A stretch of DNA of 64,000 nt from Kofleriaceae bacterium (GTDB lineage Bacteria > Myxococcota_A > Polyangia > Haliangiales > Haliangiaceae), in NCBI GenBank assembly GCA_018057825.1, contig JAGPCY010000017.1, forward strand, positions 62,001 through 126,000, in the 5' to 3' direction. Below the pieces are notes generated by a model, which had not been told where the DNA came from, did not search any database, and was given only the letters and a program-made list of their open reading frames with translations. Below, piece by piece: positions 1-64,000 of the stretch. The position numbers and the translations under genes are program-made. How positions within the stretch are numbered: position 1 is the first letter of the stretch; each line of letters begins with the position of its first letter.

Positions 1-1
1 G

Positions 2-121
2 CAAGATCCGTCGATCGCGTCGAGCTTGAAGTTCCTGCGCCGGACCCCGTGGGCGCGCGACAAGGTCGAGGGCCTGTACCTGTTCATGCTGCGCGAGCGC
101 GCCCGCGCGGCGCGGCGTTGA
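2..121 (+). CDS. VF530/DUF2132 family protein, C-terminal fragment
   Basis: The window opens inside this gene, and only about 39 C-terminal residues remain before the TGA at 119-121. The readable end has [13 protein letters not shown] followed by DKVEGLYL. This matches the conserved C-terminus of the small VF530-type (DUF2132) proteins, which usually end with an S-LKFLR-TPWAR-KVE-LY block. The structure of VF530 suggests DNA binding, but the function in vivo is unknown. A basic tail (RERARAARR) follows. The gene is convergent with the sigma54 activator that ends 15 nt downstream. The start lies outside the window. The family call rests on one short but very characteristic motif. Confidence 0.72.
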
Positions 122-136
122 TCGTCGGCGCCGCGG

Positions 137-1447
137 TCACAGCCCGTAGCGCTTGAGCTTCTCGTACAAGGTCGACTGCGCGATGCCCAGGGCCTTGGCG
201 GCCCGGGTCCGGTTGCCGCCCTCGCGGGCCAGGGTCTGGGCGATCGCGGCGCGCTCGATCGCCGCCAGCGACTGCCCGGCCAGCGGCAGCTCGGCCAGGT
301 CGGCGGGGTCGCGGTCGGGGTCGCGGTCGAGCTCGCGCGCGCGATCGCGGCGCGGCGCCGCCGCCGGAAACATCAGGTGGCGAACGTCGAGGACCGGGCC
401 GTCGAGCATGGCCAGCGCGGTGGTCACGACGTTGCGCAGCTCGCGGACGTTGCCCGGCCAGTCGTAGGCCGCCAGGGCCGCCATCGCCGCCGGCGTGGCG
501 TGGGCTCGCCCCTCGAGGAGGGCGTCGACCAGGAGCGGCAGATCCTCGGGCCGGGCGCGCAGCGGTGGCACCTCGACCACCGCGGCCGTGACCCGGAAGT
601 ACAGATCGTGACGGAACCGGCCGGCCGCGACCTCGGCCGCCAGATCGCGGTTGGTCGCCGCGATCACTCGGACGTCGACCGCCAGCTCGACCGAGCCGCC
701 GACCCGCCGGACCTCGCGCTGCTCGAGGGCGCGCAGGAGGCGCGGCTGCAGCTCGAGAGGCAGCTCGCCCAGCTCGTCGAGGAACAGGGTGCCACCGGCG
801 GCCCGCTCGAAGGCCCCGGCCCGCTCGGCGACCGCGCCGGTGAACGCGCCCTTCTCGTGGCCGAACAGCTCGCTCTCGATGAGCGAGGCGGTGACCGCGC
901 CGCAGTCGAACACCACCAGCGGCCCACCGGCGCGCGGGCTGGCCTCGTGGACCGCGTGGGCCAAGAGGTCCTTGCCGGTGCCGGTCTCGCCGGCGAGGAG
1001 GATCGTGACCTCCGAGCCCGCCAGCTTGTCGAGCATCGCGAACACCGCGACCATCGCCGGCGCCGCCGAGGTCGCGCCGCCGAAGCGCAGCGGCGCCGGG
1101 GCCGGGGCGTCGGACTCGACGAACAACCGGCTGCCGCCGATCACCGCGACCACGCCGGGCGCCAGCAGGGCCTCGCGGATCGCGGCGCCGCCGACCAGCG
1201 TGCCGTTGGTCGAGCCGAGGTCGCGCAGCACCACGCCGCTCGCGGTCGGCTCGAGCTCGCAATGCAGTCGCGACACGTGGGGATCGGCGACCACCAGATC
1301 GGCGTCGCTGCCGCTGCCGACCCGCAGTCGACGCCGGCTGAGCGGCTGCCGCACCAGGGTGCCGTCAGCGCCGATCAGGCTGACCCAGCGCGGCGCGGGG
1401 GCGGCGATCGGCGCGAGCTGTTGCGTCGGGGCGCGAGAGCGGGCCAT
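137..1447 (-). CDS. FHA-domain sigma54-dependent transcriptional activator
   Basis: This is a bacterial enhancer-binding protein of 436 aa. Residues about 20-110 form an FHA domain with the RVGSGSDADL, SRLHCEL and GSTNGT signatures, so input probably comes from a phosphothreonine partner. The AAA+ domain has Walker A GETGTGKD, an intact GAFTGA sigma54-contact loop, Walker [13 protein letters not shown] and a conserved AATNRDL sensor region. The last ~45 residues are a Fis-type helix-turn-helix (NRTRAAKALGIAQSTLYEKL). Myxobacteria commonly couple such FHA activators to Ser/Thr kinases. No kinase is adjacent here, so the partner and target promoters are unknown. It is transcribed leftward and alone, with a 157-bp divergent spacer to the next gene. 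Confidence 0.93.
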   Translation of the reverse strand: MARSRAPTQQLAPIAAPAPRWVSLIGADGTLVRQPLSRRRLRVGSGSDADLVVADPHVSRLHCELEPTASGVVLRDLGSTNGTLVGGAAIREALLAPGVVAVIGGSRLFVESDAPAPAPLRFGGATSAAPAMVAVFAMLDKLAGSEVTILLAGETGTGKDLLAHAVHEASPRAGGPLVVFDCGAVTASLIESELFGHEKGAFTGAVAERAGAFERAAGGTLFLDELGELPLELQPRLLRALEQREVRRVGGSVELAVDVRVIAATNRDLAAEVAAGRFRHDLYFRVTAAVVEVPPLRARPEDLPLLVDALLEGRAHATPAAMAALAAYDWPGNVRELRNVVTTALAMLDGPVLDVRHLMFPAAAPRRDRARELDRDPDRDPADLAELPLAGQSLAAIERAAIAQTLAREGGNRTRAAKALGIAQSTLYEKLKRYGL

Positions 1448-1604
1448 GACCGGATTCCGGTGACCACCCTCCGGATTTCGGAGAGTGGTGCCATTGTGTC
1501 ACCGCGCCAGGCTGCGGCCAGCGAATAAGTCGCCGAGATCGTGCGGGCCCGAGGAGACCGCGGCGGCGGCGCTCATGGCACGCCCCTTGATGTAGCTCCG
1601 GTCC

Positions 1605-2252
1605 ATGTCTGGTCTCGCGTTCCTGCCTCTCGTCGCGGTCGGGTGGTTCGCCCAGCCGGCGGCGCTGCCAGGCTCGGTCGTCGACGCCACCACCGCGGCC
1701 CTCGAACGCGCCGCCGAGGTGCTGGCGGCCGACCGGGTCGAGGTCACGATCTTCGACGTCAACCACCCGTCGAGCCACACCTTCACGATCGGCAAGGACG
1801 GCGACGTCGACGCCGACACGATGAAGCGCCTGCGCGCGCTGTTTCAGTGCAAGCGCACCCACCGCCAGCACGCGGTCGACCGCGGGCTCTTGCGCATGAT
1901 CGCCGACGTCGGCGCCCGCTGGCCCGGCCAGACCATCGAGTACGTGTCGGCCTTCCGCGCCACCGACGCTCGGTCGTCGCGCCACCGCCAGGGCCGGGCC
2001 TTCGACTTCCGCATCCGTGGCGTCACGACCTCCGAGGTCCGCGACTACGTCTGGGCCACCCACCGCGAGGTCGGCGTCGGCTGGTACCCGGGCAGCGACT
2101 TCGTCCACCTCGATCACCGCCCGGGCGACAAGGACTACGCCTGGACCGACCTCAACGGTCGCGAGATCCGCAACCCGTACTGGTCGGTCAAGGCCCGTCG
2201 CCCGGCCGAGGCCGAGACGACCGCGAAGCCGCGGCGCGGCGCCGGCTCGTAG
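1605..2252 (+). CDS. DUF882/YcbK-like M15-type peptidoglycan peptidase, exported
   Basis: A 215-aa protein with a short hydrophobic N-terminus compatible with export. It carries the zinc-ligand signatures of the DUF882/M15 LAS-type peptidases: SRHRQGRAFD (S-x-H-x-x-G-x-A-x-D) near residue 126 and VGWYPGSDFVHLDH near residue 157. Relatives such as YcbK/MepK cleave peptidoglycan cross-links in the periplasm. An endopeptidase or carboxypeptidase role is inferred from family only. The C-terminus is a basic, low-complexity tail. The ATG at 1605 was chosen because it starts just before the hydrophobic segment. The gene is convergent with gluQ, whose stop lies 3 nt downstream. Confidence 0.8.
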   Translation: MSGLAFLPLVAVGWFAQPAALPGSVVDATTAALERAAEVLAADRVEVTIFDVNHPSSHTFTIGKDGDVDADTMKRLRALFQCKRTHRQHAVDRGLLRMIADVGARWPGQTIEYVSAFRATDARSSRHRQGRAFDFRIRGVTTSEVRDYVWATHREVGVGWYPGSDFVHLDHRPGDKDYAWTDLNGREIRNPYWSVKARRPAEAETTAKPRRGAGS

Positions 2253-2255
2253 ACC

Positions 2256-3170
2256 TCAGGTCAGCGCCAGGTCACCGTCGCGCCACTCGACCCGGCGATC
2301 GTCGACGGCCACCCGCGACCACGCGAAGTCGGCGACCAGCGCGCGCGCCGCGATCGGCGCCGACGTCGGGGTCAGGCCGGCCGCCCAGGCCAGCCACCCG
2401 CACAGGCCCGGCCCGTCGTAGCGCGCGCGCAGGTGCGACGCCGGGATCGAGCCGTGGAGCTTGGCCAGCTTGCCGCCGAGCTCGGCGAGGAGCAGCAGGT
2501 GATGGCGGTAGCGCGGTCGCGGCAGGCCGAGGGCCTCCTGGAGCCGGACCTGGGTCGCCGTCGACGGCGCGATATCGCGGCCGCGCACCACCCGATCGAT
2601 CCCGGCGGCGGCGTCGTCGACCACCACCGCGAGCTGGTACGCGATCACGCCGTCGCGCCGGACCACGATCGGATCGCCCATGTCGCGGGCCGGGTCCTGG
2701 GACAGGTCGAGGCCGCTGTCGTCGGTCAAGGCCAGCCAGCCGTCGTCGAGGCGGGCCCGCACCACCGCGCCTGGCGCGCGCCAGCCGTCGGGCGGCAGCG
2801 GTCGATCGCGGCAGCGGTTGTCGTAGGCCCAGCCGCCGTCGGGGGCGCGCCGCCCACCGGCGCGATCGCGGCGCGAGCACGTGCACGGGTACAGCCGCCC
2901 GGCCGCGGCCAGGCGATCGAGGGCGGCCTCGTGATCGGCCCGGCGCTGGCTCTGGACGATCACCTGATCCCAGTCGAGCCCGAGCCAGGCCAGATCGTCG
3001 ACGAGCTGGGCCTGCCACTCGGCGCGGCACCGGGTGTGATCGAGATCCTCGAGGCGCAGGAGCGCCTGGCCGCCGCTCGCGCGGGCGTCGAGCCAGACCA
3101 GGAGCGCCGACAGGAGCGTCCCCGGGTGGGCCTCGCCGGTCGTCGACGGCGCGAACCGCGACACGGTCAT
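2256..3170 (-). CDS. gluQ: Glutamyl-Q tRNA(Asp) synthetase
   Basis: A GluRS paralogue lacking the anticodon-binding domain (about 304 aa, the usual size). The family glutamylates queuosine in the wobble position of tRNA-Asp. Visible signatures are the N-terminal [15 protein letters not shown] (HIGH-type motif), the [11 protein letters not shown] segment, the zinc site CTC followed by [20 protein letters not shown], and a KLAKLHGS motif replacing KMSKS. The zinc pattern (C-x-C...Y-x3-C) is typical of GluQ rather than full GluRS. I place the start at the ATG at 3170. An upstream GTG at 3176 is possible, but a TACGCT -10-like hexamer ends 7 nt before the ATG. The gene is divergent from the DUF454 gene. 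Confidence 0.92.
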
Positions 3171-3218
3171 CGCCACCAGCGTACCGCTGGCGACGCCGGC
3201 GTGCGAGGATGCCGCGCC

Positions 3219-3602
3219 ATGGCGTTGGCCCCGATCCGCTGGCTGTACATCGGCCTGGGCTGGATCTGCTTCGGCCTCGGGGTCGCCGGCGTGATCTTGC
3301 CCGGCCTACCCGCCACGCCGTTCATGCTCCTGGCCCTCGGCGCCTTCGCCCGCGGCTCGCCGCGCCTCGAGGCCTGGCTCCTGGCCCACCGGATCTTCGG
3401 CCCGACGCTCCGGGCCTGGCGCGCCCACCGCGTGATCTCCTGGCGCACCAAGTGGGTCTCGTGGCTGTCGATGATCGCGTCGCTGGTCTACCTGATCGGC
3501 TGGTCGTCGGCGCCGTGGTGGGTCACGGCGATCGCCGCCGCGGCCATGGCCTACGGCGCGTGGTTCGTCGCGCGCTGCCCGTCGCGGCCGCCGGCCGCGT
3601 GA
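3219..3602 (+). CDS. DUF454 (YbaN-like) inner membrane protein
   Basis: A small membrane protein of 127 aa. The N-terminus [28 protein letters not shown] and the following [15 protein letters not shown] segment match the conserved core of the DUF454/YbaN family. That family is short, with three to four transmembrane helices and no assigned function. Two further hydrophobic segments (around residues 78-117) complete the topology. The start at 3219 is the only ATG consistent with the family N-terminus, and it leaves a 48-bp divergent spacer to gluQ. A GAGGAT hexamer ends 8 nt before the start. It ends 28 nt before the convergent helicase gene. Confidence 0.82.
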
Positions 3603-3630
3603 TCAACCCGCGCCGATCAGCCCGCGCCGA

Positions 3631-5916
3631 TCAACCCAGGGGCGCGAGCAGATCGTCGATGTCGCCGGCCGACAGCCCGGGCAGCGCGTCGGCGCCGTCG
3701 GCGATGATGCTGTCGGCGAGCTGGCGCTTGCGCTTCTGCAGACCCAGCATGCGGTCCTCGACCGAGCCGGCCGCGATCAGGCTGAACGCGAACACCGGCT
3801 TCTGCTGGCCGATGCGGTAGGCGCGATCGGTGGCCTGGGCCTGGACCGCCGGGTTCCACCACGGATCGTAGTGGATGACGGTGTCGGCCGAGGTCAGGTT
3901 CAGGCCGGCGCCGCCGGCCTTCAGGCTGATCAAGAACACGTCGGCGCGGCCGCGCTCGAAGGCGTCGATCGGCTTCTGCCGATCGGCGGTGGCGCCGGTC
4001 AGGGTGACGTGGCCGACGCCGAGCCCGAGCAGGCCCTCGCTGATGAGCGCCAGCATGCGCGCGAACTGCGAGAACACCAGGATCCGGCGGCCGGCGCCGA
4101 GCTGCTGGGTGATCAGCTCGAGCAGCATGGTGTACTTGGCGCTGTCGGTGACCTTCTTGGCCGCCTCGACGCCGACCAGGCGCGGGTCGCAGCACACCTG
4201 GCGCAGCTTGAGCAGCGCGTCGAGGATCGCGATCTGCGAGCCGCCGATGCCGCGCTCGCGGATCTGGGCGCGGACGTCGGCGTGGGCCGCCATGCGCAGG
4301 CCCTCGTACAGCTCGCGCTGGGCGCCCGACAGATCGACGGCGCGGACGATCTCGGTCTTGGGCGGCAGCTCCTTGGCCACCGACTCCTTGGTCCGGCGCA
4401 GGAGGTAGGGCCGGACCCGCGACCGCAGGGCGTCGAGCCGACGGGTCTCGCCGTGCTGCTCGATCGGGATCCGGAAGCTGGCCTTGAACTCGTCGGCGGT
4501 GCCGAGCATGCCGGGGTTGACCAGGTCGAACAGCGCCCACAGCTCGCCCAGGTGGTTCTCGATCGGCGTGCCCGACAGCGCCAGCCGGTTGTCGGCGCCG
4601 AGCGCGCGGATCGCCTCGTGGGCCAGGCCGTCGGGGTTCTTGACCGCGTGGGCCTCGTCGAGGACCACGGTGTGGAAGCGGTGCGCGGCCAGGGCGTCCT
4701 TGTCGCGCCACACCAGCGGGTAGGTGGTGATCGCGACGTCGTGGCTGGCGATCTCGGCCAGGCGCTCGGCGCGGTGGGCGCCGTGGAGCGGCACCACCTT
4801 GAGCGACGGCGCGAACTTGCCGAACTCGCGCTGCCAGTTGCCGACCAGGCTGGTCAAGGTGACGATCAGGATCGGTCGATCGAGCCGCCCAGCCTCCTTC
4901 TCGAGGAGGACGTGGGCGATGGTCTGGAGCGTCTTGCCCAGGCCCATGTCGTCGGCGAGGATGCCGCCGGTGGCGCAGGCCCGCAGGTGCTGCAGCCAGC
5001 GCACGCCGTCCTCCTGGTAGCCGCGCAGGGTCGCGGCCAGGCCAGCGGCGGCGACCGGCGCGTCCGTGCGCGGGCCCAGCGCTAGATCGTAGCCGAGGTC
5101 GCGGACCTCGGTGGCGCCGGTCCAGCGCACCGGGCGGCCGGTGTCGTGGAGCGCCGCGCCCAGCTCGGCCAGGGCGGTGGCCCGGGTCAGGTGGGCGCCG
5201 AGCTTGCCGTCGCGCTCGCGGTACATCTCGCGCAGGACCGCGAGCAACAGGCGCAGGCGCTCGGGCGGCACCGGCAAGTAGCGCTTGTCGCCGACCGGGA
5301 CTGCGATGCACTTGCGCGGCGTCCGCGCGAGCTGCTCGAGGCTCGAGGTGGCGTCGAGGATCGCCAGGAGCGCCGGCAACAGATCGACGCGGTGGCCGTC
5401 GACGTCGACCCCGAGCTCGACGCTGAACCAGTCGGGGCGCTGCTCGTCGCCGGCGACGGTGGCGGTCAACGGCACGTCCTCGGACACGGTCTGCCACGGG
5501 TAGTCGGCGGCGACCTCGACCCGCCAGCCCAGGGTCCGAAGCTGCGGCAGGGCGTAGGCCGAGAACGCGCACAGGGCGTGGACGTCGCGATCGAGGCGGA
5601 CCGCGTAGTCGACCGCGCCGTCGGTCTCGCAGTCGTCGAGACACGACAGATCGATCGCGCCCAGGCCCTCGAGGATGCGGCGGGCGCTGACCTCGGCCGC
5701 GCCGTCGCGACGGACCCGCGGGGTGGCGGCGGCCCGGGTCCCGGCCCGGACCAGGAGCCCGCCATAGTCGAAGTCGAGCCGGACCGTGGCCACCTCGAGC
5801 TCGTCGCCGTCGACCCACACGGTGGCCACCGCCAGGCGCGCCACCGGGACGCACGGCACGGCCGCGGGGGCGGCGCCGGTCCCGGCGGTGATCGGTCGAG
5901 GCAGCGGTGGTGCCAT
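3631..5916 (-). CDS. SNF2-family DEAD/DEAH helicase
   Basis: A 761-aa Swi2/Snf2 ATPase, predicted to be a DNA translocase or remodeller (role inferred from family). Residues ~1-280 are a poorly conserved N-terminal region typical of bacterial SNF2 proteins. The ATPase core follows: Walker A DDMGLGKT near residue 320, DEAH box LDEAHAVKN near 418 and motif III ALSGTPIENHLGEL. The helicase C domain has ILVFSQF, SLKAGGAGLNLTSAD, HYDPWWNP and the Q-ATDRAYRIGQ arginine-finger motif near residue 690. No SWIM zinc finger is evident. It is a single gene with its own divergent upstream region (5917-6042). I see no adjacent methylase, nuclease or phospholipase D partner that would suggest a defence islet. 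Confidence 0.93.
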   Translation of the reverse strand: MAPPLPRPITAGTGAAPAAVPCVPVARLAVATVWVDGDELEVATVRLDFDYGGLLVRAGTRAAATPRVRRDGAAEVSARRILEGLGAIDLSCLDDCETDGAVDYAVRLDRDVHALCAFSAYALPQLRTLGWRVEVAADYPWQTVSEDVPLTATVAGDEQRPDWFSVELGVDVDGHRVDLLPALLAILDATSSLEQLARTPRKCIAVPVGDKRYLPVPPERLRLLLAVLREMYRERDGKLGAHLTRATALAELGAALHDTGRPVRWTGATEVRDLGYDLALGPRTDAPVAAAGLAATLRGYQEDGVRWLQHLRACATGGILADDMGLGKTLQTIAHVLLEKEAGRLDRPILIVTLTSLVGNWQREFGKFAPSLKVVPLHGAHRAERLAEIASHDVAITTYPLVWRDKDALAAHRFHTVVLDEAHAVKNPDGLAHEAIRALGADNRLALSGTPIENHLGELWALFDLVNPGMLGTADEFKASFRIPIEQHGETRRLDALRSRVRPYLLRRTKESVAKELPPKTEIVRAVDLSGAQRELYEGLRMAAHADVRAQIRERGIGGSQIAILDALLKLRQVCCDPRLVGVEAAKKVTDSAKYTMLLELITQQLGAGRRILVFSQFARMLALISEGLLGLGVGHVTLTGATADRQKPIDAFERGRADVFLISLKAGGAGLNLTSADTVIHYDPWWNPAVQAQATDRAYRIGQQKPVFAFSLIAAGSVEDRMLGLQKRKRQLADSIIADGADALPGLSAGDIDDLLAPLG

Positions 5917-6042
5917 GCCCCAAAATCCCTATCAACTCGCGATCGTCGGGTAAAGAAACCGGCGGCACCGCGACACTGATCAGATGGATCGTGGTGATCC
6001 GGACGCGGTACGCTGGTCGCGGCGCTTGCGCCGATCGATCCG

Positions 6043-7239
6043 ATGCGCATCCCCCCCTCGCCTGTCCTCGCGCTCGCCCTCGGGCTGACCGCCGCGGCGT
6101 GCGCCGAGTCGCCCGAGCTCGGCGCGCAGACCGCCGCCGCCACCGTCGGTGACTACGTGACCACCGCGTGCTCGACCGCGGTCGTGCTCGAGCTGTCGCG
6201 GCAGATCGCCGCCGAGGTCGACTGCCTCGATCCGGGTCAGCTCGTGGCGTTCCCCGAGGGCAACGGCATCGCCTTCACCGGCGGCGCGATCCTGCCCTAC
6301 GTCAGCGAGGCGGCGCGCGCCGACCTGCTCGACGCGGTGGCCGCGGGCGGTGGCCTGACCCTCGAGCTGACCTCGGCCTACCGCACGGTGGCGCAGCAGT
6401 ACTTGCTCTACCGCTGGTACCAGCTCGGGCGCTGCGGCATCCCGATCGCCGCGGCTCCCGGGGCCAGCAACCACGAGAGCGGGCGCGCGATCGATGTCCG
6501 CAACTGGTCGGCCTGGGTGACGCTCCTCGGCGCCCACGGCTGGAGCCACGACGTGCCGGGCGACGACGTCCACTTCGATCACGCGGCGTCGCCGGATCTG
6601 CGCGGCACCGACGTGCTGGCCTTCCAGCGCCTGTGGAACCGCAACCAGCCGAGCCAGGCGATCGACGAGGATGGCGTGTGGGGCCCGATGACCGAGCTGG
6701 CGATGCGCATGGCGCCGGCCGAGGGCTTCCCGCTCGGCGCGAGCTGCGCGCCGACCGGACCCGCCGTCGCGATCGAGGAGATCATGGCGCCGCGAACGGT
6801 GGCCAGCGGTGCGTCCTTCGCGGTCATCGTGTGGGCGCGCAACACCGGGACCATGGCGTGGCCGGCGGGCACCGCGCTGGTCACCGCCGAACCGCTCGGG
6901 CGCGCCAGCGCGCTGGCCGGCGGCACCTGGCCGGCGCCCGATCGCCCAGCGGTGCTCGCCGCCGAGGTCGCGCCCGGCGACACCGTCGAGTTCGCCTTCG
7001 CCGCGGTCGCGCCCCAGGTCCCGACCGACACCGAGCTGGCCGAGGTCTTCACCCTGGCGATCGGCGACACCCACGTCGGGACGATCGGGCTGGTCGTGAC
7101 GATCACCGCCGACGACGGCGGCGCGAGTGGCGGCGGATGTGCGACGGGAGGGGCGGCGGGAGGGGCGGGAGGGGCGGGCGTGGGGCTCGCGGTGGTCGGG
7201 CTGGTGCTGAGGAGGAGGAGGCGGAGGAGGCGAGACTGA
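6043..7239 (+). CDS. M15-type D,D-carboxypeptidase-like lipoprotein with MYXO-CTERM-like tail
   Basis: A 398-aa exported protein. The N-terminus has a lipoprotein-type signal (LGLTAAAC). Residues ~95-190 are a VanY/M15-like domain with SNHESGRAID and DDVHFDH, the zinc ligands of D,D-carboxypeptidases. A peptidoglycan-binding-like helix region (LAFQRLWNRN...DGVWGPMTELAM) and an Ig-like domain (PRTVASGASFAVIVWARNTG) follow. The C-terminus is a Gly-rich GGGC, a hydrophobic stretch and a run of eight arginines. That matches the Cys / transmembrane / Arg-cluster architecture of MYXO-CTERM surface sorting tags. If both ends are processed, the protein carries two potential anchoring cysteines, which is odd. 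The stop abuts hexamer array 1. Confidence 0.8.
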   Translation: MRIPPSPVLALALGLTAAACAESPELGAQTAAATVGDYVTTACSTAVVLELSRQIAAEVDCLDPGQLVAFPEGNGIAFTGGAILPYVSEAARADLLDAVAAGGGLTLELTSAYRTVAQQYLLYRWYQLGRCGIPIAAAPGASNHESGRAIDVRNWSAWVTLLGAHGWSHDVPGDDVHFDHAASPDLRGTDVLAFQRLWNRNQPSQAIDEDGVWGPMTELAMRMAPAEGFPLGASCAPTGPAVAIEEIMAPRTVASGASFAVIVWARNTGTMAWPAGTALVTAEPLGRASALAGGTWPAPDRPAVLAAEVAPGDTVEFAFAAVAPQVPTDTELAEVFTLAIGDTHVGTIGLVVTITADDGGASGGGCATGGAAGGAGGAGVGLAVVGLVLRRRRRRRRD

Positions 7240-7596
<357 letters not shown>

Positions 7597-7598
<2 letters not shown>

Positions 7599-10497
7599 AG
7601 AGATCGGCGGTCAGGGTCACGAGGTGGCTCGGCTCCCACGGCCGCTCTTCGGCCTCGAGAAGCCGGGTGGTGGCGAGCTGGTAGCGCAGCGCCAAGGGCG
7701 CGCGGAACAACACGAACCGCGCGGTCAGCGCGCCGCCGAAGGCGTAGAGCGGCGGCTCGAAGGAATAGGCCATGGTGGTGAACAGCTCGAGGTCGAGCTG
7801 ACGCAGAAACGACGCCGGCAAGAAGCCGAGGTGGGTCACGCCGCGATCGATCACCCACGGGTAGCGCCAGTCGAGCTCGCCGGTGATCACGACGTCGGTC
7901 AGCGTGGCGAAGGCCTCGAAGCCGCGCAGGCGCTCGACCGCCGCGATCGCGCCCGGCACCTCGGTCGCGGTCGGCTCGTCGTCGATCGTGGGACGGCCCC
8001 ACAGGGTCGCGCCGGGGTCGACGCCGCCCAGGGTCAAGTAGCCGTTGCCGACGCCGCGAAACCGCGCCGCCGCGCCGAGCTGATGCCGGGTCCGGCCGAG
8101 CGTCGCGCCGGCGCCGAGCCGCGCGCCCGTCATCCCGATCGACCGAGCGCCGTCGAGCCCACGCAGGACCGTGAGGTCGGCGGCGATCGCGAACCGGCGA
8201 TAGGCACCGCCCATCGGCGTGGCGACCCCGGCGCGGTAGCCGAGCGCGACCTGACCGCCGAGCCGCGGCGCCTCGACGTAGCTGGCGCCGTCCCAGGCCC
8301 GATCGTCGGTCACCAGGGCCGACAGCGCCACCGACGGCCCGGCCCGCCAGTCGCGACCGACCGTCAAGGCGCCGCCGCGGACGCGCCGATCGCGATCGAT
8401 CGTGGTGCCATCGGGTCGCTCCTCGCGCTCGCGGAAGGTCAGGTGCTGCCCCGAGGCCACCACCAGCCACGGCGCCAGGCTCGACTCGATCACGGTGGCC
8501 TGGCCGCTGACCTCGGCGGTGTCGGTGTCGACGTAGATCGCGCCGCCCCAGCGCAGGTAGCCGAGGCGATCGCCGCCGGCCAGCGCGACGCCAACCGCCA
8601 GCGAGCCGGTCGAGGCCAGGACCGTCGGCACCCGCAGCCGCGGCACGAACAGCCCGTCGAGCCGCGAGTAGGGTCGATCCGAGCGCACCGCGACCGCCGG
8701 GAGCGGCGGCGGCGGCGGCGGTGGCTCGCCGACCCCGGGCGGCACGAGGGCCGGGCCAGCGGCCGGCGGCAGCGCGACCTCGTCGAGGGTGTAGCGCCAG
8801 CCGTCGCGGGCCAGAAACCGCACCCGATCGCCGATCACCCGCGGCTCGAGGGCGCCGTAGGGCGCGTCGGTGATCACCGCGCGGGCGCCGACGCCGTCGG
8901 CGACCACGACCTGGAACCGACCATCGACCGCGTCGAGGAAGACCAGCCGACCGTCGGGCGCGAAGCTGGCGTCGTAGACCGGCCCGCCGGTCGCCGACCG
9001 CAGCTCGGCCAGGCGCGCGCCGGTGGCGGCGTCGAGGAGCCAGATCGCCCACCGCGCGCCGTCCCACACGCTGACCGCCAGCCGGCGACCGTCGGGCGCC
9101 ACGGCCACCCGCAGCGCGTACTGTCCAGGCGCCGCCGACCAGATCGTGCGGGTGACGCGCGACGCCAGGTCGTGGCGGACCAGGCTCCAGCGATCGCCGT
9201 CGCTGGCCAGCGCGTAGTACGACGCGCCGTCGGGGCTCGGGGCGCCGCCCGAGCCCAGCTCCCGCGCGACCTCGACCAGCCGACCGTCGCCGACGGTCAG
9301 GCGCAGGAGCCGCGTGGTCTGGAAGGTCGCGCCCAGGTCGAGGGCGGTCAGGTACAGCTCGCGGCCATCGGCGGTGAAGCCGAGGCCGGTGGTGGTGAGC
9401 GCGTCGGCGATCGCCAAGGTGCGCGGCGGCAGAACCTCGGCCAGGGTCACGCGATCGCGCACCGCGCCGTCGGGCCCACGCACCACCAGCGTGGCCGGGC
9501 GATCGACGTCGTGATCGACGATCGCGGTGGTGCCGTCGGGCGCGATCGCCCAGCGCGCGTCGACACCGAGGCGGTGGCGCACCACCTGATCGGCCGGGCG
9601 CGACCGCACCGGGTAGCGGCGCGCGACGTGGCGGCGGAACTCGGCCACCAGCTCGTCCATGCCCTTGCCGTAGACCTCGTCGAAGCGACCGTCGACGCCC
9701 AAGACGATCGTGGCCGAGGTCGCCTGCTCGCCGATCAGCCGCCACAGCGCGGGCTCGCCGTAGGTCTCGGCCAGCCAGCCGACGAACATCGCGCCGACCA
9801 GGTAGTGGTGGCCGGGGGTCGCCAGACGCGCGTACTCCGACAGCGAGTCGCCGCGCAGGCCGCGACCGCCGGCGTAGGCGGCGTGGAACAGGCTGGTGAA
9901 CACCGGCCAGCGCGGCCGGCCGACGCCGGGCACCAGCCGGGCCTCGTAGTAGGTGGCCAGCCCCTCGAGGAACCACAGATCGAAGCCGCCCTGGGGCGTG
10001 CCGAGGTCGCCGAACACCGTGTCGAGCACGCGCCACAGCCCGCCGATCTGGCGGAGGTGGACGTAGTGGGTCAGCTCGTGACAGCCGGTCATCCCGGGGT
10101 CGGGCGGCAGGCCAAACGCGGTGGTGAAGTCGAGGGTGTCGCCGGTCGGGATCACCGAGACGTCCTCGATGCCCAGGGCCGGCGGGAAGACGTAGGCGTT
10201 GTTGAACGGCGCCTCGGGCAAGACGATCGTGAACTTGCGGCGGGTCAGCGCGTTGTCGACCCGCGCGGCGGCGCGCAGGGCGGTGGCGCAACCCTCGAGG
10301 CGAGCGGCGACGCGCTCGGCCAGGGCCCGACGCGGCGCCGGGTAGTACAGCACGAGCTGATCGGTCTCCATCCGCCGCATGTCGTCCCGCACCACCGCGG
10401 TCTGGACGTCGGTCGGGAAGCGCGGGACGACGGTGGCGCAGCCGAGGGCACAGGCGGTGGCGGCGACGCCGGCGAAGGCGAGGAGCGGTCGGGGCAC
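7597..10497 (-). CDS. Lipoprotein with gluzincin HExxH peptidase, TolB-like propeller and C-terminal barrel-like region
   Basis: A 966-aa exported protein starting at GTG 10497 with lipobox ALGC (Cys20). Residues ~30-290 are a gluzincin-type peptidase with HELTH (His140, Glu141, His144), followed by FLEGLATYYE, which supplies the third-ligand glutamate. Residues ~300-600 contain repeated blade-like units (APDGTTAIVDHD, SPDGASYYAL, APDGRRLAVSVWDG, APDGRLVFLD) of a WD40/TolB-type beta-propeller. The rest is rich in alternating hydrophobic strands typical of outer-membrane surface-antigen barrels. A cell-surface protease or processing factor is inferred. A TATCGT hexamer ends 9 nt before the start. 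The stop codon directly abuts hexamer array 1. Confidence 0.75.
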
Positions 10498-10518
10498 GAC
10501 CGCTTGACGATACGCTCG

Positions 10519-11478
10519 TCAGGTATTCCGCTGCACCGTGATCGCCACCTCACCCAGGGTCGCGACCGCGCGGGTCGCGGTCACCGCCGCGAGGATCTCG
10601 TCGAGGGCCGCGGCCTTGGCCGCCAGGGGCCGCCGCAGATCCGGCTGACGGGCCACCAGCTCGCCGGGGATCCCGTCGAGCTCGGCGTCGCACAGATCGA
10701 TGCCGTGGAGCTCGAGGTTCAGGTGCGGCCGCGACGCCATCGCCGCCAGGAGCCGGGTCCGCAGCCAGCGCGGCGCCACCAGGAGCGAGGTCCCGATCGC
10801 GGGCAGCCGGGTGATCGGCGTCACCGCGATCGGCAGCTCGACCACCGGGGCCTGACCGCGGCGCCACGGCGCGGCCATCGCCGGCCGGTAGGGATCGGTC
10901 GGCGCGAACAAGGCCCGCGGCTCGGTGACCACGGCGCCGCTCGGCCGCCCGACCGCGGCCAGCCCGGCCATCACCGCCAGCTTGGCGGTCCAGTAGGCCG
11001 GGGCCGGAAACACCGACGAGTCGTAGCGATACCCGCGGGCCGCCAGCTCGGCCAGCATCGTCGGCGACAGGTCGTAGCCGGGGGCGCGGAAGCCCGCGAT
11101 CGGCGCGCCGGTGATCGCGCGCAGCCGGGCATCGCAGCCGCCGATCTCGCGCGCGACCGCGGCGCGATCGCGGCGCGCTAGATCGTAGGGGTGGCGATCG
11201 GAGTGGTTGCCGAGCTCATCGCCAGCGGCGACCCGCGCGGCCAGGAGCTCGGTGGCCCGGGCCGCGGCCGCCGCGCCGACCTCGGCCGGATCGAGATCGG
11301 CGCCGACCACGAACCAGGTGGCGCGGACGTCGTGGGCCGCGAACACCTCCGCCAGCCGCGGCAGCGCGCGCTCGAGCACCACCGCGCGCAGCTCGTCGGG
11401 CGCGTGGCCGAGCGCGTGGATGCGGTAGTAGCAGGGCAGCGGATCGAGATCGACCGAGACCGAGACCGTCGGGACCAT
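10519..11478 (-). CDS. Polysaccharide deacetylase (NodB/CE4-like)
   Basis: A 319-aa protein with a CE4 fold. The catalytic Asp motif SVSVDLD is at residues ~6-12, the metal-binding motif NHSDRHPYDLA follows near residue 95, and then GFRAPGYDLS. The C-terminal part has NLELHGIDLCD, which resembles the His-containing motif of this class. It probably deacetylates a glycan or undecaprenyl-linked sugar. ATG 11478 is chosen because it directly precedes the conserved first strand. The first codons include two copies of the GAGACC hexamer. The gene lies 8 nt downstream of the stop of the GT2 gene in the same direction, so the two are probably one transcription unit for envelope glycan or lipid modification. 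The 40-bp gap downstream leads to the lipoprotein gene. Confidence 0.88.
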   Translation of the reverse strand: MVPTVSVSVDLDPLPCYYRIHALGHAPDELRAVVLERALPRLAEVFAAHDVRATWFVVGADLDPAEVGAAAAARATELLAARVAAGDELGNHSDRHPYDLARRDRAAVAREIGGCDARLRAITGAPIAGFRAPGYDLSPTMLAELAARGYRYDSSVFPAPAYWTAKLAVMAGLAAVGRPSGAVVTEPRALFAPTDPYRPAMAAPWRRGQAPVVELPIAVTPITRLPAIGTSLLVAPRWLRTRLLAAMASRPHLNLELHGIDLCDAELDGIPGELVARQPDLRRPLAAKAAALDEILAAVTATRAVATLGEVAITVQRNT

Positions 11479-11486
11479 GGGGACCG

Positions 11487-12230
11487 CTACGGCTCCTGGC
11501 CGAAGCGGATCACCCGGGTCAGCTTGACCAGGCCCTTCATCACCCCCGGCACCCGCTTCACCAGGTTGATCGCCGGCGGCCGCTTCTCCTCGAGGCGGAT
11601 CGGGATCTCGATGATCGAGATGTCGGCGCGGCCGGCGCGGATCACCAGCTCGGAGGAGAACAGGTCCTTGTCGATCACGCACTCTTCGACGATCGGCAGG
11701 AGCGCCGCGCGGCGAAAGGCCTTGAGGCCGTGGGTGTCGGTGCCGTGGAAGTCGAGGGCGACCCGCAGCATGCCGTTGATGACCCGGGTCGCGACCCGGC
11801 GCAGCACCGGCCGGCGATCCTTGGCCCCGCGCATCGCCTTCGAACCGACCACCAGGTCGCAGCCGCGGGCCCGCAAGAGCGCCAGCGCCCGCCGGTAGAA
11901 GTCGGTGTCGCACAGATCGATCTCGTCGCAGATCACCAGCTCGCCGCGGGCCTGTTCGATGCCGCGACGCAGCGCCTTGCCGTAGTTGGGCTCGCCCAGC
12001 GAGAACGTCCGGACGTCGGACAGCTCGGCCGCCAGCCCGGTGGCCAGATCGACGGTGCGGTCGCGCGAGCCGTTCTCGGCCAGGATGATCTCGAAGACGA
12101 GGTCGGGGGCACCGAGATCAGCGCGCACGGCCGCCAGGCCCTTGCGCAGCTCGGTCACGGCCTCGCGCAGGATGCCTTCTTCGTTATAGATCGGGATGAC
12201 GATCGAGACGTCGGGGGCCCGGTCGGCCAT
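11487..12230 (-). CDS. Family 2 glycosyltransferase (dolichol/undecaprenyl-phosphate mannosyltransferase-like)
   Basis: A 247-aa GT-A enzyme without obvious transmembrane helices. It opens with [14 protein letters not shown] and has [11 protein letters not shown] (nucleotide-sugar binding), a CDEIDLCD acidic segment in place of a plain DxD, and [14 protein letters not shown], typical of polyprenyl-phosphate sugar transferases. It likely transfers a sugar to a polyprenyl phosphate, feeding the ArnT/PMT-like membrane transferase about 2 kb away (inferred). A TACACA hexamer ends 9 nt before the ATG. First gene of a likely two-gene operon with the deacetylase. The acceptor cannot be read from the sequence. 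Confidence 0.86.
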
Positions 12231-12266
12231 GGGACCGGCTGTGTAGCACGTCGCCGCGCGAGCGGG

Positions 12267-13381
12267 CTAGCGCCGCTCGCTGGCCGCCAGCACCCCGGCC
12301 GCGGCGAGCCCGGCCGCCGCCGCCACCAGGTAGATCGCCGGGTAGCCGACCGCCCGCGCCAGGGCCCCCAGGCCAAACGACGCCACCACCAGGCCCAGCC
12401 CGAAGGCGAAGGTCGAGGCCGCGATCGCCGCGCCGCGATGACCGCCGGCCCGCTCGACGACCAGGGCCTGGAGCGCCGGGTAGTAGACGCCATGGCACAG
12501 GCCGTAGAGCACGCCGATCGCGACCAGGTGCCACCCGGCGCCGAGCCGGCTCATCGCCAGGAGCGCGACCGCGTGGCCGAGGAGCGCCGGCACCACGACC
12601 GCGGCCCGCCCGACGCGATCGGACAGCCCGCCCAGCGCCAGCCGCGCGGTGACCGCGGCGGCGACGTAGGCGGTGAAGAAGCCGGTGACCACCGGCGCGC
12701 CGGCCCGCGGGCCGTAGTCGGCGAGGAACGACCAGATCGCGCCGAACCCGACGCCGGCGAGGGTGGTGGTGATCAGGGCCGGCCACGGCCGCGCCGCCGC
12801 CGGGCTCGGACCGACCGCGTGGTCGCCGATCGGCGGCAGGGTCAGGGCCAAGGCCGCGGCCGCCACGCCGCTGACGATCCCGGCCTGCCACACCCAGGCC
12901 CAGCCGCCGACGTCGTGGAGGAGCTGGGCCAGGGCCGGGCCGAGGGCCATCGCCACCAGGGTCAACACGCCGGCCACGCCGAGGGCCTGACCCAACCGCT
13001 CGGCGGGCGCGGTCTCGGCGACGTAGGCGGTCGCGCCGATCATGATCGCGGCCATGCCGGCGCCGTGGATCGCGCGGGCGGCGGTGAAGCTGGCCATCGA
13101 GTCGGCGGCGGCGAACACCGCGGCCCCGGCGGCGGCCAGGGCGCAGCCCGCCGCGATCACCCGCGGGTAACCGAAGCGGCGACACAGCCCGGCGATCGCG
13201 GTCGCGGCGAACAGCGACGCCAGGTTGAAGCCGCCCATGACCACGCCGATGTCGCGCTTGTCGTAGCCGGCCTCGCCGAGGAAGCGCGGCGCGATCACGA
13301 ACAGGTTGGCGACCCCGGCGCCGAGGAGGAGCGTGACCGTGACCCGGACCAGCGTCGGGGTCCACAGGCTCGGGCCGCGGC

Positions 13382-13385
<4 letters not shown>
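12267..13385 (-). CDS. MFS transporter
   Basis: A 372-aa major facilitator protein with about 11-12 hydrophobic segments. The cytoplasmic loop GGLSDRVGR matches the MFS loop 8-9 signature, and the first-half equivalent ([10 protein letters not shown]) is also present. The start is GTG 13385, which overlaps the stop of the upstream metallo-hydrolase in a GTGA arrangement, so the two are translationally coupled. Substrate unknown. Coupling to an UlaG/NAPE-PLD-type hydrolase suggests uptake or export of a compound that the hydrolase processes, but this is only inference. The gene ends 36 nt before the start of the GT2 gene. Confidence 0.87.
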
Positions 13386-14317
<932 letters not shown>

Positions 14318-14364
14318 GAGACCGGCCTTGCGCGCTCGGCGGTTCTTCCCTACCGTCGGCGCGC

Positions 14365-16761
14365 GTGCGCCTACCTCCGATCGTCACCCGCCCGCTGGTG
14401 GTCGCGGCCGCGCTGCTCGCGTTCGCCGCGCTGGTGCTCCTGCCCGGCCTCGGCGGCCCCGGCCTGTGGGAGCCGCAAGAGATGGCCATCGCCGACGAGG
14501 CTGCGGCCCGGGCCGACGGCAAGTACGCCGCGCCGGCGGCGCCGTGCGAGAGCGCGACCTCGGGCGATCGCGGCGACGAGCCGACCCCCGATCCCCGCGG
14601 CGCGCGGACCCTGACCCCGCGGCTGGCGGCCTTCGGCCTGTCGGTGGTGGCGTCGTCGGATGCCGGCCTGCGGGTGCCGATGGCGCTCCTCGGCCTGCTC
14701 GGCGTGCTGGCGGTCTTCGGCGTCGGCTGGCGCCTGGGCTCGACGCGCGCCGGGGCCATCGCCGGCCTGGTCCTCACCAGCTTCCCGCTGTGGAGCCTGC
14801 AGGCCCGCCAGCTCGGCGGCGAGCTACCCGGCGCGGTCGGCGGCACGCTCCTCATCTACGGGCTGGTGGCCCTGGCGACGCCGCGGCGCACGAGCCCGGG
14901 GGGTGCGGTCCCGCGCTGGCAGTTCGCCCTCGACGTCGTCGGCGCGCTGGCCGCCCTGGCGCTCGGCGCCCACCTGGCCTTCGACGGCAGCGGCGCGCTG
15001 GTCGGCCTGTTGCCGCCGCTGGTCGCGGTCGCGATCGCCGGCGGCTTCGCCCTGCCCGAGCTCGGCGTCGGCCTGCGGGCCGGCTGGCGCGCCCTCGATC
15101 GCCGTCGGGTCGAGCCGCCGCTGCCGGCGATCGATCCGTGGCGCACCGCCGCCGTGGGCCTGGCGGCGATCGGCACGATCGCGGTCGCGGTGTGGATCGC
15201 GGTCCAGGTCTTCGAGCTGGGCCCGCTGACCAAGGAGACCCGGCAGCTCGCCGGCAAGAGCATCCTCACGCCCGGCTGCTGGTCGACCGCCCTCGGCGGC
15301 ACCTGGCACAAGGCCGACCATCTGGGCTCGCTATATAACGGTCTCTTCCAGCAGGCCGGCTTCGGCATGTTCCCGGCCTCGATCCTGGTGGTGATCGCGC
15401 TGGGCGCGCTGGTCAGCGGGGTCCTCGGCGAGCGGGCCCGGTTCGCCGGCGCCCTGGTGTTCGCGTGGGCGGCCGCGACGTGGATCGCGGCGGCGGTGTT
15501 CGCCCGCAAGGTCGGCCCGGTGGTGTGGACCGGCTTCCCGGCCGGCGCGGTCGCGATCGGCTTGTTCATCGACGCGCTCTACCAGCGGCGCGCCGAGGCC
15601 GACGTCGATCCCACGGTGTACCGGCGCGCGGCGTGGAGCCTGGTCGGCCTGGCGGTCGTGCTCGGCGCGGTGGTGCTGGGCAAGGACCTGCAGGCCTTCC
15701 CCGAGCGCCTGACCTCGCTGGTCTACGGATCGGTCGACGCGGTGAAGTACCCGGCGCAGGCTCGGCTCCTGGGCGCGCCGGTCAAGAGCTGGGCCCTGGT
15801 CCTGGGGGCCCTGGCCGCCCTGGCCTTCGCCCTCGAGCTGTGGCTGTGGCGGCCGCGCCGCACCGACGGCGCGGCGCCCGACCTGGTCGAGCGCGCCCAG
15901 CTCGCGCCGCTGGCGCGCTACGCCGGCATCGCCGCGCTGGTCTTGCTCGCGGCGCTGGCGCTCTTCTGGACCCACGGCTGGCACCGCGCGCTGTCGCGCA
16001 ACCTGTCCTCCAAGCACATCTTCTCGGTCTACCGCGAGCTGCGCCGCCCCGGCGACACCCTCGGCATCATGGGGCAGATGGGCAACGCGCCGCGCTACTA
16101 CGCCGGCGGCCCCTACGAGACCCTCGAGGGTCGCGAGGCGCTGCTCAGCTTCCTGCGCCGCCCGAGCCGGGTGTTCGCAATGGCGCCGGCCTCGGAGCTG
16201 TGCGCGATCCACAAGGCCAAGGCGACCGGCCTGGCGTTCTACGTCCTCGACGACTCCAACCCGCGGACGCTGCTCCTGTCGAACCAGGTCACCGGCGGCC
16301 GCGACCACAACCCGATCGCGACCTCGATCCTGCGCGAGCCGCCGGCCGACCTCGGCACGCCGGTGTCGGCGACCTACGACAACGCGATCGAGCTGATCGG
16401 CGTGAAGATGCCGACCCGGGTCGGGCGCGGCGACGACTTCACGATGACGCTGTACTACAAGGTGCTGCGGCCGATCGGCGGCAACTGGAAGGTGTTCGTC
16501 CACTTCGACGGCGCCCAGCGCTTCAACGGCGATCACCAGCCGATCCGCGAGCGCTGCCCGACCTCGGACTGGCAGGCCGGCGACTACATCGTCGACACGT
16601 TCAAGGTCAGCGCCGGCAACGTCAGCTTCGCCCGCGGCTCGTACACGGTCTACACCGGGTTCTTCACCGGCTCGAACCCCAACTGGCGCAACATGCCCGT
16701 GACGGCCGGCACCAAGGACGGCAACAACCGGATCGCGATCGGTCGGTTGATCCTCGACTGA
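14365..16761 (+). CDS. ArnT/PMT-like membrane glycosyltransferase (GT39/GT83-type)
   Basis: A 798-aa polytopic membrane protein. The first periplasmic loop has [19 protein letters not shown], the position of the catalytic Asp/Glu in the PMT/ArnT superfamily, where D-E replaces the usual DE. A second acidic cluster follows ([12 protein letters not shown]). There are about 11-13 hydrophobic segments between residues 10 and 560, and a soluble C-terminal domain of about 250 residues. The family transfers sugars from polyprenyl-phosphate donors to lipid or protein acceptors outside the membrane. Start GTG 14365 is preceded by TACCGT and an 8-nt gap. It lies close to a polyprenyl-phosphate GT2 and a deacetylase, which would fit a lipid A or glycolipid decoration pathway (inferred). 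Confidence 0.8.
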
Positions 16762-16818
16762 GTGATCCGCGACCGATCCTCGATTGACCCGCGGCCCGGC
16801 CGTGGGTATGACGCCGCC

Positions 16819-17184
16819 ATGACCCGCCTGCCGGCCGTGCCGCGCGCGCTCGTCGATCGGCGGGCCGCGCCGCGGATCAAGGTGCTGATCGACGTCGAGG
16901 TCGATCCGACCTGCGAGGGCACCTACGTCTGGGCCCGCGGCACCGCGATCAACGCCGGTGGCCTGTTCGTGCAGACCGCGCGCCCGGAGTCGGTCGGCAC
17001 CGCGCTGCGGCTGCGGCTCACCGACGAGGATGGCGCGCTGGAGTTCGAGGGCGTCGTCGCCTGGTCCAACCCGCCCGGGCCAACCGTCCACGACCCCGGC
17101 ATGGGCGTGCGCTTCGTCCGCCCCAAGGCCAGCGATCGCCGACGCCTGCTGGCGCTGGTCGGCCGGGTCGCCTACCTCGGGTAG
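16819..17184 (+). CDS. PilZ-domain protein (TIGR02266-like, Myxococcus paralogous type)
   Basis: A 121-aa stand-alone PilZ domain. RRAAPR near the N-terminus supplies the RxxxR c-di-GMP motif. The second motif, normally D/N-x-S-x-x-G, appears as INAGGLFV, with Ala for Ser as is frequent in the Myxococcus paralogous PilZ subset. MGVRFVRP is the usual final strand. c-di-GMP binding is therefore possible but not certain. The ATG at 16819 is preferred over an upstream in-frame GTG at 16762 because TATGAC ends 6 nt before it and the domain begins immediately. It is followed directly by hexamer array 2. Confidence 0.85.
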
Positions 17185-17189
17185 CCGAG

Positions 17190-17382
17190 CCCTCGGGTTC
17201 GGCCTCGGACTCGGACTCGGTCTCGGTCTCGGCCTCGGTCTCGGTCTCGGCCTCGGTCTCGGACTCGGTCTCGGCCTCGGACTCGGTCTCGGTCTCGGCC
17301 TCGGTCTCGGCCTCGGTCTCCGCCTCGGTCTCGGCCTCGGACTCGGTCTCGGCCTCGGTCTCCGCCTCGGCCTCGGTCTCCT
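17190..17382. repeat. Hexamer array 2 (GGNCTC on + strand)
   Basis: About 190 bp of GGTCTC, GGCCTC, GGACTC and occasional CGCCTC units starting a few bases after the PilZ gene stop. It lies between two co-directional genes, so the polarity can be compared with transcription: the GGNCTC strand is the sense strand of the gene it follows. The remaining ~75 bp to the stress-protein gene are non-repetitive and contain TACCAT 9 nt before that gene's ATG. Confidence 0.97.
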
Positions 17383-17459
17383 GCGCGGCGCCCGCGTGGC
17401 GCCGAACCGCAGCCCACGGGTTTGGCCCCCACGCCGCAGACGGGTACCATCCCCAAGCC

Positions 17460-18746
17460 ATGCCCATCGTCTGCGGCACTGATCTCTCGGACAACGCCAA
17501 CCAGGCCGTGAGCGCCGCCTTCGCGCTGGCCCGGGCCCGCGGCGATCGCGAGCTGGTCATCACCCACATCCTCGATCCCGACGCCGCCGATCCCGAGGCC
17601 GCGGCGACCGCCGCACGCGATCACCTGACGACCGCGATCGCCGCGGCGTCGACCGGCCGGATCCCGGCGGCGCGCCTCGAGCTGATCGCCGGCCCGGCGG
17701 TCGAGTCCCTGGTGGCGGCCACCGAGACCGAGGGCGGCGATCTCCTCGTGGTGGCATCGCGCGGCGAGAGCGCGGGCAAGACGCTCCTGTCCCTGGGCGG
17801 CATCGCCGGTGGCGTCGCGTCGTCGGCCGAGGTGCCGGTGCTGGTGGTCCGCGACGCCGCGCCGTTCGCGGCCTGGGCCGACAAGACCCGGCCGCTGCGC
17901 GTGATGATCGGCCTCGACGAGTCGGCGAGCTGCGATCCGGCGATCGCGCTCATCCACCAGCTCCGCGCGATCGGCCCGGTCGACGTGATCGCCGGCCACG
18001 TCTACTACCCCGACGAGGTCGCCCGCCGCTACGGCACCAAGCCGGCGTCGATGGTCGACGCCGACCCGGTCCTCGAGGGCTTCCTGCGCCGCGACCTCGA
18101 GAAGCGCCTGGGCGAGCTGCCCGGCCAGGGCGCGGTCGAGCTGCGGTTCCGCACCGGCCTCGGTCGCATCGGCGATCACCTGCTCGAGATCGCCGACGCC
18201 GCCGCGGTCGACGTGCTGGTGGTCGGCACCCGGCAGAAGGGTGGCCTGGGCCGCCTGTCGTCGGTGTCGTCGGTGCTCCTGCACGACGCCAAGATGTCGA
18301 TCTGGTGCGTGCCGACCAACAGCGTCGCGACGATGGCGTCGATCCCGCGCTTCAAGACCGCCGTGGTCGCGACCGATCTGTCGGACTTCGGCAACCACGC
18401 CGTGCCCTACGCCTTCACCCTGGTCGGCGCGCGCGGCGGCGAGGTCCACCTGGTCCACGTCCTCGACGAGGATCGCGAGGGCGCCGACCGCGCCACCCTC
18501 GAGCGCCGCCTCCTGGCCCTGGCGCCGAGCGCGCTCGCCACCGTCAGCGTCCGCGCCCACGTCCTCGCCGGTGACGACGCCGCCCAGGCCATCGCCGAGG
18601 CCGCCGAGCGCATCGGCGCCGACGTCGTGGTGATCGCCTCGCGGGCCCGCGGCGGCCTGACCCGCGTGCTCCTGGGCTCGGTCGCCGACAAGCTGCTCCG
18701 CACCTGCCGCCGCCCGGTCCTGGTGCTGCGACCACCGACGGAGTAG
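17460..18746 (+). CDS. Triple-domain universal stress protein
   Basis: 428 aa with three consecutive UspA-like domains (about 1-137, 147-287 and 299-425) instead of the usual one or two. Each begins with a short strand plus the phosphate-loop type D-S pattern ([28 protein letters not shown]). Only the third has a full ATP-binding motif, G-2x-G-9x-G(S), in [19 protein letters not shown]. Domain 2 has the variant [15 protein letters not shown], and domain 1 [14 protein letters not shown]. Usp proteins bind ATP/AMP and promote survival in stress; the target here is unknown. TACCAT ends 9 nt before the ATG. The gene is followed by three strong hairpins. Confidence 0.88.
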
Positions 18747-18753
18747 TGCTCCA

Positions 18754-18832
18754 GGGGGCTCGTCACCGAGCCCCCCTCGGCGAGGCCCGGTCCTCGCCGA
18801 GCCTTCCCCCGGGACGCGCCCCGCTGGGGCGC
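18754..18832. terminator. Three consecutive hairpins after the stress-protein gene
   Basis: Hairpin 1 (18754-18775) pairs GGGGGCTCG with CGAGCCCCC across TCAC. Hairpin 2 (18777-18800) pairs TCGGCGAGG with CCTCGCCGA. Hairpin 3 (18816-18832) pairs GCGCCCC with GGGGCGC across GCT. All stems are perfect. There is no U-tract on either strand, so a bidirectional, structure-based terminator between the convergent usp and rtcA genes is the most likely role. On the minus strand the first loop reads GTGA, a GNRA tetraloop. Confidence 0.6.
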
Positions 18833-18973
18833 CGAGACCGAGGCGGAGACCGAGACCGAGACCGAGGCGGAGACCGAGACCGAGGCGGAGACCGAGACCG
18901 AGGCCGAGACCGAGGCGGAGACCGAGGCCGAGGCCGAGGCCGAGACCGAGGCGGAGACCGAGGCGGAGACGGC
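18833..18973. repeat. Hexamer array 3 (GAGNCC/GGNCTC)
   Basis: About 140 bp of GAGACC, GAGGCG and GAGGCC units between the hairpins and the rtcA stop codon. It lies about 2 nt from the rtcA stop but nearly 90 nt from the usp stop. The array is therefore associated with the 3' end of rtcA, in whose sense strand it reads GGNCTC. Confidence 0.97.
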
Positions 18974-18975
18974 GG

Positions 18976-19998
18976 TCAGCGGCGCGCGGGGACGACGAGC
19001 TCGACGGTGTCGGCGGTGCGCGGGTGGATCGCGATGTCGACGCCGAGGAGCTGGTGGAGGAGCGCGATCTGGGTCCGGGTGTGGAGCGACGGCAGGACGG
19101 TGACGAAGCGGCCGCCGCCGCCCAGGGCCATGGGCACGAGGAGCTGATCGGCCAGGTGTTCGCCGACCGGGGCGTCGGTGGCCAGGTGCGCGGCGGCCTC
19201 GGCGGCGGCGGCGGCGGCGACGGCCTCGGCGGATACGCCGCGGGCGCCGTGGGCGGTGAAGACCTCGGTGACGTGCTCGGCGGCGACGGTGATGGCCACC
19301 GTGTTGCCCGGTCCGGGCGACGCCACCTCGACGATCTGCCCGACGTCCTCGGGCCAGCCCAGGTGCGCGGCCGCGGTCGCCAGCTCGCGCGCGCCGATCG
19401 CCGTCGGCAGGCGCGCGACGATGGCCTCGATCGCGCGGCCGGTGATCGCGCCGCGGGCCGGTAGCTCGAGGGCGCCCAGGCGACCGCCGGCCGGCACCTC
19501 GAGCACGAGCGCGCCGCCGCCGGCGGGATAGAAGCCGGCGCGGTCGAGGCGCGCGTGGACCGGCGCGCCCATCCGCGCCAGGAGCGGGGCCAGCGCGCGG
19601 ACGAAGAACGGGAACGACGGCGCGCTCGGGTTGTGCGTGCCGCCGATCAGGGTCAAGCGCCACCCGCGACCGTCGGCCAGGAGCGCCGGCACGATCGCCT
19701 GGGCCACGAGCAAGGTCGAGCCGGCGCTGCCGACGTCGAAGCGGTAGTCACCCGGCACCAGGCGACCGGGCGCGAAGGTGAGCTCGGTCGCGCCCAGGCG
19801 CGCGCCGTCGACGGTGGCGCCCGACAGCGCCGCCGCGGCCTGGACGCAGGTCAGGTGTTGCCGCAGGAGGCCGGGCTTGGCCCGCCGGGCGCGGATGTGG
19901 CGGATGGTGAAGCCCTGGCCGGTGGCGAGCGCCAGCGCCAGCGCCGCGCGGATGATCTGGCCGCCGCCTTCGCCGTGAGAGCCGTCGATCGTGAACAT
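18976..19998 (-). CDS. rtcA: RNA 3'-terminal phosphate cyclase
   Basis: A 340-aa enzyme of the usual RtcA length. It converts RNA 3'-phosphate ends to 2',3'-cyclic phosphates via an adenylated histidine. It opens with IDGSHGEGGGQIIR, the hallmark RtcA motif, followed by RARRAKPGLLRQHL, GSAGSTLLVAQ, GGTHNPSAPSFPFF and DRAGFYPAGGG. The catalytic His should be that of LPSLHTRTQ near the C-terminus. ATG 19998 is preferred to an in-frame upstream start because it directly precedes the family's N-terminal strand. It is the second gene of rtcBA, 109 nt after rtcB, but a strong terminator lies in that gap, so its expression is probably lower or separately controlled. The stop abuts hexamer array 3. 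Confidence 0.96.
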   Translation of the reverse strand: MFTIDGSHGEGGGQIIRAALALALATGQGFTIRHIRARRAKPGLLRQHLTCVQAAAALSGATVDGARLGATELTFAPGRLVPGDYRFDVGSAGSTLLVAQAIVPALLADGRGWRLTLIGGTHNPSAPSFPFFVRALAPLLARMGAPVHARLDRAGFYPAGGGALVLEVPAGGRLGALELPARGAITGRAIEAIVARLPTAIGARELATAAAHLGWPEDVGQIVEVASPGPGNTVAITVAAEHVTEVFTAHGARGVSAEAVAAAAAAEAAAHLATDAPVGEHLADQLLVPMALGGGGRFVTVLPSLHTRTQIALLHQLLGVDIAIHPRTADTVELVVPARR

Positions 19999-20049
19999 GG
20001 AGGTCTCCGCGAGGATCGCGCGCCGCCAGACCGGCGGGAGACGCGCAGG

Positions 20050-20086
20050 GAAGAAAAGCACCGACCCGCGGTCACCCGCGGGTCGG
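20050..20086 (-). terminator. Intrinsic terminator/attenuator between rtcB and rtcA
   Basis: Transcribed leftward, a perfect 11-bp stem (CCGACCCGCGG / CCGCGGGTCGG, 20061-20086) with a GTGA (GNRA) tetraloop is followed at once by TGCTTTTCTTC. This is a textbook rho-independent terminator. It ends about 50 nt before the rtcA start, inside what would otherwise be a simple rtcBA operon. Confidence 0.75.
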
Positions 20087-20107
20087 GACGAGGAGCGGCG
20101 CGATCGC

Positions 20108-21385
<1,278 letters not shown>

Positions 21386-21418
21386 GACAGCGCTCCAGTG
21401 AGGGACGGTCGGCGATAG

Positions 21419-21434
21419 AGCATCCGGCGTGCCA
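21419..21434 (-). promoter_or_regulatory. Sigma54 (-24/-12) promoter of rtcB
   Basis: On the minus strand, TGGCACG - CCGG - ATGCT matches the TGGCACG-N4-TTGCW consensus at all positions except the first base of the -12 element; the key GG and GC pairs are intact. It predicts a start site near 21408, 23 nt before the rtcB ATG. It agrees with control by the adjacent sigma54 activator RtcR. Confidence 0.85.
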
Positions 21435-21496
21435 GGCCGCCCGGCCCCGAGCGACGGCGTAACGGTGCGGAAGCCCACGACCGTCCGGCGACCGTC

Positions 21497-21512
21497 TTAT
21501 CTCACGCGATAA
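21497..21512. promoter_or_regulatory. Inverted repeat in the rtcB-rtcR intergenic region
   Basis: TTATC-N6-GATAA, an AT-rich palindrome in a very GC-rich spacer, 63 bp upstream of the rtcB -24 element. It is a candidate RtcR binding site. It overlaps the probable -35 position (17-nt spacing) of the TACGCT hexamer at 21520-21525, which serves rtcR, so RtcR binding here could also autoregulate rtcR. Confidence 0.4.
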
Positions 21513-21534
21513 AGTCCGATACGCTCATCTCGCC

Positions 21535-23124
21535 ATGCCTCGAAAGCGCCGCGTCGTCTTCGGCTTCGTCGGCACCACCCTCGACGCCGGCGGCAAGGCC
21601 CACCGCTGGCGGCGCTGGCGCCCGACCGTCGCGCTGGCCCAGCACCCCGAGCTGCCGATCGATCGCCTCGAGCTGTGGCACCTCGGCGCCGCCGGGCCGG
21701 TGGTGCGCCAGGTGATCGACGATCTGGCCGAGGTCGCGCCGACGACCGAGGTGGTGCCGCGGCCGCTGGCGATCGCCGACCCGTGGGACCTCGAGCAGGT
21801 GTTCGCCGCGCTCCACGAGTTCGCGCGCGGCTACCGCTTCGATCGCGACCGCGAGGACTACCTGGTCCACCTCACGACCGGCACCCACGTCGTCCAGATC
21901 TGTCTGTTCCTCCTGGTCGAGTCGCGCCACCTGCCGGCGCGCCTGATCCAGACCGGCCCGGGGCCCCGCGGCGCCGGCAGTCCGCGCGGCACGTACCAGG
22001 TCATCGACCTCGACCTCGCGCGCTACGCCGGCCTGGCCGCGCGGTTCCGCCGCGAGCACGCCCACGATCAGGCGCTCCTCAAGGACGGCATCGCCACCCG
22101 CTCGCCGCGCTACAACCAGCTCATCGCCGAGCTCGAGCAGGTCGCGATCGCCGGCCGCGATCCGATCTTGCTCCTCGGGCCGACCGGCGCGGGCAAGACC
22201 CGCCTGGCGCAGCGGGTCTACGAGCTCAAGCGGCGGCGCCACCAGCTCGCCGGGCCGCTGGTCGAGGTCAACTGCGCCACCTTGCGCGGCGACGCCGCGA
22301 TGAGCGCGCTGTTCGGCCACGCCAAGGGCGCCTTCACCGGCGCCGCCACCGCCCGGGCCGGCCACCTCCTGGCCGCCGACGGTGGCGCGGTCTTCCTCGA
22401 CGAGCTGGGCGAGCTCGGCCTGGCCGAGCAGGCCCTCTTGCTGCGCGCCCTCGACGACCGCCGCTGGTTCCCGCTGGGCGCCGATCGCGAGGTGGCGAGC
22501 GACTTCGTCCTCCTGGCCGGCACCAACCGCGATCTCACCGCCGAGGTCGCGGCCGGTCGGTTCCGCGCCGATCTCCTGGCGCGGATCGAGCTGTGGACCT
22601 TCCGCCTGCCCGGCCTGGCCGAGCGCCCCGAGGACCTCGAGCCCAACCTCGACCACGAGCTGGCCGGCCTGACCGCCGAGCTGGGCCGCCGCATCGCGCT
22701 GACCGCGACGGCGCGGGCCCGGTTTCTGTCCTTCGCCGCCAGCGCCGAGGCGACCTGGCCGGGCAACTTCCGCGATCTGGCCGGCGCGGTCCGACGGATG
22801 GCGACCCTGGCCACCGGCGGCGTGATCGACGACGCCGACGTCACCCGCGAGGTCGCGCGGCTGCGCGCCGCCTGGCGCCTCGATCGCCCCGGCGATCGCG
22901 TCGCGACCGCCCTCGGCCCACGGGCCGCGACCCTCGATCGCTTCGACCGCGTCCAGCTCGCCGAGGTCCTGGCGGTGTGCGCCGACGCGCCCAGCCTGTC
23001 CGAGGCCGGGCGCCGACTGTTCGCGGCGTCGCGCGCGCGCCGGACCTCGACCAACGACGCCGATCGCCTGCGCAAGTACCTGGCCCGGTTCGGGCTGACC
23101 TGGGCCGAGGTCGCGCGGGCCTAG
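21535..23124 (+). CDS. rtcR: RtcR, CARF-domain sigma54 activator of rtcBA
   Basis: 529 aa. The N-terminus (residues 1-180) has the RtcR-type CARF domain: [45 protein letters not shown] and [12 protein letters not shown]. This domain is thought to sense RNA-derived ligands such as cyclic-phosphate-ended fragments. The AAA+ domain has Walker A GPTGAGKT near residue 217, an intact GAFTGA loop, Walker [13 protein letters not shown] and [10 protein letters not shown]-terminal helical DNA-binding region follows ([13 protein letters not shown]). TACGCT ends 9 nt before the ATG. The stop codon overlaps that of yacG within a shared CTAG. Confidence 0.96.
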
Positions 23125-23317
23125 CTCGCCTCGCCGGCGGCCGGCGCGCCGTCGACGCCGCCGCCCGACTGATCGGGGCCGTCGGGGATGCGGAACTCCT
23201 CGTCGAGCCAGCGGCCGAGATCGACGAGCTGGCAGCGCGCCGAGCAGAACGGGAACGGATCGGGGCGCGCCGTGCCGCGAAAGGCCGGCCGTCCGCAGGT
23301 CGGACACGCCGGCGTGG

Positions 23318-23321
<4 letters not shown>
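23121..23321 (-). CDS. yacG: DNA gyrase inhibitor YacG-like zinc protein
   Basis: A 66-aa zinc-binding protein with CPTCGRP and [18 protein letters not shown], the full C-x2-C...C-x3-C signature of YacG, plus a short acidic tail (DEEFRIPD). In E. coli, YacG binds GyrB and inhibits gyrase. The start is GTG 23321, overlapping the stop of the upstream PocR-type activator as GTGA, so it is translationally coupled to that regulator. The last 4 nt overlap the convergent rtcR stop. The C-terminal ~15 residues are low-complexity. Confidence 0.9.
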
Positions 23322-24889
<1,568 letters not shown>

Positions 24890-24922
24890 GGCCTGTCACT
24901 ATAGCCGACGCTCGCCGACGGT

Positions 24923-25840
24923 CTACGCCCGCCGCCAGCGATCCTCGACCGCCACCGCGCGGCCGTCCTCGGCCAGCTTGTCGAGGTGCGCGACCAACGA
25001 CCGCACCGCGATCGGCGCCAGGGCCGGCGGCGTATCGGCGTAGGCGAGCGCGCACAGCTCGTCGACCGTGCGCGGCGCGTCGTCGAGCGCCGCCGCCACC
25101 CGCGCCTCGCGCATCCGCCGGTGGGCCAGGTACTCGCGCAGCTTGCCCGGGCCGTCGGCGATCATCGGGCCGTGGGCCGGCAGGAGCGCGCCGATCCCGA
25201 GCGCGAGCAGGCGCTCGAGGCTGGCGAGGTAGGTCGCCAGGTGGCCCTCGCCGCCGGTCGGATCGATGAGGATCGTGCCGACCCCGGCCACCAGATCGCC
25301 GGCGATCACCGCGCCCGACCCGCGATCCCAAAACGCCAGGTGGCCGGGCGCGTGCCCCGGGGTGTGCAAGACCGTGAGCGCGCCGCGGTCGGTCTCGAGC
25401 TCTTCGCCGTCGAGGAGGTGGCGCGTCACCGGGACCCGCGCGCCGAGGCGGGCCGCGGTCGCCGGGTGGGCGGCGATCGGCGCGCCGGTGCGCCGGGCCA
25501 GCTCGACCGCGGCGCCCACATGATCGCCGTGGTGGTGGGTGAGCGCGATCAGCGTGACCCGGGCGCCGGCCGGGATCGCCGCCGCCAGCCGGGCCTGCTC
25601 GTCGGGCCACGGGGTCGCCGGATCGATCGCGATGAGCTCCCGGTCGCCGACCAGGTAGCAGGCGGTGTGGGTCGCCGGCGGCAAGGTCGGCGTCCGCACC
25701 GAGACCAGGGTGATCCCGGGGGCGACGACGGTCGGGCCGGTGCCGAGGTCGGCGCCGACGCCCAGGCGCGCCCGCATCTCCTCGTAGAAGGCCTCGATCG
25801 TAGGTGGGGAGACGTCGGGTGGCATGCCGCGGTGTGCCAT
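24923..25840 (-). CDS. Metallo-beta-lactamase-fold hydrolase (LACTB2/glyoxalase II-like)
   Basis: A 305-aa MBL-fold protein with the metal motif LTHHHGDHVGAA (HxHxDH), VLHTPGHAPGHLAFW, VIAGDLVAG and LLPAHGP. A C-terminal helical region of ~70 residues contains the YLAHRRMRE segment seen in LACTB2-like hydrolases. Endoribonuclease or thioesterase activity is known for relatives. Proximity to rtc repair genes is suggestive but unproven. The start is ATG 25840; ATG 25825 is also possible. The gene is divergent from the small unknown gene at 25910. Confidence 0.85.
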   Translation of the reverse strand: MAHRGMPPDVSPPTIEAFYEEMRARLGVGADLGTGPTVVAPGITLVSVRTPTLPPATHTACYLVGDRELIAIDPATPWPDEQARLAAAIPAGARVTLIALTHHHGDHVGAAVELARRTGAPIAAHPATAARLGARVPVTRHLLDGEELETDRGALTVLHTPGHAPGHLAFWDRGSGAVIAGDLVAGVGTILIDPTGGEGHLATYLASLERLLALGIGALLPAHGPMIADGPGKLREYLAHRRMREARVAAALDDAPRTVDELCALAYADTPPALAPIAVRSLVAHLDKLAEDGRAVAVEDRWRRA

Positions 25841-25909
25841 CGCGGGCCGCCCGGATCCGACGTGACCGGCGCCGCGTCTGCGCGTACACTCTAGCCTAGC
25901 GGCAAGCCG

Positions 25910-26191
25910 ATGGTCAGCGTCACCGCCCGCAAGATCCGCGATCACAGCGTCGAGCGCAGCTCGGCCGGTCTCGGTCGCGTCTACACCGGGTACCTGATCA
26001 GCTATCCGATCGTCGGGCGCGGCATGGTGATCTTCCGCGATCCCCACGGCCACCGCATGATCACGACCCCGGTCAAGCGCGTCCTGGGCGAGCCGGCCGG
26101 CAAGATGATCTACGTCGAGACCGAGAACAGCGTCTACAAGCTCGAGATCCACGGCGAGCCGCTGTTCCCGATGAAGCCGAGCGGCGACTGA
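25910..26191 (+). CDS. Small hypothetical protein
   Basis: I do not recognise this 93-aa protein. It is mostly beta-strand-like with alternating hydrophobics (YTGYLISYPIVGRGMVIFRD, PAGKMIYVETENSVYKLEI), weakly basic, without membrane segments or cysteines. It has good coding character and sits between two divergent or co-directional real genes, so I consider it genuine. A TACACT hexamer occurs 19 nt upstream of the ATG. It is 58 nt upstream of the ArsA-like ATPase and may be co-transcribed with it. A small beta-barrel regulatory protein is only a guess. Confidence 0.65.
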   Translation: MVSVTARKIRDHSVERSSAGLGRVYTGYLISYPIVGRGMVIFRDPHGHRMITTPVKRVLGEPAGKMIYVETENSVYKLEIHGEPLFPMKPSGD

Positions 26192-26249
26192 CGCATCGGC
26201 CGCGAAATCGATCGACAATCCGCCGCCCCGGCCCTAAGGTGCGCGCGCT

Positions 26250-27182
26250 GTGTCGCTGCTCGATCGACGGCTGATCCTGGTCCTCGGCAAGGGAGGCGTG
26301 GGCCGCTCGACCGTCGCCGCGGCGATCGCCAGCGCGTGCGCCCGGCGCGGCCGCCGGACGCTCCTCTACCAGTCCAACGCCGCCGATCGCCACGGCCCGT
26401 ACTTCGGCAAGGCCAGCCTGACCCCGGCGCTGTCGGAGCTCAGCCGCAACCTGTGGGGCGTCAACACCACGCCGGCCGAGGCCCTGCGCGAGTACGGCCT
26501 CATGATCCTGAAGTTCGAGAAGGTCTATCAGATGATCTTCGAGAACCGGGTCACCAAGGCGTTCCTGCGCGCCATCCCCGGCCTCGACGACTACGCGATC
26601 CTCGGCAAGGCGTGGTTCCACACCACCGAGGAGAAGCGAGGCAAGCCGGTGTGGGACACCGTCGTGTTCGACATGCCGGCCTCGGGGCACAGCCTGTCGA
26701 TGCTGCGCATCCCGTGGGTGATCGTCGACACCGTGCCCGAGGGCCCGCTGACGCGCGACGCCCGCACCGTGCAGACGCTCCTGCGCGATCCCGAGCGCAC
26801 CGCCGCGGTGGTCGTGACCCTGGCCGAGGAGATGCCGGTCGCCGAGGCCAGCGAGCTGTGCGGCAAGCTCGGCGGCCTCGGCATCACCCCGGCCCGCGTG
26901 CTCGTCAACCAGATCGTCCCCGATCACTTCCCGCTCGGCTCGCCGGCGGCCAAGGTCGCCGATGCGCTGGTCGCGGCCGCGGATCCGGCCCCGGCCCTGG
27001 CGGCGATGCGCGACCACGCGCTCTTGTCGCGCGGCCGGCGCGCCCTGGCCGATCGCTACCTGGGCGAGATCGCCCGGGCCATCACGACGCCGCACCGGAC
27101 GCTACCGTTTTTGCCGCGCGCCGCCCTCGGCCCGGCCGACATCACCGAGCTGGCGGGGCTGGTCGAGGCCGGGCTGGCCTGA
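26250..27182 (+). CDS. ArsA/GET3-like anion-transporting P-loop ATPase
   Basis: A 310-aa SIMIBI-class ATPase. The deviant Walker A GKGGVGRST lies at residues ~13-21, followed by an A-loop region and VVFDMPASGHSLSMLRIP (switch II D-x-P-x-x-G-H, as in ArsA/Get3). It has a single ATPase half, with no second P-loop and no arsenite-binding cysteine cluster, so arsenic resistance is unlikely. In myxobacteria such proteins often form pairs, but no partner is adjacent here. Start is GTG 26250, with TAAGGT ending 9 nt upstream. It is convergent with the lipoprotein gene that ends 9 nt downstream. Confidence 0.85.
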   Translation: MSLLDRRLILVLGKGGVGRSTVAAAIASACARRGRRTLLYQSNAADRHGPYFGKASLTPALSELSRNLWGVNTTPAEALREYGLMILKFEKVYQMIFENRVTKAFLRAIPGLDDYAILGKAWFHTTEEKRGKPVWDTVVFDMPASGHSLSMLRIPWVIVDTVPEGPLTRDARTVQTLLRDPERTAAVVVTLAEEMPVAEASELCGKLGGLGITPARVLVNQIVPDHFPLGSPAAKVADALVAAADPAPALAAMRDHALLSRGRRALADRYLGEIARAITTPHRTLPFLPRAALGPADITELAGLVEAGLA

Positions 27183-27191
27183 GCGCCGCGA

Positions 27192-27602
27192 TCACGGCGC
27201 CGGCGGTGCGGCCGGCTCGGGGCCGTCGTCGGCGCGCGGGTCGACCGGCTCCTCGACCTGCACCGCGACCCCCGAGGCCTGCGCCGACCGCCACCCGAGG
27301 AGCTTGCGCAGGGTCCAGATCCCGGCGTCCGGGGTGATGTCGAACTGCAGGTTGGCGACCTTGTCGGCGCCCATGGTCTTGGCCGCGACGATCAACATCC
27401 GGTTGACGACCCGATCGAGCGTGACCCCGCCGGGGATCGGGATGAACAGCACGTAGGCCGAGGTGGCGTTGACCTGGATCGCCGCCACCGGGCGCAGGCC
27501 CGGGCTGACCGCGACGTTCTCGGGCTGGATCCGCACCGTCGAGACCGACGAGCAGGCCGCGGCGAACGCGACCGCGACCCCGACGTGAACTGGCGCACGC
27601 AT
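27192..27602 (-). CDS. Small lipoprotein, unknown function
   Basis: 136 aa with a short signal ending FAAACSS (lipobox-like). The body contains VLFIPIPGG and GADKVANLQFD followed by a strand-rich C-terminal half. A proline-rich, acidic tail follows. I do not recognise a named domain, although the 'P-x-GG...NRML...A..MGADKV' layout resembles small bacterial lipoproteins with a YbjQ/TRL-like fold. TACGGT ends 7 nt before the ATG. It is divergent from the PEGA operon that starts 50 bp away. Confidence 0.72.
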   Translation of the reverse strand: MRAPVHVGVAVAFAAACSSVSTVRIQPENVAVSPGLRPVAAIQVNATSAYVLFIPIPGGVTLDRVVNRMLIVAAKTMGADKVANLQFDITPDAGIWTLRKLLGWRSAQASGVAVQVEEPVDPRADDGPEPAAPPAP

Positions 27603-27652
27603 GTCGGCGACCGTAGCACGCGGGCGCGTGGGCCTTGGTGTAGGATCGCCCC

Positions 27653-28621
27653 GTGTCGGTCCGGAGCCCCTCGGCTCGCCTCCTCTCGCTCGTCGTCGCC
27701 GTGATGGTCGCGCTCGTCGCGATCACCCCGGCGCGGCGGAGCGCGGCCCAGCCGACCCCGCCCCAGCCAGCCCTGTCCCCGCCGGCCCCGTCCGACGAGG
27801 TCCTGCCCGAGCAGGCCCTGACCCAGCGCCTGGCGGTGTGGCGCATCGACGCCCTGGGCATCGACGCCGAGCTGGTCGGTCGCCTCGAGGCGCTGTTCCG
27901 CATGGAGCTCGATCGCCTGGCGACCGCGCCGCTGCCGACCCGCCGCGACGTCGACAAGGCGGTGGCCGGGCAGCGCGAGCTGGCCGGCTGTGGCGGCGAC
28001 GACAAGTGCCTGTCGGCGATCGGCAAGCGCCTCGGCGTCGACGTCATGGTCACCGGCTCGGTGGCGGCGATGGGCGACAACTACGTGATGAACATCAAGG
28101 CGGTCGACGTCGCCAAGGGCACCCAGATCCGCCGCATCGCCACCGACCCGCTGCGCGGCAGCCCCGACGAGCTGATCGAGGCGATCCGGGTCGCGGCCTA
28201 CCGCCTGCTCGCCCCCGAGCAGCTCTACGGCTCGGTGGTGGTCTTGACCGATCTGCTGGGCGCGACCGTCGAGCTCGACGGCAAGACCGCGGGCGTGACC
28301 CCGCTGGCCGGCCCGATCACCAAGCTGCCGCTCGGCGAGCACACGCTGCGGGTCTCGGCCAAGGGCTACACGCCCTTCGAGGACAAGATCACCGTGCGGT
28401 TCCAGAAGGCCAGCCGGGTCGTGGTCCGGCTGACGGTGGCCCCCGACCAGGTGGGGACCCTGCCCTCGACGCGGGTGGTCGAGCGCCGGCCGACGCCCTG
28501 GTACAGCTCGACCTGGGCCTACGTCGGCGCCGGCGTGCTGGCGGTCGCCGCCGGCGTCGCGATCGGCTACGTCGCGACTCGACCGACGGTGGTCGATTGC
28601 GCCGAGGTGTCGTGCAAGTGA
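27653..28621 (+). CDS. Exported PEGA-domain protein (first of a coupled trio)
   Basis: 322 aa: an N-terminal signal segment with an Ala-Gln cleavage region (RRSAAQ), a TolB-N-like/CsgG-like domain at ~45-190 (VWRIDALGIDAELV, LGVDVMVTGSVAAMG), a PEGA domain at ~200-265 (YGSVVVLTDLLGATVELDGKTAGVTP...LPLGEHTLRVSAKGY), and a hydrophobic segment near 285-303. The last residues carry CAEVSCK. Such proteins act in the envelope, often as carbohydrate or peptidoglycan-associated sensors; the exact role is unknown. Start is GTG 27653 with TAGGAT ending 6 nt upstream. Its TGA overlaps the GTG of the next gene. Confidence 0.8.
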   Translation: MSVRSPSARLLSLVVAVMVALVAITPARRSAAQPTPPQPALSPPAPSDEVLPEQALTQRLAVWRIDALGIDAELVGRLEALFRMELDRLATAPLPTRRDVDKAVAGQRELAGCGGDDKCLSAIGKRLGVDVMVTGSVAAMGDNYVMNIKAVDVAKGTQIRRIATDPLRGSPDELIEAIRVAAYRLLAPEQLYGSVVVLTDLLGATVELDGKTAGVTPLAGPITKLPLGEHTLRVSAKGYTPFEDKITVRFQKASRVVVRLTVAPDQVGTLPSTRVVERRPTPWYSSTWAYVGAGVLAVAAGVAIGYVATRPTVVDCAEVSCK

Positions 28622-29595
28622 GGCGGCCGGGGCTCGCCGCGCGGGCGATGATCGCGACGGCGATGATCGCGCTGACGGCGATCGCGTCGACGATGATCGC
28701 GCCGGTCGGCGCTGCGTTGGCCCAGAAGGCGCCGTCGGCCCAGCCGACGCTACCGACGCCGCCGACGCCGCCGAAGGTCATCGCGGTCGCGCCGCTGACC
28801 ATGCTGGGCGCCGAGGACACCACGTCGACCGCCCGCCGCTTCGAGGGCCAGGTCGGCGCCGAGCTCGGCAAGCTGGTCGCCGGCGCCAAGGTGATCAGCG
28901 CCGCCGACGTGATCGAGGCGACCAAGAAGGCCAAGAAGCCGGCGCTCCGCGCCTGCGACGGCGAGGCGGCGTGCCTGAGCGAGCTGGGCGCCCTGGTCGG
29001 CGCCGAGCTGGTGGTGTTCGGCGAGGTCGGCGGCCTGGGCGACGTCCAGGTGCTGGCCCTGGGCGCGATCGACGTCGCGGCCAAGGCCGAGCGCCGCCGG
29101 GTCCGGGTGTCGATGGCGCAACCCGAGGAGGGCGGCGTCGCCGGCGCGGTGACCCGGCTCCTCGATCCCGAGCGCTTCGTCGGGCAGCTCGCGCTGACGG
29201 TGTCGGTCGACGGCGCGTCGATCTACATCGACGGCAAGCGCCACGGCAAGTCGCCGACGCCGGTGGTCCGACTGTCGGTCGGCCCCCACGCGCTGCGGGT
29301 CACGCATCCCGAGCACCGCGACTACGTCCGGTTCATCGACATCGGCTTCGGCCAGCGCACCCCGGTCGACGTCAAGCTCGAGAAGTTCGCCGCAGTGGAG
29401 TCGGCGGTGTCGTCGACCGCGACCCCGACCCCGACCGGGCCGATCCGCTACGTCGATCGACCGGCGCGCTGGTATCGCCGGTGGTGGGCGGTCGCTGGCG
29501 TCACCGTCCTGGCGGTCGGCGCCGGGGTCGCGATCGGCGCCGCGATCGACTACCAGCTCGACGCCGATCGCGAAGGTCAGGTCGATCCGCCGTGA
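28618..29595 (+). CDS. Exported PEGA-domain protein, paralogue of the preceding gene
   Basis: 325 aa with the same architecture as the gene before it: a signal/TM segment, a proline-rich linker, a TolB-N-like alpha/beta domain (VIAVAPLTMLGAEDT, LGALVGAELVVFGEVGG with ACDGEAACLSELG), a PEGA domain (LTVSVDGASIYIDGKRHGKSP...LSVGPHALRVTHPEH) and a C-terminal hydrophobic segment (VAGVTVLAVGAGVAIGAAI). The conserved C-G/A-D-D/E-x-C pair in both proteins suggests a disulfide. The GTG start overlaps the upstream stop, and its own stop overlaps the GTG of the FGE protein. An origin by tandem duplication is likely. Confidence 0.8.
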   Translation: MRRPGLAARAMIATAMIALTAIASTMIAPVGAALAQKAPSAQPTLPTPPTPPKVIAVAPLTMLGAEDTTSTARRFEGQVGAELGKLVAGAKVISAADVIEATKKAKKPALRACDGEAACLSELGALVGAELVVFGEVGGLGDVQVLALGAIDVAAKAERRRVRVSMAQPEEGGVAGAVTRLLDPERFVGQLALTVSVDGASIYIDGKRHGKSPTPVVRLSVGPHALRVTHPEHRDYVRFIDIGFGQRTPVDVKLEKFAAVESAVSSTATPTPTGPIRYVDRPARWYRRWWAVAGVTVLAVGAGVAIGAAIDYQLDADREGQVDPP

Positions 29596-30812
29596 GATGC
29601 GCGGCGGCGCTGGCCGTGGCGCTCGCGGCCTGCGGCGGCGGACCGGCCGACCCCGACGGTGGCGCCCCGCCCACGACCGACGCCGCCGTCGACGGCGCGG
29701 CCGCCGTCGGCACCTGGGCCAACCCGATCGTCGTGCCGGCGCTGCCGGCCACTGTCAGCGGCGACACCCGGCTCGCGGTCGAGACCCGAGCCGAGCGCTA
29801 CGACTGCGCGCCGACGATCGACGAGCGCGGCCCCGAGCTGGTCTATCAGCTCACCCTCGACGCGCCGACCGTGATCGCGGTCGAGCTGACCGCGGTCGAG
29901 GCCGGGGCCGACGTCGACGTCCACCTGGTGCGGACCCCGGCGGCCGCCGCGCTCGCGACCGACTGCGTGATCCGCGACGACCGCGGGCTGGTCGCCGATC
30001 TGGCCGCCGGCACCTACTGGCTCGCGATCGACAGCTGCGCCGGCGGCGGCGCCCCGGCGCCCGGCAGCTTCACGCTCACGGTGACCGCGGCGACCTCGAC
30101 CGCGTGCCTCACCAACCCGATCCCGGCCTGCAGCGCCGGCGATCGCCCCGACGTCAACGGCGCGCCGACGCCACCGCCGGGCCTGGGCGGCTGTCCACCC
30201 GGCATGGCCGCGGTCGCCGGGTTCTGCATCGATCGCTGGGAGGCGGCGCTGGTCACCGCCGACGGCCGCGGCCACTCGCCCTACGCCAACCCGGGCTCGG
30301 CCGCGGTGAGCGCGGTGAGCGCGCCCGGGGTCGTGCCCCAAGGCTACATCAACCAGACCCAGGCCGGCCGAGCGTGCGCCGCCGCCGGCAAGCGCCTGTG
30401 CACCGACGCCGAGTGGCTGCGCGCGTGCCAGGGCAGCCCGGCCACGACCTTCCCCTACGGCCCGACCCGGCAGCCCGGGGTATGCAACGACGCTCGCACC
30501 TGTCACCCGGCGATCCAGTACTTCGAGTCGAGCGACGGCTCGGTGTTCTCGATGATCGATCATCCGTGCCTGGGCCAGCTCCCCGACGGCCTGGCCCGCA
30601 CCGGCGCCCACCCCGGCTGCGCCTCGGCCGACGGCATCGTCGATCTCATGGGCAACCTGCACGAGTGGACCGCGGATCCTGCCGGCACCTTCCGCGGCGG
30701 GTTCTTCGTCGACACCCGGGTAAACGGCGACGGCTGCCTGTACCGGACGACCGCCCACGACGTCAGCCACTGGGACTACTCGACGGGCTTTCGCTGCTGC
30801 GCTGATCGGTGA
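29592..30812 (+). CDS. Lipoprotein with PPC-like and FGE-sulfatase (SUMF1-like) domains
   Basis: 406 aa. A lipobox (LAAC) near residue 14 is followed by an Asp/Ala-rich linker and a beta-sandwich of pre-peptidase C-terminal type ([18 protein letters not shown]...[13 protein letters not shown]) at ~60-165. Residues ~200-405 are an FGE-like fold: [43 protein letters not shown] and [10 protein letters not shown]. The many cysteines suggest disulfide-stabilised surface exposure. Enzymatic sulfatase maturation is not implied, since most such myxobacterial proteins seem to be binding or structural modules. Third gene of a translationally coupled trio. The stop directly abuts hexamer array 4. Confidence 0.82.
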
Positions 30813-31138
<326 letters not shown>

Positions 31139-31140
31139 CG

Positions 31141-32088
31141 CTACTTCGACAGATACGGATAGATCGCGTTCAGCTTCTTGTTCGCCGCGCCGTACTTGCC
31201 GTCGACGAACAGCTCGGTCGCGCTGCCCAGGAGCTCCGACACGGCCTTCTGATCGCCGTCGGGCAGCGAGCGCCGCTTGGCCAGCGCCGACAGGCGGTAG
31301 CTCTTGGCCTGGACGAAGTCCTTGTCGACGTCGAGGCCCTTGACCTGACGGTAGAGCTGGGTCGCGGTCACGTAGGCGGTGCCGAGGTCGTTTTCCTTGA
31401 GCGCCTCGCTCGTGTCCTTGTACAGCTCGCGCACCGGCCCCGGCAGATCGTCCATCAAGATGCCCTTGGTCTGCATCTCGGCCTTGGCCTTGCCGAACGC
31501 CGAGTCGACCTCCGACCGCGAGTGCTTGCCGCCCTTGGGATCGACGGTCTGGATGATCGTCGTCGTGCCGCCGCCGGCGCCGCAGGTCTCCTTCTCGCGC
31601 TGCGCCAGCTCGCGCTCGCGCTGGGCCAGGACCGCCTCGCGCTGGGCCACGCGATCCTCGCGGGTCGCGATCGCCTTCTCGCGGGCCGCGGTCGCCGCCT
31701 CGCGGCCGGCGACCTGGGCGGTGGCGTCGGCGCCGCCGGTCGCCGCGGCCAGGAGCGTCTTGCGCTCCTCCATGAGCTGCTCGACGATGTCGGACTCCTG
31801 GTTGGTCAGCGCCGCCTCCTTGGTGGCCAGCTCCTGGACCCGCTGGTCGACCTCGGCGGTGTCGCCGCCCTCGGCCGCGATCCGCGCCCGCTCGGCGTCG
31901 AGCTTGGCCTTCTCGTCGGCCAGGCCCTGACGGCTCTTGAGCAAGGCGTCGCGGCGCGCGATCAGCGCCTGCTCGGCGGACTCGTCGACCTTGATCGCCG
32001 CGGCGGCGCCGGCCTTCGGCTTGTCCTTGCATCCGACGGCGGCGAGGGACAAGACGACGGCGACCAGCCCGTAGGTGAACTGACGCAT
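31141..32088 (-). CDS. Coiled-coil lipoprotein
   Basis: 315 aa. Signal with lipobox (LAAVGC) at Cys20, then a long charged alpha-helical coiled coil from about residue 40 to 170, with heptad-like [19 protein letters not shown] and [15 protein letters not shown] Gly/Thr hinge containing a lone Cys ([14 protein letters not shown]) follows, then a helical C-terminal domain of ~130 residues. It probably spans part of the periplasm as a structural or scaffold lipoprotein; no family recognised. TACAAT, the best -10 hexamer in the window, ends 8 nt before the ATG. It is divergent from gltB, sharing a 67-bp spacer that holds a palindrome. The stop abuts hexamer array 4. Confidence 0.8.
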
Positions 32089-32128
32089 AGATCGCTATTG
32101 TATGAGGCGCGCCCGGGGCTGCGCCAGC

Positions 32129-32147
32129 TAACGCGACGCGTTAACAT
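32129..32147. promoter_or_regulatory. Palindrome overlapping the gltB -10 element
   Basis: TAACGCG-A-CGCGTTA (32129-32143) is a perfect 7-bp-arm palindrome. Its right end overlaps TAACAT (32142-32147), which lies 8 nt before the gltB ATG and fits the window's usual -10 pattern. The position is ideal for an operator blocking gltBD transcription. It could also affect the divergent lipoprotein promoter. Confidence 0.5.
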
Positions 32148-32155
32148 GACGCAAC

Positions 32156-36672
<4,517 letters not shown>

Positions 36673-36673
<1 letters not shown>

Positions 36674-38151
36674 TGGGCAAGCCGACCGGGTTCATCGAGT
36701 GGACGCGGCTGGTGGCGCCGCGTCGTCCGATCGCCGAGCGCACCCGCGACTGGGCCGAGGTCGAGGGCCATCTCGACGACGCTGCGCTACGCCAGCAGGC
36801 CGGCCGGTGCATGGACTGCGGCGTGCCGTTCTGCATGCAGGGCTGCCCGCTCGGCAACCCCATCCCCGACTTCAACGATCGGCTGTGGCGCGGTCAGTGG
36901 GCCTCGGCCTGGCGCCGCCTCGACGCGACCAACAACTTCCCCGAGCTGACCGGGCGGCTGTGCCCGGCGCCGTGCGAGGCGGCGTGCGTGCTGGGCCTCG
37001 ACGGCGCGCCGATCACGATCGAGCACGTCGAGAAGGAGCTGGCCGAGCGGGCCTGGGCCGAGGGCTGGGTCGCGCCGCGCCCGGCGCCGCCGCGCCTGCG
37101 CACCGGCAAGCGCGTCGCGATCGTCGGTTCGGGCCCGGCCGGCCTGGCCTGCGCCCAGCAGCTCGCCCGCGCCGGTCACCGCTCGATCGTCTACGAGGCC
37201 AGCGATCGCCCGGGCGGCCTCCTGCGCTACGGCATCCCCGACTTCAAGCTGGCCAAGGCGGTGATCGATCGCCGCCTGGCCCAGCTCACCGCCGAGGGCG
37301 TCGAGGTCCGGTGCGGGGTCCACGTCGGCGCCGATCCGACCTGGGCCGCGCTGGCCGCCGACCACGACGCGGTGGTCCTGGCGATCGGCGCCGGCCGTCC
37401 GCGCGACCTGGCGGTGCCGGGCCGCGAGTTGGCGGGCGTGATGCTGGCGATGGACTACCTCGAGGACGCCAACCGGGTCGTCGCCGGCGACCGCCCGGCC
37501 GCGGCCCACGACGTCGCCGGGCAGCGCGTGATCATCCTCGGCGGCGGCGACACCGGCTCGGACTGCCTGGGCACCGCGCTCCGCCAGGGCGCGGCCTCGG
37601 TCACCCAGATCGAGCTCTTGCCGACGCCGCCCGAGGCCCGGGCGGCCGACAACCCGTGGCCGACCTGGCCGCTGGTCTTCCGCACCTCGTCCTCGCAGGA
37701 GGAGGGCGGCGAGCGCGGCTTCGCGCTCCGCACGACCGAGCTGGTCGGCGTCGACGGGCGCCTGACCGCGGTTCGCGCCGAGCGCCTGGCCGCGGCGCCG
37801 GGCACCGCCGGTCGTCACCCCGGGGAGCTGTTCGCGACCGGCGCGACCGTCGAGCTGCCGTGCGATCGATTGATCCTGGCGCTGGGCTTCACCGGGCCGG
37901 CGGTCGGCGCCCTGACCACCGAGCTCGGCGTTGGCCTGACCGCGCGCGGCACGATCGCGGTCGACGCCGGCTACGCCACCGCCGCCCCGGGGGTGTTCGC
38001 CTGTGGTGACGCCCATCACGGCGCCAGCCTGATCGTGTGGGCGATCGCCCACGGTCGCGAGGCCGCCCGCGCCGTCGACAGCTACCTGCGCGGCGACGCC
38101 TCGTACCTGCCGGCCCGCGGCCAGGACCAGCCCTTCGAGGCGGGACGGTGA
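36673..38151 (+). CDS. gltD: Glutamate synthase (NADPH) small subunit
   Basis: A 492-aa FAD/NADPH subunit that supplies electrons to GltB. The N-terminal domain holds the iron-sulfur ligands CMDCGVPFCMQGCPLGN and CPAPCEAACVLG. The FAD-binding Rossmann motif is IVGSGPAGLACAQQLARAG, and the NADPH motif is IILGGGDTGSDCLGTA. GVFACGDAHHGASLIVWAI closes the FAD domain. The start at ATG 36673 shares one base with the gltB stop and has AGGAG at 36661-36665. The two genes form a tight operon. A 64-bp gap follows to the TonB receptor. Confidence 0.98.
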
Positions 38152-38215
38152 CAGCGGTGGTGCGGGCGCCGACCGTCTTGACGATCGACCGCGGTCCGCC
38201 ACACTGGTGCGGCTG

Positions 38216-40438
38216 ATGCGCGGACGTGACCTGGCCCTGTCGTCTCTGATCCTGGTCGCGGCCGCCGCGACCGCCTCCGCCGACCCGGTGGTCGGCAACG
38301 TCCTCGACGGCGGTACGCTCAAGCCGGTGGCCGGCGCGACCGTGGTCATCGGCGAGACCACCGTGACCACCGGCAAGGCCGGGCAGTTCACGGTCGACCT
38401 GCCCGCCGGCCCGGTGATGGTGACGATCAGCGCCCCCGGCTACGACGACGCCAGCGAGGAGATCATCGTCCCCGACGGCGGCATCGTCGACTACATCGCC
38501 CTCATCTACCGTCCCGGCGCGGCCCTCGAGACCGTCGAGATCGAGGACGACGCGCCGGTGCCGCCGCCGCCCGGCAAGCAAGACGTGCCGCGCGAGCAGA
38601 TCACCCGCATCCCCGGCGCCCGCGGCGACGCCCTGACCGCGGTCCGCAGCCTGCCCGGCGTCGGCAACGCGGTCGGCGGCGGCTCGGGCCCGGGCCTGGT
38701 GGTGATCCGCGGCGCCGCGCCCGAGGACTCGAAGATCACGATCGACGGCGTCGAGGTCCCGGTCCTCTATCACTTCTTCGGCCTGCAGAGCGTCTTGCCG
38801 TCGGAGTTCATCGCCAACATCGAGTTCCTGCCCGGCGGGTTCGGCGCCGACGAGGGCCGCTCGACCGGCGGCGTGATCAACGTCGTCACCCGCGATGAGG
38901 CCGCGCCCAACACCACCGGCTTCGCCGAGCTGTCGTTCATCAACCTGGCCGGCTTCATTCAGACGCCGCTGTCCAAGAAGCACGGCGTGACGCTGACCGC
39001 CGCCGCCCGCCGCTCGGTCATCGACTTCATCTTGCCGGTGGTCCTGGGCGACACCGTCAACTTCACCACCGCGCCGACCTACTACGACGGTCAGCTCCGG
39101 GTCGACTGGCGCCGGCGCGAGGGCGAGAAGTTCTCGCTCCTGGCGCTCACCAGCTTCGACCTCTTGTCGCTCATCTCCAACGAGTTCGATCCCAACGAGC
39201 CGGAGTTCACCGGCTTCGACAACGAGACCAGCTTCTCGAAGGCGATCGCGCAGTGGACCCGGGCCCGCGGCGAGTGGAGTAACCGCCTGGTCGCGGCCCT
39301 CGGCACCTCGGGCTTTCGCGTCGAGATCGGCGACGATCGCTTCATCAAGGTCAACCGCTACACCGCCGAGCTGCGCGACGATCTGGCGTGGACGCCCAAC
39401 AAGACCTGGAAGGTCCGGGCCGGCGCCGAGGTCCGTTACGACCCGCGCGAGGTCAACGTCCGGTTCCCGCAGCAGCCCCCCGAGGGCCAGCCGCCGCCGT
39501 CGAACTTCTCGACCCTGCCGCTGATCGAGCAGCAGCTCAACTTCTCGAACAGCGTGGCCGCGACCTACCTGGCCACCGACTGGCGGCCCGACAAGGAGAC
39601 CGCGATCACCGGCGGCCTGCGCCTCGACTACTACGATCGGCTCGGCGAGGTCACACTCAGCCCGCGCCTGCAGGTGGTGCGCGAGCTCGACGACCAGCTC
39701 ACCGCTCGCGGCGCGGTCGGCCTGTACACGCGCAACTTCGAGTTCGGCGAGAGCATCCCCGACTACGTCGCGCCCGAGACCGCGTGGCAGTTCGTGGCCG
39801 GCGTCGACGTCAAGCTGGCGCCGTCCCTGACCGCCTCGACGACCGGGTTCTACACCGCCCGGCAGTCGCTCTTGACGGTCGATCCGCTCCTGGCCCAGAC
39901 CATGCCGGAGCAGTCCTACGTCAACTCGGGCACCGGCCGGTCCTATGGCGTCGAGTACCTGGTGAAGGCGCAGTACCCCAAGTTCTTCGGCTGGCTGGCC
40001 TACACCTATTCGCGCTCGGACCGCATCGATCGCGACGGCGCGATGCGCCGGCTCTTCGACTTCGATCAGACCCACAACCTGATCGCGGTCGGGAGCTGGA
40101 AGCTCGGCAACTGGGAGATCGGCGCGCGCTGGCAGTACGCCACCGGCCAGCCCGAGACCCCGGTCACCGGCTCGCTGTACCTGGCCGACGCCAACGCCTA
40201 CATCGCGCAGTACGGCCCGGTGAACTCGGCCCGCATCGAGGACTACCACGCGGCGGATCTGCGGATCGATCGCAAGTGGAAGTGGGACGGGTTCCAGCTC
40301 TCGGCCTACCTGGACATCACCAACGTCTACGCCCACGCCCGGGTCCTCGGGTACAGCTACAACTTCGACTTCACCGAGCGCGAGCCCATCACCGAGCTGC
40401 CGATCCTGCCGGCCCTCGGCGTCCGCGGCTCGTTCTAA
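38216..40438 (+). CDS. TonB-dependent outer membrane receptor with carboxypeptidase-regulatory-like N-terminus
   Basis: A protein of about 740 aa. It has a signal peptide cleaved near ASADP, then a CarboxypepD_reg-like beta-sandwich (~25-105: VVGNVLDGGTLKPVAGATVVIGET), a plug domain (~110-225) and a 22-strand-type barrel ending in Phe (RGSF), the outer-membrane targeting signal. The plug has IRGAAPEDSKITIDGVEVP and GRSTGGVINVVT. Cargo unknown. No cognate TonB/ExbBD or periplasmic binding protein is nearby. TTGACG and CACACT with 18-nt spacing lie just upstream (a plausible sigma70-type promoter). An in-frame GTG at 38207 is an alternative start. The stop abuts hexamer array 5. Confidence 0.9.
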   Translation: MRGRDLALSSLILVAAAATASADPVVGNVLDGGTLKPVAGATVVIGETTVTTGKAGQFTVDLPAGPVMVTISAPGYDDASEEIIVPDGGIVDYIALIYRPGAALETVEIEDDAPVPPPPGKQDVPREQITRIPGARGDALTAVRSLPGVGNAVGGGSGPGLVVIRGAAPEDSKITIDGVEVPVLYHFFGLQSVLPSEFIANIEFLPGGFGADEGRSTGGVINVVTRDEAAPNTTGFAELSFINLAGFIQTPLSKKHGVTLTAAARRSVIDFILPVVLGDTVNFTTAPTYYDGQLRVDWRRREGEKFSLLALTSFDLLSLISNEFDPNEPEFTGFDNETSFSKAIAQWTRARGEWSNRLVAALGTSGFRVEIGDDRFIKVNRYTAELRDDLAWTPNKTWKVRAGAEVRYDPREVNVRFPQQPPEGQPPPSNFSTLPLIEQQLNFSNSVAATYLATDWRPDKETAITGGLRLDYYDRLGEVTLSPRLQVVRELDDQLTARGAVGLYTRNFEFGESIPDYVAPETAWQFVAGVDVKLAPSLTASTTGFYTARQSLLTVDPLLAQTMPEQSYVNSGTGRSYGVEYLVKAQYPKFFGWLAYTYSRSDRIDRDGAMRRLFDFDQTHNLIAVGSWKLGNWEIGARWQYATGQPETPVTGSLYLADANAYIAQYGPVNSARIEDYHAADLRIDRKWKWDGFQLSAYLDITNVYAHARVLGYSYNFDFTEREPITELPILPALGVRGSF

Positions 40439-40440
40439 AC

Positions 40441-40560
40441 CCTCGACCTCGGACTCGGTCTCGGACTCGGTCTCGGTCTCGGTCTCGGTCTCGGACTCGG
40501 TCTCGGACTCGGACTCGGACTCGGTCTCGGTCTCGGTCTCGGACTCGGGTTCGGACTCTC
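40441..40560. repeat. Hexamer array 5 (GGNCTC on + strand)
   Basis: About 120 bp of GGACTC and GGTCTC units starting right after the TonB-receptor stop codon. GGACTC is commoner here than in the other arrays. The genes are co-directional, and the GGNCTC strand is the sense strand of the upstream gene, as in array 2. The remaining ~130 bp to the next gene are unique sequence. Confidence 0.97.
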
Positions 40561-40690
40561 GGTCGTGTCCACCTCCGACGACAGCGCGGGGCCGCTGTCC
40601 AGCCGACTGGTCGCAGACCTCGGCGGAGCGGGCTGGAACGGGCGCCACCGGCGGCGCGCGCCTTGCTCGGGACTGTCGGTGGAGGACCCC

Positions 40691-41803
40691 ATGTCGTACT
40701 GCCTTCGTCGCGTGATCGTGACCACCCTGCTCGGCGCCACCGCCCCGGCCCTGGCCCAGCCCGCACCGCCGACGCCGACGCGCGCGCCCGACGACGTCGG
40801 CAAGGGGTCGCCGCCGACCGACGTCGACGCCAACTCGAAACCTGTGGTTCTGACCACCGAGCAACTGACCAAGGCGGTGCGTCTCGCCAGCGACGCCGGC
40901 CGGCAGGTGGCGACGCTCGAAGCGAAGCTCAAGACCCTCGAGACGCGCGAGGAGGACGCGAAGAAGGCCGAGGCGGCGCCGGCCCAGACCAAGCTCGCGC
41001 CGACCTACCCGCAGTTCACCACCGGCGGCAGCGCCGGGTTGCCCTGGTACAGCAAGGGCGCGTCGCTGTCGGTGCCGTTCCAGCTCGGCCAGGCCACCGA
41101 CGTCGACGACGCCAGCGCCGAGGTCCGCTACACGATCGACGCCTTCGACGGCGGCTTCGCGGTCGAGAAGTCGACCGTGACGCTCCTCGCCGCCGAGCGC
41201 GGCGGCGCCCCGGTCAGCGCGTCGTCGGCGATGTTCGCGATGCGGGTCGCGTTCGGCAGCGCGACGAAGCGCGCGAAAGAAGGCCAGCGGGTCTGCACCC
41301 AGGACCAAGCGGTGGCCAAAGACGGCGACCCCTGCGCCCAGATCAAGGACGGCGACTACCGCATCGCCCTCGGCTGGTCGGGCTCCGTCGGCGCGCGGGC
41401 CGGCGCGATCACCATCGACGACCGGGCCAGCGCCGCCTTCGCGGTCGAGGCGGTCGGCGAGCACACCCGGGCCCAGTGGAGCGCCTTCGCCTCGCTGTCG
41501 GCCGAGTTCTACGCCGACAACCGCGGCGCGACCCGCCACTACGGCGGCGCTGGCGGCCAGCTCACGGTCGGCGCGCGGTTCGGCAACTTTAACCGGGTCG
41601 GGGTGCTGGCCCGCGGCGGCGCCCGGACCTGGAGCCAGGGGCCGGACAAGGACTACCACTACGACTACACCCTCGACGTCATGCTGTTCGGCGTGTTCGA
41701 GCAGGTCCGCCTGGGCGCCGGCATCACCCGGGCCCTGAACGCCAGCCAGGATCCCGAGGCCGACGCCTTCGTGCCGACCCTGTGGCTGTCGCCGCAGATC
41801 TGA
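40691..41803 (+). CDS. Exported protein with coiled coil and beta-rich C-terminus
   Basis: 370 aa. Signal peptide (VTTLLGATAPALAQP), a proline-rich linker, a coiled-coil segment at ~55-95 (LTKAVRLASDAGRQVATLEAKLKTLE region), then ~270 residues of alternating beta-strand character (GGFAVEKSTVTLLA, TRAQWSAFASLSAEFY, QLTVGARFGNFNRVGVLAR). This could form a small outer-membrane barrel, although the last residue is Ile rather than Phe. One cysteine pair (CTQDQAVAKDGDPC) is present. I do not recognise a family. ATG 40691 is chosen over the upstream in-frame ATG because GGAGG lies 6 nt before it and the signal peptide follows immediately. Confidence 0.68.
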   Translation: MSYCLRRVIVTTLLGATAPALAQPAPPTPTRAPDDVGKGSPPTDVDANSKPVVLTTEQLTKAVRLASDAGRQVATLEAKLKTLETREEDAKKAEAAPAQTKLAPTYPQFTTGGSAGLPWYSKGASLSVPFQLGQATDVDDASAEVRYTIDAFDGGFAVEKSTVTLLAAERGGAPVSASSAMFAMRVAFGSATKRAKEGQRVCTQDQAVAKDGDPCAQIKDGDYRIALGWSGSVGARAGAITIDDRASAAFAVEAVGEHTRAQWSAFASLSAEFYADNRGATRHYGGAGGQLTVGARFGNFNRVGVLARGGARTWSQGPDKDYHYDYTLDVMLFGVFEQVRLGAGITRALNASQDPEADAFVPTLWLSPQI

Positions 41804-41854
41804 CGCTCGCGCTGCCACGACCGTCCAGTCGAGGCGACGAGCGGGCGGCGGTGT

Positions 41855-42277
41855 CTAGTCGGGTGGACGGCGGCGGGCCGGAGCGGGCGTGGCGCCCGCG
41901 GGCGTGAACAGGAGCGCGCCCAGCGCGGGCACCACGACGGTGAGCCCGGCGGCGATCCGCGGGTCGATCGCCGGGCCGGGCGCCAGCGGGTTGGCGATCG
42001 CGAAGGCCCAGGCGAGGAAGGTCGTGCCCCGGAGCGCGTGTTGACCGGGCGCGACCGCCAGGCGGTGGTGGCGGGCGTGGAGCGCGAGGCCAGCGACGGT
42101 GGCGACCAGCCCGACACCGACCAGCGCCAGGGCCAGGGGGCCCGTCGGGCGCGCGACCTCGACCGCCAGGAGATACGGCGACAGGATCTCGATCGGGACC
42201 AGGCGCACGACCCGATCGAGCCACGACGCCGGGTCGCGCCCGGTCGGGCGTCCCACAGACGGCAACACCAGCGACAT
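41855..42277 (-). CDS. Small integral membrane protein, unknown
   Basis: 140 aa with about three hydrophobic helices (GPLALALVGVGLVATVAGLAL, FLAWAFAIANPLAP, AAGLTVVVPALGALLF) and a basic, proline-rich C-terminus. The His-rich HARHHRLAV loop between helices 1 and 2 is notable. I do not recognise it. The ATG at 42277 is the first one giving this hydrophobic layout. It is divergent from the GAF-type activator, with a 167-bp spacer. Coding character is reasonable, but the evidence is limited to composition and topology. Confidence 0.5.
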   Translation of the reverse strand: MSLVLPSVGRPTGRDPASWLDRVVRLVPIEILSPYLLAVEVARPTGPLALALVGVGLVATVAGLALHARHHRLAVAPGQHALRGTTFLAWAFAIANPLAPGPAIDPRIAAGLTVVVPALGALLFTPAGATPAPARRRPPD

Positions 42278-42410
42278 GGGGCGAGGCCTTGCACACGTCG
42301 GGCCCGCGGCCGACCGAGCCCGTCGGCGCCGACCTGCGGGCACCGACCACCGCGGTGGACGATCGCCGTCGCGGAGCCGCGCAGCCGGTCCACCGGCGCA
42401 GGGTGAGCGT

Positions 42411-42426
42411 TGGTCCGAAGGTTGCT
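42411..42426 (+). promoter_or_regulatory. Possible sigma54-type promoter before the GAF-AAA+ regulator
   Basis: TGGTCCG - AAGG - TTGCT keeps the -24 GG and a perfect -12 element at the correct spacing, with two mismatches in the -24 box. The predicted start site, near 42437, lies 8 nt before the ATG at 42445. Confidence 0.4.
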
Positions 42427-42444
42427 GAACTCGTGTACGCTGTG

Positions 42445-43968
<1,524 letters not shown>

Positions 43969-43996
43969 CCGCCCGCCAATCCCGAGAGGACACGAC

Positions 43997-44743
43997 ATGG
44001 CCACTCCACTAAAGTTCCGTGCCACCGGTGCCGTCATCGTAAAGCACATGAGCCCCCACAGGTGCATGGTCGCGGCCGTCGCTCGAGCTGGAGCCCCACT
44101 CGATCTGACCGACGAGAAGCGCTGGTTCGAGGTGAGCTTCTTGGCCACTCCGACCACGGCACCCTCATGGGACCAGGTCCTATTCGACGACCGTGGGATT
44201 TGCCCCGATGCGATCCTCGGGACCGCTTGGGTTCCACTCCCAACGGTCTTCGGACCAGATCAAAACACCGACGGCATCGCCATCTCGACGATCGGGCCGC
44301 TTGCTGAGCTGCCGCGCGGCCAGTACGTTGGCTCGATCCACATCGAGTCGAGCCACCACAAGAAGCTCGGCGCCCTTGTCGCGGGATGGCTCCCCAGCGA
44401 TGCCTACAACTACGAGTTCACGAGCGTTGCCTTCCCAGACGGCACCTTCAGCTCCAAACGTTACACAGGATTCGAATGCGAAGTCACCTCCATCCAAGGT
44501 CGCACGGCCACGCTCGACATCTTTGATCGCCTGGATCGCGCAAAGGCGTACAAGAGCATCCAGGTCGACCTCGACTCGCCCGAAGACTGCACGTTCGACG
44601 TCGAGCCAGACCTCGACCTTGCCGGATCCGCCGAGAAGATGCTGGCCAAGACACCGGCCAAGGGCGACCGGGGCGGGCTCTACATCAACCTGCGCCGAGC
44701 ATACCTTCTGCGCGGACCGAAGATGCCGGTCGGAATGGGCTGA
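43997..44743 (+). CDS. Unknown protein in the low-GC cassette
   Basis: 248 aa, unrecognised. It appears soluble and largely beta-stranded (RWFEVSFLATPTTAPSWDQV, GSIHIESSHHKKLGALV, YNYEFTSVAFPDGTF, FECEVTSIQGRTATLDIF), with no signal or membrane segment. A Ser-His-His-Lys-Lys cluster and three cysteines are visible, but no catalytic motif. GAGAGGA lies 7 nt before the ATG, a better Shine-Dalgarno than most genes in the window have. Codon use is far less GC-biased than in neighbours, which supports transfer. Its stop is 4 nt before the ATG of the caspase/CHAT-like candidate, so the two are surely co-translated and probably functionally linked. Confidence 0.72.
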   Translation: MATPLKFRATGAVIVKHMSPHRCMVAAVARAGAPLDLTDEKRWFEVSFLATPTTAPSWDQVLFDDRGICPDAILGTAWVPLPTVFGPDQNTDGIAISTIGPLAELPRGQYVGSIHIESSHHKKLGALVAGWLPSDAYNYEFTSVAFPDGTFSSKRYTGFECEVTSIQGRTATLDIFDRLDRAKAYKSIQVDLDSPEDCTFDVEPDLDLAGSAEKMLAKTPAKGDRGGLYINLRRAYLLRGPKMPVGMG

Positions 44744-44747
44744 AGCC

Positions 44748-45701
44748 ATGCCAGACAACAACGTCCAGGCCCTGAACATCAGCCATGACCGGCCCGACGA
44801 CACACTCAAGGAGGTTCAACAGAAGCTCACCAACGAGATCTGCGTGACCGGAGCCGTCGCTCCGGCGAACATAAACCTGGCCTCCGAGCTGACCAGCCGA
44901 GTCTCGGGATATGAGGAAGACAAGAAGATTGTCGCCTATCTCATCGCTCACAGCTACAAGGGGGTCCTCCAACTTGGAGACTGGACACTCTCCGACAAGG
45001 CAGTAGCGGAGCAGCTCGCGAGCAAGTGCGCACCGATCGCCGCCAAGATTCGTGCGTTCGTGCTACTCGGATGCAGCACGGCAGCCCACGATGGCTGGGC
45101 AGCGATGGGGGTGCTGTGGCGCGCCTTTCGCGACCAAACGAACCACACGGTAAACGTCGCTGGCACGACAATGCCCATCGGAGAGCCCGACTTCTCGACA
45201 ACGGAATTCACGAAGCCAACTCTATTGCGCGGCTACCGCGAGGGCTCGCGCGATCCGGGGCCTGGCGAGGCAAGCACGATCGAGAGGGCCTACCGACAGT
45301 GGTTCGCCTCGGCGTCGACATACAGGCCGCTACAGAACGTAGGCGTTCTCCAGAAGAACCTACATGCCGATTCTGAAGACGCCGCAGCGGAAGACCAACG
45401 CCTCTGCCGACGGCCGGGCAAGTGGGACATCCTGCCAATTCGGCCGAGCCAGTTCATCGACATCCTCCACCGTTGCGACCCCGAAGTGAGACGCGTGCCC
45501 GGACTCCTTGCAATTCCAGATTACGAGCTATTCGCACCCCTGGCGAATGACATCGTCTGGCGAATGTCCGTACTTCTCGACGGATGGTTTATCCGAACCT
45601 ATGCGGCACCTGACGGCGAAGGGGTTCTTCTGCGGGTGACGCCCCACTTGCGTGACCGCATGATGGGCGAGTTCGGTCGCCAGCTGGGAGGAGCGCGATA
45701 G
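44748..45701 (+). CDS. Candidate caspase/CHAT-like cysteine protease of the low-GC cassette
   Basis: 317 aa. Two predicted strands end in the residues expected for a clan CD His-Cys dyad: KKIVAYLIAHSYKG (His68) and KIRAFVLLGCSTAAHDGWA (Cys109). The spacing of 41 is typical of caspase and CHAT domains, where strand 3 ends in H-S/G and strand 4 in (S/G)-C-x-T/S. GVLQLGDWTLSDKAVAEQL between them resembles the CHAT 'L.L.dg.lt...l' linker. The C-terminal ~170 residues are unrecognised. Only the dyad pattern supports the call. No transmembrane segment. It could instead be an unrelated alpha/beta protein. It is convergent with the kinase-STAND-FGE gene (15-nt gap) and co-transcribed with the unknown gene upstream. 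Confidence 0.5.
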   Translation: MPDNNVQALNISHDRPDDTLKEVQQKLTNEICVTGAVAPANINLASELTSRVSGYEEDKKIVAYLIAHSYKGVLQLGDWTLSDKAVAEQLASKCAPIAAKIRAFVLLGCSTAAHDGWAAMGVLWRAFRDQTNHTVNVAGTTMPIGEPDFSTTEFTKPTLLRGYREGSRDPGPGEASTIERAYRQWFASASTYRPLQNVGVLQKNLHADSEDAAAEDQRLCRRPGKWDILPIRPSQFIDILHRCDPEVRRVPGLLAIPDYELFAPLANDIVWRMSVLLDGWFIRTYAAPDGEGVLLRVTPHLRDRMMGEFGRQLGGAR

Positions 45702-45716
45702 GGTCAGCCACGAGGC

Positions 45717-48700
45717 TCAGAGCGCGCAGCGCAAGCCGAGGTAGTAGGTTACCAAGCCCTCCGGACGGCTGTGTGAGATCGCCAGCATGTCGGCTAGGCC
45801 CTCCGCACGGGTCTCCGACCACTCTCCCCCGCTGGCAATCGCTAGGCCCCGTTCGTCATGATCGTTCGTCCACTCTTGGACATTGCCCGCAAGATCGACG
45901 AGGCCGTAGGGACTCAGGTCTCCCGCGACCGAGCCGACCGGCATTGGGCTGACGGCTACTTCAAACACGACGTTCGCCGTGATCGCGCGCGTCGGGTCCC
46001 CCCACGGATAGTTGCGTCGCGGGTACGGGTTGATGCCGCCGCCGGGCAGCGACAACCCTCCGCGTAGCGCCTTCTGCCATTCTCCGCGCGTTGGCAAGCG
46101 CTTGCCGAGGAACGCGCAGTACGCACGCGCGCGCCCCCACGGCAGGCTGGTCACCGGATACTCGGGCAGCATCGCGCGCTCGAGCTGCGCTGAGTCAGCG
46201 TAGATCGGTGCGCGAATCCCGCTGAAGCTCGCCATGCTGGTGAACATCGAGTAGGCAGCGTTCGTGACCTCGGTCTGGTCGATCGCGAAGTCCGGCAGGG
46301 CCGAGACTCGCTCGTGCGCGGTATCTGCTTCCGACAGCATGCGCTCCGAGATGGGCTCACCCGGGCCGCCTTCGATGAACGGCCCGGCCGGGATCTCGAT
46401 CATGCCGGCCCAGGTGGCCTGGCAGGTCGGCACCGCGATCGTGAACTCCGGCGGCCTAGCGGCGCGCCGCGGGTACCCCGGCAGGGCGCGCACCGGGATC
46501 ACCGACGGTCCACACGGCGCCTCGCCGGCGCGGCCGCGGCCGTCGATGACCAGGAAGGCGCCGCCGCCCGAGGCCTCGACGGTGAACCGCCCCGGCTGTC
46601 CGGACACCGGACGGATCGTCGCGCGGGCCGTCGGGCGCACCGGCCCCGGCGCGTCGGGATCGGCGGGATCGGGATCGTGGATCGCGAGGCGCAGCGCCGG
46701 CAGCGCCCCGGCCTCGACCGGGCGGGCCCGGCCCCCGGGCGCGTCGACGACCGCCAGGGGTGGATCCCAGTCGAAGGGCGCCAGGGCGAGGGTGAAGCGC
46801 CCCAGATCGCGCTCGGCGATCGAGCGCTCGCGGTCGGCGGCGGCGGCGATGGTCCAACGATCGTAGGCCGCCAGGCCGACCCCCGCGGCGACGGTGACGG
46901 CCAGCGCCGCCACGGCCACCGCGCGCCGGCGCGCCACCCGCCGCGACCGCGCCACCAGCTCGGTCGGGCGCAGGGCCTCGCCGCCCCGGCGGGTGTGCTC
47001 GGCGTCGAGCTCGGCCAGGGCGCCCGGGTGGAGCTCGAGCTCGCGCAGCTCGGCCCTCGACAGCAGGCTGACCCCGCCGCCGCGGGCGCGCCGCAGGTGA
47101 TAACGGACCTGCTCCATGGCCCGGCGCCGCGCCAGGTCCTGGCGATCGAGCCAGCCCAGGACCCGCGGCACCAGGCTGTCGTGGGCCAGCTCCCAGCGCG
47201 GCTCGGCGCCGCGCACCGGCGCCACCAGGCCCTGGGCGCGCAGCACCTCGAGGACGGCGACCACCGCGGCGCCGTCGCCGCCGGCCAGCGCGATCAGCTC
47301 GGCCTCGTCGCGGGTGGCCCGGCTGCTGGCGGTGGTGACCAGGGCGATGAAGAGCTCGCGGGCGATCGCCCCCTGGGCCGGGGTCAGCTCGGTCTCGAGG
47401 ACGCGCTCGAGGTGCTCGCCGACCACCGCGGTGAACCCGCCGAGCGCCTGGTAGTGGGCCAGCGTGAGCCGAGGCTCGTCGTCGGGCAGCGCGTCGTAGA
47501 GCGCCGCGCCGACGAGCTGCAGGTGAGGCGGGAACACCGCCGGCGCGTCGCCCCAGCCGAGCTCGGGCCCCATGGCCCCCGCGGCGGCGACCAGATCGCC
47601 CACCACCGCGGCGATCAGCGCCGGCTCGACCTCGATCCGCCGCTCGGCCAGGGGCGTCACCAGGGCCAGCTCGGCGGCCTCGCGGGTGAGCGGGCCGATG
47701 CGCACGACCGGCGCCGGCGCGCCGACCAGCTCGGCGCGATCGAGGAGCCGGGCCAGGAAGTCCTCGCGCACCGACAGGACCACCGCGACCTCGGGCGCCG
47801 GCTCGCGCACCAGGGCCAGGATCGCGGTCAGCTCCGGGTGATCGCCGAGGAGGAGCGCCTCGACCTGATCGAGGACGACGACCACCCGGCCGGCGCCGGC
47901 GCGCCGATCGAGCGCGGTCGCCAGATCCGGCGCCCCCGGCGCCAGGGCCTCGACGAGCGTCGCCAGCGGCGTCGCCCGCCCCGAGGCGTAGAGCCCGAGG
48001 ACGCCGAGCTGCGCGAGCCGCGGCACCAGGCCGGCGCGCAGGAGCGAGGTCTTGCCGACGCCCGACGGCGCGGTCACCACGACGGCGCTGCGAAACAGCA
48101 CGTGATCGAGGAGCAGCGCGCGCTCGCGATCGCGCCCGCACAGGCGCTCGGCGTCGGCCTCGGTCAAGGACGCCAGGCGGACGAACGGTGGCCGGGGCGG
48201 TGGCGGCGCCGCGGCCTCGCGGGCCAAGGCCGCCGCGAACTCGGCCGCGCTCGGGTAGCGCTCGCGGGGCTCGAGGGCGAGGGCGCGCGCCAGGACCGCG
48301 CGCAGGTGGGGATCGGCGATGCCGTCGAGGGGCGGCACCAGGTCGCGCGCGCTCGTGCGGCGCCAGCCGGTGAGGAGCGTCACCAGCACCAGCCCGACCG
48401 CGAACACGTCAGAGCGCGCGTCGACCCGGCCGTCGTGGAGCTGCTCGGGCGCCATGAAGGCCGGGGTGCCGCCGGCCGACGCCGCGGGCTCGGCCTGGCG
48501 CAGGCGCGCCAGCCCGAAGTCGAGGAGCACCAGGCGCTCGCCGCCGCGGGCCTCGACCACCATCGCGTTGGCCGGCTTGACGTCGGCGTGGACCAGGCCG
48601 GCCTCGTGGGCCGCGGCCAGCCCGGCCAGGAGCTGCCCGATCAGCGCGACCGCCCGCGGCGCCGGCAGCGGTCCGTCGGCGCACAGCGCGGCCAAGGTCG

Positions 48701-49688
48701 ATCCGCGCAAGAGCTCCATCGCGTAGAACAGCCGCCCGTCGTGGCTGACGTCGGCCTGATAGATGCGCACGACGTTGGGATGATCGAGGCGCCCGACCGC
48801 GCGGATCTCGTGGAGGAACAGCCGACCATCGGCGCTGGTCGGATCGAGGTCGTCGTGGAGGAGCTTGATCGCGACGTCGCGATCGACCGCGAGCTGGCGC
48901 GCGCGATAGACCGCGCCGAAGGAGCCGCGGGCCAGCTCCTCGTCGAGGCGGAACCGCCCGGGCAAGACCGTGCCGACGCCGGTGACGCCGACCGACGCCG
49001 AGCCCGACGCCCCGCTCCGCCGCGAGCGCAGGAGCTCGAGCTCGGGAGCCACGGGCGGCGGCGTCAGGATCGAGGCCACCCGCGCGGTCGGACGCACGCG
49101 GCACTCGCCGAGGGCCGCGCCCAGGTAGCGCCCGAGGCTGGCCAGGGTGATCGTGCCGGTGGTCGGATCGAGCGCGGCCCCGGCCAGGGCCGCCGCCAGG
49201 CTGGCGACGACGTCGTCGCCCGGCGCGGCCACGACCACCAGCGGATCGCTTGCCTCGAGGGCGGCCACGCTCGCGGTCACCACCGACGCCTCGGGCCAGG
49301 TCGGCGCGGCGAGGACGATCACGGTCGGCGCGGTCACCGCGCGCAGTCGCTCGCCGAGCCAGGACAGCGCCAGGCTCGCGTCGTCGGGGTAGCGCTCGGC
49401 CTCGGCGGCGAGGATCACGGACGGCGCGCCGGCGATCATCGCCAGCGGCGCGGCGAGGACGATCAGGGCGATGGCCGGCGCCGCCGCGCCGAGCTCGTCG
49501 ACCGCGCGCTTGAGCTCGAGCCGATCGACGGCGCCGTCGACCGGCCGGGCGACCCGCCAGCCGGCGCCGCTGCCCAGGAGGGTCTCGGCGATCTGGGTCG
49601 CAGATGCGCTGGCCGCGATCGCGAGCAAGGCGGCGCCGCCCCGCCCGGCCCCGGCGTCGCCGTCGTGACCCATACCCGGCACGTCCAT
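45717..49688 (-). CDS. Ser/Thr kinase - STAND NTPase - FGE fusion with degenerate caspase-like N-terminus
   Basis: 1323 aa. Residues ~15-195 look like a caspase-type domain that lost its dyad: the two core strands end in IVLAAPLAM and VIVLAAPTW where His and Cys would be, and the tail DPTTGTITLASLGRYL fits the family's C-terminal helix. Residues ~245-490 are a kinase with G-loop ARGSFGAV, Lys275, HADVKPAN (Asp369) and DFG at 390-392. Residues ~510-910 form an nSTAND1-type NTPase (CGRDRE, P-loop TAPSGVGKTS near 540, VVVLDQVEALL). A TM helix lies near 920-945, a linker follows, and an FGE domain covers ~1090-1323 (KRLPTRGEWQKAL, LVDLAGNVQEWTND, YLGLRCAL). The FGE part is visibly lower in GC than the rest. 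Start ATG 49688 has TATCGT 9 nt upstream. Confidence 0.85.
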   Translation of the reverse strand: MDVPGMGHDGDAGAGRGGAALLAIAASASATQIAETLLGSGAGWRVARPVDGAVDRLELKRAVDELGAAAPAIALIVLAAPLAMIAGAPSVILAAEAERYPDDASLALSWLGERLRAVTAPTVIVLAAPTWPEASVVTASVAALEASDPLVVVAAPGDDVVASLAAALAGAALDPTTGTITLASLGRYLGAALGECRVRPTARVASILTPPPVAPELELLRSRRSGASGSASVGVTGVGTVLPGRFRLDEELARGSFGAVYRARQLAVDRDVAIKLLHDDLDPTSADGRLFLHEIRAVGRLDHPNVVRIYQADVSHDGRLFYAMELLRGSTLAALCADGPLPAPRAVALIGQLLAGLAAAHEAGLVHADVKPANAMVVEARGGERLVLLDFGLARLRQAEPAASAGGTPAFMAPEQLHDGRVDARSDVFAVGLVLVTLLTGWRRTSARDLVPPLDGIADPHLRAVLARALALEPRERYPSAAEFAAALAREAAAPPPPRPPFVRLASLTEADAERLCGRDRERALLLDHVLFRSAVVVTAPSGVGKTSLLRAGLVPRLAQLGVLGLYASGRATPLATLVEALAPGAPDLATALDRRAGAGRVVVVLDQVEALLLGDHPELTAILALVREPAPEVAVVLSVREDFLARLLDRAELVGAPAPVVRIGPLTREAAELALVTPLAERRIEVEPALIAAVVGDLVAAAGAMGPELGWGDAPAVFPPHLQLVGAALYDALPDDEPRLTLAHYQALGGFTAVVGEHLERVLETELTPAQGAIARELFIALVTTASSRATRDEAELIALAGGDGAAVVAVLEVLRAQGLVAPVRGAEPRWELAHDSLVPRVLGWLDRQDLARRRAMEQVRYHLRRARGGGVSLLSRAELRELELHPGALAELDAEHTRRGGEALRPTELVARSRRVARRRAVAVAALAVTVAAGVGLAAYDRWTIAAAADRERSIAERDLGRFTLALAPFDWDPPLAVVDAPGGRARPVEAGALPALRLAIHDPDPADPDAPGPVRPTARATIRPVSGQPGRFTVEASGGGAFLVIDGRGRAGEAPCGPSVIPVRALPGYPRRAARPPEFTIAVPTCQATWAGMIEIPAGPFIEGGPGEPISERMLSEADTAHERVSALPDFAIDQTEVTNAAYSMFTSMASFSGIRAPIYADSAQLERAMLPEYPVTSLPWGRARAYCAFLGKRLPTRGEWQKALRGGLSLPGGGINPYPRRNYPWGDPTRAITANVVFEVAVSPMPVGSVAGDLSPYGLVDLAGNVQEWTNDHDERGLAIASGGEWSETRAEGLADMLAISHSRPEGLVTYYLGLRCAL

Positions 49689-49858
49689 ACAGGGACGACG
49701 ATACTCCAACGCGGCGCGGCCGGCGCCGACCGGCGTCCGGGGAGCGCCGACCGCCGCATCCGGCCGCCGACCGCATCCGGCCGCCGAGGCGCCGGGATCG
49801 GCCCTCCGGCGACCGGTTTCCTCCGGCGCCCAGGCCGCGAGTCGCGCCCAAGCTGCTA

Positions 49859-49913
49859 GAATCACGAGATTCACCCCTGGCCGAGATGAACGATTCTGCG
49901 TAACCGATTCGTC
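49859..49913 (+). promoter_or_regulatory. Putative control region of the carotenoid operon
   Basis: An AT-richer patch upstream of crtY with GATTC at 49868, 49892 and 49906 and an inverted GAATC-ACGA-GATTC at 49859-49872. GAAC (49888-49891) and CGTC (49910-49913), 18 nt apart, resemble an ECF-sigma promoter of the kind used for light-induced carotenoid genes in Myxococcus. The match is short and remains a hypothesis. Confidence 0.35.
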
Positions 49914-49933
49914 CGCCATCGCTCCAAGGCCAG

Positions 49934-51070
49934 GTGACGTACGACCTCGTCATCGTCGGCGGAGGCCTCCAGGCGGCGCTCATCGCCGTGGCGGTCCACG
50001 CCCGCGCGCCCGGACGCCGCATCGCGATCCTCGAGCGCGGCGAGCGCCTCGGCGGCAACCACACCTGGTGCTTCCACGCCACCGACGTGTCGCCGCGCAT
50101 GGCTGAGCACCTAGGGCCGCTGATCGGCCACCGCTGGGGCGGCTACGACGTCGCGTTCCCACGCTATCGCCGGACCCTCGCCAGCGGCTACGCCGCGATC
50201 CCGAGCGACCGCGTCGACCCGGTGGTGCGCGGCCTTGGCCCCACCGTCGAGGTGATCGATCGCGCCACCGCGAGCGCGGTTGGCCCCGGGCGAGTCGAGC
50301 TGACCGACGGCCGCGAGTTCACCGCGCCGTGGGTGATCGACGCCCGCGGCCCCGACCATCACGTCGGCGTCGGCGGCTACCAGAAGTTCGTCGGCGTCGA
50401 GCTGGTCCTCGATCGCCCGCACGGCGTCACGCGCCCGCTGCTCATGGACGCGCGGGTCGCGCAGATCGACGGCTACCGCTTCCTGTACGTCTTGCCGCTC
50501 GCGCCCGATCGCTTGCTGGTCGAGGACACGTACTTCAGCGCCGGCGCGTACCTCGACGTCGCGACCGTCGCCGCCCGCGCCCGGGCCTACGCCGAGGAGA
50601 ACGGCTGGCGCGGCCAGCTCGTGCGCACCGAGTCGGGGGTCTTGCCCCTGGCCTGGCAGGCCGACGTGGTCGAGCCGGTCCCCGGCCTCCTCGTCGCGGG
50701 CTACGCCGGGGGCTGGTTCCACCCGGTGACCGGCTACTCGCTGCCGATGGCGGCCCGCCTCGCCGAGGCCATCGCCGACGGCCTGGCCACCGACGATCTG
50801 CCGGGCGCGGTCGCGGCCGCGGTCGCGGCCCAGCGCGCCCAGCTCGGGTTCGCGACCCGGCTGGTGTGGATGATGTTCCGGTGGTTCCCGGCCGGCGAGC
50901 GGCGCGGCGTGCTCGAGCACTTCTACCGCCTGCCCCCCGACACGATCGGTCGCTTCTACGCGCTCACCATGACCCGCGCCGATCGCGCGCGGGTGTTCTT
51001 GCGTCGCCCGCCCCGCGGGCTGTCGTGGCGTGCCGTCCTGTCGGGCGGCGCTACTTTGGAGGCCCGATGA
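49934..51070 (+). CDS. crtY: Lycopene beta-cyclase (CrtY type)
   Basis: A 378-aa flavoprotein. The dinucleotide-binding motif YDLVIVGGGLQAALIA at the N-terminus, GNHTWCFH near residue 42, WVIDARGP, YQKFVGVEL, LPLAPDRLLVEDTYFS and YAGGWFHPVTGYSLP are characteristic of proteobacterial CrtY cyclases, which convert lycopene to beta-carotene. This is the single-chain bacterial CrtY, not the heterodimeric CrtYc/CrtYd known from Myxococcus. GTG start at 49934. First gene of the seven-gene operon. The stop overlaps the ATG of crtE (ATGA). Confidence 0.95.
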   Translation: MTYDLVIVGGGLQAALIAVAVHARAPGRRIAILERGERLGGNHTWCFHATDVSPRMAEHLGPLIGHRWGGYDVAFPRYRRTLASGYAAIPSDRVDPVVRGLGPTVEVIDRATASAVGPGRVELTDGREFTAPWVIDARGPDHHVGVGGYQKFVGVELVLDRPHGVTRPLLMDARVAQIDGYRFLYVLPLAPDRLLVEDTYFSAGAYLDVATVAARARAYAEENGWRGQLVRTESGVLPLAWQADVVEPVPGLLVAGYAGGWFHPVTGYSLPMAARLAEAIADGLATDDLPGAVAAAVAAQRAQLGFATRLVWMMFRWFPAGERRGVLEHFYRLPPDTIGRFYALTMTRADRARVFLRRPPRGLSWRAVLSGGATLEAR

Positions 51071-52087
51071 GCCAGCTCGCGCCGCGTCCACAACCGCTGC
51101 CGCTCCTGGCCGACGCGCTCGATCGCGGCTGGGAGGCGTGCGACCTCGACCCCGGCGTGCCCGCCGCGCTGTGGGCCCAGGCCCTGACCGGTCCCCTCGA
51201 CGAGTTCGTCCGCCGGCCGGGCAAGGAGCTGCGGACCACGCTGTGCGCCCTGGGCTGGACCCTGGGCGGCGGCGTCGGGCCGATGCCGACCGCGGTCGCG
51301 GTGGTGATCGACGCGCTCCACGCCGGCTCGCTCATCATCGACGATCTCGAGGACGGCGCCGGCGAGCGCCGCGGCGCGCCGGCCTTCCATCAGCTCTACG
51401 GCGACGCCCTGGCGATCAACAGCGGCAACTGGCTCTACTTCTGGGCCCTCGAGCAACTCGAGCAGCTCGAGCACCTCGCCGAGCTCGGCTCGTCGCCGAC
51501 GGCGCAGCTCCACCTGCACCGGCGCGCCCTCGCGACCTTGCGCGTCTGCCACCAGGGTCAGGCCCTCGATCTGCGGGCGCGGGCCAGCGAGGTCGAGCAC
51601 GGCAAGCTAGCGCCGGTGTGCGCGGCGATCACCCGCGGCAAGACCGCGGCGCTGGCCGGGTTCGCGATGGAGCTCGCGGCCGCCGCGGCCGGCGCCACCG
51701 CCGACGACGCCGCCGCGATCGGCGGCCTGGGCGCGACCACCGGCACCGCGCTCCAGATGCTCGACGATCTCGGCAGCCTGACCCGCGGCCGTCGGGCCAA
51801 GGGCCTCGAGGATCTGCGCGGTCAACGCGTGACCTGGCCGTGGGCCTGGCTGGCCGAGGTCGCCGACGAGGTCGCCGTGGTCCGGGCCCAGCATCGCCTG
51901 CGCGGCCAGCCGAGCGACGACGCCCTCGAGGCCCTGGCCGACGATCTCTACGCCGCGATCGCGCCGGTCGGCCGGCGCCACATCCGCGGCACCTTCGCGG
52001 CCGGCCTCGCCGCCGCCCGCGCTCGCTCCGGCGACCACCCGGCCCTGGCCGGCCTGGCCGCCCTGTTCGCTCGCATGGAGGACAGCT

Positions 52088-52095
<8 letters not shown>
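51067..52095 (+). CDS. crtE: Polyprenyl (geranylgeranyl) diphosphate synthase
   Basis: 342 aa. The first aspartate-rich motif is intact in SLIIDDLEDGAGERRG (DDxxD). The second, LQMLDDLGSLTRGR, reads DDLGS, lacking the final Asp usually seen in DDxxD. CHQGQALDLRARAS and KTAALAGFAMELAA follow the usual family order. It should supply GGPP to CrtB. Ser for Asp in the second motif may lower Mg-substrate binding or alter chain length. It is coupled to crtY by ATGA and overlaps crtI by 8 nt. Confidence 0.9.
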
Positions 52096-54586
<2,491 letters not shown>

Positions 54587-54603
<17 letters not shown>

Positions 54604-55213
54604 CGCCGCCCCGGTCGGGGCGCCGGCCACCCGACCGTCGACGCCGGACCGCTCGACCAATCCGTTTCTGGTCTACGTCGGCCGGATCCGCGAGTTCGAT
54701 CGCACCGACTGGCAGGTCTACATCGTGTGGATCGGCATGATGCTCGGCCTGGTCTTCTCGACCGCCGGGTTCCTGGCCTTCGGCCACGCCCACGGCGTGC
54801 GGTTCCCGGTCGAGGCGTGGCTGGTGCCGATCGGCGCCGCGATCTTCTCGGTCGCGATCGCGATCGACACGATCGGCCATCGCACGATCTACAAGGAGGC
54901 GCTCAAGGGCGGCGAGGCGCTGATCCACCAGATCACGATCGTCAACGGCGTCGCGAGCTGCGTGCTCCTGGTCCTGGCCTACGCCCACCGCGGCGCGGTC
55001 ATCCCGGCCATGGTCACGACCGGCCTGTCGTTCATGTTCAGCGTCTTCGACGAGGGCTTCCACTGGAAGCGCTACACCTCGTCCCAGGCCGACCCGGTCG
55101 AGATGTGGTCCCACGTCGGGATCTTCCTCGGCCACGGCATCATGATGGTCGGCTGGTGGTGGTTCTGGGCCCTCGGCTATCCGGGCGTGGCCGCGACCCT
55201 GGGCGCGCTGTGA
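54587..55213 (+). CDS. Unknown polytopic membrane protein of the carotenoid operon
   Basis: 208 aa with four to five hydrophobic helices (WIGMMLGLVFSTAGFLAF, WLVPIGAAIFSVAIAID, NGVASCVLLVLAYAH, AMVTTGLSFMFSVF, IMMVGWWWFWALGYPG). Conserved-looking polar spots sit at membrane edges: DTIGHRTIYKEALKGGEALIH, DEGFHWKRY and SHVGIFLGHG. Several histidines face the same side, which could suggest a membrane di-metal or quinone site, but there is no HxxHH hydroxylase pattern. I do not recognise the family. It is embedded between crtB (17-nt overlap) and a glycosyltransferase (GTGA overlap), which argues for a role in carotenoid modification or placement. Confidence 0.75.
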
Positions 55214-56334
55214 TCACCGCGCTGGCGATCGCGATCGTGGCCCTGGCGCCGGTCGGCGTGGTGGTCTGGCGCTGGCGGCTGGCCCAGGTCGCCCGCCTGG
55301 CGCCATGTCCAGCCAAGGCGCCGAACGCGCGGGTGTCGATCGTGATCCCGGCCCGCGACGAGGCCCACAACCTGCCGCGGCTCCTGGCGTCGATCGCCCG
55401 CCTCGGGGTCCGGCCCCACGAGGTCATCGTCGTCGACGATCACTCGACCGACGGCACCGGCGACCTGGCGCGCGCGGCCGGCGCGATCGTCGTGACGCCG
55501 GCGCCGCTGCCACCCGGCTGGCTCGGCAAGTCGTGGGCGTGTGCCGCCGGCGCCGCCCGCGCCACCGGCGATCACCTGTTGTTCACCGACGCCGACACCG
55601 AGCATGGACCGGCCTCGCTCGAGCTGGCCCTGGCCCGCGCCACCGAGGCCGAGCTGGTGTCGATCATCCCGACCCACCGCATCGAGGCCGGGTGGGAGCG
55701 GCTGCAAGGCGGGTTTCAGCTCATGCTCCTGGTCGCCGGCCGCGCCGGCGCCACCGCGACCCGCGGCGCGCGCCGCTACAGCATCGGCCAGTACCTCCTG
55801 TTCACCCGCGAGGCCTACCAGCGCCTCGGGGGCCACGCCGCGGTGGCCGGCCAGATCGCCGAGGATCTCCACCTGGCGGCCAAGGTCGTCGACGGAGGCG
55901 GTCGCTTCGCGCTGCTCCACGCCCCCGGCGCGCTCGGCGTGCGCATGTACCCCGAGGGGCTGGGCGCGTTCTTGCGCGGCTGGCGGCGCAGCTTCCGCGC
56001 CGGGATGGCGGCGGCCGGCGGCGGCGGCGCGGCCGAGATGATCGCGGTGGTGGCCTGGCTCCTCGGCGTGCCCCTGGGCCTGGCGCTGGCGGCCGCGGCC
56101 GGCAGCGCGACCTGGCTGGCGATCGCCGGCGCGGCCTACCTCGCGACCGCGGCGATGCTGGCTCGCGATCAACGCGCGGTCGCGCGCGTGCCGTGGTGGA
56201 GCGCGCTGGCCTTCCCGCTGCCGGTCCTCGCCTTCATCGCGGTCAGCGCCGCGGCCGGCCTCGATCACCTGCGCGGCGCGCCGGTGCGGTGGCGCGGCCG
56301 CACGGTGGCGCTGCCGACCGGGAGCGAGCCATGA
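55210..56334 (+). CDS. Membrane-bound family 2 glycosyltransferase (CrtQ-like)
   Basis: 374 aa. N-terminal TM helix, then the GT-A domain with VSIVIPARDEAHNLP, EVIVVDDHSTDGTGD, LPPGWLGKSWACAAG, LLFTDADTEHG (DxD) and GQYLLFTREAYQRLGG, followed by AEDLHLAAKVV (Glu-Asp catalytic region). Three C-terminal TM helices complete the protein. The PPGW.GK..A..G block is characteristic of the CrtQ/diaponeurosporenoate glycosyltransferase group. It would glycosylate a hydroxylated or carboxylated carotenoid (inferred from position and family). No carotenoid hydroxylase is evident in the operon. It is coupled to the genes on both sides by GTGA and ATGA overlaps. Confidence 0.85.
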   Translation: MITALAIAIVALAPVGVVVWRWRLAQVARLAPCPAKAPNARVSIVIPARDEAHNLPRLLASIARLGVRPHEVIVVDDHSTDGTGDLARAAGAIVVTPAPLPPGWLGKSWACAAGAARATGDHLLFTDADTEHGPASLELALARATEAELVSIIPTHRIEAGWERLQGGFQLMLLVAGRAGATATRGARRYSIGQYLLFTREAYQRLGGHAAVAGQIAEDLHLAAKVVDGGGRFALLHAPGALGVRMYPEGLGAFLRGWRRSFRAGMAAAGGGGAAEMIAVVAWLLGVPLGLALAAAAGSATWLAIAGAAYLATAAMLARDQRAVARVPWWSALAFPLPVLAFIAVSAAAGLDHLRGAPVRWRGRTVALPTGSEP

Positions 56335-57035
56335 CCGCGACCACCGCCCTGGCGCCGCCGGCGCCGCGCTGGTGGCAGCTCCTCTACAGCCCGCGAGCCT
56401 GGCGCGCGCGCATGGCCGCCACCAAGGCCGGCTTCGAGGCCGAGCACCTGGCGTGGAACTACGGCGCGGTCGCGCCCCACGTCGCGCCGGGCGCCCGCGT
56501 CCTCGATCTCGGCGCCTGGGACTGTCGACTCCTGGCCGCGCTGCGCGATCGCCTGGGCGCGCGCGTGGTCGGGGCCGACGTGGTCGACAAGAACGCGACC
56601 GACGTCGAGCTGCGCCTGCTCGCCGACGGCCGGGTGCCGACCGCACCCGACGAGCGCTTCGACGTGGTGCTCCTGCTCTACGTCCTCCACCACGCCGCCG
56701 ACGATCGCGCGGTCCTGGCCGAGGCCCGACGGCTCCTGGCGCCGGGCGGCGTGATCGTGGTCGGCGAGGATCGCGCCGACTCCTGGCGGGCGCGGCTGCG
56801 CACCAAGGCCTTCCACGTCTGGCTCCTGATCTTCACGTTCATGGGCTGGCGCGGTCAGTTCCGCACCCCGGCCGGCTGGCGGACCCGCTTCGCCGAGGCC
56901 GGGCTGGCCGTGCGCGAGCACCGCGCCCTGGGCGCGACCCGCTGGTGGTTCCCCGAGAACGAGCTCTACGTCCTGGCCAAGGCCACGCCTGTCCGCTCGA
57001 CCGGACAGGTGTCGGGCGCGGCAGACGGCGCCTGA
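56331..57035 (+). CDS. SAM-dependent methyltransferase (class I)
   Basis: 234 aa. Motif I is ARVLDLGAWDCRLLAAL, with Trp-Asp where Gly-x-Gly is usual. The acidic loop is VVGADVVDKNATDVELR. Motif post-I/II is FDVVLLLYVLHHAADD, and LLAPGGVIVVGED is motif III. It belongs to the UbiE/type-11 methyltransferase-like group. As last gene of the crt operon it probably methylates a carotenoid, a sugar or a related lipid; the substrate is inferred only from position. The 3' end contains the palindrome at 56988-57009, so coding and regulatory functions overlap. Confidence 0.82.
   Translation: MTATTALAPPAPRWWQLLYSPRAWRARMAATKAGFEAEHLAWNYGAVAPHVAPGARVLDLGAWDCRLLAALRDRLGARVVGADVVDKNATDVELRLLADGRVPTAPDERFDVVLLLYVLHHAADDRAVLAEARRLLAPGGVIVVGEDRADSWRARLRTKAFHVWLLIFTFMGWRGQFRTPAGWRTRFAEAGLAVREHRALGATRWWFPENELYVLAKATPVRSTGQVSGAADGA
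56988..57009. promoter_or_regulatory. Palindromic activator site A (sigma54 mini-regulon)
   Basis: CCTGTCCG-N6-CGGACAGG, perfect 8-bp arms, inside the 3' end of the methyltransferase gene and 59 bp before the -24 element of the next promoter. It shares CCTGTC, TCGACCG and GACAGG with the site at 63921. Upstream activator sites for sigma54 systems typically have this size and position. Confidence 0.65.
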
Positions 57036-57067
57036 CGCGCAACCGCAAGGACGGCGCGGCCGAGGCG

Positions 57068-57083
57068 CGGCACGCCCGGTGCA
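57068..57083 (+). promoter_or_regulatory. Sigma54-type promoter of the cytochrome/monooxygenase lipoprotein gene
   Basis: CGGCACG - CCCG - GTGCA: -24 box differs from consensus only at its first base, -12 box only at its first base, and spacing is correct. The predicted start site (57094) is 2 nt before the ATG, so the mRNA would be nearly leaderless. Confidence 0.7.
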
Positions 57084-57095
57084 ATCGGCTGGGGC

Positions 57096-58331
57096 ATGCG
57101 CCTCCGTGCCGTGTCGCTCCTCCTCACGCTCACCGCCGCTTGCAGCGGTGACTCCAACCCGCCCCCGCCGCCGCCCGGACCGGTCTACTACGGCCAGGTC
57201 GATCGGATCCTCGCCGACAACTGCGTCGAGTGTCACTCGGCCGACCCCGATCGCCTGGCGCCGTTTCCGCTCGCGACCTACGACGACGCGGCCGCCGCCG
57301 CCGAGACCGCGCCGATCGCCTTCGCGGTCATGACCCGGCAGATGCCGCCCTACTACGCCGACGACTCGGGGAGCTGCCAGTCGTTCACCGGCAACAAGTG
57401 GCTGACCGACGACGAGATCGACACGCTGGTGACCTGGGCCAACGGCGATCGCGCCGCCGGCGATCCCGCCGACGCCTCGCCACCGCCCAACCCCGGGCCG
57501 ACCCTGCCGCGGGTCGACGCCCGGTTCGATCTCGGCCTCGACTACCTCCCCGACGCGACGCTCGACGACGACTACCGCTGCTTCGTGGTCGATCCCGGCG
57601 TGACCGCCGAGAGCTTCTTGACCGCGTTCCAGGTCAGCCCCGGCAACCCGACCGTGGTCCACCACGTGATCGTCTACGCCTTGCCCGACCCCGCCGCCGA
57701 GGCGGCCGCGGCCGCTCTCGACGACGCCGCCCCCGGCGCCGGCTACCCGTGCGTCGGCGGTCCGACGGTGGCCGCGGCGTCGTTTCTCGCCGGCTGGGTG
57801 CCGGGCAATCGCGCCGTCTTGTTCCCCGCCGACACCGGGATCCGGGTCCGCGCCGGCCGCAAGATGATCGTGCAGATGCACTACAACCTGGCCGGCTCCG
57901 ACGGGGGCACCGATCGCACCGCGGTCGAGTTCACCCTGGCCGACAGCGTCGCCGACGAGGCCCGCATCGCCCCGGTGCGCGCCCCGGTCAACCTGCCGCC
58001 CGGCCAGCTCGAGGTCGCCACGGTCGGGTCCCTGACCTTGCCGACCGCGGCCACCGGGCGGCTGTGGGGCGCGGTGATGCACATGCACCAGCGCGGCGTC
58101 AGCGGCGGGCTGCGCCTGCGCGGCTCGAGCGAGGCCTGCCTGCTCGACCTCGTGACCTGGAACTTCCACTGGCAGCACTTCTACTGGTACGCGGCGCCGC
58201 TGCCGGTGCGCGGCGGCGACCGCCTCGAGATCACCTGTCGCTACGACACCAGCGACGACACCGCGCCGGTCACCTGGGGCGAGAGCACCGAGGACGAGAT
58301 GTGCATCAGCTACGTGTACCTGTCGACCTGA
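57096..58331 (+). CDS. Lipoprotein with cytochrome c motif and copper type II monooxygenase-like domains
   Basis: 411 aa. Signal with lipobox (LTAAC, Cys16), a proline-rich spacer, a c-type heme site CVECH (Cys43, Cys46, His47) with downstream VMTRQMPPYY as possible distal Met, then two beta-domains resembling ascorbate-dependent copper type II monooxygenases (PHM/DBM): PTVVHHVIVY near 186, IVQMHYNLAG near 260 and VMHMHQRGVSG near 327 give the copper-binding His sets. Covalent heme fused to a PHM-like module suggests electron supply from cytochromes rather than ascorbate (inferred). Substrate unknown. It is preceded by a sigma54-type promoter and followed by the FHA activator 47 nt downstream. 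Confidence 0.85.
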   Translation: MRLRAVSLLLTLTAACSGDSNPPPPPPGPVYYGQVDRILADNCVECHSADPDRLAPFPLATYDDAAAAAETAPIAFAVMTRQMPPYYADDSGSCQSFTGNKWLTDDEIDTLVTWANGDRAAGDPADASPPPNPGPTLPRVDARFDLGLDYLPDATLDDDYRCFVVDPGVTAESFLTAFQVSPGNPTVVHHVIVYALPDPAAEAAAAALDDAAPGAGYPCVGGPTVAAASFLAGWVPGNRAVLFPADTGIRVRAGRKMIVQMHYNLAGSDGGTDRTAVEFTLADSVADEARIAPVRAPVNLPPGQLEVATVGSLTLPTAATGRLWGAVMHMHQRGVSGGLRLRGSSEACLLDLVTWNFHWQHFYWYAAPLPVRGGDRLEITCRYDTSDDTAPVTWGESTEDEMCISYVYLST

Positions 58332-58378
58332 CCGCCATCGCGGCGGACGGACCGAGCGCGACCGGTTACGCTCACGCC

Positions 58379-59671
<1,293 letters not shown>

Positions 59672-59679
59672 CGGGGACG

Positions 59680-59968
<289 letters not shown>

Positions 59969-59969
59969 A

Positions 59970-60587
59970 CTAGAATGGACCGTTGGCGCAGGCCACGACC
60001 TCGCGCTCGCAGCGGGCCGACAGCGTGTCGAGGGAGAGCTGGACCTCGTCGACCAGATCGAGCTGGACCGGGCAGCTATAGGCGCAGCCGACCAGCGCGT
60101 CGGACGCGAAGGGGCCGCCGGCGGTGAGCGCCTCGCATGGCTCGGTGGTGGCCACGGCGCGGACCACCACCGGCGCGGACGGCGCGTCGCTGACGATCGG
60201 CGGCCCGGCCGCGAGCTGGGCGTAGAGGTCCCCGACCAGGGCCGGCAGGTTCCTCGGATCGGCCGCGACGTCGAGGCCGAAGCAATAGCGCCCGCCGGCC
60301 GGCGTGATCGGCGCGCAGGTGTGGGTCTCGCACCACGCGAGCAGCTCCTCGCCGCGGCAGCCCGGCACGCCGCCGAGGTCGATCAGCTCGACCACCAGGT
60401 TGAAGCGGAGCCGGCCGTCGGCGAACCCGCGCGCGGCCAGCGGCACACCGCCGTCGTCCTCGCACAGGAAGCCGCGGGTCAGGGTCTCCTCGTCGGGGCC
60501 GAGCAAGAGTCGCACGCGATGGTCGCGCTGGCAGGCGACCGCGAATAGCGCGCTCGCCGCGAGCGCGGCGCGTCGGAGCGTCACCAT
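59970..60587 (-). CDS. Cysteine-rich lipoprotein, unknown
   Basis: 205 aa with lipobox FAVAC (Cys19) and ten cysteines overall, spaced as pairs (FLCEDD, GCRGEELLAWCETHTC, RYCFG, EPCEAL, GCAYSCP, RCEREVVAC). This suggests a disulfide-stabilised extracellular domain. No recognised family. Its 5' end overlaps the upstream PEGA-protein gene by 7 nt, so the two are translationally coupled. The stop directly abuts hexamer array 6. Likely part of a surface complex with the PEGA protein (inference). Confidence 0.72.
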   Translation of the reverse strand: MVTLRRAALAASALFAVACQRDHRVRLLLGPDEETLTRGFLCEDDGGVPLAARGFADGRLRFNLVVELIDLGGVPGCRGEELLAWCETHTCAPITPAGGRYCFGLDVAADPRNLPALVGDLYAQLAAGPPIVSDAPSAPVVVRAVATTEPCEALTAGGPFASDALVGCAYSCPVQLDLVDEVQLSLDTLSARCEREVVACANGPF

Positions 60588-61693
60588 CGGAAGCCCACCT
60601 CGGTGCGGACGTCCGGCTCGAGGACGATCGCGGCGGTGATCGCCGCCGCGGCGGCCGCGGCCACGCCGAGCGCGCCCCAGAACCGCGGCCGACGCCACAG
60701 CGGCGGCGCCGGCACGAGCCCGCCGCGAGTGGTGAGATCGTGGACCAAGGCGGCGACCTCGCCGGGCGCCCGGGCGCCGCGCGCCTTGACCAGCCCGTCG
60801 ACGACCAGGGCGCCGCGCAGCCGCTCGCCGGCGCCGAGGTACAAGAGGCGGCGCACGCCCGCGCCCTGCGCGAGGAGCGCCAGGCCGGCGGCGTCGTCGA
60901 GGGGCAGGCCGCGCCCGGCGCGCGCGCGCCACTGCGCCAGGGCCAGGGCCGGGGCTGCGGGCGCCTGGGGGATCGTCACCGGCCCCGCGACCGGCACCCG
61001 GATCACCCGCCACGCCGGCGCCGCGCCGTCGGCGGTCACCGCGACGACGTGGTCCCCGGGCGCCAGCGCGACGGTGCACGGCAGGGCGCACTCCGCCGGA
61101 CGGCCGTCGATGGTGAGGCGGGCGCCGGCCCGGCCGTCGACCTCGACCGTCAGCCGGGCGGCGGCGCCGGCGCGATCGAGCGCCGCGACCAGGATGGCCT
61201 CGACGTCGGGGGTCACCGCGCCGGCGTCGTCGGGCAAGGCCAAGCCGAACCCGGCCAGCGCCGCGGCGTGGTCGGCGGCCTCCGCGGGCGCCAGCCGTCC
61301 GAACGCGCACGCGGTCCGCCACACCAGGACCCGGGCCGCCAGCTCGCGGGCCCCCGCGGCGAGCAGCTCCGGTACCTCGACCTCGCGCAGCGCCGCGGTG
61401 CAGGTCTCGAAGTCGCCGCGCTCGAGGTAGGCGGCGCGCGCCGTCGCCACCGCCAGCACCGCCGACGACGGCGGCGGCGCGGACGGCGCCACCGGCAGCG
61501 CGACCGGCGCCAGCGCGAGGCCGTCGAGGTCGACGGTCGCCGCGGCCGCCAGGGTCCGGTCGCGAGCGACCGCGGTCCCGGTCACGACCACGCCGACGCC
61601 GAGGCGCGGTCGCGGCGGCGCGGTGGCGCACGCGGCGGTGACCGCGACGACGACCAACGCGGCCCGCGGCGGCATCGCGCTCGATGCTACCAT
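60581..61693 (-). CDS. PEGA-domain lipoprotein
   Basis: 370 aa (352-364 if internal ATGs are used; ATG 61675 gives a compact lipoprotein signal VVAVTAACATA). Ala-rich helical region (~60-180) with a few cysteines, then a PEGA domain at ~185-240 (LTVEVDGRAGARLTIDGRP...VALAPGDHVVAVTADG), and a C-terminal hydrophobic segment (FWGALGVAAAAAAAITAAIVL) before TEVGFRW. The architecture matches envelope PEGA proteins at 27653 and 28618. It is divergent from the kinase that also ends in a PEGA domain, so they may act together. Coupled to the cysteine-rich lipoprotein downstream. Confidence 0.78.
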   Translation of the reverse strand: MVASSAMPPRAALVVVAVTAACATAPPRPRLGVGVVVTGTAVARDRTLAAAATVDLDGLALAPVALPVAPSAPPPSSAVLAVATARAAYLERGDFETCTAALREVEVPELLAAGARELAARVLVWRTACAFGRLAPAEAADHAAALAGFGLALPDDAGAVTPDVEAILVAALDRAGAAARLTVEVDGRAGARLTIDGRPAECALPCTVALAPGDHVVAVTADGAAPAWRVIRVPVAGPVTIPQAPAAPALALAQWRARAGRGLPLDDAAGLALLAQGAGVRRLLYLGAGERLRGALVVDGLVKARGARAPGEVAALVHDLTTRGGLVPAPPLWRRPRFWGALGVAAAAAAAITAAIVLEPDVRTEVGFRW

Positions 61694-61704
61694 CGCCGCT
61701 CCGC

Positions 61705-63357
61705 ATGCACGGCGCCGTCACGCCTGGAGACCGCCGCTACCAGATGGTCCGGCGCCTGGGCGCCGGCGGGATGGCCGAGGTCTACGAGGCGGTGATGATC
61801 GGCGCCCACGGCTTCACCCGCCGCGTCGCGGTCAAGCAGATCGCCGCCGAGCTGGCGCTGATCCCGGGGTTGATCGACCAGTTCCTCGACGAGGCCCGCC
61901 TGGCGGCCCGGCTCCATCACGCCGGCATCGTCGGGGTGCTCGACTACGGCGTCGTCGACGGGCGGCCGTTCCAGGTGCTGGAGTTCGTCGACGGCGTCAA
62001 CGCCTCGGAGCTGCGCGGCCGCGCCGGCGGTCGGCTCCCGGTCGAGATCGCGTTGATCATCGCCGCCGACGTCGCCCACGCCCTCGACCACGCCCACCGC
62101 GCCACCGACGGCGGCCGCCACCTCGGCCTGGTCCACCGCGACGTCAAGCCGGGCAACCTGCTGGTGTCGTGGGACGGCGACGTCAAGCTGTCGGACTTCG
62201 GCATCGCCTGGGCCCACGACCGCGCGGCCCCGACCGAGACCGGGGTGGTCCGCGGCACCGTGCCGTTCATGGCCCCGGAGCAACGCCTGCGCGGCGCCCT
62301 CGACGGTCGGACCGACGTCTACGGCCTGGGCTGCGCGCTCCACGTCCTGCTCGCCGGCGCCAGCCCGGTCGAGGCGCCGGCGGCCATCGCCGCCAGCCTG
62401 CTCGGCGAGCCGCCGACGATCGCCCCCGAGGTCCCGGCCGACCTGGCCGCGGTGATCGCTCGGGCCTGCGCGCCGCGGCCCGACGATCGCTTCGCCACCG
62501 CCGGCGATCTGGCCGACGCGCTCGGTCGACTCCTGGCCCAGCGCCTCGACCGCGACGCCCGCGGTCACCTGCGCGGTTTCCTCGCCACCCTGCGGCCGAC
62601 CCGCCGCCGCCCGGGCCTCCTCGATCAGCTCCTCGGCGTGGAGCTGGTGCCGGCCGAGGACGACCCGGCAGGTCGGCCCGACGGTCCGCCGACGTTTCGC
62701 CTGCGGCCAACGTCCCCCGACCCGGCCACCGCGCCGCTGCCCCCGCCACCGCCGCCGCCGACCCAGGACGCCGGCCCGGCTCCCGCCGACGACATCCCGC
62801 GGCCGGCGCCCCGACCGCGTCGACGCTGGCTGGCGGTCGCCACGCTCGGCGCGCTCGCCAGCGGGGGCACCCTCGCGGTCCGAGCGCTCGGCGACCGTTC
62901 GGCCCCGGCCACCGCCGCCGTCGGCCCCGGCCTCGACGCTGCGGTCGCCCCGGGCCAGCGCGCCGCCCCCGCCGTCGACGCCGCCGTCGACGCCGCCCCG
63001 CTCGACGACGCCGCCCCGGATGCGGCCGGCCCCACCGTCGACGCCGGGGTCGGCGACGCGGTGGCGCGGCCAGTGCGCCCGACGACGCCGCGCCCCCCGC
63101 TCGACGCCGGCGTCCGGCCCGCCGACGGCCCTGCCACCGCCGAACGCGGCTGGCTTCAGGTCGCCGGCCCGGGGCTGGCCCGGGCCCGGGTCGTCATCGA
63201 CGGCGTGGCCCGCGGCTACGCCCCCAACCCGATCGAGGTGCCGGTCGGTCGCCATCAGGTCGTGCTCGAGCGCGACGACGGCACGACCGTCGGGCCGTTC
63301 GCGATCGAGGTCACGCCGTTCCATACCCGGACCCGACCGCTGCGACCGTCGCTGTAG
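61705..63357 (+). CDS. Transmembrane Ser/Thr protein kinase with C-terminal PEGA domain
   Basis: 550 aa. N-terminal Hanks-type kinase (~10-290): G-loop LGAGGMAEVYEA, VAVKQIAAE, HRDVKPGNLL, LSDFGIAW, GTVPFMAPEQR and DVYGLGCAL. All catalytic residues are present. A proline-rich juxtamembrane region leads to one TM helix (RRWLAVATLGALASGGTLAVRAL) at ~373-395, an Ala/Asp-rich extracytoplasmic linker (DAAVDAAPLDDAAPDAA) and a PEGA domain (~485-545: ARVVIDGVARGYAPNPIEV...HQVVLERDDG). It probably senses envelope glycans and signals inward. Start ATG 61705 has TACCAT 11 nt upstream; ATG 61684 is an alternative. No dedicated substrate is adjacent. Confidence 0.92.
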   Translation: MHGAVTPGDRRYQMVRRLGAGGMAEVYEAVMIGAHGFTRRVAVKQIAAELALIPGLIDQFLDEARLAARLHHAGIVGVLDYGVVDGRPFQVLEFVDGVNASELRGRAGGRLPVEIALIIAADVAHALDHAHRATDGGRHLGLVHRDVKPGNLLVSWDGDVKLSDFGIAWAHDRAAPTETGVVRGTVPFMAPEQRLRGALDGRTDVYGLGCALHVLLAGASPVEAPAAIAASLLGEPPTIAPEVPADLAAVIARACAPRPDDRFATAGDLADALGRLLAQRLDRDARGHLRGFLATLRPTRRRPGLLDQLLGVELVPAEDDPAGRPDGPPTFRLRPTSPDPATAPLPPPPPPPTQDAGPAPADDIPRPAPRPRRRWLAVATLGALASGGTLAVRALGDRSAPATAAVGPGLDAAVAPGQRAAPAVDAAVDAAPLDDAAPDAAGPTVDAGVGDAVARPVRPTTPRPPLDAGVRPADGPATAERGWLQVAGPGLARARVVIDGVARGYAPNPIEVPVGRHQVVLERDDGTTVGPFAIEVTPFHTRTRPLRPSL

Positions 63358-63370
63358 CCGCTCACGCCGC

Positions 63371-63826
63371 TCACGGCAGCGCGCCCGCCGCGATCCAGCG
63401 CTCGACCGCGTCGCGCTTCTCGGCGCACAGGGTCGGCGAGTTGACCGGCATGGTGCCGCTCGGTGGCAGCGTGCCGGGTCGCTGGCCGAGGGCGACCAGG
63501 AGATAGCTGCGGGCGGGATCGCCCGCCACCACCAGCGTCTCGCCCGGCCGCGTCTGCGACGGCCGACCGACCAGGTTGCCGCGCGCCTGACCAGCCTCGA
63601 GGTTGAGGCCCATCGCGTCGTCGGCGGCGCCCTTGTGGCACGCGCTGAACGCCCCGCAGCTCGGCTGGAAGACCTTGGCCTCGAGCCAGGCGTAGTCGCT
63701 GTGATCGACGGCCTCGCGACAGCTCACCGACAGCCCGGCGTCGACCCCACCGCCCGGATCGTCGGCGGCACACGCCATCGCGGCGAAGATCGATACGCAC
63801 GTGATCAAGCGGAGGGCGGATCGCAT
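63371..63826 (-). CDS. Exported cytochrome-like lipoprotein
   Basis: 151 aa. Signal with lipobox (AAMAC, Cys ~20). The core resembles the small heme-type modules of Planctomycete/Myxococcota surface lipoproteins: VFQPSCGAFSACHKG, then GNLVGRP, DPARSYLLVAL, GTLPPSGTMPVNSP and DAVERWIAAGA. The heme signature is CSACH-like but reads C-x5-C-H, not C-x2-C-H, so covalent heme binding is uncertain. MPPSG-type Met is present. ATG 63826 is preferred to upstream starts because it begins the signal peptide and lies 2 nt after the predicted sigma54 start site. Transcribed leftward. Confidence 0.72.
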   Translation of the reverse strand: MRSALRLITCVSIFAAMACAADDPGGGVDAGLSVSCREAVDHSDYAWLEAKVFQPSCGAFSACHKGAADDAMGLNLEAGQARGNLVGRPSQTRPGETLVVAGDPARSYLLVALGQRPGTLPPSGTMPVNSPTLCAEKRDAVERWIAAGALP

Positions 63827-63838
63827 GCCGCCAAGAAC

Positions 63839-63854
63839 AGCAACCACCGTGCCG
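63839..63854 (-). promoter_or_regulatory. Sigma54-type promoter of the cytochrome-like lipoprotein gene
   Basis: On the minus strand CGGCACG - GTGG - TTGCT, matching consensus except for the first base. It predicts a start site at 63828, 2 nt before the ATG, the same nearly leaderless geometry as at 57096. Confidence 0.7.
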
Positions 63855-63920
63855 CCGGCCGCCGCGCCAAACCGCCGCGCCAGCGTGCTCCGCCGCGGCG
63901 GCGTGACCGCCCCACCCGAC

Positions 63921-63944
63921 ACCTGTCTGGTCGACCGGACAGGT
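63921..63944. promoter_or_regulatory. Palindromic activator site B (sigma54 mini-regulon)
   Basis: ACCTGTC-N10-GACAGGT, 7-bp arms. The spacer ends in TCGACCG as in site A. It lies between two divergent sigma54-type promoters, 38 bp from the rightward one and 67 bp from the leftward one, so one site could serve both. Confidence 0.65.
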
Positions 63945-63981
63945 CAACGCGCCCAACCGCCAGGCGCAACGGGGCGCCGCG

Positions 63982-63997
63982 CGGCACGCCGGTTGCT
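63982..63997 (+). promoter_or_regulatory. Sigma54-type promoter reading out of the window
   Basis: CGGCACG - CCGG - TTGCT, consensus except for the first base. The predicted start site is near 64008, beyond the window, so the gene it drives is not visible. It pairs with site B upstream. Confidence 0.7.
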
Positions 63998-64000
63998 GTC

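Follow-up and report, generated by a model that had tools for sequence, protein, structure and literature searches.

Within the window, the whole 64,000-nucleotide stretch of Kofleriaceae DNA analysed here, lies a four-gene unit that is real, conserved and uncharacterised: a sigma54 activator gene (EBP), two genes that we call P1 and P2, and a converging gene, KSF, that fuses a protein kinase, an nSTAND1 NTPase and an FGE domain. Support is good for both the gene set and the fold, and the mechanism that we propose for them is a working model. We tentatively favor, as quite possible, a membrane-receptor signalling or conflict unit in which a kinase would control a caspase-like P2 that acts on P1 or on small peptides sharing the C-terminal tail of P1. 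The unit comprises the following features:

42454..43968 (about), + strand: EBP, a GAF-sigma54 enhancer-binding activator with a Fis HTH (Pfam GAF, Sigma54_activat, HTH_8); start inferred from relatives
43997..44743, + strand: P1, 248 aa, with a C-terminal 'RGPKMPVGMG' tail (aligned with 17 relatives)
44748..45701, + strand: P2, 317 aa, with residues 1-169 a caspase-like (clan CD) domain (model, fold search)
44949-44951 and 45072-45074, + strand: His68 and Cys109 of P2 (conservation)
45717..49688, - strand: KSF, protein kinase, nSTAND1, membrane helix and FGE (Pfam, helix prediction)
48186..48974, - strand: KSF kinase domain, with its Lys, HADVKPAN and DFG motifs intact
47100..48185, - strand: KSF nSTAND1 NTPase, with Walker A TAPSGVGKTS
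46860..46922, - strand: predicted KSF membrane helix AVAVAALAVTVAAGVGLAAYD (hydropathy)
45717..46439, - strand: KSF FGE domain (C-type-lectin fold), lacking the catalytic cysteine pair
43820..46360, no strand: low-GC block over P1, P2 and the FGE end of KSF (segmentation)

P1 and P2 are open frames on the + strand with 4 bases between them (44744-44747). Upstream, 28 bases separate the end of EBP from the start of P1; downstream, 15 bases separate P2 from the convergent KSF gene (frame 45717-49919 on the - strand), whose start at 49688 is inferred, the frame staying open to 49919. A preliminary description of the window had reported the 4-nt gap and the convergence on a kinase-STAND-FGE gene, and the open frames and Pfam domains bear out both. 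The conserved unit is larger than P1, P2 and KSF: the GAF-sigma54 activator belongs to the neighbourhood as its first gene and lies upstream of P1 in most relatives.

Recurrence of the unit

In the window's own genome (8.9 Mb), the cassette occurs a second time, on contig C48, where P1 is 40% and P2 31% identical to the window proteins, a converging kinase-nSTAND1-FGE gene is present and only a remnant of the activator precedes P1. Two further contigs carry a P1-P2 pair (C71) and a KSF-P1-activator unit in which P2 was not recognised (C39). A scan of genome contigs with the window P2 as query gave no relative. With profiles, P1 was detected in 11 of 30 genomes in the family, and P2 in 14 of the same number. 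P2 stands within about 1.1 kb of P1 at 18 of the 19 P1 loci read in the family, most commonly in the order activator, P1, P2, with KSF in the opposite direction. The pair thus recurs between activator and kinase gene in these Kofleriaceae-related soil bacteria. At one locus (L014) P2 comes between the activator and P1, and another (L062) has P1 and KSF with no P2 recognised.

Two genera of the family share the conserved neighbourhood, and a more diverged form occurs in another Myxococcota family (f26), where P2-like genes adjoin kinase-(nSTAND1)-FGE genes and a third gene takes the position of P1. The P2 profiles of the two families match (98% probability, E 4e-14). The P1 profile matches the f26 gene at its position weakly (hhalign probability 15%, p 0.0017), which is only suggestive of homology. 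Across 379 genomes of the phylum, a first P2 profile matches 9 genomes and a second matches 17, and the unit is therefore patchy. The arrangement is also present in metagenome assemblies labelled Kofleriaceae, Myxococcales or Deltaproteobacteria, several of which are the same records; the named relatives were found by a scan with an nSTAND1 alignment. No defence genes were found among the few neighbours tested at the unit. Among these neighbours are carotenoid genes and a TonB-type receptor.

Conservation differs across the unit, mean pairwise identity falling from 63% in the activator and 62% in the kinase, through 54% in nSTAND1 and 45% in FGE, to 27% in P2 and 25% in P1. By this measure, the outer shell of activator and kinase is conserved and P1 and P2 are fast-evolving.

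P2, KSF and a working model

P2 had been put forward as a caspase- or CHAT-like candidate, with a His68/Cys109 dyad. Both residues are where they were placed, with the His kept in 28 of 28 sequences and the Cys in 27 of 28; one relative has LLGSC in place of LLGC. The structural model, built from six sequences, has moderate confidence (pLDDT 70, pTM 0.58) and predicts a clan CD, caspase-like fold. Foldseek ranks a C80 cysteine protease domain first (E 4e-4, prob 1.0), followed, among other chains, by legumain, C11 proteases and caspases. VIA-align places the model closest to an RtxA cysteine protease domain (Z 9.5, rmsd 3.6 over 148 residues), with further C80 chains, an activated SAVED-CHAT structure (Z 8.1) and legumain and caspases (Z 6-7) below; clan CD relatives make up most of that list. 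The nearest folds of the modelled protein are thus C80-type self-processing domains. The match is confined to residues 1-169, the C-terminal part being barely tested.

In clan CD, the catalytic His and Cys are each expected to follow a strand; in the model, His68 comes after strand 60-66 and Cys109 after strand 101-107. Given the predicted fold and the conserved His and Cys, it is very likely that P2 is caspase-like and that its dyad is intact; it may cleave proteins. Pfam placed P2 in no family above its cut-off. The nearest, DUF4347 (PF14252), scores below cut-off against the window protein (E 0.06, 13.5 bits against a gathering threshold of 24.6); at relaxed thresholds it matches 11 of 19 and 7 of 9 P2 sequences, the best relative reaching E 3.9e-5. 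The caspase half of the proposed assignment is thus upheld by Foldseek and VIA-align; for the CHAT half, Pfam returned no match of P2 to CHAT (PF12770), although a SAVED-CHAT structure is in the fold list. The preliminary description had named a structure lacking a caspase fold, and homologues that never co-occur, as outcomes that would speak against its reading. A caspase-like fold is predicted, and homologues of P2 co-occur with both P1 and the kinase-STAND-FGE gene, so neither outcome was found, as far as tested.

KSF matches Pkinase (E 2e-34), nSTAND1 (E 3e-43) and FGE-sulfatase (E 2e-28) of Pfam within a single protein, exceeding the cut-offs by far, and the window protein retains intact kinase catalytic motifs and an intact Walker A. 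A membrane helix between nSTAND1 and FGE is predicted in nearly all full-length relatives, one (L005) falling below threshold, and two Cys follow the helix in most relatives. The active-site cysteine pair is missing, the last 60 residues of KSF holding one Cys, in the terminal LRC. SUMF2 is the nearest solved relative of the FGE domain. Because of the helix, the lack of catalytic cysteines and the relationship to SUMF2, the FGE end most likely lies outside the membrane and serves as a binding domain. We considered whether the conserved N-terminal 200 residues of KSF could be a decayed caspase domain, which Pfam, a PDB profile search and profile comparison did not support. A strict consensus scan found no sigma54 promoter at the window unit, and nowhere in the genome are the last 301 bases of FGE repeated in near-identical form as a candidate template for its diversification. 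Two reverse transcriptase genes are present on other contigs of the genome.

In our working model, KSF would be a membrane receptor whose non-catalytic, external FGE end binds a ligand. Binding would cluster nSTAND1 and switch the cytoplasmic kinase, as the domain families suggest, and the kinase would then control the P1-P2 pair. P2, as a putative caspase-like cysteine protease, could act on P1 or on the small tail peptides, with growth arrest or cell killing as the possible outcome. From the operon order, the GAF-sigma54 activator would set the supply of P1 and P2. P1, P2 and FGE would form the specificity part, swapped as one block between loci.

The same parts could instead serve a developmental or kin-recognition pathway, in which the external FGE recognises a product of a partner cell, the kinase and activator alter expression, and limited proteolysis by P2 is the signal. 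This reading would fit an activator that is the best-conserved partner (63%), an FGE end predicted to be external, unlike cytoplasmic phage sensors, and multicopy units with fast-evolving inner genes, which suit recognition loci; kin recognition has also been raised as an alternative for related systems (PMC10907252). However, nothing found ties the unit to known developmental genes, and the kinase-STAND-FGE architecture is otherwise counted among conflict systems. We regard a developmental role as possible but rather unlikely.

P1, its tail and the low-GC block

P1 had been described as unrecognised and remains so, with no match in Pfam, NCBIfam, PADLOC or PHROG. Its model is mostly strands (pLDDT 73, pTM 0.75) and has no Foldseek match at E 0.001; residues 155-235 weakly resemble OB/SH3-like barrels, with a best VIA Z of 3.5 that is too weak to assign. 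No gasdermin, CHAT or phage protein was returned for P1. P1 and P2 are probably inside the cell, since no export signal is seen on either by eye.

A 'PKxP...G' tail closes P1 in nearly every complete type-a member. Four loci have either a P1 without this tail or a second, tail-less copy, and between P1b and P2b at these loci lie nine small frames whose peptides have a charged start, a hydrophobic stretch and an end resembling 'PKxPxxxGE' or 'KWPxxxGE'. As judged from these sequences, the PKxPxxxG tail of P1 stands elsewhere on separate hydrophobic peptides. The pattern matches 10 of 4908 frames, all of them P1 or small peptides in the P1b-P2b gaps, against 0.1 in shuffles, a count that is descriptive, the pattern having been composed after the peptides were seen.

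This sharing of a tail between P1 and the nine peptides, and the confinement of all 10 matches to P1 or the gaps, would also suit a role for P2 in maturing or exporting P1 and the peptides, with PKxPxxxG as the recognition signal and the hydrophobic peptides secreted or inserted into the membrane. Such a role leaves the kinase-STAND receptor unexplained, and the unit has no transporter gene and P1 no signal peptide visible by eye. We consider it improbable.

An atypical composition common to P1, P2 and the FGE part had also been reported, and it is evident as a shift in both GC and GC3. The best two-level segmentation places GC at 0.633 within 43820-46360 and 0.753 outside it, with a log-likelihood gain of 69 compared with at most 15 for other segments of the window. 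GC3 is 0.77 in P1, 0.73 in P2 and 0.83 in FGE, compared with 0.94-0.96 in the activator, nSTAND1 and kinase. Segmentation finds low-GC blocks with similar borders at three loci (the window, L063 and L013), beginning close to the boundary of activator and P1 and extending to about where the FGE part of KSF starts; the L013 contig stops just beyond P1. Two other loci (L073 and L077) have no GC contrast although their gene order is the same.

At L063, the FGE end groups with the other genus (support 95/92), and a tree keeping it with its own genus is rejected, marginally and with few loci (AU p 0.038); the kinase-nSTAND1 part shows no such conflict. Together, this tree conflict and the shared low-GC borders support exchange of P1, P2 and FGE as one block between loci. 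The low-GC block is apparently the inner, exchangeable part of a conserved four-gene unit and not a free-standing insertion. Recent acquisition of the whole unit is rejected on account of the conserved order and the loci without GC contrast. That P1 and P2 are unrelated cargo of a recently acquired island, beside the kinase gene by accident, is very improbable: the low GC and GC3 of the window block would fit, but the order repeats in many genomes, including the two loci without GC contrast, and a search for P2 on plasmids gave no match. Combining our receptor model with block exchange would give a death or recognition system of an undescribed kind, built around a membrane receptor. Its effector would be the caspase-like protease with P1 or with tandem hydrophobic peptides carrying the PKxPxxxG tail, and the sensor domain and both effector genes would be swapped as a low-GC specificity block while kinase, NTPase and activator stay constant; we rate this composite as a possibility, although an unlikely one.

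Comparison with known systems

STAND-FGS proteins, including nSTAND1 forms with N-terminal kinase, caspase or adaptor domains, have been described, and their FGS domains were proposed to sense invaders (PMC8195603); such domains have also been proposed as hypermutated antigen sensors, with kin recognition as an alternative (PMC10907252). Kinases and caspases are the effectors in these systems, which are predictions themselves (PMC8195603, PMC10907252). A diversity-generating reverse transcriptase or template is often, not always, part of STAND-FGS systems.

KSF resembles the nSTAND1/NACHT-FGS systems (PMC8195603) in its STAND NTPase, its C-terminal FGS/FGE and, at the N-terminus, an effector of the S/T/Y kinase sort, in occurring in several copies per genome and in having hosts in lineages with multicellular members. 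It differs in the membrane helix between STAND and FGE, in its partners (the sigma54 activator, P1, a C80/DUF4347-like caspase fold and tail peptides) and in the absence from the genome of any diversity-generating template that we could find. With the DGR-diversified STAND antigen sensors of Thiohalocapsa (PMC10907252), it shares nSTAND1, a C-terminal FGE as the proposed sensor and peptidase partners. In contrast to those sensors, no near-identical repeat of an FGE template is present, and fast change here appears to come from the exchange of P1, P2 and FGE as a block and from their divergence. We think that the KSF unit is a membrane-anchored form of the nSTAND1-FGS conflict systems already published, one in which a caspase-like P2 would act on P1 or on small tail peptides.

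Residues 1-169 of P2 are like C80 self-processing domains, their nearest solved folds, in having His and Cys each after a strand. At about 12% identity, however, P2 is a stand-alone protein rather than part of a toxin, and its long forms have a distinct C-terminal region. It is also like DUF4347 (PF14252), with a weak profile match across the His/Cys core, whereas the window protein scores under the family cut-off.

No paper that we found in the open-licence literature describes the association of the activator with P1 and P2, the membrane helix of KSF or the tail peptides, and none links Kofleriaceae with caspases. The earlier suggestion of an undescribed system therefore needs narrowing: the kinase-nSTAND1-FGE architecture has already been described (PMC8195603), and what appears new is confined to its combination with P1, P2, the activator and the tail peptides. 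Bacterial systems that combine a STAND NTPase, a kinase and a caspase-like protease have been proposed as relatives of animal immune and cell-death pathways. A compact, repeated unit such as this one provides a candidate receptor, protease, substrate and regulator together, with a sensor predicted to face outward and a tail motif suggesting a particular candidate substrate of P2.

Conserved region and unit variants

About 200 residues at the N-terminus of KSF, the kinase–nSTAND1–membrane helix–FGE protein, are conserved (window 49020-49649; mean identity 39%); this stretch contains the motif DPxTGTVTxASL and matched no family in Pfam. A third unit of the window's genome (L062, 8388-9104) consists of the GAF-sigma54 activator, P1 (the protein without known family) and KSF, with no recognisable P2, the caspase-like protein, and its KSF kinase lacks the usual HxDxKPxN match. 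At L071 (2022-2906), a P2 relative has LLGSC rather than LLGC around its presumed catalytic cysteine, and no neighbouring P1 gene was recognised. Another Myxococcota family (L065, L066 and L067) has tandem arrays that combine kinase-STAND-FGE genes with P2-like genes and a third gene, at the P1 position.

Peptides between P1 and P2

Small hydrophobic peptides are encoded between the P1 and P2 genes at four loci:

L061, 11418-11901
L075, 5615-6221
L076, 4191-5115
L015, 1163-1789

They share a PKxPxxxGE-like end, are for the most part arranged in tandem and could possibly be toxins, precursors or recognition tags.

Repeat array and long frames

A CTCGGT hexanucleotide array (16.8 copies; window 40448-40548) looks like a dispersed simple repeat, because similar low-complexity frames, alternating Glu/Thr/Ser or Arg/Asp, lie on other contigs of the same genome (L005, L061). 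P2-core matches also occur within very long frames (1,497-2,548 aa) in G337:C18, G056:C1, G040:C558 and G051:C19 (genome:contig); these frames perhaps encode surface proteins bearing DUF4347.
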